This document shows, in pieces, positions 1-64,000 of a DNA stretch of 64,000 bases. The notes under the pieces were generated by a model. That model had not been told where the DNA came from. It saw only the letters and a program-made list of their open reading frames with translations, and ran no database searches. The position numbers were made by a program, and so were the translations under genes. Origin of the DNA: Bradyrhizobium sp. BTAi1 (GTDB lineage Bacteria > Pseudomonadota > Alphaproteobacteria > Rhizobiales > Xanthobacteraceae); assembly GCF_000015165.1 (NCBI RefSeq), contig NC_009485.1, positions 6,777,501 to 6,841,500 on the forward strand. The letters are read 5' to 3'. Every line of letters starts with the position of its first letter. Position 1 is the stretch's first letter.

Positions 1-938
1 ATCAGGCCGGCCGGCGTCTCCACGGTGAAGAACCAGGCACTGCCGAGAAAAAAGCGGCCTTTGACGCGGCCGTCGAGCACGCCTGCGCCCGGCGCCTTCA
101 AGCCGATCTTCTCCGGCCGGATGGCCAGCACGGCAGCGGCGCCCTCGCTCAGACCAGCGCCGTTGCAGGGCAGCAGGCGGCCGCCGATCTCAACCCCGCC
201 CGGACGCCAGACGCCGGATAGCCGGTTCATCTTGCCGACGAAGGCGGAGATAAAGGACGTGGCCGGGCTCTCATAGAGCCGATAAGGCGCATCGACCTGC
301 ACGATGTGGCCCTGCTCCATCACGACCACGCGGTCGCTCATCGACAGCGCCTCGCCCTGGTCGTGCGTCACCATGATCGTGGTGGTGCCGACGCGCTGCT
401 GGATACCGCGTAGCTCGAACTGCATCTCCTCGCGCAGCTTGGCATCGAGATTGGACAGCGGCTCGTCGAGCAGCAGCACCGGCGGATCGATGACCAGCGC
501 ACGCGCCACCGCGACGCGCTGACGCTGGCCGCCGGACAACTGGCGCGGATAGCGGTCGGCGAGCGCGGCGAGCTGCACCAGCGCCAGCGCCTGTCTGACG
601 CGCGCCTCGCGCTCGGCCCTGGCCACCCGGCGCATCTCCAGCCCGAACGAGACGTTCTGCGCCACCGTCATGTGCGGAAACAGCGCATAGCTCTGGAACA
701 CAATGCCGAGGCCGCGGCGATCCGGCTTCTCATGGGTGATGTCACGCCCGTCGAGCGTGATGCGCCCCGATGTCGGCTCGACCAGGCCGGCGATCATCTG
801 AAGCGTCGTGGTCTTGCCGCAGCCGGACGGGCCGAGCAGCGAGACGAACTCGCCCTTGGCGACGCTGAGGCTGACGTCGCTGACCGCAGCGACATCACCA
901 TAGAGCCTGGTCAGACCTTCCAGCGTCAGGAAACCCAT
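1..938 (-). CDS. ABC transporter ATP-binding subunit, PotA/FbpC type (partial, 3' end outside window)
   Basis: ATPase that would energise import of a small solute (polyamine, iron or a similar substrate). About 312 residues are visible from an ATG at 938, preceded by a GAGGA ribosome site. Walker A (GPSGCGKTT) lies near residues 36-44, the Q-loop near 82, the LSGGQRQR signature near 134-141, Walker B (VLLLDEP) near 154-160 and the H-loop (VTHD) near 195. A TOBE-like C-terminal region starts near 280, with a conserved IRPEKI stretch. The gene continues past base 1, so permease and binding-protein partners are outside and the substrate cannot be read. It is divergent from the IclR gene, with a 179-bp gap that holds a 15-bp palindrome. 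Family is certain; substrate is unknown. Confidence 0.93.
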   Translation of the reverse strand, partial: MGFLTLEGLTRLYGDVAAVSDVSLSVAKGEFVSLLGPSGCGKTTTLQMIAGLVEPTSGRITLDGRDITHEKPDRRGLGIVFQSYALFPHMTVAQNVSFGLEMRRVARAEREARVRQALALVQLAALADRYPRQLSGGQRQRVAVARALVIDPPVLLLDEPLSNLDAKLREEMQFELRGIQQRVGTTTIMVTHDQGEALSMSDRVVVMEQGHIVQVDAPYRLYESPATSFISAFVGKMNRLSGVWRPGGVEIGGRLLPCNGAGLSEGAAAVLAIRPEKIGLKAPGAGVLDGRVKGRFFLGSAWFFTVETPAGL

Positions 939-1042
939 GCGTCCTCGCGCGGGAGGCGCCCTGGGCCATCACCAGGGATTGCCACCCTGGGGCTCTTTCA
1001 TCGGGCGATCGGGACGACGGGTCAACGACCGATTTCAATATC

Positions 1043-1057
1043 CTGAATTTAATTCAG
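1043..1057. promoter_or_regulatory. Perfect 15-bp palindrome, candidate IclR operator
   Basis: CTGAATTTAATTCAG is a perfect inverted repeat with a 1-bp centre. It lies in the AT-rich gap between the divergent ABC ATPase gene and the IclR gene, about 60 bp before the IclR start. The position suits an autoregulatory operator that could also control the ATPase. Assignment to this regulator is inference. Confidence 0.45.
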
Positions 1058-1117
1058 AAAGATTCCGGTATATGGATTATTAGACGCTCCTATCCCCAAT
1101 ATCATTCACTCAACAAA

Positions 1118-1936
1118 ATGAACGACTCTGACCTGCAGTCCCCCTCCAGCCTCCGCCGCGCGCTCAGACTGCTGCGGGTTCTCGCGGCCGGCGACCCGGC
1201 GGGGCTGCGGCTGAAGGACATTGCCGAGGCCGCGGACTGCAGCCAGCCGACCGCGCATCGCATGCTGCAAGACCTCGCGGCCGAAGGTTTCGCGGAGCAG
1301 GCCGCCGGCAAACGCTATCGACTCGCGCTCGATTTCTACGTGCTCGCCGCGCGCGCCGGCCAGGCCAGCGGCCTGCGCGAGGCCGCGCGTCCGGCGCTGC
1401 TGCGCCTCTCTGCGACGCTCAGCGACACGATCTTCCTGCTGGTGCGCAACGGTTTCGATGCGGTGTGCCTCGATCGCGTCGAGGGGCCGTTTCCGATCCG
1501 CTCCTTCACGGGCGATATCGGCGGCAAGGTGCCGCTCGGGCTCGGCCAGGGCAGCCTCGCCATTCTCGCCAACCTGCCGGAGGACGAGCAGGAAGCTGTG
1601 ATCCGCTTCAACATCCCGCGCCTGCTCGATCGCGGCTTCCTCGACGAGGCGTCGCTGCGCAGCGCTTTGGCGCAGGCGCGCGCACAAGGATGGGTCAACA
1701 CCAGCACGGGACTGATTCCGGGCATGGCCGGCGTCGGCGTCCCCGTGCTCGACACGCAAGCACGCGCCGTCGCAGCGCTCAGCGTCGGCACGCTGGCGGA
1801 GCGGCTGAATGCCGATCGCCTGCCGCATGTCGTGAAGATCCTGCAAGGCGAGGCACAGGCGCTGGCTGGCAAGCTGAACCCGTTCGACGTCGCGCTGCGC
1901 TATCCCTCGCGCAGCCTCAGCACGATCGGAAACTGA
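1118..1936 (+). CDS. IclR-family transcriptional regulator
   Basis: DNA-binding regulator of 272 residues. An N-terminal winged helix-turn-helix spans about residues 10-70 (LRLKDIAEAADCSQPTAHRM is the typical recognition-helix region). The IclR effector-binding domain follows at about 85-260, ending in the usual region around VGVPVLDTQARAVAALSVG. Length matches the family. It reads away from the ABC ATPase and toward the amino-acid transport and amidase cluster, so it could control either or both. The effector is not known. Confidence 0.92.
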   Translation: MNDSDLQSPSSLRRALRLLRVLAAGDPAGLRLKDIAEAADCSQPTAHRMLQDLAAEGFAEQAAGKRYRLALDFYVLAARAGQASGLREAARPALLRLSATLSDTIFLLVRNGFDAVCLDRVEGPFPIRSFTGDIGGKVPLGLGQGSLAILANLPEDEQEAVIRFNIPRLLDRGFLDEASLRSALAQARAQGWVNTSTGLIPGMAGVGVPVLDTQARAVAALSVGTLAERLNADRLPHVVKILQGEAQALAGKLNPFDVALRYPSRSLSTIGN

Positions 1937-2135
1937 GAGAACGCTCTGTCGCAGATCAGTTTATAGGCACGCGGCTGCTCATTTCTTGCGCCGCCATGAT
2001 CCAAATTTTTGTGCGCCCACGGACAAGTCAGCCGCGCTCGCGCGCACCTAAGCTCGCTTTTGAGCTTGGACCGGGGCGACGGCACCCATGCACCGCCGGA
2101 CCAGCGCGACATCATCGTTCGAAGGAGCTGGCAAC

Positions 2136-3026
2136 ATGCAGACGAGGCTATTCACCAAAGCGAGGCGCGCGTGGCTTGTCGCGCTCGGCGCGATCATCGC
2201 GGCGGGGCTTCTCGCTCCCGTCGGCGCCCAGGCCGCGACGCCCGCAGGCTGCGCGGCACTGAAGGAGAAATATCCGGACTGGAAGGGCAAGACGCTCGTC
2301 AACGCCATCAACCCGCACACGCCGGGCTATGAGTCGATCGATCCGAAGGACCCGAGCAAATATGTCGGCTTCGACATCGATCTCGGCGAGGCCATCGGCG
2401 ACTGCCTCGGCTTCAAGCTGACCTACAAACCCGTGACCTTCGCCGCGCTCCTGACCACATTGGCAAGCGGCCAGGCCGACATCGTCATCTCCGACATCTA
2501 CGCCACCAAGGAGCGCGCCAAGGCCGCCGACTTCATCACCTACTCCAAGGTGTTCGACGGCGTGCTGGTCGCCAAGGGCAACCCGAAGGGCATCAACGGC
2601 ATCAATCTGTCGATGTGCGGCGCCGCCGCCGCCGAGAACACCGGCTATGTCGAGGTCCCGCTGATCCAGGACCTCGGCCCGCAATGCAAGGCCGCCGGCA
2701 AGCCCGAGCCGACGCTCCAGCTCTATGACAACAACGCCAACTGCATCCAGGCCATTCTCGCCGGCCGTGCCGACACCTATGTCAACGACGTCAACACGGT
2801 CGATCAAGCAGTCAAGGCCTATCCGGACAAGCTGGAGAAGGCGATCGCGGTGACCATCCCCTATTCGGTCGGCATCGCCGTGCCGAAAGACAAGCCGAAG
2901 TTCCGCGACGCCGTGATGGCCGCGCTGATCGAGGTGCAGAAGGCCGGCATCCATCAGGAGCTGTTGAAGAAGTGGGAGCTTGATCCGGCGAACTTCAAGG
3001 AGCCGGACATCCTGACGGCGGACTAA
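2136..3026 (+). CDS. ABC transporter substrate-binding protein, polar amino-acid family
   Basis: Periplasmic binding protein of 296 residues. The start at 2136 was chosen over an in-frame ATG at 2088 because GAAGGAG lies 9 nt upstream and a Sec signal peptide (LVALGAIIAAGLLAPVGAQA) follows directly. The body has the family-3 pattern: YVGFDIDLGEAIG near residue 70, the GQADIVISDIYATKERAKAADF stretch (shown in part) and a late PYSVGIAVPKD segment. Six mature cysteines suggest at least one disulfide. The next gene is a fused permease-ATPase of the HisM/GlnP type, so the two form one importer. The ligand is unknown; the amidases downstream hint at an amide or an amino-acid derivative. Confidence 0.92.
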   Translation: MQTRLFTKARRAWLVALGAIIAAGLLAPVGAQAATPAGCAALKEKYPDWKGKTLVNAINPHTPGYESIDPKDPSKYVGFDIDLGEAIGDCLGFKLTYKPVTFAALLTTLASGQADIVISDIYATKERAKAADFITYSKVFDGVLVAKGNPKGINGINLSMCGAAAAENTGYVEVPLIQDLGPQCKAAGKPEPTLQLYDNNANCIQAILAGRADTYVNDVNTVDQAVKAYPDKLEKAIAVTIPYSVGIAVPKDKPKFRDAVMAALIEVQKAGIHQELLKKWELDPANFKEPDILTAD

Positions 3027-3228
3027 GCGCGCCCTTCAAGCGAAGCTGCTGCCGCAAAAGACCGCGCGCTCCCCTCCCCCTTGCCGAGAGGATGGGGGAT
3101 GGGGGTCTACACGGCGGAGTCTTTGCTGACATCCCCCTCCCCAACGAGGAGGGATCGCACGAATCGCGGTCGGCACGGCGCTCCGCGCCGTTGCTCACCC
3201 TGCGGCACTTTTCAGGCACTCATCACCG

Positions 3229-4839
3229 ATGTCCCTCTTTCTGCACTATCTCAGCATGCCGTACCTGCTCATGGGCATCGAGCTCACGCTGCAGGTCACC
3301 GCGCTCGGGCTGATCGGCGGATTGCTTCTTGGGATCATTCTCGCCGGCATGCAGCTCAGCCGGTTCTGGCTATTGGCCGCGATCGCGCGCGGCTACACCG
3401 TGATCTTCCGCGGCACGCCGCTGATCCTGCAGATGGTGTTCGCCTACGACGCGCTGCCGCATATCGGCATCAAGCTGCCGGCGGTGCTGGCCGCCGGCCT
3501 CGCGCTGGCCTGCAACGAAGCGCCGTTCATTGCCGAGATGCTGCGCTCCGGCGTGCTCGGCGTCGATCGCGGCCAGCTGCTGGCGGGTCAGGCGCTCGGC
3601 ATGACGCCCGGCGTTCTGATGCGCCGGATCATCGCGCCGCAGGCGATCCGCACCATGATCCCCGCCTTCGGCAACGAGGCCGTGAGCGCGTTGAAGAACT
3701 CCTCGCTGGCCTCGGTGATCGCCGTGCAGGAGCTGACCCTGCGCTCGACGCAGCTCGCCTCCTCGACTTTCGATTTCTTCTCGATCTTCTTTGCTTCCGG
3801 CCTCATCTATCTCGTGCTGACCGGCGCGATCAGCGTGATTCAGCTGGCGCTGGAATGGCTGCTCGACCTCGACCGGACGACGAAGCCGCGCGGCCTCGCT
3901 GATTATCTCCCCTGGCGCCGCGTCGACCTCACGCCAAAGCCGGAGCAGGCCAACAAGGCAGCGCCGCCAGAGGCACCCGAGCTCAAAGAGACCCCGCCGC
4001 TCGCTTTGTCGATCGAAGACCGGGCCCGGCGCGCGGCGACTGTCGCGCGCAACAACGTCGCGGTCGAGGTGAAACACCTGCGCAAGGCCTATGACGGCAA
4101 CAAGGTGCTCGACGGCCTCGACATCACCGTACGCATCGGCGAGGTGGTCGCGCTGCTCGGGCCCTCCGGCTCCGGCAAGAGCACCCTGCTCCGCTGCATC
4201 AACCACCTCGAGAACTGGGATGCCGGCGAGATCCGCGTCGGCGGCCGCAAGCTCGGCTTCGACGAACAAGGGCGCAAGCTGTCGCCGCGCGCGATCGCCA
4301 ATGAGCGCGCCAATGTCGGCGTCGGCATGGTGTTCCAGCAGTTCAACCTGTTCGGCCATCTCACCGCGAAGGAGAACGTGGCTGGTCCCCTGCGCTGGGT
4401 GCACGGCATGGGCCGGTTCGAGGCCGAGCGCCGTGCTCTCGAGCTGCTGGAGCGCGTCGGGCTCTCGCACCGTGCCGATGCGCTGCCGCGGCATCTCTCC
4501 GGCGGCCAGCAGCAGCGCGTCGCGATCGCCCGCGCGCTGGCGCCGAACCCGAGCGTGCTGCTGCTGGATGAGCCGACCTCGGCGCTCGATCCCGAGCTGG
4601 TCAACGAGGTGCTGGAGGTGATCCGCCGCCTCGCGATCGATGACGGCCTCACCATGATCATCTCGACCCACCAGATCCGCTTCGCCGACGAGGTCGCCGA
4701 CCGCGTCGCCTTCCTCAATGGCGGCGTCATCCTCGAGCAGGGCCCGGCCCACGAGGTGCTGACGAATCCGCGCCATCCGCTGACCGCACGCTTCCTGTCG
4801 GTGATGGAGGCCGAGCGGCCGAAGGACGCGGTGGCATGA
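3229..4839 (+). CDS. Fused amino-acid ABC permease and ATPase
   Basis: Single polypeptide of 536 residues that joins two subunits that are normally separate. Residues 1-210 form a HisM/GlnP-type permease with several membrane segments and an EAA loop (near 119-150, AGQALGMTPGVLMRRI). A charged linker (about 225-275) leads to a complete ATPase at about 285-525, with Walker A GPSGSGKST near 311, signature LSGGQQQR near 423, and Walker B VLLLDEPTSALD (near 444). It follows the binding protein after a 202-bp gap that contains GC-rich repeats. The ATPase half is of the GlnQ/HisP class. I see no frameshift or internal start that would suggest an assembly artefact. Such fusions are known but less common than split subunits. 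Confidence 0.93.
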   Translation: MSLFLHYLSMPYLLMGIELTLQVTALGLIGGLLLGIILAGMQLSRFWLLAAIARGYTVIFRGTPLILQMVFAYDALPHIGIKLPAVLAAGLALACNEAPFIAEMLRSGVLGVDRGQLLAGQALGMTPGVLMRRIIAPQAIRTMIPAFGNEAVSALKNSSLASVIAVQELTLRSTQLASSTFDFFSIFFASGLIYLVLTGAISVIQLALEWLLDLDRTTKPRGLADYLPWRRVDLTPKPEQANKAAPPEAPELKETPPLALSIEDRARRAATVARNNVAVEVKHLRKAYDGNKVLDGLDITVRIGEVVALLGPSGSGKSTLLRCINHLENWDAGEIRVGGRKLGFDEQGRKLSPRAIANERANVGVGMVFQQFNLFGHLTAKENVAGPLRWVHGMGRFEAERRALELLERVGLSHRADALPRHLSGGQQQRVAIARALAPNPSVLLLDEPTSALDPELVNEVLEVIRRLAIDDGLTMIISTHQIRFADEVADRVAFLNGGVILEQGPAHEVLTNPRHPLTARFLSVMEAERPKDAVA

Positions 4840-4875
4840 GCGCCGCGTCCTTGTGTGCCGCGACAGCGTCCTCTT

Positions 4876-4985
4876 GGCCATCCTTCGAGACGCCCGCCTA
4901 CGGCGGGCTCCCCAGGATGAGGTCCGTGGCTGCGGCGCCGTCACTCCCACCCTTCATGGTGAGGAGGCGCGCAGCGCCGTCTCCG
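4876..4985. repeat. Dispersed palindromic intergenic repeats (two types)
   Basis: The gap between the transporter and the acetamidase holds a CCATCCTTCGAGACGCCC...CCAGGATGAGG element followed by a TTCATGGTGAGGAGGCGC element. Both types recur together at 11252-11366 in another arrangement, and the second recurs at 30351-30393. They look like REP-type repeats and not like coding sequence. Confidence 0.6.
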
Positions 4986-5103
4986 GACGATGCCTTCGGC
5001 ATCGCCTTGAGAACTATGAGGCCCACGGTCTCGTCCCCCACAGGACCCCGGGCACGAGCCAACGTCCTGACGTTTTTCGATCTCTGAGCAAAGAGGCCCT
5101 CGC

Positions 5104-6345
5104 ATGAAGCACCATCTGCTGCCGGTGTCCAACAAGACCGTCCACTGGGGCTATTTCTCCAAGGTGGTGTCGCCGGCGCTCACCTTGCGCTCCGGCGATC
5201 GCGCCACGATCGAGACGCTGACGCATCACGCCAACGACGATTATGAGCGCATGATCAAGGACGATCCCGGCGCCGAAAGCGTCTTCAAATGGACGAAAGA
5301 ACACAAGGCGGTGGCGCGGCGCGGCTCCGGCCCGACCGAAGGCCCGTTCATCCGCGGCGCCGGCGAAGGCATCGGCGTGCATCTGCTGACGGGCCCGGTG
5401 GCGATCGAAGGCGCCGAGCCCGGCGACGTGCTGGAGGTCCGCATCCTCGATATCAGGCCGCGGCCGAGCCAATGCGGCTGCCATGCCGGCAAGTGCTTCG
5501 GCTCCAATGTCGCGGCGAATTGGGGCTTCCATTATCACGACCTGATCGAGGAGCCGAAGCCGCGCGAGGTCGTCACCATCTTCGAGCTGGACAGTTCGGG
5601 CGAGCCGTTCGCCAAGGCGGTCTACAACTACGTCTGGACGCCGCAGACCGATCCCGACGGGATCGTCCATCCGACCATCGACTATCCCGGCGTGCCGGTC
5701 GATCACACCACGATCAGGAAGCGCGAGAACATCCTGCCGGGCATCAAGGTGCCGGCGCGGCTGCATTTCGGCACCATGGGCCTCGCGCCCTCCGAGGCGG
5801 ACTACGTCTCCTCGATCCCGCCGAGCTACACCGGCGGCAATATCGACGATTGGCGCATCGGCAAGGGCGCGCGGATGTATTATCCGGTCGCCGTGCCCGG
5901 CGCCTATTTCTCGGTCGGCGATCCCCATGCCGCGCAGGGCGACAGCGAGCTCGGCGGCACCGCGATCGAGACCTCGCTCACCGGGGACTTCGAGTTCATC
6001 CTGCACAAGAAGGGCGATCTTGGCGGCACCCAGCTGGAAGGCCTCACCCATCCGCTGCTGGAAACCAGCGACGCGTGGTCGGTCTATGGCTTCACCTATC
6101 CGAACTATCTCGCCGAGCTCGGCGCCAATGCGCAGACCGAGATCGCCAACCATTCCAGCCTCGATCGCGCCATGCGCGACGCCTTCCGCAAGCTCCGCCG
6201 CTTCCTGATGACGGTGCATCATCTCAGCGAGGACGAGGCGATCTCGCTGATGTCGGTCGGCGCCGATTTCGGCGTCACCCAGGTGGTGGACGCCAATTGG
6301 GGCGTGCACGGCACGATCCGGAAGACCGTGTTCCGGTGTGATTGA
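5104..6345 (+). CDS. Acetamidase/formamidase family protein
   Basis: Amide hydrolase of the FmdA/AmdA family, 413 residues, expected to release ammonia from a short amide in the cytoplasm. Family-typical stretches are HWGYFSKVVSPAL near residue 15, GPVAIEGAEPGDVLEVRILD near 95-115, VPARLHFGTMGLAP near 217, and SVGDPHAAQGDSELGGTAIE near 270-290 (the metal- and substrate-site region). The C-terminal FGVTQVVDANWGVHG stretch is also conserved. It stands 4-5 codons after a GAGCAAAGAGG ribosome site. The next gene contains a second, full-length copy of this enzyme fused to an AraC regulator; the two are paralogues. Actual substrate is not readable. Confidence 0.93.
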   Translation: MKHHLLPVSNKTVHWGYFSKVVSPALTLRSGDRATIETLTHHANDDYERMIKDDPGAESVFKWTKEHKAVARRGSGPTEGPFIRGAGEGIGVHLLTGPVAIEGAEPGDVLEVRILDIRPRPSQCGCHAGKCFGSNVAANWGFHYHDLIEEPKPREVVTIFELDSSGEPFAKAVYNYVWTPQTDPDGIVHPTIDYPGVPVDHTTIRKRENILPGIKVPARLHFGTMGLAPSEADYVSSIPPSYTGGNIDDWRIGKGARMYYPVAVPGAYFSVGDPHAAQGDSELGGTAIETSLTGDFEFILHKKGDLGGTQLEGLTHPLLETSDAWSVYGFTYPNYLAELGANAQTEIANHSSLDRAMRDAFRKLRRFLMTVHHLSEDEAISLMSVGADFGVTQVVDANWGVHGTIRKTVFRCD

Positions 6346-6549
6346 TTGACGTTGGTGAACGAGCCCTCGCTCCACGAAAGGTACGCTCCCTCCCCCCTTG
6401 TGGGGCAGGGGAACAGACCGCTCGCGGGGCACAGCATTGACCAACTCAAGAGCACAGCGCTGAAGACCGACTCCCTTCTGCGGACATCACACACCATGAA
6501 GCTCATCTGGCACGGGGGTTGCTTCGAATTCCCGGACCCGGGGCGTGCC

Positions 6550-8883
6550 ATGAGTTTCCGTCCGTTCACCAGCGAATCCTATGCCGAGGGCGAGCGCCCG
6601 GATGCGTGGCGCGATGTGTTGAGCGCCGTCGGGCTGCAGCCGGCAACGAAGACGGCCTTCTACGACGGCCATGCCACCGCCTCGCATCGGACTGCGCCAG
6701 GCCTGGCGCTATCGCGGCTTTCGGCAGGCTCGCAGAGCGTAGCCGCGGTTCCGCAGGCGCATGAGGACTTGCCGATCGCGCTGCTCGCGATCGAGGATGG
6801 CGCCGTGCTCCGCAGCGGCGACAGCCACCGCATCGTGCCGTCGGGACATCTGCTGCTGCTGCCGCGGACACGCGACTGGAGCATCGCGTTTCAGCGCGAC
6901 CTGCGCGCGATCGTGCTGTCGGTAACATCGGACGCGCTGCACGGCCGCATCAGCGGCAAGCTGAAATTCGCCAAGCCGCAGGTGATCGCGCCAATTGGGC
7001 TCGCCGACGTGGTCTGCCGCACCATCGAGGCGACAGCGCGAACGCTGGAAACGCTCAGCGACGCCGAATGGAGCACGGTCGCGCAAAGTCTCGTCGATCT
7101 GCTGCTGACGCTGGCGCATCGCCAGGCCGTGCCGGTCTCGGAGGCCGGCAGCAGCGCGACCCAGGCCGCGACCTTGCACCGGATCTGCCAGAGCATCGAG
7201 CGAAGGCTCGATGACGCCACTCTCACGCCGGCAAGCGTCGCGCAGGCCGAAGGCATCTCCGAGCGCTATCTGCAGAAGCTGTTCGAGAGCGCCGGCGACA
7301 ATTTCAGTCACTATGTCCGCGAGCGGCGGCTGCAGCGCGCCTGGACCGATCTGTCCAATCCGGCCGAAGCCCATCATTCCATCTCGGAGATCGCCTATCG
7401 CTGGGGCTTTGCCGATTCAGCGCATTTCAGCCGCAGCTTCCGCGCCCGCTTCGGCCTGTCGCCGCGCGAGTTCCGCCAGCAGAAGGCTGAGCAGGCGGTG
7501 ACCTCGGCGGTGCCGCGCGGCCAGCGCGGCTGGCCGCAGGATGCACTGGCCCAGCAGCGCGCCTCGCCGACCGCGGCTCCGGCGCGAAGCGGCATCGCCC
7601 TGCCCGCGCCCGCCAACGACCAGGACGCGCAGCAGCGGCATCATCATCTCGCAGTGTCCGCCGAGCGCGTGCATTGGGGCTATTTCAGCCGCTCGCTGCC
7701 GCCGCAGCTGGAGATCGCCTCCGGTGACACGATCACGATCGAGACGCTGACCCAGCACGCCTCCGATGATCCGGAGCTGATGATCGCAGGTGACGAGGGC
7801 GCGCTCAGCGTGTTCGGCTGGACCAGAACGAAGAAGAACGTCGACCGCCGCGGAGCGGGACCGATGGACGCCAGCGTGTTCGGCCGCGGCGCCGGCGAAG
7901 GATTTGGCGTACACATCTGCACCGGTCCGGTGGCGATCAAGGACGCGCAGCCCGGCGACGTGCTCGAGGTCCGCATCCTCGACATCGTGCCGCGGCCGAG
8001 CCGCAACCCGAACCACGCGGGACGCGTGTTCGGCTCCAGCGTCGCGGCGTGGTGGGGCTATCATTACAATGAGCTGATCGCGTCGCCGCAGCCGCGCGAG
8101 GCCGTGACGATCTACGAGATCTTCGCCGGCGATCCCGAGCCGCACGCCCGCGCGTTGTATTCCTATCGCTGGGAGCCGCAAACCGATCCGGCCGGGATCG
8201 TGCACGCGACCTATGATTATCCCGGCGTGCCGGTGGCCGCTGACAGCATCAAGCGCCGCCATGGCGTGCTCGACAACATCCGCATTCCGCTGCGGCCACA
8301 TTTCGGCGTCATCGCCGTGGCACCGCGCGAAGCCGATTTCGTCGACTCGGTTCCGCCATCCTATTTCGGCGGCAATCTCGACAATTGGCGCATCGGCAAA
8401 GGAGCGACCGTGTATCTGCCGGTCGCCGTTCCCGGCGCGCTGCTCTCCGTCGGCGATCCTCACGCCACGCAGGGCGACGGCGAATTGTCCGGCACCGCGA
8501 TCGAATGCTCGATGACCGGCACCTTCCAGGTGATCCTCCACAAGAAGACCCAGCTCGCCGGACAGCCCTTCGCCGACCTCACTTATCCGCTGATCGAGAC
8601 CGCGACCGATTGGGTGCTGACCGGCTTCAGTCATCCGAACTATCTCGCCGAGTTCGGCGCGCAGGGCCAGAGCGAGGTCTACGCGACATCCTCGCTCGAC
8701 CTCGCGATGAAGGATGCGTTCCGCAAGATGCGCCGCTTCCTGATGCACATCAAAGGCCTCAGCGAGGACGAGGCGATCGCGCTGATGTCGGCGGCCGTCG
8801 ACTTCGGCGTGACGCAGGTGGTCGACGGCAATTGGGGCGTGCACGCGATCCTGAGCAAGCGGCTGTTCGAGGATGCGGATTGA
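6550..8883 (+). CDS. AraC-family regulator fused to acetamidase/formamidase
   Basis: One uninterrupted reading frame of 777 residues with two full activities. Residues 1-200 look like an AraC ligand-binding-like domain (opening MSFRPFTSESYAEG). Residues about 210-310 are a canonical AraC double helix-turn-helix, with SVAQAEGISERYLQKLFES and the signature HSISEIAYRWGFADSAHFS. A Pro/Ala/Gln-rich linker (about 311-366, ending in a His run) leads to a complete acetamidase/formamidase (about 367-777) similar to the gene just upstream, including SVGDPHATQGDGELSGTAIE. The frame is open from 6346; I chose 6550 because homologous regulator sequence starts there, but 6496 is possible. No ribosome site decides this. 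The enzyme half may act as sensor, effector or both. Confidence 0.9.
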   Translation: MSFRPFTSESYAEGERPDAWRDVLSAVGLQPATKTAFYDGHATASHRTAPGLALSRLSAGSQSVAAVPQAHEDLPIALLAIEDGAVLRSGDSHRIVPSGHLLLLPRTRDWSIAFQRDLRAIVLSVTSDALHGRISGKLKFAKPQVIAPIGLADVVCRTIEATARTLETLSDAEWSTVAQSLVDLLLTLAHRQAVPVSEAGSSATQAATLHRICQSIERRLDDATLTPASVAQAEGISERYLQKLFESAGDNFSHYVRERRLQRAWTDLSNPAEAHHSISEIAYRWGFADSAHFSRSFRARFGLSPREFRQQKAEQAVTSAVPRGQRGWPQDALAQQRASPTAAPARSGIALPAPANDQDAQQRHHHLAVSAERVHWGYFSRSLPPQLEIASGDTITIETLTQHASDDPELMIAGDEGALSVFGWTRTKKNVDRRGAGPMDASVFGRGAGEGFGVHICTGPVAIKDAQPGDVLEVRILDIVPRPSRNPNHAGRVFGSSVAAWWGYHYNELIASPQPREAVTIYEIFAGDPEPHARALYSYRWEPQTDPAGIVHATYDYPGVPVAADSIKRRHGVLDNIRIPLRPHFGVIAVAPREADFVDSVPPSYFGGNLDNWRIGKGATVYLPVAVPGALLSVGDPHATQGDGELSGTAIECSMTGTFQVILHKKTQLAGQPFADLTYPLIETATDWVLTGFSHPNYLAEFGAQGQSEVYATSSLDLAMKDAFRKMRRFLMHIKGLSEDEAIALMSAAVDFGVTQVVDGNWGVHAILSKRLFEDAD

Positions 8884-8906
8884 ACCGCAGCTGCTTCTCA
8901 GATCTC

Positions 8907-8988
8907 CGTCATTGCGAACGAAGCGAAGCAATCCCGGGCGTCACGCGCGACTCTGGATTGCTTCGTCGCTTCGCTCCTCGCAATGACG
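8907..8988. repeat. Dispersed palindromic repeat CGTCATTGCGA...TCGCAATGACG
   Basis: Imperfect inverted repeat of about 82 bp with arms built on CGTCATTGCGA and GAAGCGAAGCAATCC. Close copies lie at 38549-38630 and 50069-50150. It sits in the short gap before the RidA gene and could form a large hairpin in the transcript. Confidence 0.75.
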
Positions 8989-9034
8989 GCCGTTGTTGTT
9001 TTTCCAGCGAGCCCCCTACGAAGAGGACACCCCC

Positions 9035-9418
9035 ATGCAATTCCACATGATCACAGGCGCGACGAAGCCGGTGGCGCCGTTCAGTCACGCGGTCGAGACC
9101 GACGGCTTCGTGTTCGTCACCGGCCAGATGCCGGACTCACCGGAGGCGCCGGGCGTACTGCCGGAGGGGATCGTCCAGCAGACGAAGGCGGTGATGCAGA
9201 ACTTGAAGGACATCCTCCAAGGTCTTAACCTCTGCTTCGAACATATTGTGATGGCTCGGATTTACCTGACCGAGTTCAAGCGCGATTACGCGGCAATGAA
9301 TGAAACCTATCGTTCATTCTTTCCGCCGGACCGGCTGCCGGCCCGCACCTGCGTCGGCGTCACCGGCCTTGCCTATGACGCGCTGATCGAGATCGATCTG
9401 GTCTGCCGCAGACCATAA
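9035..9418 (+). CDS. RidA (YjgF/YER057c) family protein
   Basis: Small enamine/imine deaminase-type protein of 127 residues. RidA proteins hydrolyse reactive 2-aminoacrylate-like intermediates from amino-acid metabolism. The start at 9035 follows GAAGAGG; an earlier in-frame ATG at 8993 would add an unconserved leader. Family features are FVFVTGQMPDSPE near residue 30, the VMARIYLTEF strand and the active-site Arg in PARTCVGVTGLA near residue 105. Position between amide hydrolases and gamma-glutamyltransferase suggests a clean-up or dedicated deaminase role in the same catabolic route. Confidence 0.9.
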   Translation: MQFHMITGATKPVAPFSHAVETDGFVFVTGQMPDSPEAPGVLPEGIVQQTKAVMQNLKDILQGLNLCFEHIVMARIYLTEFKRDYAAMNETYRSFFPPDRLPARTCVGVTGLAYDALIEIDLVCRRP

Positions 9419-9557
9419 TACCCATTGGTAAACATCTCCTCAACGCGGCAAGCCGTCATTCGATCCGGGCTGGGGAGCCTTCCGCTGCTGCCGATTGTGT
9501 GCCGGCACCAACCGGTGTCAATTCGCCGACGAATGCGGCGGATCGAGGGGGAGTGCC

Positions 9558-11153
9558 ATGCCGAACCAGTTTTCCAATCGTCAAGAGATCCGCAAGCCGG
9601 CGGTGACCAGCAAAGGCGGCATCGTCGCGGCGCAGTCGCGGCGGGCGGCGGAGATCGGCGCCGAGGTGCTGGCCGCCGGCGGCGACTGCATCGATGCGGT
9701 CGTCGCGACCGGCTTTGCGCTCGGCGTGCTGGAGCCGTGGATGAGCGGTCTCGGCGGCGGCGGCGCGATGGTGCTGTACCGCGCCAAGGAGAACCGCGTC
9801 GAGGTGATCGACTACGGCATGCGCGCGCCCGACAGTCTGCGCGTGGAAGACTATCCGCTGGCCAATGACGGCAGTGTCGCCGCCGATCTGTTCCCGTGGC
9901 CCCGCGTCAAGGACGACCGCAACCTGCACGGCCCCGGCGCGGTCGCCGTGCCCGGCGTCGTCGCCGGCATGGAGGCGGCGCACAGCCGCTACGCCAGGCT
10001 ACCCTGGCAGGACCTCGTCACGCCGAGCGTAAGGCTCGCTGCTGAAGGCCTGCTGGTGGATTGGTGGACCACCGTGATGATCTCGAGCTGCGCCGCCGAT
10101 CTGCGCCGCTATCCCGCCAGCGCCGCGGCCTATCTCAAGGACGGCCTGCCGCCGAACCCGCAATGGGGTGCCAAGGCGGTCACGCGCTTGCCGCAGGAGC
10201 AGCTGAAGGCGACGCTTGCGCATCTTGCCAGCGCCGGTGCGCGCGATTTCTATCAGGGCGACATCGCCCGCTCCCTGACGCGCGACATCCAGGCGGCCGG
10301 CGGGGCGTTGTCGGTCGAGGATCTCGCCGCCTTCGCGGCGCATGTCCGCGAGCCGCTGCGCATCCCCTATCGCGGCGGCACCGTGTTCGCGACGCCGGAA
10401 CTGACCGCTGGACCCACGCTGGCGCACGCGCTGCGGCTGATGCAGGCCAGCATCGCCGCGTCAGGCCAGGCGCCTGACGCCAGCGCCTTCATCGCCTATG
10501 CGCAAGCGCTGCAATCGGCCTATCGCGAGCGCCTCAACGACATGGGCGATGCGCCCGGCAAGCGCGCGCTCGGCGCGGAATATCTCGCCCCGGCCTGCAC
10601 CACGCATTATTCGGTGGTCGATCGCGACGGCAACATGGCGGCGGTCACCCAAACCTTGCTGTCGGGCTTCGGCTCGAAATTCCAGGCGCCGCAGAGCGGC
10701 ATCATGATGAACAACGGCATCATGTGGTTCGATCCGACGCCCGGCACGACCAACTCGCTGGCGCCGGGCAAGCGCTGCCTCACCAACTACACGCCGGTCG
10801 TGGCACAGGCGGCGGATGGAAAGCGCCTCGCGCTCGGCGCCTCCGGCGGCCGTCGCATCCTGCCCGCGGTCGCGCAGATGCTGTCCTTCGTCATGGATTA
10901 CGGCATGGACCTGGACGCCGCGATCCACCAGCCGCGGATCGACGCCAGCGAGGGCGACGTGGTGGGTGCCGATACGCGGCTGCCGGCCGAGGTCATGAAC
11001 GCGCTCGCGGCAAAGTTCGAGACGGTGCCGTCCCCGGTGCAGACCATGCCGATGAAATTCGCCTGCCCCAGCATCGTGCTGCGCAACGGCGACACGAACA
11101 GCGGCGCGACGGAGATCTTCCATGCCTGGGGAGATGCGGTGGCGGAGGGGTGA
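9558..11153 (+). CDS. Gamma-glutamyltransferase family protein, apparently without signal peptide
   Basis: Ntn-hydrolase of 531 residues that should cleave itself and act on gamma-glutamyl compounds. The start at 9558 has GAGGGGGAG upstream; an alternative at 9495 adds an unconserved leader. The autoprocessing site is clear: TTHYSVVDRDGNMAAVTQTL, with Thr348 as predicted nucleophile. The large-subunit region has GGDCIDAVVATGFALGVLEP near residue 35 and GLGGGGAMVLY; the small subunit has GKRCLTNYTP and the GASGGRRILPAVAQ oxyanion region. Unlike E. coli Ggt, no Sec signal peptide is visible, so it may be cytoplasmic. Last gene of the co-directional cluster. Confidence 0.9.
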   Translation: MPNQFSNRQEIRKPAVTSKGGIVAAQSRRAAEIGAEVLAAGGDCIDAVVATGFALGVLEPWMSGLGGGGAMVLYRAKENRVEVIDYGMRAPDSLRVEDYPLANDGSVAADLFPWPRVKDDRNLHGPGAVAVPGVVAGMEAAHSRYARLPWQDLVTPSVRLAAEGLLVDWWTTVMISSCAADLRRYPASAAAYLKDGLPPNPQWGAKAVTRLPQEQLKATLAHLASAGARDFYQGDIARSLTRDIQAAGGALSVEDLAAFAAHVREPLRIPYRGGTVFATPELTAGPTLAHALRLMQASIAASGQAPDASAFIAYAQALQSAYRERLNDMGDAPGKRALGAEYLAPACTTHYSVVDRDGNMAAVTQTLLSGFGSKFQAPQSGIMMNNGIMWFDPTPGTTNSLAPGKRCLTNYTPVVAQAADGKRLALGASGGRRILPAVAQMLSFVMDYGMDLDAAIHQPRIDASEGDVVGADTRLPAEVMNALAAKFETVPSPVQTMPMKFACPSIVLRNGDTNSGATEIFHAWGDAVAEG

Positions 11154-11496
11154 GGCAACGATCCCTCAGATTGGAGATATCACCGCGCTGACATTGTGCT
11201 CCCCCCCTTTGCGGGCAAGGCGATTGCATATGGCTGCACAGCAGTTCGGGGCCTCATGGTTCGAGACGCGCCGCAGAGGCGCTCCTCACCATGAGGGGCT
11301 AATTTCGTGCCGCAAAACAAGCTTTCATCCTGAGGCCGCCGGAGTCGGGTGTCTCGAAGGATGGCCGCAGAGACGATGTCAGTTTTCCATATGCGATCGC
11401 CCCGCCCTTGCGGGGAGGAGATGAGATCGCGGCGGCGTCACCGTAGAACGCAAGCGATGAGTAAGCAGCGAGAGCAGTGCGCAAAGAGCCTGGCGA
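11154..11496. other. Intergenic region with dispersed repeats, no gene
   Basis: Between two convergent genes. It holds an inverted repeat at 11252-11296 (CCTCATGGTTCGAGACGCG...CTCCTCACCATGAGG) and a second element near 11327-11366 that matches, inverted, the one near 4879. Nothing coding is convincing here. Confidence 0.6.
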
Positions 11497-12321
11497 TTAC
11501 CCCACCAGCGCCCCGACCAGCCCGCTCTCCGGCTCCGCCAGCTCATCGATCACGTCGAAATGGTGCCGGTCCGGTGCTTCGACGTAGGCCGTGGATGCGC
11601 CGAGCCCGGTCCAGATGTTGGCGAGCAGTTGGGCCTGGCGGCGGAATTCGTTGCGCTCGGCGCCGCCGACCCAGGCGGTGACCCGCGCGCCCTCGATCGG
11701 CGCCAGCAGCGCGGGACTCTCGCGCAGCGCAGTGGCGTCGTCGATGCGCAAGGTCTCGTTCATCGCCGTCCGTTGCAGCGGACGCAGATCGTGCAGACCT
11801 GAGATCGAGACGACGCTGGTGATGCGCGCCTGCCGCTCCGGCGGCAGCGGCGCGCCGCGGCAGATCATGCGGCTGACGAGATGGCCGCCGGCGGAATGGC
11901 CGGTCAGCGCCACCGGACCCGCAACCTCGTCCATGGCCCGCGCGATCGCCTGCGCCACATCGGACGAGATGTCGGCGAGGCCGACCTCGGGGCAGAGCCG
12001 GTAGGACGGCATCGCCACAGCAAAGCCGTGCGCGTTGCCGCCGCGCGCCAAATGGGACCAGAAGCTCTTGTCGAGCCGCATCCAATAGCCGCCATGCACG
12101 AAGACGACGAGCCCTTTCGGCGCAGCCGCAGGCAGGAAGAGGTCGAGACGCTGGCGGTCATGCGCGCCATAGGCAATGTCGAGCTTCGCCCGGCCCTGCC
12201 CCGCGAGCTCTTTGCGATACGCGTCAGCCGGCGCGACCCATAGGCCGGGCCAGCGCTCGCCGCCGGCGATGTTGGGGCCATTGGCGTAGGCGTTGTCCCA
12301 GTCCTTGATAGTATAGAGCAT
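11497..12321 (-). CDS. Alpha/beta-hydrolase, probable kynurenine formamidase (arylformamidase)
   Basis: Alpha/beta-hydrolase of 274 residues. The oxyanion motif HGGYW is at 76-80, the nucleophile elbow GHSAGGH places Ser143, and a late RHHFDVID gives the probable catalytic His near 250. HGGYW is typical of arylformamidases of the eukaryotic (AFMID) type, not of the metal-dependent bacterial KynB. It lies downstream of kynU and kynA on the same strand, so the likely reaction is N-formylkynurenine to kynurenine and formate. AGGAG precedes the start. The 260 bp between it and kynA contain GC-rich inverted repeats, so it may have its own promoter. Function is inferred from motif plus context. Confidence 0.8.
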   Translation of the reverse strand: MLYTIKDWDNAYANGPNIAGGERWPGLWVAPADAYRKELAGQGRAKLDIAYGAHDRQRLDLFLPAAAPKGLVVFVHGGYWMRLDKSFWSHLARGGNAHGFAVAMPSYRLCPEVGLADISSDVAQAIARAMDEVAGPVALTGHSAGGHLVSRMICRGAPLPPERQARITSVVSISGLHDLRPLQRTAMNETLRIDDATALRESPALLAPIEGARVTAWVGGAERNEFRRQAQLLANIWTGLGASTAYVEAPDRHHFDVIDELAEPESGLVGALVG

Positions 12322-12581
12322 CGAAATCTCCTGATCGAATGAGCGCGCGGCCTTGCAGCCCGAGGTCTATCGCTGATGATATTCTGAGTCTTCGCGGGTC
12401 CGCATCCTCATGCCCGGGCTTCGTCCCGCCTGCGCGACCGAAGCCGCTTCGGCGCGGCGAAGGCCCGGCATCCACGTCCGTTCCAGGATGCAGCACGACG
12501 TGGATGGCCGGAACGGAGTCCGACCATGACCGTGCGCAGAGAGCCGCCTTCAAGCTTGAACATCATATGCGGGAGCCCTGC

Positions 12582-13421
12582 TCACAGCCCGGTGCGCAGC
12601 TTCCAGAGTTCGGGGAACAACACGATCTCCAGCATCTTGCGCAGATAGTTCACGCCGCTGGTACCGCCGGTGCCGGTCTTGAAGCCGATGATGCGCTCCA
12701 CCGTGGTGACGTGGTTGAAGCGCCAGCGGCGGAAATAATCCTCGAAATCGACCAGCTTCTCGGCCAGCTCGTACAGCTCCCAATGCCGCTGCGGATCGCG
12801 ATAGACGCTGGTCCAGGCCGCCGCCACTTCCGGGCTCTCGCTGCGCGTTCCGCGCCAGTCGGTGCGCTGCCCGTCGGCGCCGATGAAGAAGCCGCGCCGC
12901 GCCAGCAGCTTCAGCGCTTCATCATACAGGCTGGGTTTGGCGAGGATCGCTTCCAGCTCGGCGGTCAACTCGGGGTGATGCGCGTGCGGACGCAGCATCG
13001 CCAGATTGCGGTTGCCGAGCAGGAATTCGATCGAGCGATACTGGAACGATTGAAATCCGGAGGACTCGCCGAGCTTGTCGCGGAACAGCGTATATTCGCT
13101 TGGCGTCATCGTGCGCAGCACGTCCCAGGCGCCGTTGAGCTGCTCGAAGATGCGCGACACCCGCGCCAGCATCTTGAACGCCGGCTGCACGTCGTCTTTG
13201 GCGATCGCCGCCATCGCCGCCTTGATCTCGTGGATCGCGAGCTTCATCCACAATTCGGAGGTCTGGTGCTGGATGATGAACAGCAGTTCGTCATGCGCCG
13301 ACGACAGCGGCGCCTGCGCGTCGAGCAGGCGATCGAGCATCAGATAATCGCCATAGGACATGCGTCCCTTGAAGTTCATCCGCGCGCCTTCGGTGGCGGG
13401 ATCGTAGGGGGCGTTGCTCAC
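12582..13421 (-). CDS. kynA: Tryptophan 2,3-dioxygenase
   Basis: Haem enzyme of 279 residues that opens the indole ring of tryptophan to N-formylkynurenine. Hallmarks are [13 protein letters not shown] near residue 20, [19 protein letters not shown] with the distal His, [17 protein letters not shown], and the C-terminal [19 protein letters not shown] with the proximal haem His. The start is a GTG that overlaps the kynU stop by 4 nt (GTGA, 13421-13418), which indicates translational coupling. An internal ATG at 13379 would lose 14 residues and is less likely. Confidence 0.97.
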
Positions 13422-14611
13422 GTCACGAGCTCCTTCTGGCGATACTCAGGCTTGTCCCACAGCCTGTTGGCGAGGACCTCCGCGAGGATGCCGACGGCGC
13501 CGCGCACCTCGGCCTCGCCGATATAGAGCGGCGTGAAGCCGAAGCGCAGCGCGTCAGGCGCGCGGAAGTCGCCGATGACGCCGCGCGCGATCAGCGCGCG
13601 CATGATCGCATAGCCGTCGGGATGACGGAACGACACCTGGCTGCCGCGCCGCGAGGCATCGCGCGGCGACGCCAAGGTCAGCGACGGACAGCGCGCCTCG
13701 ACCTCGGCGATGAACAGCTCGGAGAGCGAGATCGAGGCCGTGCGCACGTCCTGCATCGACACGCCGTCCCAGGCGTCGAGCGCGGCATCGAGAGCGGCGA
13801 GCGCGATGATCGGCGGCGTGCCGATGCGCATGCGCTCGATACCGCCGCCCGGGCGATAATCCAGGTCGAAGGCAAACGGCGCCTCATGGCCCATCCAGCC
13901 CGACAGCGCCGGCGGCGCGATGTCGGCGTGGCGCGGCGCAACATAGATGAAGGCTGGCGCGCCGGGACCGCCATTGAGATATTTGTAGGTGCAGCCGACG
14001 GCGAAGTCCGCATCCGCGCCAGCAAGATCCACCGGCACCGCGCCGGCGGAATGCGCGAGATCCCACACCGTGAGCGCGCCAGCAGCATGCGCCTTCTGCG
14101 TCAGCGCGGCCATGTCGTGCATCCGGCCGGTGCGGTAGTCCACCTCGGTCAGCATCAGCACGGCAACGCTGTCGTCGATCGCGGCCTCGACCTGCTCGGG
14201 ATCGACCACCTTCAAGGTCGCGCGGTCGCCGAGCATGCGGACCAGCCCCTGCGCCATGTAGAGATCGGACGGGAAATTGCCGCTGTCGGACAGGATCACG
14301 CGCCGGCTCGGATTGAGCGAGAGCGCCGCGGCGAGCGCCTGATACACCTTGATCGAGAGCGTATCGCCCATCACGACCGTGCCGGGCACAGCGCCAATCA
14401 GCCGGGCAATGCGATCACCGACGCGGCGCGGCTGCACCATCCAGCCGGCGCTGTTCCAGCCGCGGATCAGCTCCTGCCCCCACTCCGCCTCGATCATGGC
14501 GGCGACGCGCGCGGGCACCGCGGACGGCAGCGCTCCCAGCGAATTGCCGTCGAGATAGATGATGCCGTCAGGTATCTTGAAAAGCGATCGTGTGTAGGAA
14601 AAATCCGTCAT
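13418..14611 (-). CDS. kynU: Kynureninase
   Basis: PLP enzyme of 397 residues that cleaves kynurenine to anthranilate and alanine. It begins with the family pattern [17 protein letters not shown]; the PLP lysine is Lys210 in [11 protein letters not shown], and the Asp of WDLAHSAGA binds the pyridine ring. The start at 14611 was chosen over 14644 because the extra 11 residues are not family-like; AAGG lies upstream. First gene of the kynU-kynA pair. No kynurenine 3-monooxygenase is present, so the local route ends at anthranilate. A divergent gene starts 158 bp away, so a promoter must lie at 14612-14768. Confidence 0.96.
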
Positions 14612-14768
14612 GCTGCCTTGCTCTGTTCGCGATCCTGGATGCATGATTTGGGCCGTAAGAGGCCAGATCGGACGGCCCGGGCGGCCACAGCCCCGACCGA
14701 GATCGTGACGGACCGCCCATGCCCGCGCGATCTGGCTCTGTCATGACTGCAGCTTTGGAGCAAGCGCG

Positions 14769-15176
14769 ATGAGAGTTTCAGCATGGCTCGTCCTCGGTCT
14801 CTGCCTGCTGCGGACGCCCGCCTTTGCCGGCAATGAGGTCGACGCCGCGCAGGGGGTGATCCGCGCCCAGGAGCAGGCGCTGGCGCGCGATGACGGCGCG
14901 ACCGCCTATGCCCAGGCGGCGCCGGAGATCCAGGCGCTGTTCCCCAGCATCGAGATCTTCATGGCGATGGTGCGCGAAGGCTATGCACCGGTCTACCGGC
15001 ACCGCAGCTTCGAATTCGGTCCATCACAGGCGCAGGACGGCACGATCATGCAGCGCGTTCACATCGTCGACGCCAATGGCGAGGCCTGGGAAGCGCTGTA
15101 CACGCTACAAGCGCAGACCGATGGCAGCCTCAAGATCACCGGCTGCTCGCTGCTGAAGGCAGGCCAGTCGGTCTGA
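14769..15176 (+). CDS. DUF4864 small secreted protein
   Basis: Protein of 135 residues with a Sec signal peptide (VSAWLVLGLCLLRTPAFA). The mature part matches what I recall of DUF4864: AQEQALARDDGATAYAQAAP, then FMAMVREGYAPVYRHRSFEF. The likely fold is NTF2-like, and the biochemical role is unknown. It is divergent from kynU and convergent with the TAXI gene, so it appears to be a single-gene unit. Confidence 0.75.
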   Translation: MRVSAWLVLGLCLLRTPAFAGNEVDAAQGVIRAQEQALARDDGATAYAQAAPEIQALFPSIEIFMAMVREGYAPVYRHRSFEFGPSQAQDGTIMQRVHIVDANGEAWEALYTLQAQTDGSLKITGCSLLKAGQSV

Positions 15177-15189
15177 CCGCGCGGCGGAT

Positions 15190-16476
15190 TCAGCGCGTCG
15201 GCGCCGGCGGGCCGCCATGCTGCTGGCGCCATTGCAGGAACTGCCGAAACAGCGCGCTGCGCTCGGCCGGATCGTTCGACACCTGACCGCCGCTCTGGCG
15301 CACGAAATCCTCGAATTGCCGCTGCTGGACATCGGCGACATGCGGCCGCGGCGCCATGTTGCGGGCGACCAGCCACTCGTCCGCCGCCTTGAAGCGCTTC
15401 CAGCCGGGAACGGCGGCGACGATGCTCGACTCCTTCCATTTCGGATGCCGCGGCGGCTTCATGAACTCGTCGTAGTTCGCGAAGAACGCATCGACGAAGC
15501 GCGCGACCTTGCGGTAGCGCTCGGTATTCTCCGGCCAATTGTAGCTGACAAGCAGCATGCCGATCGCCACGGTCTCGATCGTCTCGCCAGACCCGAGCAG
15601 GTTGGGATATTCCTCCGACGACAGCGTGGTCGGCAGATAGAGATCCTGCAGACGGCGGTCGTAGGGGATGGCCACCAGATGCAGCGCGCGATTGTCGTTG
15701 CGGATGTTGCGCGCGAGCTGGAACACTTTGCCGGTCGAGACGATGTAGGCGTCGGCTTCGCCGTCGACCAGCTTCTGGATCGATTTCGCATCGTCGGTCG
15801 AATAGTCGAACGATGCGGTCATGCCGAGCCGGTTGAAGATCACGCGCGCCGAATAGAACCCGACATCGGTCGGCGCAATGACCCGCTTGCCGTTGAGATC
15901 GAAGATCGAGCGGATCGAGGACCGCGCGATGACATGGACCTCATTATAATAAAGCCGCGCGACGTAGCGCAGCTGCGACGTGATGTCCGGGATGCCGTAT
16001 TGCAGGCGATAGAACTCAGGCACGTCGGCGGCGACCGCGCCCATGTCGATGCTCTTGAGGAACAGGATGTCGGAGACATTGCGGACTGGCCCCTTGCCGA
16101 GCACCGGCAGCACACGAATGTTGGACTGATCGTCGAGCACGCGCGCCATGTCCGAGCCGAACACCGAGGTCGCCCCGCCAGCCGGCGCCGTGATGATCGT
16201 GACCGTGCCGTCGTTGACGTCGTTCGGGTTCGGTAGCCGCCATACATCGGGTCCGCTGCCGGGCGCCGGCGACAATGAGGCCGGCAATCCGGCCGGACGT
16301 GGCGGCGCGGGGATCACAGGCGCAGCATTCGGCTTGGCCGGCGCAGGCGCCACCGGCACGATGATGGAGCGGGTCGGCGCGGGGCGTTGGGGTGGAGGCG
16401 CCTGCGCCGAAGCCGCACCGGCAAGCAGGAGGCTGACGATCACTGCGGGCAGCAGCTTCCAAACGCCTTGGGGCAC
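15190..16476 (-). CDS. TAXI-family solute-binding protein (orphan)
   Basis: Periplasmic binding protein of 428 residues from a GTG at 16476. That start places a good signal peptide (LLPAVIVSLLLAGAASAQA) at the N-terminus, but the frame is open to 16650, so the start is uncertain. A Pro-rich segment follows, then a TAXI-type fold: SIDMGAVAADVPEFYRLQYG, LYYNEVHVIARSSIRSIFDL, and ADAYIVSTGKVFQLARN. It is clearly paralogous to the gene at 25661 (shared EYPNLLGSGETIETV and SYNWPENTERYRKVARFVD-like blocks). No TRAP permease is nearby. If 16476 is right, the 327 bp before the MFS gene hold no convincing gene. Confidence 0.82.
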   Translation of the reverse strand: MPQGVWKLLPAVIVSLLLAGAASAQAPPPQRPAPTRSIIVPVAPAPAKPNAAPVIPAPPRPAGLPASLSPAPGSGPDVWRLPNPNDVNDGTVTIITAPAGGATSVFGSDMARVLDDQSNIRVLPVLGKGPVRNVSDILFLKSIDMGAVAADVPEFYRLQYGIPDITSQLRYVARLYYNEVHVIARSSIRSIFDLNGKRVIAPTDVGFYSARVIFNRLGMTASFDYSTDDAKSIQKLVDGEADAYIVSTGKVFQLARNIRNDNRALHLVAIPYDRRLQDLYLPTTLSSEEYPNLLGSGETIETVAIGMLLVSYNWPENTERYRKVARFVDAFFANYDEFMKPPRHPKWKESSIVAAVPGWKRFKAADEWLVARNMAPRPHVADVQQRQFEDFVRQSGGQVSNDPAERSALFRQFLQWRQQHGGPPAPTR

Positions 16477-16803
16477 GATCGGTGATGCGCATCGTCCTTC
16501 GCCATCGCGATGCCGCCGCAGCGATCTCGACCGGTCCGCAGCCTTCACCTCGACGCCTCCTTGCGCTTCGGGCAAGCGATGGGCATCCGCGGCCCCGGAT
16601 GGGACCACGCAACATTCCCCCTCGCGATGCGAGTCCCCCCGAGCGCTCATGGCCTCGAGCGGCCTCGATCGAGTTGGTAGTTGCTGGTTGGGATTCGATG
16701 GATTTGCGGCGCGCGCCGGGATTTTGTATGACGGCGTGCATATGCCCCGCCGATCGGGATCCGACTGTTGCCGTCGCGCAACGCTTTCGCTTCAGGTCTG
16801 GGC

Positions 16804-18072
16804 TCAAGCCGCGAGCGAGTGTTGCCGCCGCGCCAGAATCAGCAGCGTGACCACGATGGCCAGATTGAGCGCATTCCAGCCGAGCCCATTGGCGAAGGCC
16901 GCGGCATAGGAGCCGGTGGCGTCGAAGATCACGCCGGAGACCCAGCCGCCGAACGACATCCCGAACACCGAGGCGAAGATGACGATGCCCACGCGGGTGG
17001 CGGCCTCGCGCGCCGGCATCGCCTCGCGCACGATGATCGCATAGCTCGGCACGATGCCGCCCTGGAACAGGCCGAACATCCCGGAGATCAGATACAGCGA
17101 GGTGAGGCCGTCGAAGAACAGATAGAACAGCAGAGCAAAGCCCTGCGCGAGCGAGCCGATCAGCAATGTGCGCATGCCGCCGACACGGTCGGCGAGAAAG
17201 CCCGAGCCGATGCGGCTGAGGATGCCGAGCGCCATCATCAGCGACAGCATCTGGGCGCCGGCCGCGACGCCATAGCCGAGATCGCCGCAATAGGCGACGA
17301 TGTGGACCTGCGGCATCGCCATGGCGACGCAGCAGGCGATCGCAGCGACGCTGAGCAGCACGGTCAGTGCATTGGTGGAAATCGGCAGCGCGAGCTGCGG
17401 CGGTGCGGCATGGGCATGATCCTGCGCGCCGGCGCCGCCCATGCGGGCGCGCAACAGCAGCAGCAACGCGCTCATGGTCACCGCACTGAAAATCCCGAGC
17501 GCGACATGGCTGGCGCGCCAGCCGATCTGCTGCACGCCCCAATTCACCAGCGGCGGCCAGATCGTGCCGGCGACATAATTGCCGGAGGCGACGATGGTGA
17601 CGGCGAGCCCGCGATAGCGCACAAACCAATGCGAGGCCTCGGCCATCAACGGCGCGAAGGTCACGGATGAACCCAGCCCGACCAGGAAATACACTGCCTG
17701 GAACTGCCACAGGGTCACCGAGGCGCCAGCGAGCAGATAGGCCGCTGCCGTGCAGGCAATGCTCAGGGCCATGGCGGTGACGATGCCAAAACGGTCGGTG
17801 ATGCGGCCGACGATGACGCCACCGAGACCGAAGCCGAACATCGTGAGCGTATAGGCCAGCGAGACGGCGCCGCGGCTGGCGGCGAACTCCGCCTGCACCG
17901 TCGGCAGCACGACGACGACGGTCCACATCCCCGCACCGCCGATCGATCCGATCACGAGCGCCAGCACCAGCCGCGCCCAGGCCTGGCGCGAATCCGGAAC
18001 GAAATGGGGCGCTTCCTCGAATCTTGTGGCTGGTCCGTGCACGATGTCGGCAACATCATCGTCGCGCCGCAT
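16804..18072 (-). CDS. Major facilitator superfamily transporter
   Basis: Membrane protein of 422 residues with about 12 hydrophobic segments. The first, LVLALVIGSIGGAGMWTVVV, starts near residue 35. The loop 2-3 MFS motif is present as GRITDRFGIVTAMA, and a second copy in the C-terminal half reads GFLADRVGGMRTLLIG. The central loop is His/Ala-rich (AQDHAHAAPP). It looks like an MCT/OFA-type anion transporter, but the substrate is not readable. It stands alone, divergent from the copper operon, with a 141-bp shared upstream region. Confidence 0.88.
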   Translation of the reverse strand: MRRDDDVADIVHGPATRFEEAPHFVPDSRQAWARLVLALVIGSIGGAGMWTVVVVLPTVQAEFAASRGAVSLAYTLTMFGFGLGGVIVGRITDRFGIVTAMALSIACTAAAYLLAGASVTLWQFQAVYFLVGLGSSVTFAPLMAEASHWFVRYRGLAVTIVASGNYVAGTIWPPLVNWGVQQIGWRASHVALGIFSAVTMSALLLLLRARMGGAGAQDHAHAAPPQLALPISTNALTVLLSVAAIACCVAMAMPQVHIVAYCGDLGYGVAAGAQMLSLMMALGILSRIGSGFLADRVGGMRTLLIGSLAQGFALLFYLFFDGLTSLYLISGMFGLFQGGIVPSYAIIVREAMPAREAATRVGIVIFASVFGMSFGGWVSGVIFDATGSYAAAFANGLGWNALNLAIVVTLLILARRQHSLAA

Positions 18073-18213
18073 CGGGTCAAGTCACATTGCTGCAGCATTG
18101 GCCATGCAGAAGCAGTGCAACAGACGTGGCGCAATGCTGCTTCCGCAGCCCTCTTTGCGGCGGCGCGCCTGTTGCGCTAGAATGCCGACCGACACGGAGA
18201 GATTTGCGCGCGC

Positions 18214-18684
18214 ATGTCGCTGGGATTGACACGAAAGCTGCGGGTTTCAGCGGGACGGCTGCTCGTCCTCGCCTACCTGTTCTGCGTGCTCAGCCCGGGC
18301 GTGGCGCTCGCATTTGCCCGCGGCGCGGCGCCGTGCTTCGATGACGGCATGGTTGCCGTCGCGGTCTCTCATCATCCGGCCCAACACGCGTTGGACGATG
18401 GCGCGATGCCGCGGCATGCCGCGCATGCGCATCATCATGATCACCCAATCGCGGATGCCGGTCTACAGCCGCAGCAGGATCCGCCGCCCGCACCGTCCCA
18501 CCACGATCACAGCAAGATGCCCGGCCCCTGCTGCGCCATGATGTGCGCGGTCGGCCTCGCCGCCGCGCTGCCGGTGGTCGCCTTGCGCGCTCCCCTCGCC
18601 GCGGCCAGCGAAGCTGCGCACGAGACCAGCCTGCCCGGGCGCACGCCGCCACGGCTCGATCGTCCCCCTATCGTCCTGGTCTGA
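18214..18684 (+). CDS. His-rich secreted protein, first gene of copper operon
   Basis: Protein of 156 residues with an N-terminal membrane or signal segment (LLVLAYLFCVLSPGVALA). The rest is rich in His and Met: AHAHHHDHP near residue 70, HHDHSKMPGPCCAMMC near 93-110, then a second hydrophobic segment. His clusters and a Cys-Cys/Met-Met-Cys cluster suggest metal binding, and the co-directional genes downstream handle copper. I do not recognise a named family beyond similarity to DUF2946-type proteins. Confidence 0.72.
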   Translation: MSLGLTRKLRVSAGRLLVLAYLFCVLSPGVALAFARGAAPCFDDGMVAVAVSHHPAQHALDDGAMPRHAAHAHHHDHPIADAGLQPQQDPPPAPSHHDHSKMPGPCCAMMCAVGLAAALPVVALRAPLAAASEAAHETSLPGRTPPRLDRPPIVLV

Positions 18685-18751
18685 ACGAACGACGCGGACT
18701 CGCGCGCAACTGCGCGCGGTCGCTGATCATCGACCGACCAAAGGACAGATC

Positions 18752-19051
18752 ATGTTGTCGCAATCACCGGCGACGCCCGCTGCCGTTCGTCCGGCGCGGC
18801 GCGGCCTGCCGTATCGCATTGTCTCCGGGGCATGCGCGCTGCTCACCGCTGTGAGCCTCGCCGGCTGCCAGCCGCGCACCGTCGCGTTCGCCGGCCCCGA
18901 TCCGGCCGATCCCGCGGCCAATGAGGCGCCGGTGCGCACCTCCGCGGTCGTCGCGCCCTACACGCCGCTGCGCCCCACCGCCCCCGCCGGCTGGGGAGAG
19001 CGTGGCGGGGCGCGCGCACCGCGCTCCGAACCGGCCCGCCAGGAGCCCTGA
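18752..19051 (+). CDS. Small lipoprotein of the copper operon
   Basis: Protein of 99 residues with a lipobox (LTAVSLAGC, Cys near residue 39) after a hydrophobic stretch. The mature part is short, Pro- and Ala-rich and probably disordered. Only 1 nt separates its stop from the next start codon, so it is translationally linked to the outer-membrane efflux gene. Specific function unknown. Confidence 0.65.
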   Translation: MLSQSPATPAAVRPARRGLPYRIVSGACALLTAVSLAGCQPRTVAFAGPDPADPAANEAPVRTSAVVAPYTPLRPTAPAGWGERGGARAPRSEPARQEP

Positions 19052-19052
19052 G

Positions 19053-20480
19053 ATGCAAGGGATCATCAAGCTCGCGCCGCGCGTCGCGGCGCTGGTCGTC
19101 GCAGCATCTGGGCTTGCCGGCTGTGCCTCGTTCTCGCCCGACGGCGGCCTCGGCGTCGTGGCCGACATCACCGGCCGTACCACCGGCAAGGAGGTCGCCT
19201 CGGTCAGAACCGATGACGATGCCGCGCGCCTGCGCGACGCCACGCGCCGGCTGCTGTCGCGGCCGCTGTCGGCGGATGCCGCGGTGCAGGTCGCGCTGTT
19301 CAACAACAAGGGGCTGCAGGCGGCCTATCATCAATTGGCGCTCAGCGAGGCTGATACGATCGAGGCCAGCCTGCCGCCGAACCCGACCTTCTCGCTGATG
19401 CGCATCAGCGGCGACGGCGCGCTGGAAGCCGAGCGGCAGGTCGCCGGCGACATTCTGGCGCTCGCCACCTTGCCGCTGCGCTCGGAGATCGCGCGCGAGC
19501 GCTTCCGGCAGGCGCAGTTGAAGGCCGCACTCACCACCTTGCGGCTGGCCGCCGACGTCCGCCGCGCGCATGTGCGCGTGGTGGCCGCGAACGAGCTGGT
19601 GGCGCTGCTCGGCGAGGCGCAATCGGCCGCGGAGGCCACCGCGAAGCTCGCCCAGAAACTCGGCGAAACCGGCGCGCTCAACCGGCTCGATCAGGCGCGC
19701 GAGCAGGTGTTCTATGCCGAGACGACGGCCGAGCTCGCCACCGCCCGCCGCATGGCGGCAAGCGCGCGCGAGCGCCTGATCCGGCTGATGGGCCTGTGGG
19801 GCGACGACCTGGGTTTCCGGCTGCCGGATCGGTTGCCCGCGCTGCCGCGGCGGCCGCTGAGCCAGCCCTTCGTCGAGCGCGACGCCGTCGCGCATCGCAT
19901 CGATCTGCAGATCGCCCGGCTGGAGCTCACGGCACTCGCGACCTCGCTGCAGCTCACCGAGGCGACGCGCTTCGTGACGCTGCTCGACCTTGCCGGCCTC
20001 GATCGCAAGACCGTCGAGCCCGACGGCCGCGTCATCCGTGAGCGCGGCTATGATGTGCAGTTCCAGATTCCGGTCTTCGACGGCGGCGAGGTCCGCGCGC
20101 GGCAGGCGGCCGAGACCTACAACATCGCCTTCAACCGCCTCACCGAGCGCGCCGTCACGGTGCGTTCCGAGGCGCGCGATGCCTATCGCAGCTATCGCGC
20201 GGCTTACGACATCGCCGGCCATTATGCCCGCGAGGTGCTGCCGCTGCGCCAGATCATCAGCGAGGAGATGCAGCTGCGCTATTCCAGCATGCAGGTCGAC
20301 ATCTTCGCACTGCTGGTCGAGGCGCGGCAGCGGCTGGCCTCGCGCCGCGCCGCGATCGATGCCGTCAGAGACTTCTTCCTCGCCGATGCCGAGTTGTCGG
20401 CCGCGATCAACGGCGGCGTCGTGAGCGGCGAAGATAATGCACAGCAGACCGCGAGCGCGCTCGTGCCCGCCAATGACTGA
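19053..20480 (+). CDS. TolC-like outer membrane efflux lipoprotein
   Basis: Outer-membrane factor of 475 residues. The start at 19053 follows AGGAG; a lipobox (SGLAGC) near residue 23 marks the acylated Cys. Two OEP repeats with long helical stretches are visible (ERFRQAQLKAALTTLRLAAD, and later EARDAYRSYRAAYDIAGHYA), as in CusC/CzcC/NodT proteins. A conserved ASLPPNPTFS segment lies near residue 108. No inner-membrane RND pump or periplasmic adaptor gene is adjacent, which is unusual for this class. It is 13 nt before the multicopper oxidase start. Confidence 0.88.
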   Translation: MQGIIKLAPRVAALVVAASGLAGCASFSPDGGLGVVADITGRTTGKEVASVRTDDDAARLRDATRRLLSRPLSADAAVQVALFNNKGLQAAYHQLALSEADTIEASLPPNPTFSLMRISGDGALEAERQVAGDILALATLPLRSEIARERFRQAQLKAALTTLRLAADVRRAHVRVVAANELVALLGEAQSAAEATAKLAQKLGETGALNRLDQAREQVFYAETTAELATARRMAASARERLIRLMGLWGDDLGFRLPDRLPALPRRPLSQPFVERDAVAHRIDLQIARLELTALATSLQLTEATRFVTLLDLAGLDRKTVEPDGRVIRERGYDVQFQIPVFDGGEVRARQAAETYNIAFNRLTERAVTVRSEARDAYRSYRAAYDIAGHYAREVLPLRQIISEEMQLRYSSMQVDIFALLVEARQRLASRRAAIDAVRDFFLADAELSAAINGGVVSGEDNAQQTASALVPAND

Positions 20481-20493
20481 CAGGAGAGCCCCG

Positions 20494-21834
20494 ATGTTGT
20501 CACGCCGAACCCTGCTCGGCTCCGCGGCGCTGGCCGGCGCCTCCGCCGTATCCGGCCGCGTCCAGGCCGCCGCCATTCCCGAAGCACCGACCATGGATAA
20601 GGCCGTGATGCAGCCGCCGTTGAATCCGTCCGCCGGTCCGGACTATCAGCCGGTGGTCACGCTCAACGGCTGGTCGCTGCCGTTCCGCATGAACGGCGAC
20701 TGGAAGGAATTCCATCTCGTCGCTGAGCCGGTGACGCGCGAATTCGCGCCCGGCATGACCACGCATCTGTGGGGCTATAACGGCCAGTCGCCGGGCCCGA
20801 CCATCGAGGCGGTCGAAGGCGACAGGGTGCGGATTTTCGTCACCAACAAACTGCCGGAATACACCACGGTGCACTGGCACGGCGTCATCCTGCCCTGCGG
20901 CATGGACGGCGTCGGCGGCCTGACCCAGCCGCACATCAAGCCGGGCAAGACCTTCGTCTACGAGTTCGAGATGAAGCACGCCGGCACCTTCATGTATCAC
21001 CCGCATGCCGACGAGATGGTGCAGATGGCGATGGGCATGATGGGCATGATCGTCGTGCATCCGCGCGGCTCCGCGCCGCCGCCGGTCGACCGCGACTTCG
21101 TGTTCGTGATGTCGACCTATCGCATCGAGCCCGGCAGCTATCTGCCCAAGGTCAATGAGATGACCGACTTCAACATGTGGACCTGGAACGCCCGCGTCTT
21201 TCCCGGCATCGATCCGCTGCCGGTGCGGCTCGGCGACAAAGTGCGCATCCGCATCGGCAATCTCACCATGACCAACCATCCGATCCATCTGCACGGCCAC
21301 AAATTCAAGGTGATCGGCACCGACGGCGGCTGGCTGCCCGAAACAGCGCAATTCCCGGAGACCACCACCGACGTGCCGGTCGGCGCTGTGCGCGTGCTCG
21401 ATTTCACGGCCGACAATCCCGGCGACTGGGCGTTCCACTGCCACAAGTCGCATCACACGATGAACGCCATGGGCCACGACATGCGCAACCTGATCGGCGT
21501 GTCGCGCAAGGAGTTGGCCGCTGCCGTCGGCAAGCTCGCGCCCGAGGGCATGGTGATGGGCCATACCGGCATGGCCATGGGCACCATGGAGATGCCGGCG
21601 CCCGACAACACGCTGCCGATGATGACCGGCACCGGTCAGTTCGGCCCGATCGAGATGGGCGGCATGTTCACCACGCTCAAGGTGCGCGAGGGCCTGGCGC
21701 GCGACGATTATCGCGATCCCGGCCCTTATCAGTTTCCGCAAGGCAGCGTCGCCTATGAGGTCGCGAGCGCGCCGGAGCCGGTCCCGCGCGCCAGCAGCGC
21801 CGCAGCCGCAACGCCGAAATCCACCCGTCCATGA
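20494..21834 (+). CDS. Periplasmic multicopper oxidase
   Basis: Copper oxidase of 446 residues, likely oxidising Cu(I) or another reductant in the periplasm. A twin-arginine signal is present (LSRRTLLGSAALAGAS). Copper ligands are clear: HWHG near residue 128, YHPHADE near 168, HPIHLHGHKF near 265, and the T1/T3 block WAFHCHKSHH followed by M near 312-325. The C-terminal tail is Met-rich (MVMGHTGMAMGTMEMP), which suggests cuprous-ion binding. The start at 20494 has CAGGAGAG upstream. Confidence 0.95.
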   Translation: MLSRRTLLGSAALAGASAVSGRVQAAAIPEAPTMDKAVMQPPLNPSAGPDYQPVVTLNGWSLPFRMNGDWKEFHLVAEPVTREFAPGMTTHLWGYNGQSPGPTIEAVEGDRVRIFVTNKLPEYTTVHWHGVILPCGMDGVGGLTQPHIKPGKTFVYEFEMKHAGTFMYHPHADEMVQMAMGMMGMIVVHPRGSAPPPVDRDFVFVMSTYRIEPGSYLPKVNEMTDFNMWTWNARVFPGIDPLPVRLGDKVRIRIGNLTMTNHPIHLHGHKFKVIGTDGGWLPETAQFPETTTDVPVGAVRVLDFTADNPGDWAFHCHKSHHTMNAMGHDMRNLIGVSRKELAAAVGKLAPEGMVMGHTGMAMGTMEMPAPDNTLPMMTGTGQFGPIEMGGMFTTLKVREGLARDDYRDPGPYQFPQGSVAYEVASAPEPVPRASSAAAATPKSTRP

Positions 21835-21866
21835 CCAGCCGACCAGATGATCCCCAGGAGAGACAG

Positions 21867-22328
21867 ATGAAGACCCCCGTCATGATCAGCGCCGCCATCG
21901 CCGCCGCGATGATCGCAGCCGCGCCGGCGCGCGGCCACGAGCAGCACGGCGCGCACGGCTATTCGGCCGGCGAGCCGGGCGACCCCAAACTGCCGTCGCG
22001 CACCGTCGAGGTGCTCTTGACCGAGATGGAGTTCACCCCGGCGCGCATCGACGTGAAGCGCGGCGAGCAGATCCGCTTCATGCTGCGCAACAACGGCAAG
22101 GAGGACCATGAATTCCTGCTCGCCACCAAGACGGAGAATCTGAAACACGCCGCCGTCATGAAGAAGCATCCCCACATGGAGCACGCCGAACCGAACGGCG
22201 CCCGGCTCGCACCGGGCAAGACCACCGAGCTGCTGTGGCGCTTCACCAAGGCCGGGACGTTCGAATATTCGTGCCTGATCCCCGACCATCGCGACTACGG
22301 CATGACCGGTCATGTCAGCGTCAAGTGA
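21867..22328 (+). CDS. Cupredoxin-like periplasmic copper protein
   Basis: Protein of 153 residues with a signal peptide (MISAAIAAAMIAAAPARG) and a His-rich mature start (HEQHGAHGY). Type-1 copper ligands are in place: His in KEDHEFLL, then Cys in YSCLIPDH, His in the same block and Met in YGMTGH. CCAGGAGAG precedes the start at 21867. It probably shuttles copper or electrons to or from the multicopper oxidase encoded just upstream. Confidence 0.9.
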   Translation: MKTPVMISAAIAAAMIAAAPARGHEQHGAHGYSAGEPGDPKLPSRTVEVLLTEMEFTPARIDVKRGEQIRFMLRNNGKEDHEFLLATKTENLKHAAVMKKHPHMEHAEPNGARLAPGKTTELLWRFTKAGTFEYSCLIPDHRDYGMTGHVSVK

Positions 22329-22351
22329 CGGCGCGCCTCACGCGCCAGGCC

Positions 22352-22436
22352 GTAGGGCGGATCAGCGTTGGCGTGACCCGCCATCGCCACCGATCTCGGC
22401 CCCATCGGCGGATCACGCTGCGCTGATCCGCCCTAC
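22352..22436. repeat. Inverted repeat GTAGGGCGGATCAGCG / CGCTGATCCGCCCTAC
   Basis: Two perfectly complementary 16-nt arms (22352-22367 and 22421-22436) separated by about 53 nt. It lies between the cupredoxin and cusF genes and could attenuate or stabilise the transcript. The pattern resembles a widespread GTAGGGCGGAT repeat. Confidence 0.7.
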
Positions 22437-22472
22437 GCATTCAGACCCAAGACCAGCAGAAGAGACGACACG

Positions 22473-22769
22473 ATGAAGACGTTCACTCAGCTCACCACCG
22501 CCGCCGCCCTTGCTCTCGCGCTTCTGACCCCCGCCCTCGCCGCCGATGCCATCAGCGGCGACGTCAAGAAGGTCGACGAAGCCAACGCCAAGATCACCCT
22601 GCATCACGGCCCGGCCAAGAGCCTCGGCATGGACGAGGCCATGACCATGGTCTACCGCGTCAAGGACGCCGCGATGCTCAAGGGCCTCAAGGCCGGCGAC
22701 AAGGTCAAGTTCGAGGCCATCGAGGAGCCCTCCGGCTACACGGTGACCAAGATCGAGAAGGGCAAGTAG
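22473..22769 (+). CDS. cusF: CusF-like copper-binding protein
   Basis: Periplasmic protein of 98 residues with a clear signal peptide (ALALALLTPALAA). The short OB-like domain has the CusF pattern: ISGDVKKVDEANAKITLHHG with its His, then the Met-containing GMDEAMTMVYRV. The usual Trp of CusF is not evident (it seems replaced by Tyr). Last gene of the copper operon, after a palindromic repeat. Confidence 0.85.
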   Translation: MKTFTQLTTAAALALALLTPALAADAISGDVKKVDEANAKITLHHGPAKSLGMDEAMTMVYRVKDAAMLKGLKAGDKVKFEAIEEPSGYTVTKIEKGK

Positions 22770-22877
22770 GACAAGCGACGCTGGCCCGTCAAAGTCCTGG
22801 CCCCTGCGGCCGCTTGGCGAGGATGCTGCTCCCTTGACCGGGCATTCCCCGCCTCCGCGCGCGCCCCGCCGGCCGCG

Positions 22878-22916
22878 TTAACGCTTTGCTAACCATGAGG
22901 CGGGCAAGCTTTGCCG
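22878..22916 (+). promoter_or_regulatory. CtrA-like box plus GGCAA/TTGCC palindrome, module shared with flhA
   Basis: The stretch reads TTAA-N7-CTAACCAT-N5-GGGCAA-N3-TTGCCG. The same arrangement with the same spacings occurs at 30586-30624 ahead of flhA. TTAA-N7-CTAA(C) is one mismatch from the CtrA consensus TTAA-N7-TTAA(C). The module lies 175 bp before the TTG start chosen for the TPR-glycosyltransferase. Shared use by a flagellar gene suggests common regulation. Confidence 0.55.
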
Positions 22917-23091
22917 CGTCGCGCTGCGCGTGGCGGGCCGCCGGATCATCGCTCCGGCGAGCCCTGCCCGTCGCGGCTGCCGGCACGACGGCGCAATCGG
23001 CCCGACCTGCGGCCCCCGGCGGGGCGCTCCGCCGAGCGCGGCGCCAGGCCCGTTCGAACGCGCCACCGCACAGTTCGCCCGGAGAAAAGCC

Positions 23092-25314
23092 TTGAGCACC
23101 GTTGGTTCGCGCGCCTTCCAGAAGGCCCGGCAGGAGAAGAAGCAGAAGAAGCTGGTCGAGACGCAGCTGACGGCGGCGTACACGGCCTATCGCGCCGGAC
23201 GGCAGGCGGAGACCCAGGCGATCTGCGCGGCGCTGCTGCAGGAGGTGCCGAGCTGCTTCGACGCTATGCATCTGCTCGGCGTCTCGCTCGTCACCAGCTC
23301 GCGTTTCGTCGAGGCCACCGGCTTCTTGACCCAGGCGGTCGCGCTGGAGCCAAATTCGGCCGATGCGCAGTCCAATCTCGGCTGGGCACTGGTCAATTGC
23401 GAGCGCTACGAGGAGGCGCGCGCCGCGCTGGAGCGATCGCTCGCGCTGCGGCCGAACGCGCCGGTCACGTGGCGGAATCTGGCGATCGCCCTGCTGCGGC
23501 TGAAACAGGGCGAGGCCGCCCTCGACGCCGCGACCCGCGCCCTCCAGCTCAAGCCTGACGATGTCGATTCCTGGTGCAACCGCAGTGTCGCCGAGCTGAT
23601 GCTGCGACGCTGGGACGCCGCTGCGGCCAGCGCCGAGCGCGCCTTGAGTTTCAACCCGGCGCATTTCGAAGCACTGGTCAACAAGGGCCTCGCGCATCTC
23701 GAACTGCATCATTTCGAGCTGGCGGAAGCGACGTTCAACACAGCCCGCGCGGTGCGGCCGAGCAATGCCGAGCTGCTGGCGCATCGCGGCCGGCTGTTCA
23801 TGCTGAGCGGGCGCAATGCCGAAGCCGAAGCCGAGTTCGACGCCGCGGTCGCGCTCGATCCCCGGCTGCAAGTGGGCTGGCAGGGCAAGGCGCAGATCGC
23901 GATGCTCAACGGCAACATCGCCCAGGCGATGGCGGCCTGCAAGCGCGTGCTCGACCAGAACCCGACGGCCCAAGTGGCGCTGACCTTGCTCGGCGCCTGC
24001 CAGGGACGGCTCGGTGACATCGAAGGCGCGATTGCGCGCTTCGATCAGGCGCTCGCGGTGCAGCCGGACTATGACGAGGCCATCACCAAGAAGATCTTCT
24101 ATCTCGACTTCCTCTCCGGCGCCGACTTCGCGGTCCAGCAGGCGGCGCGCTATTATTGGTGGGTGGCGGTCGGCTCGAAATTCCCGCGCCGCAAGCTTGC
24201 CGCACGCGCGCTCGATCCCGAGCGGCGCATCGTCGTCGGCTACGTCTCGGCCGACTTCCGCACGCACTCGGCCGCCTTCGCCTTCCTGCCGGTGCTGCGC
24301 GGGCACGACAAGACGCAGGTGCAGGTCAATTGCTACTCGTCCTCGCCGCGCCACGACGACTTGACGGCGACCTTCCAGTCCATCGCCGACGTCTGGGTCG
24401 AGGCGGCCAACCTCTCCGACGACGAGCTCGCCGATCGCATCCAGGCGGACGGCGTCGACATCCTGGTCGATCTCTCCGGCTACACCACGGGCACGCGGAT
24501 GCCGGTGTTCGCGCGCAAGCCGGCGCCGATCCAGGTCACCGCTTGGGGCAGCGGCACCGGCACGGGGCTTGCGACCATGGACTATTTCTTCGCCGATCCC
24601 GTCACGGTGCCCGCAAACGTCCGGCCGCTCTTCGCCGAGCGCGTGCATGACCTGCCGTCGGTGATCACGATCGATCCCTTGCTCGACATTCCGCCATCGC
24701 CGCCGCCGATGCTGCAGAACGGCCACGTCACCTTCGGCGTCTACAATCGCATCGACAAGATCTCCGACGAGGCGATTGCCTTGTGGGCGCGGCTGCTCGG
24801 CGAAGTGCCGGACGCCAAGCTCGTCGTCAAGCATCTCGCGCTCAACGATCCCTTGGTGCGCGACGGCCTGCTCGGCCGCTTCGTGACGCAGGGCGTTAAG
24901 GAATCGCGCATCCTCTGCCTCGGCGCCAGCGCGCGCAGCGAGCATCTGCGATCGTTCGACCGCATCGACATCGCGCTCGATCCGTTCCCGCAGAATGGCG
25001 GCATCTCGACGTTCGAGGCGCTCTACATGGGCGTGCCGGTCGTTGCCAAGCTTGGTGCCGGCGCGGCCTCGCGGGCGGCGGGCGGCATCCTGACCGCGGC
25101 CGGCCTGTCCGATTGGGTCGCCGACGATGACGACGGCTACATCCGCATCGCCAAGACATTTGCCGCGCAGCCCGAGCTGCTGGCACAGCTGCGCACCGAG
25201 CTGCCCGGCAAGGTCGCACGCTCGCCTGCCGGCGACGTCGCCCACTACACGCGCTGCGTCGAGGCGGGCTATCGGCAGTTCTGGCGGGACTATTGCGCCA
25301 AAGCCGGCACCTGA
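23092..25314 (+). CDS. TPR protein with C-terminal O-GlcNAc-transferase-like (GT41) domain
   Basis: Protein of 740 residues. I prefer the TTG at 23092 because CGGAGAAAAGCC is an excellent ribosome site and the family-like N-terminus (SRAFQKARQEKKQKKL) begins there; the frame is open back to 22930. Residues about 25-350 hold roughly ten TPR units (for example PNSADAQSNLGWALVNCERY). Residues about 380-715 form the SPINDLY/OGT-type catalytic domain: VGYVSADFRTHSAAF, DILVDLSGYTTGTRMPVFA, and the donor-site block LDPFPQNGGISTFEALYMGV. Caulobacter flagellin glycosyltransferases are TPR proteins, and this gene shares a promoter-like module with flhA. Flagellin modification is therefore a reasonable guess, but only inference. 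Confidence 0.88.
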   Translation: MSTVGSRAFQKARQEKKQKKLVETQLTAAYTAYRAGRQAETQAICAALLQEVPSCFDAMHLLGVSLVTSSRFVEATGFLTQAVALEPNSADAQSNLGWALVNCERYEEARAALERSLALRPNAPVTWRNLAIALLRLKQGEAALDAATRALQLKPDDVDSWCNRSVAELMLRRWDAAAASAERALSFNPAHFEALVNKGLAHLELHHFELAEATFNTARAVRPSNAELLAHRGRLFMLSGRNAEAEAEFDAAVALDPRLQVGWQGKAQIAMLNGNIAQAMAACKRVLDQNPTAQVALTLLGACQGRLGDIEGAIARFDQALAVQPDYDEAITKKIFYLDFLSGADFAVQQAARYYWWVAVGSKFPRRKLAARALDPERRIVVGYVSADFRTHSAAFAFLPVLRGHDKTQVQVNCYSSSPRHDDLTATFQSIADVWVEAANLSDDELADRIQADGVDILVDLSGYTTGTRMPVFARKPAPIQVTAWGSGTGTGLATMDYFFADPVTVPANVRPLFAERVHDLPSVITIDPLLDIPPSPPPMLQNGHVTFGVYNRIDKISDEAIALWARLLGEVPDAKLVVKHLALNDPLVRDGLLGRFVTQGVKESRILCLGASARSEHLRSFDRIDIALDPFPQNGGISTFEALYMGVPVVAKLGAGAASRAAGGILTAAGLSDWVADDDDGYIRIAKTFAAQPELLAQLRTELPGKVARSPAGDVAHYTRCVEAGYRQFWRDYCAKAGT

Positions 25315-25660
25315 TCGGCCGTGCGGCTCTTGCCGCGCACGGCAGAGAGTTCGTTCGCAGACCGCATCGATGCGTCCTACCGGGTCTTCGGGAGCCTCTC
25401 GGGTATCGGAGGTACAACCGATAGCTGTAACGGTTCCCGCTGTGCCCTTTTGGCCGGGCCCGATGTAACAATGCCTCTCACTGGCGAAACCAGGGCGCAT
25501 TCAAGTTGATGGCTTTTTAGTGGCGACGTGCCGCCACTGTCTCGGCCAAATAGCGACCAACCGGCGAGTAGTAGACGGCCTTCGCGGAACGCCGACATAA
25601 TCGACCAGAACAACGACCGTGCCGCGATCATCGTGCGGCCGGCAATGGGGGATCTGGGGC
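25315..25660. other. Intergenic region, nothing recognised
   Basis: About 346 bp between the glycosyltransferase and the second TAXI gene. I see no repeat family member, terminator with a T-run, or credible small gene. A promoter for the TAXI gene presumably lies here. Confidence 0.5.
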
Positions 25661-26824
25661 ATGCGGGTCGCGTGGTTGAGTTGCGTCGTTGCGGCGGGAT
25701 TGAGTCTGGCGACTGCGCTGCTGCCCGCCGCCGCACAGACCGCGAAGCCGGCAAAATCGGCGACGGCGGCCGCCGCCGGCGAAGGCGGCAAGCTGCAGGA
25801 GTCCAACGAATGGACGGTCGGCATTGCCGGCGGCCTGCTCGAAGGCACCAACATCCGCTTTGCCGCCGAGATGGCCAAGGTGCTCGACGATCGGCCGAAC
25901 CTGCGCGTGCTGCCGATGGTGACCTATGGTGCGCTCGGCAATATCGAGGACCTGCTGTATCTGCGCGGCGTCGACGTCACCATCACTTCGGCCGACGTGC
26001 TCGACGAGTTCGTCCGCAACGGCACGCTCGCCAACATCAAGAACCGCATCCGCTACATCTGCTCGTTCTACATCAACGAGATGCATGTCTATGTCCGGCC
26101 CGAGATCAAGACGCTCGAGGACCTCGCCGGCAAGAAGGTCTCGTTCAACACGGTGGGCAGCGCGGCCAACCTCACCGGCGGCATCGTGTTCGACCGGCTC
26201 AAGATCAACGCCGAGAAGGTGTTCATCAACAATTCGGTGGCGCTGGAGAAGATGCGCAGCGGCGAGATCGCCGGCGTGGTGCATGTGACCGGCAAGCCGA
26301 CCGACCTGTTCGCCAAGTTCAAGCCCGAGCCGGGCTTTCATTTCCTGCCGATTCCGTTCGCGCGCAGCCTGCAGGACTATTACGTGCCGACCAAGCTGAC
26401 CTCGCAAGACTACCCCAACCTGCTTAAGCCCGGCGAGACCGTCGAGACGATCGGCGTGCCGCAGGTGCTGGCGGTGTACAACTGGTCGCCGGAGACCGAG
26501 CGCTATCGCCGCGTCTCGCGTTTCGTGGAGTATCTGTTCAAACGGTTCGACCAGTTCAAGCAGCCGCCCTTCCACCCGAAATGGAACGAGATCAACCTCG
26601 CCTCCTCGCTGCCCGGCTGGACCCGCTTCCGCGCCGCCGAGGAGCTGCTCGCGAGCAGCCGCCCGCCCGAGGCCGAGGCCGCCGCGGTCAAGCAGCAGTT
26701 CGACGAGTGGATGAGCGCGAGAACCGCGACCGGCGGCCGGCGCCTGAGCAATGATGAGGCCAAGGTGCTGTTCGAGCAGTTTCAGGACTGGATGAAGCAA
26801 AGCGGCGGACAGCCGGCGCGATAG
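25661..26824 (+). CDS. TAXI-family solute-binding protein (orphan, paralogue of 15190-16476)
   Basis: Periplasmic protein of 387 residues. The start at 25661 gives a signal peptide (WLSCVVAAGLSLATALLPAAAQ) and follows GGGGGAT; the frame extends to 25619. The fold matches TAXI proteins: GIAGGLLEGTNIRFAAEMAK, then LYLRGVDVTITSADVLDEF, FYINEMHVYVRPEIKTLEDL, and YPNLLKPGETVETIGVP. The C-terminal block RFDQFKQPPFHPKWNEINLA resembles the paralogue at 15190. No TRAP permease is adjacent. It may serve a permease elsewhere or act as a sensor. Confidence 0.85.
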   Translation: MRVAWLSCVVAAGLSLATALLPAAAQTAKPAKSATAAAAGEGGKLQESNEWTVGIAGGLLEGTNIRFAAEMAKVLDDRPNLRVLPMVTYGALGNIEDLLYLRGVDVTITSADVLDEFVRNGTLANIKNRIRYICSFYINEMHVYVRPEIKTLEDLAGKKVSFNTVGSAANLTGGIVFDRLKINAEKVFINNSVALEKMRSGEIAGVVHVTGKPTDLFAKFKPEPGFHFLPIPFARSLQDYYVPTKLTSQDYPNLLKPGETVETIGVPQVLAVYNWSPETERYRRVSRFVEYLFKRFDQFKQPPFHPKWNEINLASSLPGWTRFRAAEELLASSRPPEAEAAAVKQQFDEWMSARTATGGRRLSNDEAKVLFEQFQDWMKQSGGQPAR

Positions 26825-26838
26825 CGCCGTCGCTCGGA

Positions 26839-27510
26839 CTACGATGAAGTGGGCGCGCGCCGCAGCGACTCCGGCGTATCCGGCTGCGCCAGCGGATGCG
26901 CGGCCGCGAAGGCGGGCAGCGCCATCGCGGCCTCGACGACGCGCTGCACCGTCGGCGCCCCGCCGAGATCGAGGCCCTGGTTGCGTGCGAACAGCGCATG
27001 GCCGGCGAGGCAGATGTCGGCGGTGGTCGGCGCATCGCCATGGGCGAAGCGCCCCGTGGCGCCATCGCCCGCGAGCCGCGCCTCGACCGCGCCGAGCATC
27101 TCCGCGGCCCAGTACCTGAGCCAGGCCGCGCGCGCCGTATCGTCGAGGTGCAGCACCTCGGTGAGATAGCGCTGCACCCGCGGTGTCGTCAGCGGATGCG
27201 CATCGCACGCGATCATCGCCGCCAGCGCCCGCACCCGCGCCCGCCCCTTGGGATCGGCCGGCAGCAGCGCCGGACCGGGACAGGCCTCGTCGAGATAGTC
27301 GAGGATCGCCAGCGACTGCGTGAGCACCGTGCCGTCGTCCAGCACCAGCGACGGCAGCGCCATCTGCGGATTGACCGCCGCATAAGCGCCTTCCCGATGC
27401 TGCTGGCGGTCGACATCAACCGTGATGAGCTCGTAGGCGACGCCCTTCAGATTGAGCGCGATCCGCACCCGGAAGCTCGCAACCGACCGCCAGAACGAAT
27501 AGAGCTTCAT
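26839..27510 (-). CDS. maiA: Maleylacetoacetate isomerase (zeta-class glutathione transferase)
   Basis: Enzyme of 223 residues that isomerises maleylacetoacetate to fumarylacetoacetate in tyrosine/homogentisate breakdown, with glutathione as cofactor. The zeta-class active-site start is LYSFWRSVASFRVRIALNLK (Ser near residues 7-10). The later NPQMALPSLVLDDGTVLTQS binds glutathione, and the C-terminal helical domain follows. The start at 27510 has GGGAGA upstream; 27531 is the alternative. No other homogentisate genes are in the window, so it appears isolated. Convergent with the TAXI gene, 14 bp apart. Confidence 0.85.
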   Translation of the reverse strand: MKLYSFWRSVASFRVRIALNLKGVAYELITVDVDRQQHREGAYAAVNPQMALPSLVLDDGTVLTQSLAILDYLDEACPGPALLPADPKGRARVRALAAMIACDAHPLTTPRVQRYLTEVLHLDDTARAAWLRYWAAEMLGAVEARLAGDGATGRFAHGDAPTTADICLAGHALFARNQGLDLGGAPTVQRVVEAAMALPAFAAAHPLAQPDTPESLRRAPTSS

Positions 27511-27563
27511 CAAGCCGTCTCCCATCGCCACCGGACGGCGCGCCCGAGCTCAATTCCTTTGCC

Positions 27564-28067
27564 TCACTCCGCGCCCGGCGCAAAGTCCAGATCCGCAACG
27601 CTCGCGCTTTGTGGCACCTTGATCACGACGGCGGCGCGGTTCAGCGCCTGATGACAGGAATTGCAGGCCGCCGTGAGATCGGCATATGACTGCTCGAAGC
27701 GACCGATGTCCTTCTGCTTGATCGCCTGCGCCAGCGCCTCGAACGGCTGTTGGGTCACCGCCGTCGTCATGTCGGCGAAAGAATTGCCGTCCACCAGCGG
27801 CTGCGCACGGCTGACCCGGTTCAAGGCGCCCTTGAGATTCCCGAGCTCATAGGCGCTGAACGCCCAATTGCCGCTATGGGCGGCGATCCACAGCCGGATG
27901 TGGCGCGGCTGGATGGTCGCGATCATCAGGTCGCTGACACTCGGCAGATAGGCCGGTGACGGCGGCGGCGTCTCCGCGCGCAAGCCGACGCCGGTCGCGA
28001 CGATCGCAAGTCCGGCGAGGGTTACTGCGGTCAATGTCAGCCGCAGGCGGTGGTGGGGTGGATACAT
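27564..28067 (-). CDS. Periplasmic c-type haem protein, single CxxCH
   Basis: Protein of 167 residues with a signal or anchor segment at 11-30 (LTAVTLAGLAIVATGVG). One haem-attachment motif, CNSCH, is at 135-139, in a helix-rich context (QSYADLTAACNSCHQALNRA) that resembles cytochrome c'-like four-helix proteins. A candidate Irr box lies 19 bp before the start, which suggests iron control of a haem-requiring protein. The redox partner is unknown. It is followed by maiA on the same strand, 53 bp away, and the two may be co-transcribed. Confidence 0.8.
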   Translation of the reverse strand: MYPPHHRLRLTLTAVTLAGLAIVATGVGLRAETPPPSPAYLPSVSDLMIATIQPRHIRLWIAAHSGNWAFSAYELGNLKGALNRVSRAQPLVDGNSFADMTTAVTQQPFEALAQAIKQKDIGRFEQSYADLTAACNSCHQALNRAAVVIKVPQSASVADLDFAPGAE

Positions 28068-28084
28068 CCTGGCTTCTCCTTCAA

Positions 28085-28101
28085 ATTAGAAACGTTCTAA
28101 A
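28085..28101. promoter_or_regulatory. Candidate Irr box / iron control element
   Basis: ATTAGAAACGTTCTAAA has perfect TTAGAA/TTCTAA arms with a 3-bp centre. It differs at one position from the ICE/Irr consensus of Rhizobiales as I recall it (TTTAGAA-N3-TTCTAAA). It ends 18-19 bp upstream of the c-type haem protein start, where Irr binding would block transcription under low iron. Confidence 0.55.
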
Positions 28102-28432
28102 AAGAAGCTGCCTGGGATGCCAATCGCGATTGCTGATCGCAACCATCAGAAAAACTTGATGCCGCCTGCCGCACGGCCAGCATGATCACGACACAGTTTG
28201 TCGGCCGGCACGATCGTCTCGCGGCGATGCGCGGGGGGAGCACGAGACACCGCGGTCGTAGGGCTCTGACGCCGAGCCGTCGTAGATGGACGCATGCGCA
28301 GCCGAAGCGAAAGCTGCTCTGCGAATTACGGTGACGGTAATGGACAACGAGCTGCTGCTTGATTGAAAGGAACTGAGCTCCATCGATGATGCATTTGTCT
28401 CGAAGGAGCGCCGGCCTCATCGACGCGTTGCG
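28102..28432. other. Intergenic region, nothing recognised
   Basis: About 330 bp between the Irr-like box and the end of the amidinotransferase gene. Short open frames here lack ribosome sites and family resemblance. Base composition is somewhat less GC-rich than the neighbours. Confidence 0.45.
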
Positions 28433-29410
28433 TCAATCGGCCCGCAGCAGCGGCTGCGTGCTGCAGCGAAATCCGCCGCCCATCGATCGGGAGATGGCGA
28501 AGTCGACATATTCTACCGCGACGCCATGTCGGGCGAGCGCCTCGCCAACCGCTGCAAAAGCAGGATCGGTGATATAGATGTCGGACGTCACCGGCAGGCC
28601 GTTCACGGCCAATTGGGCCACCTCATCGAGACCGACAGCGATGCGGGTCCAGTTCGCAAGCGCCGAGGGCACGCCGTCGAGGAAGGCGTCCTCGCAGACG
28701 ACCATCACACCCGGCCGGACCAGGCTGAGCGCACAATCGAGATGGAGCACGTCGGGCCGCAACCTGACGCCTTCCACGGTATAGCCCATCGGACGCAGCA
28801 GATTGGCCAACCATCGGATGCCAGCGTCGTTCGATGCCAGCCCCGATTGCCCGACAAAGACGTGACGCCCCAGGATCAGAATGTCGCCGCCCTCCAGGAA
28901 CGGGCCGGCGCCGCCGTCATCGTCGTCGGCGATCGCCGGCTGCGGGACTGCGACATAGAGGCAGCCAGTCCGCATCGCCCAGTCAAAGATCAGGTCGCGG
29001 GCGGGCAGGACTTCGATGCGGCGATACACAAAGCGCAGCGAGCCTTCGATCAGGAAAGGTCCGATGGTAAAGAACGGATCGCGCGTGAAGAAGTTGGCGT
29101 AGCCCCTGGCGCCGGCAAAGGCCTTCTCCGCCGCGTTCAACTTCCGCGGTCGCAGCACCTCGACCTGATGCCGGCGCAGCACCACCGCGAGCGCCTCGCG
29201 CTCGGCTTCCCAAGCGCGCTGCACATCGGGATGGCTCTCAGCCAAGCTGCGGCCAGGCGTTTGAGATCCTGCGGCGCTCGCCTGTTGCGGAAGGAATGCC
29301 AGATCTGCCGGCAGCGGCATGGCGTCGGGCGCGCGAAACTCGCATTCGGCGAGCACCACCGTGCGCAGGCGTGCGAACTCGCTGTCCACGAAGATACGTG
29401 TCGCATCCAT
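28433..29410 (-). CDS. Amidinotransferase-superfamily protein
   Basis: Protein of 325 residues with the pentein fold of arginine deiminases, dimethylarginine hydrolases and amidinotransferases. Visible motifs are NFFTRDPFFTIG near residue 100, FLEGGDILILG near 175 (substrate Glu/Asp), VLHLDCALS near 225 with the catalytic His, and the C-terminal GGGFRCSTQPL with the nucleophilic Cys near residue 316. The start at 29410 follows CGGAG; the frame opens at 29434. Whether it transfers or hydrolyses the amidino group cannot be read from sequence. It stands alone, followed by a long non-coding stretch upstream. Confidence 0.83.
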   Translation of the reverse strand: MDATRIFVDSEFARLRTVVLAECEFRAPDAMPLPADLAFLPQQASAAGSQTPGRSLAESHPDVQRAWEAEREALAVVLRRHQVEVLRPRKLNAAEKAFAGARGYANFFTRDPFFTIGPFLIEGSLRFVYRRIEVLPARDLIFDWAMRTGCLYVAVPQPAIADDDDGGAGPFLEGGDILILGRHVFVGQSGLASNDAGIRWLANLLRPMGYTVEGVRLRPDVLHLDCALSLVRPGVMVVCEDAFLDGVPSALANWTRIAVGLDEVAQLAVNGLPVTSDIYITDPAFAAVGEALARHGVAVEYVDFAISRSMGGGFRCSTQPLLRAD

Positions 29411-29889
29411 GGCTTCGGCTCCGAGCGAGATCATCGATCCTCCGACGCAGAGGTCCGCGCGGATCAGCTGCTGGCGACAGCATCAAGAACAGTGACGCGC
29501 CTTGGCCGGACAACGGCAAATAGACACCGCGAACTCGGTTGTCTAGATCCCACGCCGCCCCCTCAATCCAGGAGACCTCGGCGGCCTGTTCGGAAGGATA
29601 GCGTCGCTTCGGTAGTCTATGCGCGAGCCGGACAAGTCCGCCTCGAGCACCAGCCTGATGACAGCCGCGGCAAAGCCGTCACCATGACCGGAGCGGCTTT
29701 AGCGCAAGCTACTTCCGGTTGCGCAAACAACCGAACACTAATGCGATGAATGCTCGCGCTCGATCGCCAGCAACCCGCCTGACTGACAGGGTATGACGCA
29801 CCCACCCGATCAACTTCCGATTTACAGAATTTTTCTTCTTTTCTTTTTTCCAGCATTGGCGTATATCAATCCCGTCCTGCTTCCGGTGG
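29411..29889. other. Intergenic region, no gene seen
   Basis: About 480 bp upstream of the amidinotransferase. It contains a T-rich run near 29825-29850 just before a dispersed repeat begins. No open frame has both a ribosome site and a recognisable product. Confidence 0.45.
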
Positions 29890-30250
29890 AGGGGCGTGTC
29901 GCGACCGTCACGAGACGTGGGAGGTGGGATGCGATGGGCGCAGGGAATCGCAGCGTGGCTTTGTGTCGCGCCGACGAACGGTTCGTTGCGCACGGCGAAG
30001 TCGTGCGGTCCTGACACCCCGATGCTGGTGTCCCGCGGCGAGCGTGCGCAAGCGCCGTCGCGCATGGTGGCCAACAAGCCCGGTGCACCAGGGAGACCAC
30101 GTATAAGCCGTTCCAACCGTCGCGCGGGGAAGGCCGGGCGTGCCCGGCCAGACCTGTGGTGACTGCCGCCTGCTTTTTTTGCTGCAGGCGGGCCACGGGC
30201 GCGGCCAGCGCCCGGCCTTCCCCGCGCCCTCCTTTGTTATGAGGGCGAAC
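29890..30250 (+). repeat. Intact copy of a ~350-bp dispersed repeat
   Basis: This stretch is homologous to the sequence at 38751-38798 plus 40673-41000 read on the opposite strand, where a group II intron interrupts it. Internal landmarks are GGGATGCGATGGGCG, CCAGACCTGTGGTGACTGCC, and perfect 15-nt arms GGGGAAGGCCGGGCG (30126-30140) and CGCCCGGCCTTCCCC (30209-30223). Inside these arms is a second hairpin (CCGCCTGC / GCAGGCGG) with a T-rich loop. The intron target point corresponds to the junction 30201/30202. Confidence 0.8.
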
Positions 30251-30350
30251 CTGATGCGAAAGCTCGGGCGCGATGCGCCGCGAGAGATGATGGCGTATGG
30301 CCGCGGAGAGACATTCAATCGTGCGCGTCGGCTGTCAGGCGCGGCAGGGG

Positions 30351-30393
30351 CCTCACGGTTCGAGACGCGCCTGCGGCGCTCCTCACCATGAGG
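30351..30393. repeat. Palindromic repeat CCTCACGGTTCGAGACGCG...CTCACCATGAGG
   Basis: Third copy of the family seen at 4953 and 11252. It lies in the 1.2-kb non-coding region upstream of flhA; the surrounding 30250-30585 holds no convincing gene. Confidence 0.6.
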
Positions 30394-30585
30394 ATTTTGC
30401 GCCAGCCCCGGCGCTGCACGCTGCGTGCTCATGGCGAGGGTCGAGCGGCGAAATCGGCGCCCCCCTCCCCTTGAGAAGATCGCCGAAAGCGGGCGTCTCG
30501 CAGGGCGAGGCTCGGGCAGGGGCGGTGGATCGGAGCACCGCGGAACACCCCATCCCTTCTCCCCGCAACCCTTTGTTAACCCGCA

Positions 30586-30624
30586 TTAACCGAATGCTAA
30601 CCATACACCGGGCAAAAATTGCCG
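30586..30624 (+). promoter_or_regulatory. CtrA-like box plus GGCAA/TTGCC palindrome upstream of flhA
   Basis: TTAA-N7-CTAACCAT-N5-GGGCAA-N3-TTGCCG, identical in layout to 22878-22916. An additional TTAAC lies just upstream (30576), giving overlapping CtrA-like half-sites. It ends 50 bp before the flhA GTG start. CtrA control of early flagellar genes is established in Caulobacter; use here is inference. Confidence 0.6.
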
Positions 30625-30674
30625 AGTGAAATGTGCGTGTCGCAGTCGGGTGCAGTTGACGGGGGAGACCTTCC

Positions 30675-32903
30675 GTGGACGCCAGCGCGGTACCTCAGTT
30701 TCGAAACGGCGGCGCAGTGGCCGCCGCGCAGTCGTTTGGGGCCGGGAAACGCGGCTCACGGGAAGGGGCGAAAGCCATGGTCGACGTCACGGCGGGTCAG
30801 GGGGCCGGGTCACCGGCCGGGGGCTACACATTCGGCGATTTCAAGACGCTGATCCTGCGCGGCGACATCGCGCTGGCGCTCGGCATCCTCACCATCCTGG
30901 TGGTGCTGATCCTGCCGCTGCCGGCGATCGTGCTCGACCTGTTCCTGGCGATCTCGATCACGCTGTCGATCCTGATCCTGATGACGGCCCTCTTCATCCA
31001 GGCGCCGCTGGAATTCTCGTCCTTTCCGACCATCCTGCTGATCTCGACGATGCTGCGGCTGTCGCTGAACCTGGCCTCGACAAGGCTGATCCTCAGCCAC
31101 GGCCATGAGGGCACCGACGCCGCCGGCCACGTCATCCAGGCGTTCGGCTCGTTCGTGATGGGCGGCAATTTCGTCATCGGCATCATCGTGTTCGCGATCC
31201 TGGTGACGGTGAACTTCGTCGTCATCACCAAGGGTTCGGGCCGTATCGCCGAGGTCGCGGCACGCTTTCACCTGGATTCGATGCCCGGCAAGCAGATGGC
31301 GATCGACGCCGACCTCTCCGCCGGCCTGATCGACGAGAAGGTCGCCAAGATGCGGCGCAAGGAGCTCGAGGACGAAAGCGGCTTCTTCGGCGCGATGGAC
31401 GGTGCCTCGAAATTCGTCCGCGGCGACGCCGTCGCCGGCCTGCTCGTCGTGTTCATCAACATCATCGGCGGCATCATCATCGGCGTCGCCCAGCAGGGCA
31501 TGTCGTTCGGCGACGCCGCCCGCTCCTACACGGTGCTGACGGTCGGCGACGGCCTCGTCACCCAGGTGCCGGCGCTGATCGTGTCGACGGCCGCGGGCCT
31601 GCTGGTGTCCAAGGCCGGCGTCAGCGGCGCGGCCGACAAGGCGCTGATGCAGCAGTTCTCCGGCTATCCGCAGGCCCTCGGCCTGTCCGCCGCCGTCATG
31701 CTGGTGCTGGCGCTGCTGCCGGGCATTCCGACCCTTCCGTTCCTCGCACTGGGCGGCGGCGCCGCCGCGCTCGCCATCAAGGCGCGCAGGCAGAAGGACG
31801 TCGCCAAGGCGGTCGAGGCCGCGGAGGCGGCGGCGCCCGCCGCAGCCGCCACCGCCGCGGCGGCCGAGGAGCCGATCGCGAACGCGCTGAAGATCGACGA
31901 CCTCAAGATCGAACTTGGCTATGCGCTGCTGCCGCTGGTCAACGGCCCCGACGGCACCGACCGGCTGACCGACCAGATCAAGGCGCTGCGGCGGTCGCTC
32001 GCGATCGAAATGGGCTTCGTGATGCCGTCGGTGCGCATCCTCGACAACGTCCAGCTCGAGGCCAACACCTACATCATCAAGATCAAGGAGGTCGACGCCG
32101 GCTCCGGCAAGATCTGGCCGAACCAGTTCATGGTCATGGACCCCGGCGGCAACCAGGTCGCGGTGCCCGGCATCCACACCACCGAGCCGACCTTCGGACT
32201 GCCCGCCACATGGGTCGACGCCGGCCTGAAGGAAGAAGCGACCTTGAAGGGCTACACGGTGGTGGACGCGGCGACCGTGCTCTCGACCCACCTGACCGAG
32301 CTGCTCAAGGCCAATATGAGCGACCTGCTGTCCTACGGCGAGGTGCAGAAGCTTCTGAAGGAGCTGCCGAAGGAGCAGAGCGAGCTGGTCAAGGACATCG
32401 TGCCGACCCAGATCACGATCTCCGGCATCCAGCGCGTGCTGCAATTGCTGCTGTCGGAGCGGATCTCGATCCGCGACCTCTCAACCATCCTCGAAGGCAT
32501 CGCCGATGCGCTGGCGTTCTCGCGCAATCCGGCCACCATCGTCGAGCATGTGCGCGCCCGCCTCGCCCGCCAGATCTGCGCCCAGAACACCTCGCCGATG
32601 GGCTACCTGCCGCTGATCGCGCTGTCGCCGAAATGGGAGCAGGCGTTTGCGGAATCGCTGATCGGCCAGGGCGAGGAGCGCAGCCTGGCGATGCAGCCGT
32701 CGAAGCTCTCCGAGTTCATGACCGCGACGCGCGATGCGTTCGAGCGGGCCGCGCGCGAGGGCGAGTCACCGGTGCTGGTCACCTCGGCCGCGATCCGGCC
32801 GTTCGTCCGCTCGCTGGTGGAACGCTTCCGGGCGCAGACCACCGTGCTGTCGCAGGCCGAAATTCATCCTCGCGCGCGGCTCAAGACGGTCGGAAGCGTG
32901 TGA
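30675..32903 (+). CDS. flhA: Flagellar export apparatus protein FlhA
   Basis: Core inner-membrane component of the flagellar type III export gate, 742 residues from a GTG at 30675 preceded by GGGGGAG. An ATG at 30777 with AAGGGG upstream is a real alternative and would give 708 residues. Eight or so membrane segments fill residues 60-360, including the FHIPEP family block around MLRLSLNLASTRLILSHGHE. A cytoplasmic domain follows after an Ala/Glu-rich linker near 385-400, with LLKANMSDLLSYGEVQKLL and LSERISIRDLSTILEGIADA. It is the first gene after a CtrA-like promoter module. Other flagellar export genes lie nearby on the other strand. Confidence 0.97.
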   Translation: MDASAVPQFRNGGAVAAAQSFGAGKRGSREGAKAMVDVTAGQGAGSPAGGYTFGDFKTLILRGDIALALGILTILVVLILPLPAIVLDLFLAISITLSILILMTALFIQAPLEFSSFPTILLISTMLRLSLNLASTRLILSHGHEGTDAAGHVIQAFGSFVMGGNFVIGIIVFAILVTVNFVVITKGSGRIAEVAARFHLDSMPGKQMAIDADLSAGLIDEKVAKMRRKELEDESGFFGAMDGASKFVRGDAVAGLLVVFINIIGGIIIGVAQQGMSFGDAARSYTVLTVGDGLVTQVPALIVSTAAGLLVSKAGVSGAADKALMQQFSGYPQALGLSAAVMLVLALLPGIPTLPFLALGGGAAALAIKARRQKDVAKAVEAAEAAAPAAAATAAAAEEPIANALKIDDLKIELGYALLPLVNGPDGTDRLTDQIKALRRSLAIEMGFVMPSVRILDNVQLEANTYIIKIKEVDAGSGKIWPNQFMVMDPGGNQVAVPGIHTTEPTFGLPATWVDAGLKEEATLKGYTVVDAATVLSTHLTELLKANMSDLLSYGEVQKLLKELPKEQSELVKDIVPTQITISGIQRVLQLLLSERISIRDLSTILEGIADALAFSRNPATIVEHVRARLARQICAQNTSPMGYLPLIALSPKWEQAFAESLIGQGEERSLAMQPSKLSEFMTATRDAFERAAREGESPVLVTSAAIRPFVRSLVERFRAQTTVLSQAEIHPRARLKTVGSV

Positions 32904-33272
32904 GGACGGACGCGGCGGAACCCGCGACTCCGCCGCTCGTTGAGATGGGAGCCGGCGCGCTATCGCTGGGTTCCGCGGTTTTTCTGGGCAGGCCGGAGCT
33001 GTGCTTTATCGCCACAGGCAAACGATTTCTTTCTTTTCCGTTAGGTTGCCCGAACTTCAGAACAGACCAGAAACACCACAAGGCATTGGAAATAAATAAA
33101 TATTCATCCTTCTGCGCATACCGATCGCAGGTCATCACGACTTTTCACACACTTGTGATGCCACCTACGAAACGGAATCGAGGTTTCCTACGTTCTTAGA
33201 GGCGAGACGATGAACCGGAACGAGCCCGGCTCACACGAATCGATAGAGGACGGAAGGCGGCAGGAGGCTTCC
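32904..33272. other. Intergenic region with AT-rich stretch
   Basis: Between flhA and a small membrane protein gene. The part at about 33015-33120 is clearly AT-richer than its surroundings (for example AAATAAATAAATATTC). It probably holds a promoter for the small gene. I see no recognisable sigma-factor consensus with correct spacing. Confidence 0.45.
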
Positions 33273-33473
33273 ATGAACCACTCGATTTACAGCGCGGATC
33301 GGACAACCCACCTCAAGATCGTGGTGGTTGCACTGGTGGCTGGCATCGCGGTGGCCGGCCTCGGCATCTCGGCTCGCCTTAATGCGGAGCCGGGCTATAC
33401 GCAGACCGCAAAAGTCATGAAAGCCGGCAAGCCGGTGGCGGTGACGAGCTCGGAGACATCGCTGGTTCGTTGA
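33273..33473 (+). CDS. Small single-span membrane protein
   Basis: Protein of 66 residues with one membrane segment (LKIVVVALVAGIAVAGLGIS). The start at 33273 has a near-perfect CAGGAGG site 7 nt upstream; an upstream in-frame ATG at 33210 would add 21 polar residues. A strong terminator follows about 90 bp later. The role is unknown; position next to an ECF sigma/anti-sigma pair may be coincidental. Confidence 0.7.
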   Translation: MNHSIYSADRTTHLKIVVVALVAGIAVAGLGISARLNAEPGYTQTAKVMKAGKPVAVTSSETSLVR

Positions 33474-33560
33474 TTGGAATTTCCGGAATTCACGCGGTTC
33501 TCACAGCCCCCCAACTGGCCGCGTGGATATGTAGTAGACCCAACCCCAAGTCGACTACCG

Positions 33561-33593
33561 AAAACGCCCGCTCCCCACGGGCGTTTTCTTTTT
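33561..33593 (+). terminator. Rho-independent terminator
   Basis: Perfect 10-bp stem AAAACGCCCG / CGGGCGTTTT with a 7-nt loop and a following CTTTTT run. It ends the transcript of the small membrane protein and lies only a few bases from the convergent anti-sigma gene. Confidence 0.9.
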
Positions 33594-33601
33594 GCCGCGG
33601 T

Positions 33602-34588
33602 TCAGCGTGACGGCGGCACCGTCTCGATCAGCTTGCCGGTAAAGACGATCGGCCCGGTGGCCTGCCCGGTCGGCGACCCGCCCTCCGGCTCCACCGTCAC
33701 GGCGTAGGTGGCGCGACTGACCGTGTCGGCATCATAGGCCGACAGAACGGGCCGGCTGGTGAAGTCGCTGCCGCCGATCACGCCGAGCGAGCGCGGCTTC
33801 TGCAGCTTGTCCGAGACGATCCAGAGCTCGAAGCTCTTGCCCGGCTCAGGCGCCGCACCAACCCGGCGGACCGTATAGGTCTTGCTGCCGGCATCGACGG
33901 TCAGGATGAAGGCCGGCGAGGCCGCATCCTTCTGCAACAGCGCAACGAATTGGGCCGAAGGCTGCGCTCCAGCCGGCACCTTGACCTCCGCGGTCTGAAC
34001 CCGCGCCTTCGGCTGCAGCGGTGGCGGCAACAGCTCCGGCCGGTAGATCTGCACCCCGAGCAGCGCGAGCAGCATCGCGGCAACCGCCGTCATGACATTG
34101 GCGACGATGCGCAACTGCCGGACCTTGGACGAGAGCTGAATGACATTAGTGTTGTCGGCTGCAACGGCCTCGGTCCGTTCGGCCTTGAGCTCGGTCGTCT
34201 TGCCCGTGGCACTGCCGTCCTCGGCCGCCGTGACGGCCGGACCATCCGCAGCCAAAACCGGCGGAGCATCCAGCACGATCGCGCCCGGCGGCTCCGGCGC
34301 ATCCACAGCGACCGGCGCCGCCACGACAGCTGCAGTCGTGGGGGAGACCTGGGCGACCGGCGCCGTGCGCGCGATCTCGGCCTTGATGCGCTCCCACAGT
34401 TCGGGGCGCGGCTCGACCAGCCCGACCATCTGATTGAGCGCACTCAGCCGGAATTCCCAGGCCTGCACGACCGCGGCAAAATCGCTGTCGACCGCCATCA
34501 TGGTCTCGACCTGGGCGCGCTCGGCGGCGTCGAGGGTGCCGAGCGCATATTCCGCCGCCAGCGCGATATGGTCTTCGCTATACGCCAT
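33602..34588 (-). CDS. Anti-sigma factor, RskA/anti-sigma-K type
   Basis: Membrane anti-sigma factor of 328 residues. The N-terminal cytoplasmic part has the zinc-less anti-sigma pattern (ALAAEYALGTLDAAERAQVE; VQAWEFRLSALNQMV). A Pro/Ala-rich linker leads to one membrane segment (IVANVMTAVAAMLLALLGVQ) near residue 185. The C-terminal periplasmic RskA domain includes GKSFELWIVSDKLQKPRSLG. It should bind and silence the ECF sigma factor encoded 87 bp upstream. No strong ribosome site is seen; the upstream stretch contains repeated CTGGACCTG units. Confidence 0.88.
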   Translation of the reverse strand: MAYSEDHIALAAEYALGTLDAAERAQVETMMAVDSDFAAVVQAWEFRLSALNQMVGLVEPRPELWERIKAEIARTAPVAQVSPTTAAVVAAPVAVDAPEPPGAIVLDAPPVLAADGPAVTAAEDGSATGKTTELKAERTEAVAADNTNVIQLSSKVRQLRIVANVMTAVAAMLLALLGVQIYRPELLPPPLQPKARVQTAEVKVPAGAQPSAQFVALLQKDAASPAFILTVDAGSKTYTVRRVGAAPEPGKSFELWIVSDKLQKPRSLGVIGGSDFTSRPVLSAYDADTVSRATYAVTVEPEGGSPTGQATGPIVFTGKLIETVPPSR

Positions 34589-34675
34589 CACAGGTCCAGG
34601 TACAGGTCCAGGTCAGATCACCTACAAAGTCTATTGCAGCGTCTCTCGCATCAAACGCTCAGTCCAAACCACGCC

Positions 34676-35224
34676 TCAACCGAGACCGAGGCATTGGCGA
34701 ATGTCCATCATGCTCCGCCGCAGCCAGGTCTTGACCGTATTCACCGGCGCCTCGAACTTGGTCGCCAGTTGCTCACGGCTCCAGCCGTTATAATAGGCCA
34801 GCAGCACGAGCTTCTGACGGTCCGGCTCGAGCCGGCCGACACATTCCAATAGCCGCTTCAGCTCCTCCGACATTTCGCGCCGCGCCAGCGGATCCGGCGT
34901 CTCGGCAGCGACCTCGAACGCGGACGGCTCGTCCTCCAAAGACAGCTCGCCCCGCTTGCGCACCAGATCGATGGCCCGGTTGCGAGCGATGGCGGCCATC
35001 CAGGTGATCGGGGAAGACACCGCCGGGTTGAACTGGGCGGCATTATTCCAAACCTTGACGTAGGTCTCCTGGACGACCTCCTCGGCGAGGTCCTGTCGGT
35101 GCAAGATACGGAGCACGACGCCATAGAGTTTCGCGCGCGTTGCCGCGTAGAGGCGCTCGAACGCGGCCTCATCCCCCTTGGCGACTGCGGCAAGCAACCA
35201 GACCAGCTCTGCCGGCGTCAGCAT
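34676..35224 (-). CDS. ECF (group IV) RNA polymerase sigma factor
   Basis: Sigma factor of 182 residues with region 2 (FERLYAATRAKLYGVVLRIL; LAEEVVQETYVKVWNNA) and region 4 (RQKLVLLAYYNGWSREQLA; VNTVKTWLRRSMMDIRQCLG). It pairs with the RskA-type anti-sigma gene immediately downstream, as in SigK-RskA systems. The inducing signal and promoter set are unknown. It is not the EcfG general stress factor, since no PhyR/NepR partner is present. Confidence 0.93.
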   Translation of the reverse strand: MLTPAELVWLLAAVAKGDEAAFERLYAATRAKLYGVVLRILHRQDLAEEVVQETYVKVWNNAAQFNPAVSSPITWMAAIARNRAIDLVRKRGELSLEDEPSAFEVAAETPDPLARREMSEELKRLLECVGRLEPDRQKLVLLAYYNGWSREQLATKFEAPVNTVKTWLRRSMMDIRQCLGLG

Positions 35225-35319
35225 TCAGCGTCCCCGAAAATCGGCCCCACTCCCTCGTTCGAGCCCCGCCCTCCCGTAGCACGACTCGCGCACCGTGCTC
35301 CACCCAAGGTGGGCGCGAC

Positions 35320-35351
35320 GAAAAACCCGGACCTTGCGGGCCCGGGTTTTC
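35320..35351 (-). terminator. Rho-independent terminator after fliJ
   Basis: Read on the minus strand, AAACCCGG and CCGGGTTT arms enclose a short loop and are followed by TTTTT. It lies 28 bp after the fliJ stop and would end the fliI-fliJ transcript before the sigma gene. Confidence 0.8.
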
Positions 35352-35379
35352 GAAAGCAAAGGCCGTGGGGCGCTCCAGC

Positions 35380-35799
35380 TCAGGCGATGACGCCGAGCCG
35401 GGCGCGCATCAGGCCGATACTGTCCATGTCGGCCTGCTCGCGGGCGCTCTCCTCGGCCTTTTCGCGGGCCTGGTCACGCTCGTCGAGCAACTCGACCTTC
35501 TTCATTTCCTCGAATGCCTCGGATAACGCGGCCTTGGCGTCCTCGAGCTGGGCGCGCAGCTCGTCAGCGGAGCGCGTCAGGTTCTCGCGGCGCTGGATCG
35601 CGGCCTTGGCATAGGTCGGATAGGCAAAATGGGTCGGGTCGTTGATGCCGGCCCGCTCCTGCTCGGTCTGAATTTCCCGCTCGAGTTCGGCCGACATGCG
35701 CTGGAAATCAGCGATCATGCCCTCGATCTGCGTCACCCGGCGGCGTTTCTCATCCACCTGAAACTTTTTCAGACGGATCAGCGTTTCGCGCGACTTCAT
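35380..35799 (-). CDS. fliJ: Flagellar export protein FliJ
   Basis: Coiled-coil export chaperone of 139 residues, almost entirely helical and charged. It starts SRETLIRLKKFQVDEKRRRV and continues with AELEREIQTEQERA and LEDAKAALSEAFEEMKKVE. FliJ associates with the FliI-FliH ATPase complex and FlhA. It follows fliI on the same strand after 109 bp; GGGGAG precedes the start. Size and composition match alphaproteobacterial FliJ. Confidence 0.88.
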   Translation of the reverse strand: MKSRETLIRLKKFQVDEKRRRVTQIEGMIADFQRMSAELEREIQTEQERAGINDPTHFAYPTYAKAAIQRRENLTRSADELRAQLEDAKAALSEAFEEMKKVELLDERDQAREKAEESAREQADMDSIGLMRARLGVIA

Positions 35800-35908
35800 C
35801 GACTCATACTCCCCAGAAGTCCCGTATACGGCGCGGGACAGGGCCGGCCGCCCTTCCTGGGCCCGCCGACTAGGCTCGTTACATGCGGGGGATGATTACG
35901 CGACAAAG

Positions 35909-37231
35909 TTAGCTTTCCGTTTCCAAGCGTCCAAGGATCTGTTCCAGCTCCCGATACCCCTGGGCCAGGCCGCAGACCTCGTCCTTGCGCTGGCGCAGGA
36001 AGGCTTCCAGCGGCTCGTGCAGCCGGATGGCCTCGTCAACCTCGGGACTCGAGCCGGCGCGATAGGCGCCGAGCCGGATCAGCTCCTCCATGTCGGCGTA
36101 GGTCGCCATCACCTGGCGCGCCCGCATGATGGTCGGCAAGAATACGGGGTCGGCCGATTTCGGCATCGTGCGCGACACCGATTTCAGGATGTTGATCGCC
36201 GGATAGCGGCCGCGTTCGGCGATCGAACGCTGCATCACGACGTGACCGTCGAGAATACCGCGCACCGCGTCCGCGACCGGCTCATTGTGGTCGTCGCCAT
36301 CGACCAGCACCGTGAAGATTCCGGTGATGGTTCCCTCGCCGCTGCCGGGCCCAGCACGCTCGAGCAGTTTCGGCAACTCGGTAAACACAGTGGGCGTATA
36401 GCCCTTCGCGGTCGGCGGCTCGCCGGCCGACAGGCCGATCTCACGCTGCGCCATCGCGAAGCGCGTCACCGAGTCCATCAGGCAGAGAACATCCTTACCC
36501 TCGTCGCGAAAATATTCGGAGATTGCGAGCGTCAGATACGCCGCCTGCCGGCGCATCAGCGCCGGCTCGTCGGAGGTGGCCACCACGACGACCGAGCGTG
36601 CAAGGCCCTCTTCGCCGAGATCATCCTGCAGGAACTCCTGCACCTCGCGGCCGCGCTCGCCGATCAGGCCGATCACCGAGACCGCGGCATCGACATTGCG
36701 CGCCAGCATCGACAGCAGCACCGACTTGCCGACGCCCGAACCGGCGAAGATGCCGAGTCGCTGGCCACGACAACACGTCAGAAAGGTGTTCAGGGCACGG
36801 ACGCCGAGATCGAGCGGCGAACCGACGCGTTTGCGCGAATGCGCCGGCGGCGGATTGTTGCGGTAGGGAACCGGCGCCGCGCCTTGCGGCAGCGGCCCTT
36901 TGCCGTCGATCGGCTCGCCCATCGCATTGATGACGCGCCCAAGCCAGGCCGGTGATGGCCGCACCTGGTTTGCGGCATTGGCGATGACCGCACGGCAGCC
37001 GCGCCGCACGCCCTCGAGTCCCGCGAACGGCATCACCACCGCGTTCTTGCCGGAGAAGCCGATCACTTCGGCGGGGATGACATTATTGCCGGTCTCGATC
37101 ACGATGCGGGCGCCGACCGACATCGCATGAATCGGACCGGCGATTTCCACCATCAACCCCTTCACGCCGACGACACGGCCATAGGTGTTCACCGCGTCGA
37201 TGTCGCTGATCTGCTCGGCCAGTGCCTTCAT
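35909..37231 (-). CDS. fliI: Flagellum-specific ATPase FliI
   Basis: Export ATPase of 440 residues, related to F1 beta subunits. Walker A is [14 protein letters not shown] near residue 160, followed by [19 protein letters not shown]-like sequence (seen as [12 protein letters not shown]), Walker B near [12 protein letters not shown], and the conserved [20 protein letters not shown]. Start is at the ATG 37231 (a GTG lies directly before). It is divergent from ctrA; the shared 387-bp region contains a CtrA-like box and five GANTC sites, so cell-cycle control is likely. Confidence 0.96.
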
Positions 37232-37271
37232 CACGAAAGCGCCTTCATTGCGAAAACCTTAAGTAAGGGCA

Positions 37272-37543
37272 GATTCGGTTGTGCGGTTTAACTCTGTGTT
37301 TACTCGCATCATTAATCATTGCGTCATGGTCTGGAGTGACTGACGCAGCGCGCCTTTCCGCCCTCAAAAGCGGTGAGGAACGAGAGTCGGTTAGGTCCGT
37401 CTCTTAACATGGAGCTTGAACGAGGGCGGCTGAGAAAAACTGCTTCTTCGCAACACCTTACGGCGATTCGACAAAAATTGCACGGTTTGAGCTTGCGGAT
37501 GTGAATCAGGATTTGTTAACCATCTCTCGTCAGGATCCGAATC
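37272..37543. promoter_or_regulatory. Cluster of five GANTC sites in the fliI-ctrA intergenic region
   Basis: GANTC occurs at 37272, 37384, 37465, 37503 and 37539. GANTC is the methylation target of CcrM in alphaproteobacteria, and ctrA promoters of Caulobacter are CcrM-sensitive. Five sites in under 300 bp exceeds the roughly one expected by chance. A TTAACCAT half-site lies at 37516. Confidence 0.6.
37288..37303. promoter_or_regulatory. CtrA-like binding site
   Basis: TTAA-N7-TTTAC, one mismatch from the CtrA consensus TTAA-N7-TTAAC. It is 57 bp upstream of fliI, a position suited to activating fliI, and could also take part in ctrA autoregulation. Confidence 0.5.
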
Positions 37544-37618
37544 AGTTGTTCAAAGGCGTTTTGAGTGCCGCGATGGCGGCCGACCTGACGCCCGGAGCGG
37601 CGACTATGGGGAACTGGC

Positions 37619-38320
37619 ATGCGCGTTTTGCTGATTGAGGATGACAGCGCCGTCGCGCAGTCGATCGAGCTGATGTTGAAGTCTGAGAGCTTCAACGTCT
37701 ACACGACTGACCTCGGCGAAGAAGGCGTCGACCTCGGTAAGTTGTACGATTACGACATTATCCTTCTCGACCTCAATCTGCCCGACATGTCCGGTTACGA
37801 CGTGCTCAAGCAGCTGCGCGTCTCGAAGATCAAGACGCCGATCCTCATCCTGTCCGGCCTCGCCGGCATCGAGGACAAGGTCAAAGGTCTCGGCTTCGGC
37901 GCCGACGACTACATGACCAAGCCGTTCCACAAGGACGAGCTGATCGCCCGCATCCATGCGATCGTGCGCCGCTCCAAGGGCCACGCCCAATCGGTCATCC
38001 AGACCGGCGACCTCGTCGTCAACCTGGACACCAAGACGGTGGAAGTCGGTGGCCAGCGCGTGCATCTGACCGGCAAGGAATATCAGATGCTGGAGCTGCT
38101 CTCGCTCCGCAAGGGCACCACCCTCACCAAGGAGATGTTCCTCAACCATCTCTATGGCGGCATGGACGAGCCCGAGCTGAAGATCATCGACGTCTTCATC
38201 TGCAAGCTGCGCAAGAAGCTCGCCAACGCCTCCGAAGGCCGCAACTTCATCGAGACCGTCTGGGGCCGCGGCTACGTGCTGCGCGAGCCCCACGACATGG
38301 ACGAACGCATCCCCGCCTGA
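37619..38320 (+). CDS. ctrA: Cell-cycle response regulator CtrA
   Basis: OmpR/PhoB-type master regulator of 233 residues. The receiver (1-120) has acidic residues at 8-9 (LIEDD), the phosphoacceptor Asp51 in [15 protein letters not shown], and the lysine in [10 protein letters not shown]. The DNA-binding domain (about 125-228) contains [20 protein letters not shown] and [15 protein letters not shown], which is the CtrA-specific recognition region. It sits opposite fliI, upstream of a strong terminator, as a single gene. In this group CtrA controls motility and division genes. Confidence 0.97.
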
Positions 38321-38372
38321 GCTTTCACTGGGTCCTCCGGCGAGCCTCACGGCTTGCTCCTCCCAGACTGAG

Positions 38373-38402
38373 CCCCGCCGCAAATGGCGGGGTTTTTGTT
38401 TG
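38373..38402 (+). terminator. Rho-independent terminator after ctrA
   Basis: CCCCGCC / GGCGGGG stem with a 6-nt loop and a TTTTTGTTT tail, about 55 bp after the ctrA stop. Confidence 0.9.
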
Positions 38403-38548
38403 TGGGGGGTGGCGGATCGAGGCGAAGGAAGTCGCGCACGAGTCTCTACATCGCGAACGCCGCACTTGCCTCTCCCGAGGAATTGCGCCCCACCGCCAGG
38501 CCCCCAGCGCGATCCCGGTCGCGAAGCACGACCGGCTGCTCCAATCTC

Positions 38549-38630
38549 CGTCATTGCGAGGAGCGAAGCGACGAAGCAATCCAGAGTCCCACCCCGTCCC
38601 CTGGATTGCTTCGCCGCGCTCGCAATGACG
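38549..38630. repeat. Dispersed palindromic repeat CGTCATTGCGAGG...CGCAATGACG
   Basis: Second copy of the family seen at 8907-8988, with arms CGTCATTGCGAGGAGCGAAG and CGCTCGCAATGACG. The surrounding 38403-38798 holds nothing else that I can identify except the 3' fragment of the larger repeat from 38751. Confidence 0.75.
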
Positions 38631-38798
38631 CTTGCGGCAGCATTCAACTCGAGAAGCTCACACGACATCTGCGGATGCGCCTTGTACGGACCATGCGGAC
38701 AAACCCTCGCGATCTCGCAGCGCCTCGCGCCCGAGCTATGAGCCATTCTCACCGCCCTCTTCCAAACTGAGGGCGCAGGGAAGGCCGGGCGCTGGCCG

Positions 38799-40672
38799 AT
38801 CGGGATAGGGGGGAGTCTCGCGACTCCTCCCCTCCCACACCACCGTACGTACGGGTCACGTATACGGCGGTTCGACAGATTGAACGGTTCAGCGGGGTGC
38901 GAGGTAGGGCAATCCGCGTGAGGCGAAGAAGACGTTTGGCAGAGCCATGGTCAGCCCGGCACTGTTCGCCAGCCGCCAAGGGCCACGTGGGTTGCCGGCG
39001 GTTTTGAGCGCCAGCTCCCGGCCAACGCCGCAGCGTTGCAGCTCGTCGAAGCGAGTACGACCCTGCTTCCATTGGGTCCAGACGACGGCGCGCAACCGCC
39101 GCCTGATCCACTCATCCAGCTTGCGCAACACCGACGGTGTCTCGCAGAACCCGAAGTAGCCGCGCCATCCCTTCAGGTACAGCGACAGCTTCTCGATGAT
39201 CTGCGCGAGGCTTCGACCAGATTGTCGCCCCGTCAGTTCCCGAACTCTGGCCTTGCAGCGGGCGATCGCCTCGGGCGCGATGCGCCGACGCGGCTTTCTC
39301 CCCTGGGTAAAGCTGAAGCCCAGGAACTTGCGGTGGTTCGGTCTGGCGACCGCGCTCTTGGCCCTGTTCACCTTGAGCTTGAGGCACCGTTCCAGGAACG
39401 TCTCGATGCTCGCCATCACCCGCTCGCCCGCCTTTCGACTGCGCACATAGATGTTGCAGTCGTCGGCATAGCGCACGAAGCGATGACCTCGCCTCTCCAG
39501 CTCCTTGTCCAGCACGTCCAGCATCAGGTTCGACAGCAGCGGCGAGAGCGGCCCGCCTTGCGGCGCGCCTTCCTCCGTCGGGCTGACCAGCCCTCCCTCC
39601 AGCACACCCGCAGTCAAGAAGCCGCGGATCAGCTTCAGAAGACGCTTGTCAGCGACCCGTTTGGCAACCAGCCCCATCAGGATGTCGTGGTTGACCCGGT
39701 CGAAGAACTTCTCCAGGTCGATATCCACCACGATGCGGTGCCGGGACGCAATGTACGCCTGCGCCTTCGTCACCGCCTGATGCGCCGAGCGGCCTGGCCT
39801 GAAGCCGTAGCTCGCGTCGGAGAACGTCCGGTCCCATTCGCCCTGCAACACCTGCAACACCGCCTGCTGGATGAAGCGGTCGACAACCGTCGGGATGCCG
39901 AGCAGCCGAACGCCACCCGATGCCTTCGGGATCTCGACACGCCGCACCGCCTGCGGTTTGTAGGTGCCGTCGAGCAGCTGAGCCCGGATCGTGAGCCAGT
40001 TCGCCTTCAGGTAGGTCGGCAGATCGTCCACGGTCATCCCGTCGACACCCGCCGCCCCCTTGTTGCGCTTCACTCGGTCCAATGCCTTCTTCAGGTTCTC
40101 ACGTGCGACGATCCTTTCCATCGACGGTCCCACGACCGCCGGGCGTTCGAGACAGGTCAACGCCGCACGAGCTTCGGCCTCCCCGGCGCCGGCACGCGGG
40201 GCTTCACCCCTCGGTCCGAGGCGAGGGTTCAGATTGCTCTGATCTTCCGGCCGCATTGGATCGTGCGAGATCACCGCTCTACTGACCCCTTCCATCGTTT
40301 GGGCCTTTAGCGGCACGCTACCGCCTACTACGCCCTCTGCTGACTTCTGCGCCGCGATCCGGCCGCCTTACGACGACCTCAGTCCCGTTGGGACACGACA
40401 CAGATCTCCCGAGGTAAGACCGACCGCCTTCACCGCATACCCGTCGGATTTACCACCCCGCCCCTTGATGACCGTGGACTTCGCGATTGGCAGCTCGCTC
40501 GTCCGGACGGGTAGGCCTCGCATCCGCTGTTTGTTCATCGGGCCGCGGCTTTGCTCCACGCTGTCTTCAGACCCCACCTCGCGATGACGCCCTTGCGCTT
40601 CGCTAATCCTTCGCCGTCATCAGGCTGGATAGAGGACTTCCACCTCCAAGCTGTCGTTCATACTCGGCACAC
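38799..40672 (-). mobile_element. Group II intron (complete, 1874 bp)
   Basis: The 5' end at 40672 reads GTGTGCCGAG, matching the GUGYG consensus. The 3' end at 38799 reads CCTATCCCGAT, matching the AY ending. Domain V is visible on the minus strand within about 38838-38873 (CCGCCGTATACG paired with CGTACGTACGGTGG), followed by a purine-rich domain VI hairpin (GGGAGG...CCTCCC type). The element encodes its own reverse transcriptase/maturase. Boundaries agree exactly with the uninterrupted repeat at 30201/30202, so this is an intact insertion without target deletion. Confidence 0.9.
38889..40316 (-). CDS. ltrA: Group II intron reverse transcriptase/maturase
   Basis: Multifunctional intron protein of up to 475 residues. 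The reverse-transcriptase core starts near MERIVARENLKKALDRVKRN (residue 66; an ATG at 40121 could be the true start) and includes NKGAAGVDGMTVDDL, YGFRPGRSAHQAV, VVDIDLEKFFDRV, GAPQGGPLSPLLSNLMLD and the catalytic FVRYADDCNIYV. The maturase X domain follows (LAQIIEKLSLYLKGWRGYF). I see no clear HNH endonuclease domain at the C-terminus. It lies inside the intron, ending 90 nt before its 3' end. Confidence 0.93.
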   Translation of the reverse strand: MPLKAQTMEGVSRAVISHDPMRPEDQSNLNPRLGPRGEAPRAGAGEAEARAALTCLERPAVVGPSMERIVARENLKKALDRVKRNKGAAGVDGMTVDDLPTYLKANWLTIRAQLLDGTYKPQAVRRVEIPKASGGVRLLGIPTVVDRFIQQAVLQVLQGEWDRTFSDASYGFRPGRSAHQAVTKAQAYIASRHRIVVDIDLEKFFDRVNHDILMGLVAKRVADKRLLKLIRGFLTAGVLEGGLVSPTEEGAPQGGPLSPLLSNLMLDVLDKELERRGHRFVRYADDCNIYVRSRKAGERVMASIETFLERCLKLKVNRAKSAVARPNHRKFLGFSFTQGRKPRRRIAPEAIARCKARVRELTGRQSGRSLAQIIEKLSLYLKGWRGYFGFCETPSVLRKLDEWIRRRLRAVVWTQWKQGRTRFDELQRCGVGRELALKTAGNPRGPWRLANSAGLTMALPNVFFASRGLPYLAPR

Positions 40673-41000
40673 CGCCCGTGGCCCGCTGCGGAAAAAAATG
40701 CAGGCGGCAGTCACCACAGGTCTGGCCGAAAACGCCCGGCCCTCCCTGCGCGATGGCCTTACGAATTATACGCGCTCTCCCTGGGGATCGGCTGTCTTGC
40801 CCCCATCACCCGCAGGCCGCTCATCAGCAACGCCCACACGCTTGACCTCAGCACCGGGAGGCCAGGACCACGCGATTTCACCGTGCGCCGGAGATCGTTC
40901 GTCGGCACGGCGAACCATGCTGCGACCCCAAAGCGCCCATCGCATCCCACACCCGACGTCCGTGACGACCGCGAAGCGTCCCCTCGTTGGGGCGGGACGC

Positions 41001-41262
41001 AGCGGAGTAAAGCACGATTTCTGTAAAAACGAAAGATGATTTTTGGCGAAGCCGGATCTGTTCTTCCGAGCGCGCGGATGGCCGGTGCGGCACAACCGAT
41101 CGCTCCAACCCCGTGCAAGCTGAGACCGGCTCATCCGGCGGGCGGGCACCGTCAATTCGGACGACAACGCGTGCGCTCGCGAGGCAATTCGCAGCATGAG
41201 ATACTTCGACACCTCTGGAAAATGCATCTCGACGCGCCAATATCTTTCACGAGGAGCCGGAC
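41001..41262. other. Intergenic region, no gene seen
   Basis: About 260 bp between the interrupted repeat and the broken antitoxin. It is of mixed composition, and no open frame is convincing. A promoter for the former toxin-antitoxin pair may survive near 41230. Confidence 0.4.
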
Positions 41263-41491
41263 ATGACCAAACTGCTCGATCAGGCGCTCGCGCGCCGTAC
41301 GCCGCCTTCCCTCCGAGACCCAAAATGAGATCGCGCGCGGAATGCTGGACCTTGCCGGCGATGAGAGCCAGCCGGAAGAGATTGCCCCCTCGCATCTGCC
41401 GGATGTGCTGGAGAGCCTTGCACAGGCCAAGCAGCGCCGGTTCGCGACGGACACCGAGATCGAGGCCGCGTTTCGCCGCTTCGATCCATGA
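41263..41491 (+). pseudogene. ParD-like antitoxin, frameshifted
   Basis: Begins MTKLLDQALA after GAGGAG, then loses frame: one extra base near 41288-41295 (GCGCGCCG where GCGGCCG would keep the frame). In the corrected frame the product continues as LPSETQNEIARGMLDLAGDE and ends TDTEIEAAFRRFDP, a typical small antitoxin that precedes ParE toxins. Its stop overlaps the toxin start by 4 nt (ATGA, 41488-41491), the usual coupling. As it stands translation would end after about 21 residues. Confidence 0.72.
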
Positions 41492-41754
41492 AGCTTCGCT
41501 TCACGCCGCGCGCGGTCGAGAGCATCGCGGCGATCGCCGACGATATCCGTGTTCACAACCCTGCCGGCGTCACCGTAATCCCGACCTGGAAATCGGCCAT
41601 CAAGGGACAACAAGACTGCTCTCGCCGGAAGCGGACCCCGGCTGCCTCACCACTGTCCCTTCGCAAAGCTGACCGCCTTTCGTGGACTCTCTGTGGGCGC
41701 GGCGGAACATTTCGGACAGAAACCAGTTCGCCCAGGTTCCCGGCACACTTCTAG
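41488..41754 (+). pseudogene. ParE/RelE-type toxin, truncated
   Basis: The first 27 or so residues (MKLRFTPRAVESIAAIADDI, then RVHNPAG) match the start of ParE toxins. After that the sequence diverges completely and no toxin core is present, so an ancestral gene was cut near 41570 and fused to unrelated sequence. The rest, to the TAXI gene at 41788, contains no recognisable gene. Product is probably inactive. Confidence 0.65.
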
Positions 41755-41787
41755 CGCACCATGCTCTGTTGTCAGGGGGTCCCACTG

Positions 41788-43191
41788 ATGTCACCGTCCG
41801 ATCCAGTCAGGAGCGCTCACGATGGTCGTCAACGAAGGTTGCTCATCGTGTTGGCGCTGGGATTTGTTGCCTTTGGCGCCGCTGCGGCCGCCCTCTTCTA
41901 CGTCTTACAGCCCGAGACCCTGCGGATCGCCGTTGGACCGGCAGGGAGCGACGACTATCAGGTGGTCCAGGCGATGGCCGACGCCTTCAGCGAGGAAAGC
42001 AGGACAGTCAGGCTCTCCCCGCTCACGACCGGGGGAGCGGCTGAGTCGCTCGCCCTGCTGTCCGCCGACAAAACCGATCTGGCGGTCGGCCGCGGCGACC
42101 TCGGCATGCCGCCCGACGCGCAAACATTGGCCATTCTGCGGAAGAATTACGTTGTCCTGTGGTCGCCCTCCGGGCGACGCAGCAACGAGACCAAGAAGAA
42201 GGCGAGCGGTAAGATCGGAGACATCGCGCAACTGACGGGTCGCAAGGTCGGCATCATCGGGAGGACCGGAGCAAACGTCGCCGTTCTCCGAACCATTCTG
42301 GAAGGCTCCGGCGTGCCGCCGGACAAGGTGACCACGGCTCAATTCGGGACGGACGAGATCGAAAAGCTTGCGCAGGACCCGACCCTGGATGCGTATCTCG
42401 CCGTTGGTCCGCTTGACAGCAAAATCACGGCGGACGCCATCGCCGCGACTGCCCGAGTGCGTGGCGCTCCTACCTTTCTTCCGATCGAAGCATCTGAGGC
42501 CATTGCTCTGAAGCACGCGCGCTACGAGGCCGAGGAAATTCCGGCCAGCGTCTTCAACGCGCGACCGGCCTGGCCAGAGGACAAGGTCGACACGATCAGC
42601 GTCAACCACCTGATCCTGGCCAGGAAGGAACTGTCCGAAGCCAAGGCGGCAGCTTTCTATCGGCAGCTGTTCGCTGTCCGCGACACGATCACGCAAGGCG
42701 TCGCCGGCGCGTCCCACATCATGAAGCCCGACACGGAGAAGGAGACTGACCCCTCCGTGCATCGGGGCGCCGCGGCGGTGATCAACGGCACGGAGCGAAC
42801 CTTTCTGGACAAGTACAGCGACTACTTCTGGTTCGCCCTGCTTGTTCTGTCCGGCATCGGTTCGGCAGCCGCCTGGCTGCGTCGCTTTCTGAACCGGGAC
42901 GAACCGGACGACGACAACAGCTGTCGCAATCGCATTCTCGCGGCCGTGTCGGAGGTGCGCAATGCCGGGTCGGAAGACGATCTGCTGACACGACAGCGCG
43001 AAGTCGACGCGATCATCGGCGAGACCCTCAAATCCTACGACGATGGAGTCATCGAACAGGAGGATCTGGCCGCATTCGGTCTGGTCCTCGAACTATTCCA
43101 TCATGCCATCGCCGAAAGGCGAGCGACGCTGCAGAGCGGTCCCGCCGATCCAACATGGACGACGGGCCCAACCCTCGCCTCGCGGCGCTAG
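41788..43191 (+). CDS. TAXI-family solute-binding protein, membrane-anchored (third copy)
   Basis: Protein of 467 residues, start at 41788 behind AGGGGGT (an earlier ATG at 41761 is possible). An N-terminal hydrophobic segment (LLIVLALGFVAFGAAAAALF) is probably an uncleaved anchor. The binding domain reads LRIAVGPAGSDDYQVVQAMA, LLSADKTDLAVGRGDLGMP, and GRKVGIIGRTGANVAVLRTI. A second membrane segment (YFWFALLVLSGIGSAAAWL) near residue 355 leads to a charged cytoplasmic tail of about 100 residues. This two-anchor layout differs from the two soluble TAXI proteins in the window and suggests a signalling or scaffold role. No permease is nearby. Confidence 0.85.
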   Translation: MSPSDPVRSAHDGRQRRLLIVLALGFVAFGAAAAALFYVLQPETLRIAVGPAGSDDYQVVQAMADAFSEESRTVRLSPLTTGGAAESLALLSADKTDLAVGRGDLGMPPDAQTLAILRKNYVVLWSPSGRRSNETKKKASGKIGDIAQLTGRKVGIIGRTGANVAVLRTILEGSGVPPDKVTTAQFGTDEIEKLAQDPTLDAYLAVGPLDSKITADAIAATARVRGAPTFLPIEASEAIALKHARYEAEEIPASVFNARPAWPEDKVDTISVNHLILARKELSEAKAAAFYRQLFAVRDTITQGVAGASHIMKPDTEKETDPSVHRGAAAVINGTERTFLDKYSDYFWFALLVLSGIGSAAAWLRRFLNRDEPDDDNSCRNRILAAVSEVRNAGSEDDLLTRQREVDAIIGETLKSYDDGVIEQEDLAAFGLVLELFHHAIAERRATLQSGPADPTWTTGPTLASRR

Positions 43192-43524
43192 CCGCGTCCG
43201 GCTCATGCGGTCCTCATCGCGCGCCTTGGATCGCAGCGAGCTGCTGCAAGTTTCGGCTCTGCCGAGGACGGTGCCCTCAGGTCAGCAGGTGGCCATGCGG
43301 CGTTTGGCATTCCAGCGGGAAAGGTCGGCTGTCTGGGCCAGAGCTGACGCTTTACAGTCAAAGACCAAACGGCTGGTTATGACCCACAAGAGACATGCGG
43401 TAGATCGTGACGACATCTGCCGCGTTCAGGAGAGGTTCTCGGTTGCCAAACTGTTTCCTATTGAGGCGCCCTGGGTGCTGTCCGTATTTGACCCCGAGTG
43501 TCCTAAATTGATTGGAGCGGTGTC
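43192..43524. other. Intergenic region, nothing recognised
   Basis: Lower GC than the neighbouring genes. It contains open frames without ribosome sites or family resemblance, possibly remnants of acquired DNA. Confidence 0.4.
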
Positions 43525-43725
43525 CTACTTTGCCGAGCGTGAAAGTAATTCTGGGTGTGCGCGGTAAAATTCTTCTCGGACTTTCGAAGGCGGATTGATC
43601 CATAAGCCAAAAGCAATAACCGCTACACTAAACCCCAAACTGACGAGGATGGCCTTCCACCCGAACATCCACGGGTACTTTGAGCGTAGCCAATCGTAGA
43701 AGCGATCTTGAGGTAGCACAACCAT
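43525..43725 (-). CDS. Small hypothetical membrane protein
   Basis: Protein of 66 residues with one membrane segment (AILVSLGFSVAVIAFGLWIN) flanked by charged ends (DRFYDWLRSKYPWMFGWK; KVREEFYRAHPELLS). GGATAGGGG directly precedes the start. Composition is less GC-rich than the neighbourhood, suggesting acquisition. I do not recognise a family. It could be spurious, but the hydrophobic pattern and amphipathic ends look genuine. Confidence 0.5.
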   Translation of the reverse strand: MVVLPQDRFYDWLRSKYPWMFGWKAILVSLGFSVAVIAFGLWINPPSKVREEFYRAHPELLSRSAK

Positions 43726-43735
43726 CCCCTATCCG

Positions 43736-43766
43736 GAGGCCGCCTCAGTTGGCGGCCTCTTTCCTT
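43736..43766 (+). terminator. Rho-independent terminator
   Basis: Perfect 9-bp stem GAGGCCGCC / GGCGGCCTC with a 6-nt loop and TTTCCTT tail, on the plus strand. The nearest plus-strand gene ends 545 bp upstream, so the transcript it serves is not obvious. Confidence 0.65.
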
Positions 43767-43869
43767 ATCAGATTAGGCTTGCCATGTCGCTTGCTGGCCC
43801 AACGCGGACCTTTCGTCCGGCGCGGGGGATGTCTGCTGTAGGGATAGAACCGGGCCAGCTCCGTTGATC

Positions 43870-43972
43870 CTGCATGACACTATCAGCTCGCCCGCCGCTC
43901 CGCGCGGTTTCCTGGATAGCGGTGGACGGCCTATTGAGCCCGTTTCACATCTGCTGAGCACCGGATTACGCA
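43870..43972. repeat. Remnant of SDR gene end and diverged upstream unit
   Basis: 43872-43909 is a diverged copy of a 38-bp unit (CTGCATGACACTATCAGCTC) also found at 43987 and 44434. Near 43919-43945, GGTGGACGGCCTATTGAGCC matches the end of the SDR gene at about 47353-47375. This suggests the barrel-SDR pair was once duplicated as a whole and then deleted. Confidence 0.55.
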
Positions 43973-44866
43973 GATTACGGTGACGCTGCATAAAACTATC
44001 AACTCGGCCGCTGCTGTGCGACGGCGGGGCGTTACCCAAGCTCGCCTATCAGCCTGCGGGGCGCGCCTGCGACAGGGCGGCGCACCGGGAGGGTGACCCG
44101 CAACCAATTTTTTTCTCTGGTTGATCCGGATCAATCGCGCTACCTTTGCGACGCCAATCATCGGACCACGCACTGAGCTGGTGTCAGAGCCATGCCGTAT
44201 GGAAAGCGTTTCCGCTCGCGCGGAAGCCTCGGTCTGTCCCTCGCAGCGTGGCTGTTCTCGCTGCTCGCCGTTTCTGCCGCCAACGCCCAGGCACTGGGGC
44301 CGACGTTCGAGAACCGGCCAATCGAGGTTGTGCGTCTGGCGCTGTCGGGAGCGGTGCCGAGCGGGCCGCAGCGGGTCGCGTTCGAGGATCGTGTCCGCCG
44401 GGCGCTCAATGTGTATCCGGGATTACGCTGACGCTGCACAAAACTATCAACTCGGCCGCTGCTGTGCGACGGCGGGGCATTACCCAATGCTCGCTTATCA
44501 GCCTGCGGGGCGCGCCTGCGACAGGGCGGCGCACCGGGAGGGTGACCCGCAACCAATTTCTCTCTGGTTGATCCGGATCAATCGCGCTACCTTTGCGACG
44601 CCGATCATCGGACCACGCACTGAGCTGGTGTCAGAGCCATGCCGTATGGAAAGCGTTTCCGCTCGCGCGGAAGCCTCGGTCTGTCCCTCGCAGCGTGGCT
44701 GTTCTCGCTGCTCGCCGTTTCTGCCGCCAACGCCCAGGCACTGGGGCCGACGTTCGAGAACCGGCCAATCGAGGTTGTGCGTCTGGCGCTGTCGGGAGCG
44801 GTGCCGAGCGGGCCGCAGCGGGTCGCGTTCGAGGATCGTGTCCGCCGGGCGCTCAATGTGTATCCG
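43973..44866 (+). repeat. 447-bp tandem duplication (two units)
   Basis: Unit 1 (about 43973-44420) and unit 2 (44421 to about 44866) are nearly identical. Each holds a non-coding leader starting GATTACG and the first 76 codons of the outer-membrane protein. The offset is 447 bp at the start codons (44192 and 44639). A few differences and two small indels occur only in the leader; the coding parts appear identical. The junction at 44420 cuts unit 1 after GTGTATCCGG. Confidence 0.9.
44192..44431 (+). pseudogene. Truncated first copy of the outer-membrane barrel gene
   Basis: 79-codon frame identical to residues 1-76 of the full gene (signal peptide plus start of a POTRA-like domain), then a short unrelated end (GLR) and stop at the duplication junction. 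It keeps its own leader and start region, so it might still be expressed as a small secreted peptide, but it lacks the barrel. Confidence 0.8.
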
Positions 44867-46354
44867 GGGTCGCAGCTGCACGACCTGATGGTCGATTTCG
44901 GGCTCGGCAAGGTGAAGCGTATCCCCGGCGTGGCCTCGGCGTCGGTCAACTATGTCGACGGCAACACCGGCGGTGTTGCGGTCGAGGTCAGCGTCGTCGT
45001 CGGCGACCGGCCGCAGGCGGATCCGGGCCGCGTCGATTTCCCCTATCTTCTTCAAGGCGACGACAGCCTGCTGAAGCTCAAGCTGACGGCCGCGACGCTC
45101 GGCTACGCCAATCACGATGCCTGGTACGGCCGGCCGCAGGCCTTCGTCGGCGCCAATCCGCTCGCCAGGGGACCGGCCGGCGCCGGCTGGTCGTCGTTCG
45201 GCGAAGCCGCGCTGGAGGGCGGGCTGCAGGGCATCGGGCCGATCGGCAACAATGTCTACGCCTATGGCAGCCTCTCATATCTGGCGAGCGGCTCGGTCGG
45301 GACCGACCTGTTCGTCACCGGCCCGCGCCGCCATGGCGCGATCGAGGACGCCTATGCGGGCATCGTCACCGGGATCACGGGCGACGACGGCTCGCGGCTG
45401 GTGATCAACCTGTCCGGCGGCCGGCAGCCGTTCCAGATCGCCGACGGCATGCTGATCAGGATCACCGCGGCCAACGGTTTTGACCGCGCCGCCGTGCAGC
45501 TCAATCCGCGCTGGGCGGCCGACAGTCTGTTCCTGGCGCAGGCGCGCTACAACACCACGAAGTTCGAGGTCTTTCGCCTCGCTCCCGACGAGTTGCCGGC
45601 GATCGATACCCACACCGTCATCGCCGGCGCGAATCTCGAGACGGGCCTGGGAACGCCGCATCAGCTCGGACTGACCTATCTGACCGTGCCGCGCTCGGAC
45701 TACGGCTGGTACACGACGACAGCGCAAGGCACGCGCCAGGGACTGCAGGTCGCCGACGTTCGCTATTATTGGACACCCGCCATCGGCGCCTCCGGTCCGT
45801 ATGCGAAGACGGAGCTGGCGTTGCAGTGGAACGACCGCAACGCCTTTCCGATGCGCGCCTGGGGCGGCTATGTCGAGGCGGGCTACACCTTCAACGAGGC
45901 GCTGTGGCGCCCCACTTTGAGCTATCGGCTGTCCGGCTTCAGCGGCGACAATCCGGCGACGCGGACCTATGAGCGCTGGGATCCGCTGCTGTCGGGCGGC
46001 ACCGGCGAGGAATGGGTGCAGGGGCTGAACCACTACAAGCTGTTTCAGGACACCAATTTGATCGCCCATCGCCTGCAGGCGATCCTGCGGCCGGCACCGC
46101 AATGGGAGCTCGTGCCGCAGGCCTGGCTGTTCCAGGCGCAGCAGCTCAACAACATCGGCGGCACCACCTCGACGCTGGCCGGACATCTGCTCGGCTACGA
46201 GGTTAATCTGACGGTGAAGTATTTCATGAGCCGCAACGTGATGTTCCAGTCGGGCCTGGCGCTGACCGTGCCGCTGTCCGGCGTCAGCCAGGCCGTTGCC
46301 GGCACCACCCGTCCCTGGTTCAGCGCGATGTCGCTGGCCCGGATCAGCTTCTGA
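44639..46354 (+). CDS. Outer-membrane beta-barrel protein with POTRA-like N-terminus
   Basis: Protein of 571 residues with a Sec signal peptide ([20 protein letters not shown]). Residues about 40-120 look like a POTRA or related periplasmic domain: [20 protein letters not shown], then [16 protein letters not shown]. The remainder shows alternating beta-strand patterns and ends in ISF, with the terminal Phe typical of outer-membrane barrels. The barrel resembles alginate-export/porin types more than secretion channels. The SDR gene follows 8 bp downstream. Its promoter and N-terminus are tandemly duplicated upstream. Substrate unknown. Confidence 0.7.
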
Positions 46355-46362
46355 AAAGGGAG

Positions 46363-47370
46363 ATGTCGATGGATCGCCGCAGCATGTTGCAGAGCCTGGG
46401 TTCGGGGGCGGTGACGATTCCGCTGGCGCAGCTGCTTCCGGGAAGCGCCGAGGCGGCGGAGTCCGCAGGCCCGGCCAATCTGGCGATCAGCCCGATCGAT
46501 CCGGACTACTTCATCAAGGATCGCTTCAAGTCACGCACGATCGCCATCACCGGATTCGCCCGCGGCATGGGCCGCGCCGCGGCGCTACGGGCGGCGCGCG
46601 AGGGGGCGAACATCGTCGGGATCGACTGGCTGCCGGACCTGGCGCGCGAGACGGCGGCCGCGATCCAGCGCGAGGGCGGCGCCATCGAATTTCTCGTCGG
46701 CGATGTCGCCAAGGGCGATTCCTGCGACCTGATGGTCAAGCGGGCGGTCGAAAAATTCGGCGGGCTGGATTTCGCCATCAACAATGCCGGCGTCATGGAC
46801 GGCGTGTTTTCCGGCGAGGCGTTCGACTATGACAAGCAGAAGGACCTGCTGTTCGCGCCGCTCCACGAGGCCTCCGATGCCTATTGGGACAATGTCCTGG
46901 CCACCAACGCCACCGGCGTGTTCCGCGCCATGCGGGCCGAGCTGCGGCAGATGGTGGCGCAGAAGCGCGGCGGGGCCATCGTCAACGTCGCCTCGATCGC
47001 CGGCCTGACCGGACTGGCCGGCAATCCGGCCTATGTCGCCAGCAAGCACGCGGTCAACGGATTGACCGCCAACGCCGCGGTCGACTACGCGCCGCACGGC
47101 ATTCGCATCAACTCCGTCAACATGGCGGCGACGGACACGCCGATGATCGCGCGGGCGGCGCAGGCCGTCGCCGCGAAGGCGCAGCGGGCGCCGGCCGACG
47201 GCGGCATGGGACGGCTGAAGACGAACTCCATTCTCAGTTATGCGGATCCCAAACATCGCCCGGCCACCGTGTGGGAGCAGGTCGCGGTGATGCTGTTCCT
47301 GCTGTCGCCCGAGGCGTCGAACCTGACCGGCGCGTTCTACGCGACGGACGGCGGATGGACGGCCTATTGA
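46363..47370 (+). CDS. Short-chain dehydrogenase/reductase with export signal
   Basis: SDR of 335 residues (333 if the ATG at 46369 is used, which has better spacing to AAGGGAG). The N-terminus is a likely twin-arginine or Sec signal ([20 protein letters not shown], ending near SAEAAE). The Rossmann domain follows: [20 protein letters not shown] (with GxxxGxG in the variant GFARGMG), NNAGVMDG, catalytic Ser in [11 protein letters not shown], and YVASKHA with catalytic Tyr and Lys. Export of an SDR would require folding with NAD(P) before Tat transport. It is paired with the barrel gene in a probable two-gene operon. Confidence 0.88.
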
Positions 47371-47386
47371 GCCCGCTTCAAGACGG

Positions 47387-47442
47387 CTAGAGCATGGTCT
47401 TTTCGGAGAACAGGTTTCCACTTTTTCCGATCATGCTCTAGG
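47387..47442. repeat. Palindromic repeat CTAGAGCATG...CATGCTCTAG
   Basis: Inverted repeat with AGAGCATG / CATGCTCT ends and an internal GGTTTCC core, found between convergent genes. A diverged relative lies at about 58972-59018 (GATCATGACCG...GGTTTCCGC). Such elements are common between genes in this group. Confidence 0.65.
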
Positions 47443-47568
47443 GACTGGGACGATCGTGGCCCGCGATCCGCTTCGGGCAAGAGACGAGATCATGATGCGA
47501 TCCCGCGGACTCGCATCAAGATCCCATGGCCTCGTCTGAAGGGCGACGGTTCAGCGCGGGCGCGACGG

Positions 47569-49716
47569 TCAGCGCCCTTTCCTCTTGGCGCTCGTCTTGG
47601 CTCGCCTGGCGGTCTTGGCCGCGGTCTTCTTCGCCGGAGGCTTCGCCGCCGTCCTGGTCGCCTTGGCCTTCGCCTTCTTCGCTGAGGCGGCACGCTGGCT
47701 TGCCGTCTTCGACGCCTTCTTCGCGACCTTCTTTGTCGTGGTTGTCTTGCGGCCGGCCGAGGTCTTGGCTGCAGCGGCTGTCTTCTTTTGGGCCTTCTTG
47801 GTCGGCTTGGTCGACGCCTTCGCAGGCTTCGTCGTCACAGCCGATGTCTTGGCCGGCTTGGTGGTGCCGGTTGGCGTTGCGGGCTTCTTCGGCGTCGGTG
47901 GCGTTTCGGCCGCCCCGCCGCCACCCGCCGCCGACAGCCAGAAGCGCAGCTCCGGCGACTTCTCCTGATCGCCCTTGATGTAGCGGTCCTGCCAGCTGTC
48001 ATCACCCTGCAGCGGCTTGCCGAAGATGTCGGGGTGCTCCTTCAGCAGGAAACGCCAAGCGTAATGGTCGTAGAGGTCGAGGACGTGACAGGCATAGGCC
48101 TCGGCGAGACCGCGATGGCCGCGGATGATCAGCATGTTCTCGTCGTTGTTGTGGGAGGCGCGGAAGCCGAGATTGTGCGAGCCGGTCACCACGACGCAAT
48201 CGTCGCTGAACGGATCGATCACCACGATCTTGTTGTGGATGATGGCGAAGCCGTATTTGGCGAGCTCCTTCTCCCACTTGCCGAATGCGTCCTGCACGGC
48301 GCCGGCCGGGACGCCGCGGAAATCGATGCTGCCCTTGGCGCCCTGTTTCTTCGGCGTGCCGGATTCGCCGACCACCTTCACCTCGGGCGCGTCGCTGCCG
48401 CCATCATCCTCGCCGCCGCTCTCGGAATGGCCGCCGGAATGCAGCGCGGCGGAGAAATTGGTGGCGCGCACCGGGCTGGTCAACGCGCCGCGCACGAACA
48501 GGTCCGGCTTGTCCTTGAGCAGTTGACCGGCGACGTCGAGGATCGAATTGTTGCCGGGATCGAAGGCGAGAAACAGCACGGCGTGCTTGGCTGACCGCAT
48601 CAGCTCGAACACACGGCCCATGTCGTTCGGCGTCTTCGGGGTCTTGCCGAGCTTGCCTGGCGTGTTGGGCGAGAACATCGGCTCGATGGTGACACCATGA
48701 CCGAGATCGATCGGCGTTTGAATCGCGTCGGCATTGTTGGCATGGGCGAAGTCGCGCAAAGTCTTGGACTGCAGCGCCGCCTTGTCGCCATCAGCGGCGT
48801 CGACGTCGGCCTTGAGCGCATTCCAATAGCAGAGATAGCGCTCGGCCAGCTCGGGGCTCTCCACCACCAGCGCATTGTTGGTCTGGGTGCACAGGCCGGT
48901 CGAGGTCCAGTTGGTCGATCCGGAGAGCACAGCGGTCGGCTTGCCGCTCTCGGTCAGCACCATGAACTTGTTGTGCGGGATGCTGCCTTTGCCGAGGATA
49001 CGGTCGATCACGGCGACGCCGGCGGCCTTCAGATTGGCGCGGTTCTCGGCATCGGCGTCGTCGGTGTCCTTGCCCTGCTCGTTGCCGAGAATGACCGTGC
49101 GGCTCGCCGGGTTCTGATGCAGCTGCGTCTCGAGGCCGTTGGGATCGTTCAACTCATAGAGCGCGGCATGAATGGTGCCACCACCGGCATCCGCGCGCTT
49201 CAACAGCGAGGTCAGGCCGTCCTGCAGCTGGCCCATCAGCCGGATGCGAATGGGGTCGTTGGGATCGAGAATGTGCGGCGCCAGCGCCGGCACGCTGGGG
49301 TGATCGTTCAGCGCGTGGGTGAGGGCCTGGGTCGCGGTGATGCCGCGGTTGAAATAGACGTGGAACGGCGGCCGTTCCGGCGTCAGCGTGACTGCGTTGC
49401 TCTCCAGCGCGTCGACGCCGGCGAGCGGCGTCAGGGTCTGGCCGGGTGTCCCGCCCATCGGCACGATGCGATATTTGTAGGTGCCGCCGCGCTTGGCAAA
49501 CAGGTCCTTCCACCAGAATTTCTGCACCGGGGCCTGGTTGGTCTTGAGCTTGTCGGCGGTCTGCCCGGCAAAGCGCGCGAGCGCCGGCAGCACAGTGTCG
49601 CTGTTGTCCGCGAGGTCGATGCGGTGAATGGCAAAGCCGAGACAGCCGTCGAGGCGGCGATCGAATGTCCAGGCGACCACGGCAATATCATTGTTGGAAA
49701 ATGCAAGCGCGGGCAT
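47569..49716 (-). CDS. Phospholipase-D-like protein with histone-H1-like tail
   Basis: Protein of 715 residues; start at 49716 behind AAGGAG (the frame opens at 49776). Two PLD half-sites are present: SIPHNKFMVLTESGKPTAVL with SGSTNWTS, around residues 265-290, and IIHNKIVVIDPFSDDCVVV with TGSHNLGFRAS, around 515-545. HxK pairs in both support a single composite active site. Residues about 606-715 are an Ala/Lys/Thr/Pro-rich tail (KKTAAAAKTSAGRKTTTT; AAKPPAKKTAAKTARRAK) like histone-H1-type proteins, expected to bind DNA or polyphosphate. No signal peptide is visible. The combination points to a nuclease or phosphodiesterase targeted to DNA, but substrate is unknown. Confidence 0.85.
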   Translation of the reverse strand: MPALAFSNNDIAVVAWTFDRRLDGCLGFAIHRIDLADNSDTVLPALARFAGQTADKLKTNQAPVQKFWWKDLFAKRGGTYKYRIVPMGGTPGQTLTPLAGVDALESNAVTLTPERPPFHVYFNRGITATQALTHALNDHPSVPALAPHILDPNDPIRIRLMGQLQDGLTSLLKRADAGGGTIHAALYELNDPNGLETQLHQNPASRTVILGNEQGKDTDDADAENRANLKAAGVAVIDRILGKGSIPHNKFMVLTESGKPTAVLSGSTNWTSTGLCTQTNNALVVESPELAERYLCYWNALKADVDAADGDKAALQSKTLRDFAHANNADAIQTPIDLGHGVTIEPMFSPNTPGKLGKTPKTPNDMGRVFELMRSAKHAVLFLAFDPGNNSILDVAGQLLKDKPDLFVRGALTSPVRATNFSAALHSGGHSESGGEDDGGSDAPEVKVVGESGTPKKQGAKGSIDFRGVPAGAVQDAFGKWEKELAKYGFAIIHNKIVVIDPFSDDCVVVTGSHNLGFRASHNNDENMLIIRGHRGLAEAYACHVLDLYDHYAWRFLLKEHPDIFGKPLQGDDSWQDRYIKGDQEKSPELRFWLSAAGGGGAAETPPTPKKPATPTGTTKPAKTSAVTTKPAKASTKPTKKAQKKTAAAAKTSAGRKTTTTKKVAKKASKTASQRAASAKKAKAKATRTAAKPPAKKTAAKTARRAKTSAKRKGR

Positions 49717-50167
49717 GGCGGCACTCCTTGTCTGACAAGGATTATGTCTTCCAGTTGTAATAATGGTTCGACACATCTGGAACAGGAAGGGATGGTGGCG
49801 GTAGCGCGGGATGATGCTGCAGTGCGGGAGAGACGGCTGGTGCGATTGACGCGATGATCACCCTGCCCTGGAGGGGAGGGTGGGCCCCGTTCTCTTCGTC
49901 GTCATTGCCGGGCTTGACCCGGCAATCCATCCCTTCGCGAGAACAATCTGCCCACTTGATGGATGCGCGGGTCGAGCCCGCGCATGACGAGTCTGTTTTG
50001 GAGCGTCGATCACGGGACCTATGGCGCACCACGACGGTGAGAGCTCGCCCGGAGCGATGCTGCGACGTCGTCATTGCGAGGAGCGAAGCGACGAAGCCAT
50101 CCAGAGTCCCATCCGCGACTCTGGATCGCGTCGCTGCGCTCGCGATGACGCATGGAGGGAACGTGCC
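49717..50167. repeat. Intergenic region with two dispersed inverted repeats
   Basis: Contains an element at about 49907-49990 (CGTCATTGCCGGGCTTGACC ... GCGGGTCGAGCCCGCGC ... GACGA) and a third copy of the CGTCATTGCGAGG family at 50069-50150. The rest holds no convincing gene. The region separates the PLD gene promoter from the end of the hydantoinase gene. Confidence 0.7.
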
Positions 50168-51571
50168 TCAGGCCACGGCGCCCGGCTTGCCGCGGGTGAC
50201 GTAGCGGCCACTGCCCTTGGCGCCGACGAGTTGACCGTCGCGCACGACGAACTTGCCGCGCAGCATCGTGGCGACCGGCCAGCCGGTGATCTCGATGCCC
50301 TCATAGGGCGTGTAGTCGGAGCCGTGGTGCAGGCCGGACTGGCTGATCTTCGCGGTCTTGTTCGGGTCCCATAGCGCGATGTCGGCATCGTAGCCGATCG
50401 CGATGGAGCCTTTGCCTTTCAGGCCATAGGTCTTGGCGTGGTTGGTCGCGGTGAACGCCACGAACTGGTTCAGGCTGATGCGGCCTTTGCCGACACCTTC
50501 CGAGAACAGGATCGGCAGCCGAGTCTCGACGCCGGGGATGCCGTTCGGCACCCAGCGGAAGCTGGTGCGGCCCTTCGGCGTCAGCTTGCCGGCCTCGTCG
50601 TCATAGCGGAACGGGCAGTGATCACTGGAGAACAGCGAGAACACGCCCTGCTCCAGCCCCTCCCAGCACGCCCCCTGGCTCGCTTTGTCGCGCGGCGGCG
50701 GCGAGCAGACATATTTGGCGCCTTCCATGTTGAGGCCCTGCATGTCCTCCTCGGTCAGCACCAGATATTGCGGGCAGGTCTCGCCGTGGATCTTCAGGCC
50801 GCGCGTCTGCGCACGGCGAATCTCCTCCATCGCCTCGCGGTTGGAGACATGGACGATGACGATCGGCACATCGATCAGCTCGGCCAGCGAGATGGCGCGA
50901 TGGGTGGCTTCGCGCTCGACCGCAATCGGCCGCGACTTGCCGTGATAATAGGGCGCGATCTTGCCGGCACGCTCCAGGCGATCGGTGAGAAAGCGGATGG
51001 CATCGTAGTTCTCGGCGTGGATCTGCACCAGCGCGCCGGTTTCGCGCGCGACCTGCAGCACGCCGAGGATCTCGTAATCGCTCAGCGCGAGATCCTGATA
51101 GGTCATGAAGATCTTCAGCGACGAATAGCCATCGGCAACCAGCGCCGGCAATTCCTGGCCGAGCACGGAGTCCGAGGGGTCGGCGATGATGAGGTGAAAG
51201 GAATGGTCGACGTAGCAGGCCTGCTCAGCCAGCGCGTGATAGTCCTTGAGCGCCGCGCGCAACGGCTGGCCCTTCTCCTGCAGGCAATAGGGCATGACGA
51301 AGGTGTTGCCGCCGAACGCGGCGGCGCGTGTCGCGCTTTCGAAATCGTCGGCCATCACGATGCCGGGGCCGGACGGCTGGCTGATATGGACGTGGCTGTC
51401 GATGCCGCCGGGCAGCACCAGCAGGCCCGACGCGTCGACGATCTCGTCGGCATCGGTAATGGCCTCACCGATCGCGGCGATGCGGCCCTGCCGGATGGCG
51501 ACATCGGCCTTGAACGTGTCGCTCGCGGTGGCGACGGTGCCGTTGCGGATGACGGTGTCGAATGCAGCCAT
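50168..51571 (-). CDS. hydA: Dihydropyrimidinase / hydantoinase
   Basis: Cyclic-amide hydrolase of 467 residues with a binuclear metal site. Ligands are seen in GGIDSHVHISQP (HxH near residue 60), the carbamylated lysine in SSLKIFMTYQD (near 151), His in VQIHAEN and VHVSNREAM, and Asp in FSSDHCPF near 316. GGGAGAG precedes the start. It opens rings such as dihydrouracil or 5-substituted hydantoins. It lies downstream of a racemase-family gene and an ABC importer, consistent with uptake and ring opening of a cyclic ureide. The exact substrate is inferred. Confidence 0.93.
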   Translation of the reverse strand: MAAFDTVIRNGTVATASDTFKADVAIRQGRIAAIGEAITDADEIVDASGLLVLPGGIDSHVHISQPSGPGIVMADDFESATRAAAFGGNTFVMPYCLQEKGQPLRAALKDYHALAEQACYVDHSFHLIIADPSDSVLGQELPALVADGYSSLKIFMTYQDLALSDYEILGVLQVARETGALVQIHAENYDAIRFLTDRLERAGKIAPYYHGKSRPIAVEREATHRAISLAELIDVPIVIVHVSNREAMEEIRRAQTRGLKIHGETCPQYLVLTEEDMQGLNMEGAKYVCSPPPRDKASQGACWEGLEQGVFSLFSSDHCPFRYDDEAGKLTPKGRTSFRWVPNGIPGVETRLPILFSEGVGKGRISLNQFVAFTATNHAKTYGLKGKGSIAIGYDADIALWDPNKTAKISQSGLHHGSDYTPYEGIEITGWPVATMLRGKFVVRDGQLVGAKGSGRYVTRGKPGAVA

Positions 51572-51592
51572 GTGACGCGCTCTCCCAAATGC

Positions 51593-52321
51593 TCAGGCGA
51601 ATTTCTGAAACAGCGATCCCCACTCGCTGGCGCCCCGGGTGTCGACGCCCGCCAGTTTCAACGATTTCCATACCACGGTAGCGATGGTGTCGAGAATCGG
51701 AATGCCCGTCTCCAGCTCGAGGCGCGCCACGAGCGGCGCGGCCCGCATGTTGGTGCAGACCACCGCGATCGCATCCGGCGTCTCGCGGGCGACCTCGCGG
51801 ATCATGGTCTCGATCTCCGCCGGCGTCACCTCCGCGAAGGAGAAATTGTCCTGCAGGTTGAGATGCCGGTCGCCGCGGCAGGCGATGCCGAGCTTGGCAT
51901 AGTTGGCGATGATGCGGGCCTGCACATCGTCGCGGTAGGGTGTGACCAGGCCGAGCGTCGTGGCCTTCGAGGCCGCCAGGATCTCGTTCAAGGCCAGCAT
52001 CGAGGTGGTCGCGGGGATGCCGGTCGCCGCGGTGATCTGCTCGCACAGCTTCACGTCGGTCTCGAAACCGAGCCAGCCGGAGGACGTGCCGTTCCAGCCG
52101 ATGACATCGACCTTGGCGTGCGCGAGCAATTCCGCCGCGCGCAGAATGTTCGATGTGTCGAACTGCGCCAGCGCATCGCTCGACAGCGCGATCTCGGTGA
52201 CCTTGAAGCGCGAGAAATGCGCCGACACGTTCGGCAGGCCGGCGACCATCGCCGAGGTGATGGGCTCCAGCGCCGTGTTCGACGACGGCGTCAGCATGCC
52301 GAGAAGGGTGCGTTTGGTCAT
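51593..52321 (-). CDS. Asp/Glu racemase-superfamily protein (maleate isomerase/arylmalonate decarboxylase-like)
   Basis: Enzyme of 242 residues; the true start is the ATG at 52321, since upstream open sequence contains repeats. The N-terminal GMLTPSSNTALEP motif is that of maleate cis-trans isomerases. A conserved Cys in AVVCTNMRAAP near residue 180 is the likely catalytic residue, and VIGWNGTSSGWLGFE lies mid-protein. Only 21 bp separate it from the hydantoinase gene. A hydantoin racemase role is possible because both families share this fold, but motifs favour the maleate isomerase/arylmalonate decarboxylase branch. Confidence 0.82.
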   Translation of the reverse strand: MTKRTLLGMLTPSSNTALEPITSAMVAGLPNVSAHFSRFKVTEIALSSDALAQFDTSNILRAAELLAHAKVDVIGWNGTSSGWLGFETDVKLCEQITAATGIPATTSMLALNEILAASKATTLGLVTPYRDDVQARIIANYAKLGIACRGDRHLNLQDNFSFAEVTPAEIETMIREVARETPDAIAVVCTNMRAAPLVARLELETGIPILDTIATVVWKSLKLAGVDTRGASEWGSLFQKFA

Positions 52322-52664
52322 TGGTGATTGAGCCCTCTTCGCACGACCAGAGCCGGCGTGACTAACGGCAATTCCACAGCAGCGGCAGCGGGCGAGCCGC
52401 GCATTGATGCGCCCTCTCCCCTTGCGGGAGAGGGCATGCCTGCGCGTGCAGCAGACTCGGTTGGGTAAGGGGTCTGCCTCGACAAATGAGATCGCGGAGA
52501 GAGACCCCTCACCCGGTTTCTCACTGCGTGAGAAACCACCCTCTGCCGCAAGAGGAGAGGGTACACCGCCGTCGTCGAGACAGCATGTGCCGCCAACGGA
52601 CCCGCGCTTCGGCTCGACCATGCTTGTCCATTGCGAAGCTCTTCAAGATCAAGCAAGCCGCGCA
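52322..52664. repeat. Intergenic region with inverted repeats CCCTCTCCCC...GGAGAGGG
   Basis: Holds arms CCCTCTCCCCTTGCGGGAGAGGG-like near 52410-52434 and CCCTCTGCCGCAAGAGGAGA near 52541, with further short palindromes between. It splits the ABC importer genes from the racemase and hydantoinase genes. No gene is seen. Confidence 0.6.
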
Positions 52665-53444
52665 TCATGCCGGAGCCCTCTCCTGCTCCACCCGCTCCCC
52701 GCGCAGCAGCGCGAGAATGTGCCGCTTCAGCGCGTTGAACTGCGGGCTCGTGATATCCCGCGGCCGCGGCAGGTCGATCGGGATGATCTCCACGATCCGC
52801 CCGGGGCGCGCGCTCATGACGGCGATCTGGGTGCCCAAGGTCAGCGCCTCGTCGATGCCATGGGTGACGAACACGATCGTGCCCTGGTGCTGCTGCCAGA
52901 TCCGCACGAGCTCATTCTGCATGTCCATGCGGGTCTGCTCATCGAGCGCGCCGAACGGCTCGTCCATCAGAATCACTTGAGGGTTCATCAGCAGCGCCCG
53001 CGCAATGCCGACGCGCTGGTTCATGCCGCCGGACAGTTCGGACGGGTAATGGTTCTCGAAGCCGGTGAGGCCGACCATGTCGATATAGACCTGCGCCCGC
53101 GCGCGGCGCTCGGCCTTCTGGCCGCCGCCGAGCAGGAGATGAAAGGCGACGTTCTCCCACACCGGCAGCCACGGCATCAGATTGGCGTGCTGGAACACGA
53201 CGCCGCGATCGGCGCCGGGCGCGGTGACGATCTCGCCGTCGACAGTGACGTGGCCGGCACTCGGCTGTTCGAAACCGGCGATCATGTTGAGCAGGGTCGA
53301 CTTTCCGCAGCCGGACGGGCCGAGCAGGCAGACGAATTCGTTGCGCGCGATGGAGAGATTGATGTCGGCGAGCGCAGTGACATCGGCGTTGCGCTTCTTG
53401 TCGGTGAAGATCTTGGAGACGTTCGAAATGTCGATCGTGGCCAT
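52665..53444 (-). CDS. ABC transporter ATPase, nitrate/sulfonate/taurine family
   Basis: ATPase of 259 residues. It starts MATIDISNVSKIF behind CGGAGAG. Walker A is GPSGCGKST near residue 46, then FQHANLMPWLPVWENVAFHL, the signature LSGGMNQRVGIARAL near 144 and Walker B VILMDEPFGALD near 167. The SsuB/TauB subgroup is indicated by LMPWLPVWENV. Stop-to-start spacing to the permease gene is 2 bp. Third gene of the binding protein-permease-ATPase operon. Confidence 0.94.
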   Translation of the reverse strand: MATIDISNVSKIFTDKKRNADVTALADINLSIARNEFVCLLGPSGCGKSTLLNMIAGFEQPSAGHVTVDGEIVTAPGADRGVVFQHANLMPWLPVWENVAFHLLLGGGQKAERRARAQVYIDMVGLTGFENHYPSELSGGMNQRVGIARALLMNPQVILMDEPFGALDEQTRMDMQNELVRIWQQHQGTIVFVTHGIDEALTLGTQIAVMSARPGRIVEIIPIDLPRPRDITSPQFNALKRHILALLRGERVEQERAPA

Positions 53445-53446
53445 GG

Positions 53447-54256
53447 CTACTCTCCGCCGCGCAAGGTAGTGTTGCGCTGCCAGTGCAGCACGCGCGCCAT
53501 CACGAGCCGGATCGACAGGTCGCTGCAGAAGCCGAGCAGACCGATGCTGGCCATCGCCGCCAGCACCAGATCGTAGCGCAGGAAATAATAGCTGTCCCAC
53601 AGCACATAGCCGAGCCCGCTCTTCACCGCGACCATCTCGGCCGTCACCGTCAGCATCCAGGCCGAGCCGATGCCGATGCGCAGACCTGCGAAGATGCTGG
53701 GCATCGCCGCGGGCACGACGATGTAGCGCAACAGCTTGCGCTCGCTGCCGCCGACCATGGCGCCGGCACGGATGAGATTGCGGTCGCAGCTCTTCACGCC
53801 ATGGATGGTGTTGAGCAGGATCGGGAAGAACGCGCCGAGAAACACCAGGAAGATCGCCGGCTTGTTGGCGATGCCGAACCAGATGATGGCGAGCGGGATC
53901 CACGACACCGGCGGGATCGGCCTGAGCATCTGCAGTGTCGGCTCGATCACGATCTCGATCCTGCGCGACCAGCCGATGGCGACGCCGAGCGCCACGCCGA
54001 GCACGGTGGCGATGGCAAAGCCGGCGGCGACGCGCGACAGGCTCGCCAGCATGTCGGCGACCCAATGGCCGCTGTAGGTCTGGGTGTTGCCGTCGGTGCC
54101 GACCAGCCAGTCCGTCCACGCCCACACCACCGTCGACGGTGCCGGCAGCAGCGCCGCCGGCAGCGCGCCCGAGCGCGAGAACGCCTCCCAGCCGACGAGC
54201 ACAAGCAGCGGGACAATGGCGCGGTCAAGCTTCTTGAGCTGGGCGAGCGCTATCAT
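53447..54256 (-). CDS. ABC transporter permease, nitrate/sulfonate/taurine family
   Basis: Membrane protein of 269 residues from the ATG at 54256, 1 nt after the binding-protein stop. About six membrane segments are visible (IVPLLVLVGWEAF; AAGFAIATVLGVALGVAIGW; AIFLVFLGAFFPILLNTI). The EAA loop reads GAMVGGSERKLLRYIVVPAA. Partner of the adjacent ATPase and binding protein. Confidence 0.93.
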   Translation of the reverse strand: MIALAQLKKLDRAIVPLLVLVGWEAFSRSGALPAALLPAPSTVVWAWTDWLVGTDGNTQTYSGHWVADMLASLSRVAAGFAIATVLGVALGVAIGWSRRIEIVIEPTLQMLRPIPPVSWIPLAIIWFGIANKPAIFLVFLGAFFPILLNTIHGVKSCDRNLIRAGAMVGGSERKLLRYIVVPAAMPSIFAGLRIGIGSAWMLTVTAEMVAVKSGLGYVLWDSYYFLRYDLVLAAMASIGLLGFCSDLSIRLVMARVLHWQRNTTLRGGE

Positions 54257-54257
54257 C

Positions 54258-55265
54258 TCAGTAGCCGAGCTCGGTCTTCGGCTTGCCGGTCGCCGCTTCC
54301 AGGAAGCGGTAGTCGAGGTTCTTCTCGACCGCGGCCGTGACATCCGAGTTGATGTATTTGAGATCGCGCATCATCGCGGCGATGGCGAGCGCGGAGGAAC
54401 GGTACATCTTCGGATCGGGATCGAGGTTCTCGACGGCACCGGTCGCGATCGCCTTGTCGAGGCCGGTGACCTTGGAGATGACCTCGATCAGCGCCGGCTT
54501 GTCGGCCGCGATATGCGCATCGACCTTCACCACCGCGCGCACCACGCCTTCGAGCCCCTTCGGGTTGGAGGCGATCACGTCAGAGCGGGTCAGGATCAGG
54601 TTGGTCAGCTTGCCGGCGGCCTGGTCATAGGGGAAGCCGAAGAATTTTGCGGCCTTGGCCTGCATGATCTGGGTGGCGAACGGCTCGACGGTGCAGATCA
54701 GCTCGACCTCGCCGCGGCGCAGCGCCTGCAGATGGTCGGACGGATTGGGGATGTTGACGAACTGCACATCCTTGTTGATGTCGATGCCCTGCTTGGCGAA
54801 GGCGCCACGCATGTGGATGTCCTGCGCATTGCCGCGCGAGGCGGCGACGCGGAACGGCTTGCCGTCGGCCTTGTACTTGGCAATCAGCGCCTTCAGCGCG
54901 CCCCAGTCGCCCTGCGCGACATCGAGGTCGTTGCCGAGCAGGATCGCCGAGCCGCCATTGACCTGGCCGGAGATGGCGACGACATCGAAGCCCTTATCGA
55001 GCGCGATGGCGTAATGCAGATAGGTCACCTGCGCGACGTCGATGTTCTTCGACACCAAAGCGGTCAGCGCATCGGTGCCGGTGTTGAAGCCGACCGCATC
55101 GATGGCGACGCCCTCCGCGAATTGCGGTGTCAGCGACATCGGCGTGCAATGCGCGCATTTGGCGTAGCCGAGTTTGATCTTCGGTGCGTCCTCGGCGAAG
55201 CTCGGCGCGGGCAGCGCGAGCATGAGCAGGGTCAGAATGGGGAGCAGAAAGCGGGTCACGTCCAT
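54258..55265 (-). CDS. ABC transporter substrate-binding protein, NMT1/TauA-like
   Basis: Periplasmic protein of 335 residues with a signal peptide (FLLPILTLLMLALPAPSFAE). The mature start has an unusual CAHC pair (GYAKCAHCTPMSLTPQFAEG). The fold pattern is that of NMT1-like proteins: TGTDALTALVSKNIDVAQVT, then IPNPSDHLQALRRGEVELIC. A GTG at 55259 is a possible start with better spacing to TGGAG. First gene of the operon, divergent from the GntR gene. Ligand could be a ureide or hydantoin by context. Confidence 0.92.
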   Translation of the reverse strand: MDVTRFLLPILTLLMLALPAPSFAEDAPKIKLGYAKCAHCTPMSLTPQFAEGVAIDAVGFNTGTDALTALVSKNIDVAQVTYLHYAIALDKGFDVVAISGQVNGGSAILLGNDLDVAQGDWGALKALIAKYKADGKPFRVAASRGNAQDIHMRGAFAKQGIDINKDVQFVNIPNPSDHLQALRRGEVELICTVEPFATQIMQAKAAKFFGFPYDQAAGKLTNLILTRSDVIASNPKGLEGVVRAVVKVDAHIAADKPALIEVISKVTGLDKAIATGAVENLDPDPKMYRSSALAIAAMMRDLKYINSDVTAAVEKNLDYRFLEAATGKPKTELGY

Positions 55266-55342
55266 CTCCAGGGCAGGTCGATCGGATCAGGTCTCTGCCC
55301 CCAATCAGCAAGCGACGTGCCAATTGGATGCGATATGCAATG

Positions 55343-55365
55343 TTGATTTTTTACAATGAAATCAA
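55343..55365. promoter_or_regulatory. Inverted repeat TTGATTT-N9-AAATCAA
   Basis: Perfect 7-bp arms in the AT-rich gap between the divergent importer and GntR genes. It could be part of the promoter or a second operator. Confidence 0.4.
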
Positions 55366-55366
55366 T

Positions 55367-55380
55367 ATGTAATTCTACAT
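55367..55380. promoter_or_regulatory. Candidate GntR/FCD operator
   Basis: ATGTAATTCTACAT has perfect 5-bp arms ATGTA/TACAT with a 4-bp centre, similar to the operators of FadR-type regulators. It lies about 80 bp before the GntR start and 100 bp before the importer start. Confidence 0.5.
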
Positions 55381-55459
55381 CAGAATTTCTGGATCTGCCT
55401 GATCCGAGGGCGCTCCGCCCGAATCTCAGGCACCTCGCAGCAGAGCCGCAGCTTCTGTC

Positions 55460-56200
55460 ATGACCCCTTCGGCAACCCGGCCCAGACTGAAAACGCGCTT
55501 CAAGCCGACGCGGCTGAAGCTGTCCTCCGACCAGTCGACCCGGCCGCTGGCGCGGCTGTCGCTGCACGATCAGCTCGTCGCCAAGGTCCGCGAGATGATC
55601 ATCGACGGCGAGCTCGCGGCCGGTGCGCCATTGCCGGAGCGCATGCTGTGCGAGACGTTCGGCGTCTCGCGCACGCCGCTGCGCGAGGCGTTCAAGATCC
55701 TCGCCGCCGAAGGTCTGATCGCGCTGCGGCCCCATCGCACACCGGTGGTGACGCCGATCGATGCCGGCGAGATCGCCGAGATCTTCGACGTGATGGTCGC
55801 GCTCGACGCTGCCGCCGGCCGCGCGGCGGCCGCGCGCGCCACGGCGGATGAGATCGCCAGGCTGGATGCGATGCATGACGAGCTGGTGGCGCTGCACGGC
55901 GCCGCCGAGCGCGCCGCCTATTTCCGGCTCAACCAGCAGATCCACCTCGAGATCACCAGGCTCGCCGGCAACAGCGTGCTGCTCAACATCTGGAGCACGC
56001 TGCATGCGAGCGTGTTCCGCGCCCGCGCGGTCGCCAATTACGACGCGCGCCGCTGGGACGAGTCGCTGCGCGAACACGAGGCTTTCATGGCGCTGCTGCG
56101 CGCCCACGACGCCCAGGGCTTCGCGCTGGCGCTCAGCGCGCACACCCGCAAGACCGGGGATTCCGTGCTGCAGATGCTGAATCAGGCCAACAGCGCATAG
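55460..56200 (+). CDS. GntR-family regulator, FCD (FadR) subgroup
   Basis: Regulator of 246 residues. The winged HTH spans about 33-100, with VREMIIDGELAAGAPLPERM and the recognition helix in VSRTPLREAFKILAAEGLI. The FCD ligand domain (about 105-235) includes EIFDVMVALDAAAGRAAA and the metal-site His in QIHLEITRLAGN. Divergent from the importer and hydantoinase genes, which it most likely controls through the palindromes between them. Confidence 0.93.
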   Translation: MTPSATRPRLKTRFKPTRLKLSSDQSTRPLARLSLHDQLVAKVREMIIDGELAAGAPLPERMLCETFGVSRTPLREAFKILAAEGLIALRPHRTPVVTPIDAGEIAEIFDVMVALDAAAGRAAAARATADEIARLDAMHDELVALHGAAERAAYFRLNQQIHLEITRLAGNSVLLNIWSTLHASVFRARAVANYDARRWDESLREHEAFMALLRAHDAQGFALALSAHTRKTGDSVLQMLNQANSA

Positions 56201-56269
56201 ACTTTGTTCACGTCGAACCGGACATGCTGGCGCCGCGACAGATGAAAGCTTTCCGCCTCGGGCCTGATC

Positions 56270-56674
56270 ATGATCCTGCAATCGCTCGCCGGCCTGCCGG
56301 CGTTCCTGGTGTATTTCTGCACCGCCCTGTTTGCGGTGACGGCATACCTTTTCATTTATACGCGCGTCACACCCTACAATGAGTTCCAGCTGATCCGGGA
56401 CAATCATCCCTCGGCCGCGATCTCGCTCGGCCTAAGCCTGCTCGGCTTCACTTTGCCGCTGGTCAGCGCCATCGCGCATTCGGCCAATGTGCTGGACTGC
56501 CTGATCTGGGCGCTGGTCGCGCTGATCGTCCAGGTGATCGTGTATTATCTCGTCCGCATCCCGGTGCCGGACCTCGCCAACCGCATCGTCGCCGGTGAGC
56601 TGGCCTCGGCCATCTGGCTCGGCCTCGCCTCGCTCTCGGCCGGCGCGCTCAACGCCGCCTCGATGATCATCTGA
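56270..56674 (+). CDS. DUF350 membrane protein (YjfL-like)
   Basis: Protein of 134 residues with four membrane segments (FLVYFCTALFAVTAYLFIYT; AISLGLSLLGFTLPLVSAIA; LIWALVALIVQVIVYYLVRI; AIWLGLASLSAGALNAASMI). In E. coli the homologue yjfL precedes yjfM and yjfC, and the same order is seen here. The function of the family is unknown. Confidence 0.85.
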   Translation: MILQSLAGLPAFLVYFCTALFAVTAYLFIYTRVTPYNEFQLIRDNHPSAAISLGLSLLGFTLPLVSAIAHSANVLDCLIWALVALIVQVIVYYLVRIPVPDLANRIVAGELASAIWLGLASLSAGALNAASMII

Positions 56675-56676
56675 CC

Positions 56677-57069
56677 ATGGCCGAGCAACGCATCGAATTC
56701 GGCAAGCGCAGGCCGCTGCCGCCGCCGCCCGCCACACCGCCGGTGAAGCGCTCCGGCCATGTGGCGCTGCTCGTGATGGGCACGCTCGCGGTCGGCGGCA
56801 CCGCCTATGCGCTGATGCCGCGCCAGCAGAACTGCCCGCAGCAGGATCCGGCCGTGGCCGGACAGCCGCAGAGCACCGAATGCACGACCCGCCGCTCCGG
56901 CGGCGGCAGCAGTGGCGGCAGCGGCTCCGGACGCTGGGGCTTCGCCAGCAGCGACAACGAGTCCAGAAGCAGCAGTTCGACCCATGTCGCCGACGCCTCC
57001 TCCGCCCACGTCTCGCGCGGCGGCTTCGGCGGCTTCGCCCACGCCTTCGGCTTCGGACATGGCGGCTGA
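56677..57069 (+). CDS. Ser/Gly-rich membrane-anchored protein (YjfM/DUF1190-like by position)
   Basis: Protein of 130 residues starting 2 bp after the DUF350 stop. One membrane segment (VALLVMGTLAVGGTAYAL) follows a Pro-rich cytoplasmic start. The outer part has two Cys (QQNCPQQ and STECTTRR), a Ser/Gly-rich middle, and ends in GGFGGFAHAFGFGHGG. Similarity to YgiB/YjfM is based on layout and operon position, not on a clear motif. Confidence 0.65.
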   Translation: MAEQRIEFGKRRPLPPPPATPPVKRSGHVALLVMGTLAVGGTAYALMPRQQNCPQQDPAVAGQPQSTECTTRRSGGGSSGGSGSGRWGFASSDNESRSSSSTHVADASSAHVSRGGFGGFAHAFGFGHGG

Positions 57070-57320
57070 TTGCGATCGCGATGACGCCGCGAAAACACCG
57101 CGTTTACGTTGTGAGTTGGATCCGGATCTTTGACACAGACTCAAAATCATAACAAACGCGACTACCCGCTGATCGGGATCGCCCCGATAACTGGTCGGCG
57201 CCGTTGGGCGCCGGGGCTGATGGGGACCGCAGCCATCGCTGCGGTCGCCTTGCGCTCGACATGCCTGCTGACATCGTGTCGGCTGCACGGCGTGCCTACG
57301 CATCACCGCGGCTGATTGCC

Positions 57321-58481
57321 ATGCAGCGCATTCCCTGCCCCGAGCGCGACGATTGGCGGGAGACGGCGGCGCGATGCGGGTTCGACTTCCACGAACTCGA
57401 CGGCGAGCGCTACTGGGACGAGCGCGCCTACTACGCGTTTACGCTGGCCGAGATCGAGCTCGGCATCGAGGAGCCGACCGGCGAGATTGAGCAGATGTGC
57501 CTCGAACTCGTCAGCCGCGTGGTGAAAGACGAGGTGCTGCTGCGCCGGCTGAAAATCCCGGACCGCTTCTGGCCGCTGCTGGCTTCGAGCTGGAAGCGAA
57601 AGGACGACAGCCTCTATGGCCGCCTCGATCTCAGTTTCCAGGGCGGCCGCGCGCCGGCGAAGCTGCTCGAATATAATTCCGACACGCCAACGTCGATCTT
57701 CGAGGCGGCCGTGTTCCAATGGACCTGGCTCGAACAGGCGATCGAACGGCGCATCCTTCCGGGACGCGCGGATCAGTACAATTCAATCCATGAGCGGCTG
57801 ATCGAACGCTGGCGTCTGATTGGCAAAGGACGCCCGCTGCATCTGGCAGGACTCACCGACGCAGCCGAGGATGCCGCCACACTGGCCTATCTCGCCGACA
57901 CGGCGACGCAAGCCGGCCTATCGACAACCATCCTTGACATGGCCGACATCGGCTGGCGTGAGGCCGGCGGCTTCGTCGATCTCGACAACAAGGACATGGC
58001 GCTCGCCTTCAAGCTCTATCCGTGGGAGTGGATGTTTCAGGATGCCTTCGGCGCGAAACTGGCGATCGCGCTGACGCAATGGGTCGAGCCGCCGTGGAAG
58101 GCCGTTCTCTCCAACAAGGGCATCCTGCCGCTGCTCTGGCAGATGTTCGAAGGCCACCCCAACCTGCTGCCGGCCTATTTCGAGGATGATCCAAAGGCCG
58201 CCAGTCTCGGCCCGAGCTTCGTGCGCAAGCCGATCTATTCGCGCGAAGGCGCCAATGTCAGCCTCGTCGCCGAGGGCATTGCGGTATCAGAACAAGAAGG
58301 GCCCTACGGGGCCGAAGGCTTCATCCGTCAGGCGCTCGCGCCGCTGCCGGATTTCGGCGGCGTGTTCCCGGTCGTCGGCAGCTGGCTGGTGGCGCATGCA
58401 CCGTGCGGCCTCTCCATCCGCGAGGATGTGACCCCGATCACAGGAAATCGCTCACGCTTTTTGCCGCACGCGATTCTGTAG
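57321..58481 (+). CDS. Glutathionylspermidine-synthase-like ATP-grasp protein (YjfC/YgiC-like)
   Basis: Protein of 386 residues with the synthetase domain of Gsp family enzymes. Visible blocks are LYGRLDLSFQGGRAPAKLLE followed by YNSDTPTSIFEAA, then YPWEWMFQDAFGAKL, AVLSNKGILPLLWQMFEGHP, FVRKPIYSREGANVSL and the C-terminal VVGSWLVAHAPCGLSIRED. The Lys and Arg of KPIYSREG bind ATP in relatives. The start at 57321 lacks a strong ribosome site. The peptide or amine substrate is unknown. The 251-bp gap upstream contains no other gene. Confidence 0.9.
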   Translation: MQRIPCPERDDWRETAARCGFDFHELDGERYWDERAYYAFTLAEIELGIEEPTGEIEQMCLELVSRVVKDEVLLRRLKIPDRFWPLLASSWKRKDDSLYGRLDLSFQGGRAPAKLLEYNSDTPTSIFEAAVFQWTWLEQAIERRILPGRADQYNSIHERLIERWRLIGKGRPLHLAGLTDAAEDAATLAYLADTATQAGLSTTILDMADIGWREAGGFVDLDNKDMALAFKLYPWEWMFQDAFGAKLAIALTQWVEPPWKAVLSNKGILPLLWQMFEGHPNLLPAYFEDDPKAASLGPSFVRKPIYSREGANVSLVAEGIAVSEQEGPYGAEGFIRQALAPLPDFGGVFPVVGSWLVAHAPCGLSIREDVTPITGNRSRFLPHAIL

Positions 58482-58575
58482 TCCGTTAACGAGCCGGATC
58501 GAAAACGGCTCGACACTCCGCTCCGGATGGTTAGATAGAAAGAGGATCGGAACTCCTGGACGCGGTTGCGACCGG

Positions 58576-58974
58576 ATGGAGGCCATGGCAACGGACACAT
58601 CTCAGCTCGAAGGCCTGCGAATCCTGGTCGCCGAGGACGAAGGACTGATCGCGCTCGAGCTCGAAACCGTGCTGCAGGGATTCGGCTGCGAGGTCGTCGG
58701 CCCGGTCTCTCGCGTCGCCGAGGTTCTGCGCCGGGCCGGGCACGGCGACCTCGATGGCGCGCTGCTCGACGTCAACCTGCGCGGTGAGCAGATCTTTGCC
58801 ATTCTGCCGCAACTCATTGCGCTCGGGCTGAAGATCATCATCACCTCGGGCTATGACGACGCCACCCTGTTTCCGCCGGAGTTCCGAGACCTGCCCCGGC
58901 TCGCCAAACCCTTCGACGAGCGCGCGTTGCGCGCGATGTGCGAGGCGACCTTCCTGCGCAGCTCCACCAATTAG
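58576..58974 (+). CDS. Stand-alone receiver-domain response regulator
   Basis: Single receiver of 132 residues (129 from the ATG at 58585). The acidic pair is in LVAEDEG, the phosphoacceptor Asp in GALLDVNLRGEQ near residue 58, Thr/Ser in IIITSGYDD and Lys in PRLAKPFDE. No output domain. It is convergent with the PAS-HWE kinase gene, 40 bp apart, and is a plausible partner for it; such receivers often pair with HWE kinases. Confidence 0.9.
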   Translation: MEAMATDTSQLEGLRILVAEDEGLIALELETVLQGFGCEVVGPVSRVAEVLRRAGHGDLDGALLDVNLRGEQIFAILPQLIALGLKIIITSGYDDATLFPPEFRDLPRLAKPFDERALRAMCEATFLRSSTN

Positions 58975-59014
58975 ATCATGACCGTTTCGGAAACCGGTTT
59001 CCGCTTCTCCGGAT

Positions 59015-60502
59015 CTAGTCTGGCTGCACAGCCGATGCCGGCAGATGTTCCGGTGTCGTCTCAGCCGTCAGGGCAAAGATCAGCTTGCAGCGAATTCCTT
59101 CGGGCTCGAATGCCAGCACGGCGTCACCATCGAGATCGAAGCGCACGACCCGATCGATCAGCGTAGTGCCGAAGCCGCGCGATCCACCTCCTTCCACCAG
59201 GGGACCGCCGCGCTCAAGCCAGATCAGTTCGAGCCGTTGCCGATCATCGCGCAGGCGCCATGAGATCGTGACTTGGCCGAGCGGCGCAGAGAGCGCGCCA
59301 TATTTCGAGGCATTGGTTGCGAGCTCGTGCAGCACCATCGAGAGCGGCAGCACCAGCCGGGCCTCGAGCAGCACCGGCGGCCCCTCGATGACAATACGGC
59401 CCTCCCCGACGCCATAAGGCGCCAGCACCGTCGTCAGCAGCTCGTTGAAGCCGATGCCGATCCAGCGCGTCTGGGTCAGGATGTCATGCGCGATCGACAC
59501 CGCCTGAATGCGTCCGGAAAATGCCTTGTTGAAGGCCGGAAGCGAGGGGGCGGTGCGCAATGTCTGTCCGGCCACCGACTGCACGATGGCGAGGATGTTC
59601 TTGACCCGGTGATTGAGCTCCGCGACCAGCATCGTTTGCTGCTCCTCGGCGCGCTTGCGCTCGGTGATATCGGTCAAGGTCACAATCGAGCCGACAGCAT
59701 CCTTGGCATCGTTCACCAGCGGCCCGGCCGAGAGCAGGAAGGAACGGCCGGACATCCGCGGATCGCGCAGCCGGACCTCGACGCCGTGAAACGGCTTGGT
59801 CGCCAGCGCCTGATCGAGACTTTCACGCGAGAACCGCGCCAACGTGCTTTGCTGAGTGGCGCTTTCGGCGTCGAGCGCGAATGCCTCCGAGAACATATGT
59901 CCGACGGGGGATCGCCCTGCGAGCTGCTCGGCCACCCAGCTTGCATGGGTGATCCGCCCATCGAGCGCCAGCACGACGATGGCGTCGGTCGCCTGCTCCA
60001 GGATCGAGCGCGCGAAGCGCTCGGCCGTGGCGACCTCCTCGGCCCGGCGCTGGATCGACATGTCCGTCAGGGTCACAAGCGTGGCGACCACGCCCCCCAT
60101 CGCCATCTGCCGCATCCAGACCGACACCGGCAGATCGCCGCCATCGGCCCGGCGCAGCTGCGCGTCGCTCGCCGTGTCATCGGCGCGCTGCTGCGGCACG
60201 GATCCGATAAACAGTGACGCGAAGCTGCGCCCGACCAGTTCCTGCGCGCCAAGTCCGGTCAGGGCGCAGAGCCGCGAATTGACATAGACGATGCAGCCGT
60301 CCGCATCGAGCGTCAGGGCGCCATCGCTCATCCGCTCGACCAGGACATGGTAGGGGGCATCCGCGCCCTGCAGCATGATGACCTGAGGCCCGCTCGGGCC
60401 CTGCACCACCACGGCATCGACATTGCCGCGGTGAATGGCCTCGACCGTCTCCTCCGCCTCGTTGCGCGGCCGTGCCGCCTGCATCGCGTCGTTTGATGCC
60501 AC
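59015..60502 (-). CDS. PAS-domain HWE-family sensor histidine kinase
   Basis: Kinase of 495 residues without membrane segments. Two PAS domains occupy about 50-160 (DGALTLDADGCIVYVNSRLC) and 170-285 (FARSILEQATDAIVVLALDG). The HWE/HisKA_2 dimerisation motif AELNHRVKNILAIVQSVAGQ near residue 297 carries the phospho-His. The ATP-binding part has VLHELATNASKYGALS and GFGTTLIDRV. It is the third gene after kaiC and kaiB, only 11 bp downstream of kaiB, which suggests joint signalling. Light- or redox-sensing cofactors cannot be inferred; no LOV-type GxNCRFLQ motif is present. Confidence 0.93.
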   Translation of the reverse strand: MASNDAMQAARPRNEAEETVEAIHRGNVDAVVVQGPSGPQVIMLQGADAPYHVLVERMSDGALTLDADGCIVYVNSRLCALTGLGAQELVGRSFASLFIGSVPQQRADDTASDAQLRRADGGDLPVSVWMRQMAMGGVVATLVTLTDMSIQRRAEEVATAERFARSILEQATDAIVVLALDGRITHASWVAEQLAGRSPVGHMFSEAFALDAESATQQSTLARFSRESLDQALATKPFHGVEVRLRDPRMSGRSFLLSAGPLVNDAKDAVGSIVTLTDITERKRAEEQQTMLVAELNHRVKNILAIVQSVAGQTLRTAPSLPAFNKAFSGRIQAVSIAHDILTQTRWIGIGFNELLTTVLAPYGVGEGRIVIEGPPVLLEARLVLPLSMVLHELATNASKYGALSAPLGQVTISWRLRDDRQRLELIWLERGGPLVEGGGSRGFGTTLIDRVVRFDLDGDAVLAFEPEGIRCKLIFALTAETTPEHLPASAVQPD

Positions 60503-60513
60503 GCGTCCTCCGT

Positions 60514-60810
60514 TCAGCTCGGGGCGATGTCCAGACCGACCAGGACCTTCTCCGCGTTGGAAAGATCACCGATGATGCGCTTGAGCGGCTCCGGCAATTG
60601 GCGGATCAGCGTCGGGATCGCGACGATCTGGTCGCGCTGCGCCAAGGCCGGGTCCTTCATCAGGTCGATGACCTCGATCGTATAGCGGCCGGGCAGATGG
60701 GTCTCGCAGAGCTTCTTGAGGTTGGCGAGCGCGGCCAGCGATTTCGGCGTCTGGCCCGCGACATAGAGCCGGAGATTGTAGCCATCCTGTTCCATCGGCG
60801 CGGCCGTCAT
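60514..60810 (-). CDS. kaiB: KaiB-like protein
   Basis: Thioredoxin-like protein of 98 residues matching Kai[21 protein letters not shown], then [20 protein letters not shown] and [20 protein letters not shown]. In clock systems KaiB binds phosphorylated KaiC. Its ATG overlaps the kaiC stop by 4 nt (ATGA, 60810-60807). It is shorter at both ends than fused KaiB domains. No kaiA is present. Confidence 0.94.
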
Positions 60811-62561
60811 TTGCCTGACGTCATCAGCTTCGACGACGAGCTCGCCGCCCGTCGCGACGCACGGCTCTGAGCCAAGGCGATGCGATCGGCCGCGCGTTGA
60901 TCCTCGCGGGCGCTGCCTTCCAGGTTCAGAAGCTCCATCTCCCCCTCCTCGCTCGCAAGCTGCGCCTGCAATGTTTCGATCTGCGCCGCGATCTCACGAC
61001 GGCGACGCACGATCTCCCGGGTGCGGCGCTCGACCTCCTGTGTGCGCAGCAGGCGATCGGCGCGATCTTTAGCCTCCTGCGCCAGGCGCGCCGATCCCGT
61101 CAGCACACCATCGGGACCGACATAGACCTCGCGCAGCGAAATGCCCCCGGCGCTCATCAGGAACTCGCGAACCTGGTTGGAATGCGCCATGCCGCGCGAT
61201 TTCAACAGATAGAGCTGACGATTATGCTCGCCATTGGTCTCGCGATTATAGAGCAGCAGCCAGGTATCGGTGAGCGACGAGATCTGCATCTCCGTGGTCG
61301 CCGTCTCGGCGCTGCCTGCGCCGAGATTGGTGAACAGCGCCGTGACGCCACGCGATTTGAGAAAATCGATCAGCCGCAGAGTCATCGAATGCACGTCGCC
61401 GGCAACGCCGGCGCCCATCAGCGCGGAGATCGGATCGACCACGACAGCCGCCGGATCGAACTCCTTCACTTCGCGATGCATCGAGGCCAGATGCGTCTCC
61501 AGCCCATAGAGATTGGGACGCCGCGCCGAAAACCGCAGCAGCCCGCGATCCACCCATTGCTGCAGATCCAGACCGACGGATCGCATGTTGCGCACGATCT
61601 GCTGCGGCGATTCCTCCAGCGCGAAATAGATGCAGCGCTGTCCGGCCTGGCAGATCGAGTTGGCGAAATGCGCCGACACGGTCGACTTTCCCGAGCCGGC
61701 CATGCCCGAGACCAGAATGCTCGAGCCCTTGTAATAGCCCTGGCCTTCGAGCATGTCGTCGAGATCGGTGATCCCGGTCGACACCCGTTCGGTCCAGGCG
61801 TCATGGGCCAGTCCCGACGAGGTGATCGGCATCACTGTGATGCCTTCCTGGTCGATGATGAACGGATATTCGTTGGTGCCGTGCGCCGTGCCGCGATACT
61901 TCACGACACGCAGCCGGCGCGTGGACAGCTGATCGTGCACGCGGTTGTCGAGCAGGATCACACAATCGGCGACATATTCTTCGAGCCCGTAGCGGGTCAG
62001 GGTGCCGTCGCCGCGCTCGCCAGTGATGATGGCGGTGACGCCCTTGCTCTTCAGCCATTCGAACAGCCGGCGCAGCTCGGAGCGCAAGACGGCCTGATTG
62101 TCGAGACCGCCGAACAGCGTCTCGATGGTGTCGATCACGACGCGCTTGGCGCCGATGGAATCGATGGCAAATCCGATGCGGATGAACAGGCCATCCAGAT
62201 CATAATCGCCGGCCTCCTCGATCTCGTTGCGGTCGAGATGGATATGGTCGACGACGATCTTGTTCTGCTCGATCAGCCGCTCGATATCGTAGCTCAACGA
62301 GCCGACATTCTTGATCAGGTCCTCGGGCTGCTCCTCGAACGCGATGAAGACGCCCGGCTCATTGAAGGCAACCGCGCCATTGTAGAGAAAAGTCATGGCG
62401 AACAGCGTCTTGCCACAGCCGGCGGCGCCGCACAAAAGGGTCGGCCGTCCCTGCGGCAGGCCGCCGAAAGTGACCTCATCGAGGCCATCGATCCCGGTCG
62501 GCGATTTCGCAATGACTGGCAGATCCCGCGTCACAATCCGAGGACGCACACTCGTTTTCAT
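60807..62561 (-). CDS. kaiC: KaiC-like double-domain ATPase
   Basis: Protein of 584 residues; the start at 62561 follows GGGGGAT, and the frame opens at 62684. CI domain: Walker A GAAGCGKT at 45-52, catalytic Glu pair in [10 protein letters not shown] near 75. CII domain: Walker [10 protein letters not shown] near 286, [14 protein letters not shown], and the autophosphorylation site in QISSLTDTW, where the two Ser near 428-429 correspond to S431/T432 of cyanobacterial KaiC. The tail after about 490 is a long Arg/Glu-rich coiled coil ([20 protein letters not shown]). First gene of the kaiC-kaiB-kinase operon. Confidence 0.94.
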
Positions 62562-62737
62562 TAGATCCCCCGCCGTCATCCGACCACGCACAGACCCGCA
62601 CCTGGGCGTGAGTAGACGCGCCGGAACCTCAAAAGTTCCAGCGCGTCCGGAAGAATTCGGCAATTGGGGCGTTTCGCTTGCCAAAATGACGCAGGATGGC
62701 CCGCGTCCGAGAGCTGTCGCTCAAGACACGGGCAGGC

Positions 62738-63607
62738 TCAGCGCGCCGCCACGACCTTGAGCCCCGGCAGCAGCGCCGCTCCGCCGCGCGGGCTGCGGAC
62801 CGGATTGATCTGATACAGACCGCGCCGTTCCTGGTTGGGCCGGAATGCATCGGTGATGCCGACAACCGACTCCGCGGCGCCGAGGAACAGCGTGCCATCG
62901 GCCTCCAGCATCTTGGACATCCGCTCGAAGATCGCGGACTTGGTCTCCTGATCGAAGTAGATCAGCACGTTGCGGCAGAAGATCACGTCGAACTTGCCGA
63001 GATGCGAAAAGTCCTGCAGCAGATTGAGCTGGCGATGCTGAACCATGCCGCGGATGTCGGCGCTCAGCTGCCAGAGCTCGCCCAGCTGCGTGAAGTACTT
63101 CACCAGCAGCTGGATCGGCAGGCCACGCTGCACTTCGAACTGGCTGTACAGGCCGGCCTTCGACTTCTCCAGCACCTCCTGCGACAGATCGGTGGCGACG
63201 ATCTCGATGCGCCAGCCGGCCAACGCGGCGCCGTACTCACGCAGGCCCATCGCGATCGAATACGGTTCCTGGCCGGTCGAGCAGGCCGCGGACCAGATCC
63301 GCAAGCTGCGGCGGCTGGCGCGCGCCTGGATCAGCGCCGGCAGCACATAGTCGCGCAGATGGTCGAACGGGATCTTGTCGCGGAAGAAAAAGGTCTCGTT
63401 GGTGGTCATGGCCTCGACCACCTGGGTCGTAAGCTGATCACCGCCGCTTCTCAGCTTCTGGACCAGCTCGGGGATGCCGGCCAGATTGGCCCGGCGTGCC
63501 AGCGGCAGCAGCCGGCTTTCCACCAGGTACTGCTTGTCCGCCGAGAGGTCGAGACCGGACCGATCCTTCAGGAGCTTACGCAAGAACTCATAGTCCAGGG
63601 GGGTCAC
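62738..63607 (-). CDS. cheR: Chemotaxis protein methyltransferase CheR
   Basis: SAM-dependent glutamate methyltransferase of chemoreceptors, 289 residues. The GTG start at 63607 has GCAGGAG upstream and overlaps the cheB stop (GTGA, 63607-63604). The N-terminal helical domain includes [20 protein letters not shown], then [20 protein letters not shown]; the SAM motif is [17 protein letters not shown] near 107-123, with [19 protein letters not shown] and [12 protein letters not shown]. The C-terminus lacks TPR extensions. It is 176 bp downstream-side of kaiC on the same strand, in a separate unit. Confidence 0.95.
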
Positions 63608-64000
63608 GAACGGTCTCCTGCAAACAGACGCACCAGCTTCGGCGCGATCTGGTTCAAGGGAAGGATGGCAGCGCAAATGCCGGCATTGGCAGCCGCGCCC
63701 GGCATGCCCCAGACGACACTGCTGGCCTCGTCCTGCGCAATGACGCTGCCACCGGCCGCGACGATGTCCTTGCCGCCACGCATGCCGTCGGAACCCATAC
63801 CGGTCAGGATCACCGCCAGCGTGCCGCCCTGCCAGACGTCCACGGCGGAGGTAAACAGAGGATCGACCGCGGGTTTGCAGAAATTCACCGGCGGGCCATT
63901 GTCGAGCGCGATGACGGCGTCAGTCCCATGACGGGCGACGCGCATATGGCGTCCGCCCGGAGCGAGATAGATCTGGCCCGGCTTGATGACTTCGCCATCG
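63604..64000 (-). CDS. cheB: Chemotaxis protein-glutamate methylesterase CheB (partial, 5' end outside window)
   Basis: The visible 131 residues are the end of the CheB catalytic domain. Clear blocks are [12 protein letters not shown] with the catalytic His, [17 protein letters not shown], and [20 protein letters not shown] with the catalytic Asp. The receiver domain and the nucleophilic Ser would lie beyond base 64000. Overlap with cheR by 4 nt indicates a coupled che operon. Confidence 0.95.

Follow-up and report, generated by a model that had tools for sequence, protein, structure and literature searches.

A putative CtrA-FlbD promoter module shared by flhA and a TPR/GT41 gene in Bradyrhizobium sp. 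BTAi1

In the 64,000-nucleotide stretch of the Bradyrhizobium sp. BTAi1 genome analysed here (the window), flhA and a gene for a protein with TPR repeats and a glycosyltransferase family 41 (GT41) domain are preceded by the same composite of a CtrA-type box and a palindrome (Table 1). Which factor recognizes the palindrome, and is the TPR/GT41 gene expressed together with flagellar genes? We consider it very probable that the module is a class II early flagellar promoter, which CtrA would activate and FlbD would repress, with FlbD in turn driving sigma-54 genes and the TPR/GT41 gene being activated by CtrA.

Two copies of a composite module

Both copies of the 39-bp module match letter for letter on the plus strand with identical spacings, as the preliminary description of this locus had reported, and they are the 2 matches in the 64-kb window. 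The composite repeat had been judged unlikely to arise by chance, and 100 shuffles of the window indeed produced no match, even with 3 mismatches allowed. The core TAACCAT-N5-GGGCAA-N3-TTGCC has 2 perfect matches in the whole 8.49-Mb genome, namely the two modules, and we therefore rejected the idea that the strict 39-mer defines a regulon across the genome. At 3 mismatches there are 5 further matches compared with 2 for a reversed control, and two of the five are the fliF and flgB promoters. The two sites had also been called distant and unlinked, but they lie only 7.7 kb apart on the same strand.

Table 1. Features of the two module-bearing regions (positions in the window)
Feature	Position	Strand	Remarks
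cusF-like gene	22473..22769	+	weak CusF match, under cut-off
Module, copy 1	22878..22916	+	upstream of TPR/GT41 gene
CtrA box TTAA-N7-CTAACCAT, copy 1	22878..22896	+	kept in 10/10 orthologues and a 68% relative
Palindrome GGCAA-N3-TTGCC, predicted FlbD (ftr-type) operator, copy 1	22903..22915	.	perfect in 3/10 orthologues
TPR and glycosyltransferase family 41 (OGT/SPINDLY-like) protein	23092..25314	+	TTG start inferred from orthologues
TAXI/NMT1-type solute-binding protein	25619..26824	+	TAXI model under cut-off; Pfam NMT1_3 over cut-off
Module, copy 2	30586..30624	+	flhA promoter
CtrA box TTAA-N7-CTAACCAT, copy 2	30586..30604	+	further TTAA precedes at 30576-30579
Palindrome GGCAA-N3-TTGCC, predicted FlbD (ftr-type) operator, copy 2	30611..30623	.	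at flhA
flhA, flagellar export gate protein	30675..32903	+	TIGR01398, 906.8 bits, cut-off 772.1; most likely GTG start

Judged by its sequence, the left part of the module is a CtrA-type box, in agreement with the preliminary description. An excerpt of PMC6180460 defines the CtrA box as TTAA-N7-TTAA; the right half-site reads CTAA in both modules. The box stands upstream of an early flagellar operon, as in CtrA/FlbD class II promoters of the Caulobacter fliF type, and a gene for the CtrA inhibitor SciP lies just upstream of fliF (NF051866, 137.8 bits, cut-off 100). FlhA most likely starts at the GTG 50 bp after the module, since this start is conserved across the promoters compared.

A scan of genus genomes, proposed earlier as a check, revealed a strong bias of the composite to flagellar operons. 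The CtrA-N6-palindrome arrangement was found at fliF, flgB and flhA in all 40 genomes, the three promoter types being told apart by sequence, compared with 2 matches in all for the reversed control. In all 40 genomes the fliF and flhA modules have both palindrome arms perfect; the imperfect flgB palindrome, with 1 mismatch in most of them and 2 in BTAi1 itself, counts against the class II reading. At the level of the order, the composite occurs in 48 of 101 genomes including BTAi1 and one congener (46 of the 99 others), with 5 control matches, all counted without assignment to genes.

The module resembles the class II fliF promoter of Caulobacter crescentus, which likewise combines a CtrA-type half-site, N6 and an inverted repeat in a constant position next to the CtrA box, ahead of an early operon encoding FlbD. 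In C. vibrioides the fliF promoter reads TTTACCTT-N6-GGTAA-N3-CTGCC with the same spacing. This repeat differs from the palindrome in BTAi1 by 2 mismatches, and the distal half-site is TAAA in the strain read instead of TTAA. Caulobacterales as a whole provide some evidence against the class II reading: of 70 fliF loci, 66 carry a palindrome with 2 mismatches and 4 carry one with 1 mismatch. Compared with Caulobacter, the genus of the window has a tighter palindrome before fliF as well as flhA and a looser one before flgB, and a TPR/GT41 gene has one too.

The palindrome and FlbD

The sequence GGCAA-N3-TTGCC is most likely a site of FlbD, the flagellar sigma-54 activator and repressor, as predicted from its sequence and context. 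Its equivalence with Caulobacter ftr4 would be an analogy of position and regulation rather than of a printed consensus: excerpts of the literature report that FlbD represses Caulobacter fliF through ftr4 (PMC3930126) and that deletion of fliX raises fliF-lacZ and lowers fliK-lacZ (PMC3096577). FlbD is encoded in the BTAi1 genome (NCBIfam equivalog NF050807, 817.6 bits, cut-off 750), on the same strand as fliF and downstream of it, and its helix-turn-helix end is nearly identical across 25 relatives.

The palindrome with at most 1 mismatch is present in 45 of 64 fliF promoters from genomes with FlbD (16 of 19 and 29 of 45 in two sets) compared with 1 of 8 promoters from genomes without FlbD. 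The difference is significant with p = 0.003 by Fisher's exact test, and two-base block shuffles contain such a palindrome in 2.4% of cases. Genomes were considered FlbD-positive if they had a match of at least 45% identity that extended across the N-terminal region; matches that were shorter or weaker were treated as NtrC-like paralogues. Of 73 FlbD-positive genomes with fliF (BTAi1 aside), 66 were taken (20 and 46) and 7 left out, partly because of contig edges; two of the 66 were unusable, with contigs ending 38 bases (L200) and 4 bases (L262) before fliF. Of the eight FlbD-negative promoters, two are fliF copies from a single genome; the set also includes a genome that is 78% complete and excludes G328, where fliF lies at a contig edge. 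Two observations count against the FlbD assignment: the palindrome is absent at this threshold from 19 of the 64 FlbD-positive promoters, and in about half of one set of 19 fliF promoters it lies, as judged by eye, upstream of the CtrA-like site and not 6 bp downstream.

The whole genome contains 15 perfect palindromes compared with 6 for the reversed control. Four of them precede fliF, fliK, flhA and the TPR/GT41 gene and one precedes a ccrM-like gene; against the assignment, the remaining 10 precede no recognised flagellar gene and are mostly located inside open reading frames. (The names flgF, flgI, ccrM, fabI and fabB were assigned by eye from translations.) In 220 kb around the flagellar genes there are 3 sigma-54-like sites with at most 1 mismatch, and each has a palindrome with 1 mismatch upstream, at 101 bp (flgF), 110 bp (flgI) and 86 bp (flgE). 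A further 51 sigma-54-like sites are weaker (2 mismatches); one of these, at fliK, follows a perfect palindrome at a distance of 97 bp. The probability of such a coincidence is 0.002 per site, calculated for an 80–115 bp window that was picked after the distances had been seen. The palindrome is thus at enhancer distance from candidate sigma-54 class III promoters, which points to an NtrC-type activator, as FlbD is. On the other side, the search returned no sigma-54-like site ahead of the flagellin genes (5741512-5744862). The sequence GGGCAA-N3-TTGCCG itself was rejected as a sigma-54 promoter, because, counted by eye, its GG and GC dinucleotides stand 9 or 8 bases apart instead of 10.

Could the palindrome instead belong to the core promoter, with the left arm serving as the -10 element of a CtrA-activated promoter and the right arm being incidental? 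The -10 element of CtrA-activated promoters in Caulobacter is GCTANAWC. Such a role would suit the TPR/GT41 orthologues, 8 of 10 of which retain GGGCAAG as the left arm while the right arm varies, and a 68% identical relative that reads GCTAAATC at the same place. It is quite improbable in view of the perfect arms at fliF and flhA in all 40 genus genomes and at flhA in all 6 genomes read that have a TPR/GT41 orthologue (BTAi1 among them), and the same two-armed palindrome located about 100 bp upstream of sigma-54-like sites cannot be a -10 there. The roles of -10 element and regulator site may overlap. The preliminary description had suggested that an undescribed co-regulator or a group-specific element might be involved. 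FlbD at the palindrome is itself a predicted operator assignment in this genus, which leaves some room for another protein, but the palindrome fits FlbD, already known from Caulobacter, so no undescribed co-regulator is needed. The association of the fliF palindrome with the presence of FlbD and the enhancer spacing likewise argue for FlbD, and we regard a novel factor as extremely improbable.

The TPR/GT41 gene and its copy of the module

The TPR/GT41 protein belongs to family 41 by its Pfam Glyco_transf_41 match (157.9 bits, cut-off 25), can be aligned from residue 62 to 736 with the SPINDLY chains 7y4i and 8dtf, and has 4 close paralogues elsewhere in the genome. It combines TPR repeats with a GT41 domain as SPINDLY/OGT enzymes do, and differs from them in being bacterial. 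The gene most likely starts at the TTG 175 bp after the module, because the orthologues begin there. The CtrA box is perfect in all ten orthologues, 150–190 bp before the gene, and also in the 68% relative (G121). The palindrome is less well kept, being perfect in 3 of the orthologues, one-off in 3 and worse in 4, which counts against FlbD control at this gene. Ten of 21 TPR/GT41 loci, from relatives with 56–66% identity, have no module at up to 4 mismatches.

According to an excerpt of PMC7591256, the Caulobacter flagellin glycosyltransferase FlmG has a TPR N-terminus and a glycosyltransferase C-terminus, and its promoter is bound by CtrA and dependent on it. The window protein has the same order of domains and its gene a CtrA-box promoter, as read from the DNA; unlike FlmG (596 aa), it is GT41/SPINDLY-like and 740 aa long. 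Flagellin glycosylation by the TPR/GT41 enzyme would be an analogy with FlmG. C. vibrioides has three TPR/GT41-like proteins, among which FlmG could not be picked out with confidence; one of them, 596 aa long according to ORF calling, is not the best match, and its gene has fabI-like and fabB-like neighbours, as judged by eye, with no acetyltransferase next to it.

It is plausible from the promoter sequence that the TPR/GT41 gene is under CtrA control. The preliminary description had placed both genes in the CtrA flagellar regulon, which stands for flhA and probably holds for the TPR/GT41 gene. The module before the latter could also be a leftover copy of the flhA promoter, created by insertion of the segment and not driving the gene. 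The arrangement of the locus invites such a scenario: in 14 genomes without a TPR/GT41 orthologue the module directly precedes flhA, with the cusF-like gene directly upstream in 7 of them, and in 6 genomes read the TPR/GT41-bearing segment separates the cusF-like gene from the module and flhA. The TPR/GT41 copy has also retained CTTTGCTAACCAT, the core that typifies the flhA promoters of the genus, and its palindrome is partly decayed. An idle remnant is nevertheless unlikely given the CtrA box, perfect in all ten orthologues and in the 68% relative; moreover, comparison of the flanks of the two modules found nothing convincingly alike outside the module, and in several orthologous loci the cusF-like gene lies kilobases from the TPR/GT41 gene. 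With nothing convincing in the flanks, and with the cusF-like and TPR/GT41 genes not adjoining each other in every orthologous locus, it is not proven that the second copy arose by simple duplication of the flhA promoter. The TAXI/NMT1-type gene follows the TPR/GT41 gene in BTAi1 and in five orthologous loci.

Proposed regulation and its implications

The interpretation of the module as a class II promoter belonging to the FlbD-served flagellar system draws on the sequence, geometry and conservation of the module, the FlbD gene, and the spacing to sigma-54-like sites. We propose that CtrA binds TTAA-N7-CTAACCAT and activates transcription, with an ftr4-type FlbD operator, GGCAA-N3-TTGCC, six bases beyond the CtrA box. 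After construction of the basal body has begun, FlbD would repress the early promoters of fliF, flgB and flhA, by analogy with Caulobacter, and would activate the sigma-54 promoters of flgE, flgF, flgI and fliK from the same palindrome about 100 bp upstream. Binding, the direction of regulation and timing are the predicted elements of this scheme.

The TPR/GT41 gene carries the module in 10 genomes and, where read, its segment lies between a copper cluster and flhA; with this module and this position, the gene would most likely be activated by CtrA together with flhA, and FlbD control there may be weaker or being lost. It is possible, if rather doubtful, that in a few related genomes a SPINDLY/OGT-type TPR/GT41 gene entered the locus at the flhA promoter and captured a copy of the CtrA-FlbD module. 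The lineage would thereby have gained a specific protein glycosylation step timed with early flagellar assembly, and a later relaxation of FlbD repression would let the enzyme persist beyond the early class.

These results suggest a likely factor for an otherwise puzzling palindrome and a precise candidate FlbD site, GGCAA-N3-TTGCC. The composite CtrA-N6-FlbD signature may help find early flagellar operons across alpha-proteobacteria, and the analysis singles out this TPR/GT41 gene as the paralogue most likely tied to the flagellum in its genome.

The module in the window and across the order

Both copies of the 39-bp module, a CtrA box followed by the palindrome GGCAA-N3-TTGCC, are present letter for letter as the preliminary description gave them, and they exceed chance, with two matches compared to none in 100 shuffles when up to three mismatches were allowed. 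Copy 1 precedes a gene for a TPR protein with a glycosyltransferase family 41 (GT41) domain, and copy 2 precedes flhA (TIGR01398, over the cut-off). A search of the 8.49-Mb BTAi1 genome for the core TAACCAT-N5-GGGCAA-N3-TTGCC yielded two perfect matches and five with three mismatches, two of the latter being the fliF and flgB promoters; the reversed control yielded two.

The proposed scan of the genus was run with the relaxed pattern TTAA-N9-AACC-N-T-N6-GGCAA-N3-TTGCC (at most two mismatches). All 40 genomes were positive and carried the same three sequence types, fliF, flhA and flgB, while the reversed control gave two matches in total. The genes behind these types were checked in BTAi1 for all three, in one further genome for flgB (G020, locus L074) and in 14 further genomes for flhA; for the remaining copies the gene was taken from the sequence type. 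All 40 genomes have mismatch-free copies at fliF and flhA, and the flgB copies mostly have one (two in BTAi1 and genome G025). The fourth copy, before the TPR/GT41 gene, is confined to BTAi1 within this sample. In the order, at least one match, counted without gene assignment, was found in 48 of 101 genomes (BTAi1 and one congener included), with five control hits. The two scans therefore identify the element as a conserved early flagellar promoter and no peculiarity of two genes.

Features of the window and of the BTAi1 chromosome (contig C1)
Feature	Sequence	Positions	Strand
cusF-like gene	window	22473-22769	
Module, copy 1	window	22878-22916	+
CGCGTCGCG-TGCGCGTGGC block	window	22915-22945	
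Solute-binding gene (TAXI/NMT1-type)	window	25619-26824	
flhA promoter stretch with extra TTAA half-site	window	30570-30604	
Module, copy 2	window	30586-30624	+
SciP gene (L022)	C1	1946260-1946535	
Palindrome near CcrM-like gene (L029)	C1	2417094-2417106	
Flagellin and hook gene locus (L428)	C1	5747691-5752884	
Tandem TPR/GT41 paralogues (L053)	C1	5848107-5854931	

FlbD as the predicted factor at the palindrome

FlbD is encoded in the fliF operon region of BTAi1. It is an NtrC-type protein that activates sigma-54 promoters and, in Caulobacter, acts on the operator ftr4 to repress fliF as well (PMC3930126; PMC3096577). It follows that the palindrome should lie at enhancer distance from sigma-54 promoters and should track FlbD across the class. 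In 220 kb of BTAi1 around flagellar genes, sigma-54-like sites with no more than one mismatch number three and lie before flgF, flgI and flgE, and a palindrome with one mismatch lies 101, 110 and 86 bp upstream of them, respectively. Another 51 sites have two mismatches, most presumably by chance; the one before fliK lies 97 bp downstream of a perfect palindrome. The chance of such a neighbour is 0.002 per random site, for a distance window picked post hoc. The same search found no sigma-54-like site with a palindrome at the flagellin genes. Across the class, 45 of 64 FlbD-positive genomes (16/19 and 29/45), nearly all of different families, have the palindrome with at most one mismatch at the fliF promoter, compared with 1 of 8 fliF promoters from FlbD-negative genomes (p = 0.003) and 2.4% of block shuffles.

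The preliminary description had spotted the element correctly and misread it in part, leaving the palindrome to a factor it could not name; the sigma-54 spacing and the association with FlbD indicate that this factor is very probably FlbD and the element of a known kind. Among the papers listed in literature searches (12 of 142 for one of them), which covered few subscription papers, none giving an FlbD motif for this genus was seen. The C. vibrioides fliF promoter, TTTACCTT-N6-GGTAA-N3-CTGCC, has the spacing of the module and a weaker repeat, and among 70 Caulobacterales fliF loci the palindrome has two mismatches in 66 and one in 4.

Perfect palindromes number 15 in BTAi1 (reversed control, six), and ten of them precede no recognised flagellar gene, which counts against exclusive flagellar use. 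One perfect copy is flanked on one side by what, judged by eye, is a CcrM-like DNA methyltransferase gene and on the other by a gene running divergently; TAACC occurs close by, at a spacing unlike that of the module, and FlbD or CtrA input to ccrM is possible there. The CtrA inhibitor SciP is encoded in the interval that separates fliF from the flgD/fliK genes, immediately upstream of fliF.

Origin and upkeep of the promoter of the TPR/GT41 gene

True orthologues of the TPR/GT41 gene (86–89% identity, full length) were found in 9 of 264 other genus genomes searched. BTAi1 itself has four close paralogues besides the window gene, and several genomes contain looser relatives arranged in tandem. 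Three tandem paralogues in BTAi1 lie beside apparent sugar-nucleotide genes, and similar sets occur in several other genus genomes. No module was seen at ten loci examined of relatives 56–66% identical.

The CtrA box TTAA-N7-CTAACCAT is perfect in all ten orthologue genomes and in a 68% relative, whereas the palindrome is perfect in only three of the ten (BTAi1, G041 and G227); another three have a single mismatch, two of them with a one-base shift, and the remaining four have at least two. Conservation thus supports well the predicted control of this gene by CtrA, as originally suggested, but not control by FlbD. At flhA the palindrome is perfect in all six orthologue-bearing genomes compared. 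In the protein tree the three intact palindromes are dispersed, a pattern consistent with repeated decay from an intact ancestor. Immediately 3' of the module, the CGCGTCGCG-TGCGCGTGGC block, perhaps a transcription start or leader, is kept with small changes among the TPR/GT41 promoters of BTAi1 and five orthologues.

In each of the 14 genomes read without the orthologue, flhA has the module directly in front of it; in seven of these a cusF-like gene directly precedes the module. The order in the window is cusF-like gene, module, TPR/GT41 gene, solute-binding gene, further genes, module, flhA, and in five other orthologue-bearing genomes two modules likewise flank such a segment; the two sites, once described as unlinked, are therefore neighbours. 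Copy 1 may have arisen by duplication of the flhA promoter, as it retains the CTTTGCTAACCAT core that most genomes of the genus sample have at flhA. Comparison of the flanks of the two modules gave no convincing likeness beyond the module, and at some orthologue loci the cusF-like gene is several kilobases away, so we offer duplication as a hypothesis. Close upstream of the flhA CtrA box, BTAi1 and five orthologue-bearing genomes have an additional TTAA half-site, which the ten others compared lack.

Possible function of the protein and of the element

The closest relatives of the window protein with solved structures are OGT and the Arabidopsis protein SPINDLY. Caulobacter FlmG has a domain plan of the same kind, a CtrA-dependent promoter and flagellin-glycosylating activity (PMC7591256); no Caulobacter hit to the window protein was confidently identified as FlmG. 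According to a review, which gives no data on the point, B. diazoefficiens may have a glycosylated subpolar flagellum (PMC8429497). That the putative transferase acts on flagellin or another flagellar protein, as first proposed, is only a reasonable guess. Elsewhere in BTAi1, flagellin and hook genes are interspersed with a gene resembling pyridoxal-dependent decarboxylases and with three ORFs that have no Pfam match, one of which, judged by eye, begins like a glycosyltransferase; these are possible flagellin modification genes.

By analogy with Caulobacter, the element probably works as a promoter that CtrA activates and FlbD represses. CtrA would activate the early promoter, and the predicted FlbD operator, which begins six bases past the CtrA box, may, we infer, overlap the polymerase site. 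FlbD would shut the promoter on a signal from the basal body that it is complete, and would meanwhile turn on hook and rod genes from copies of the palindrome that lie upstream of sigma-54 promoters.
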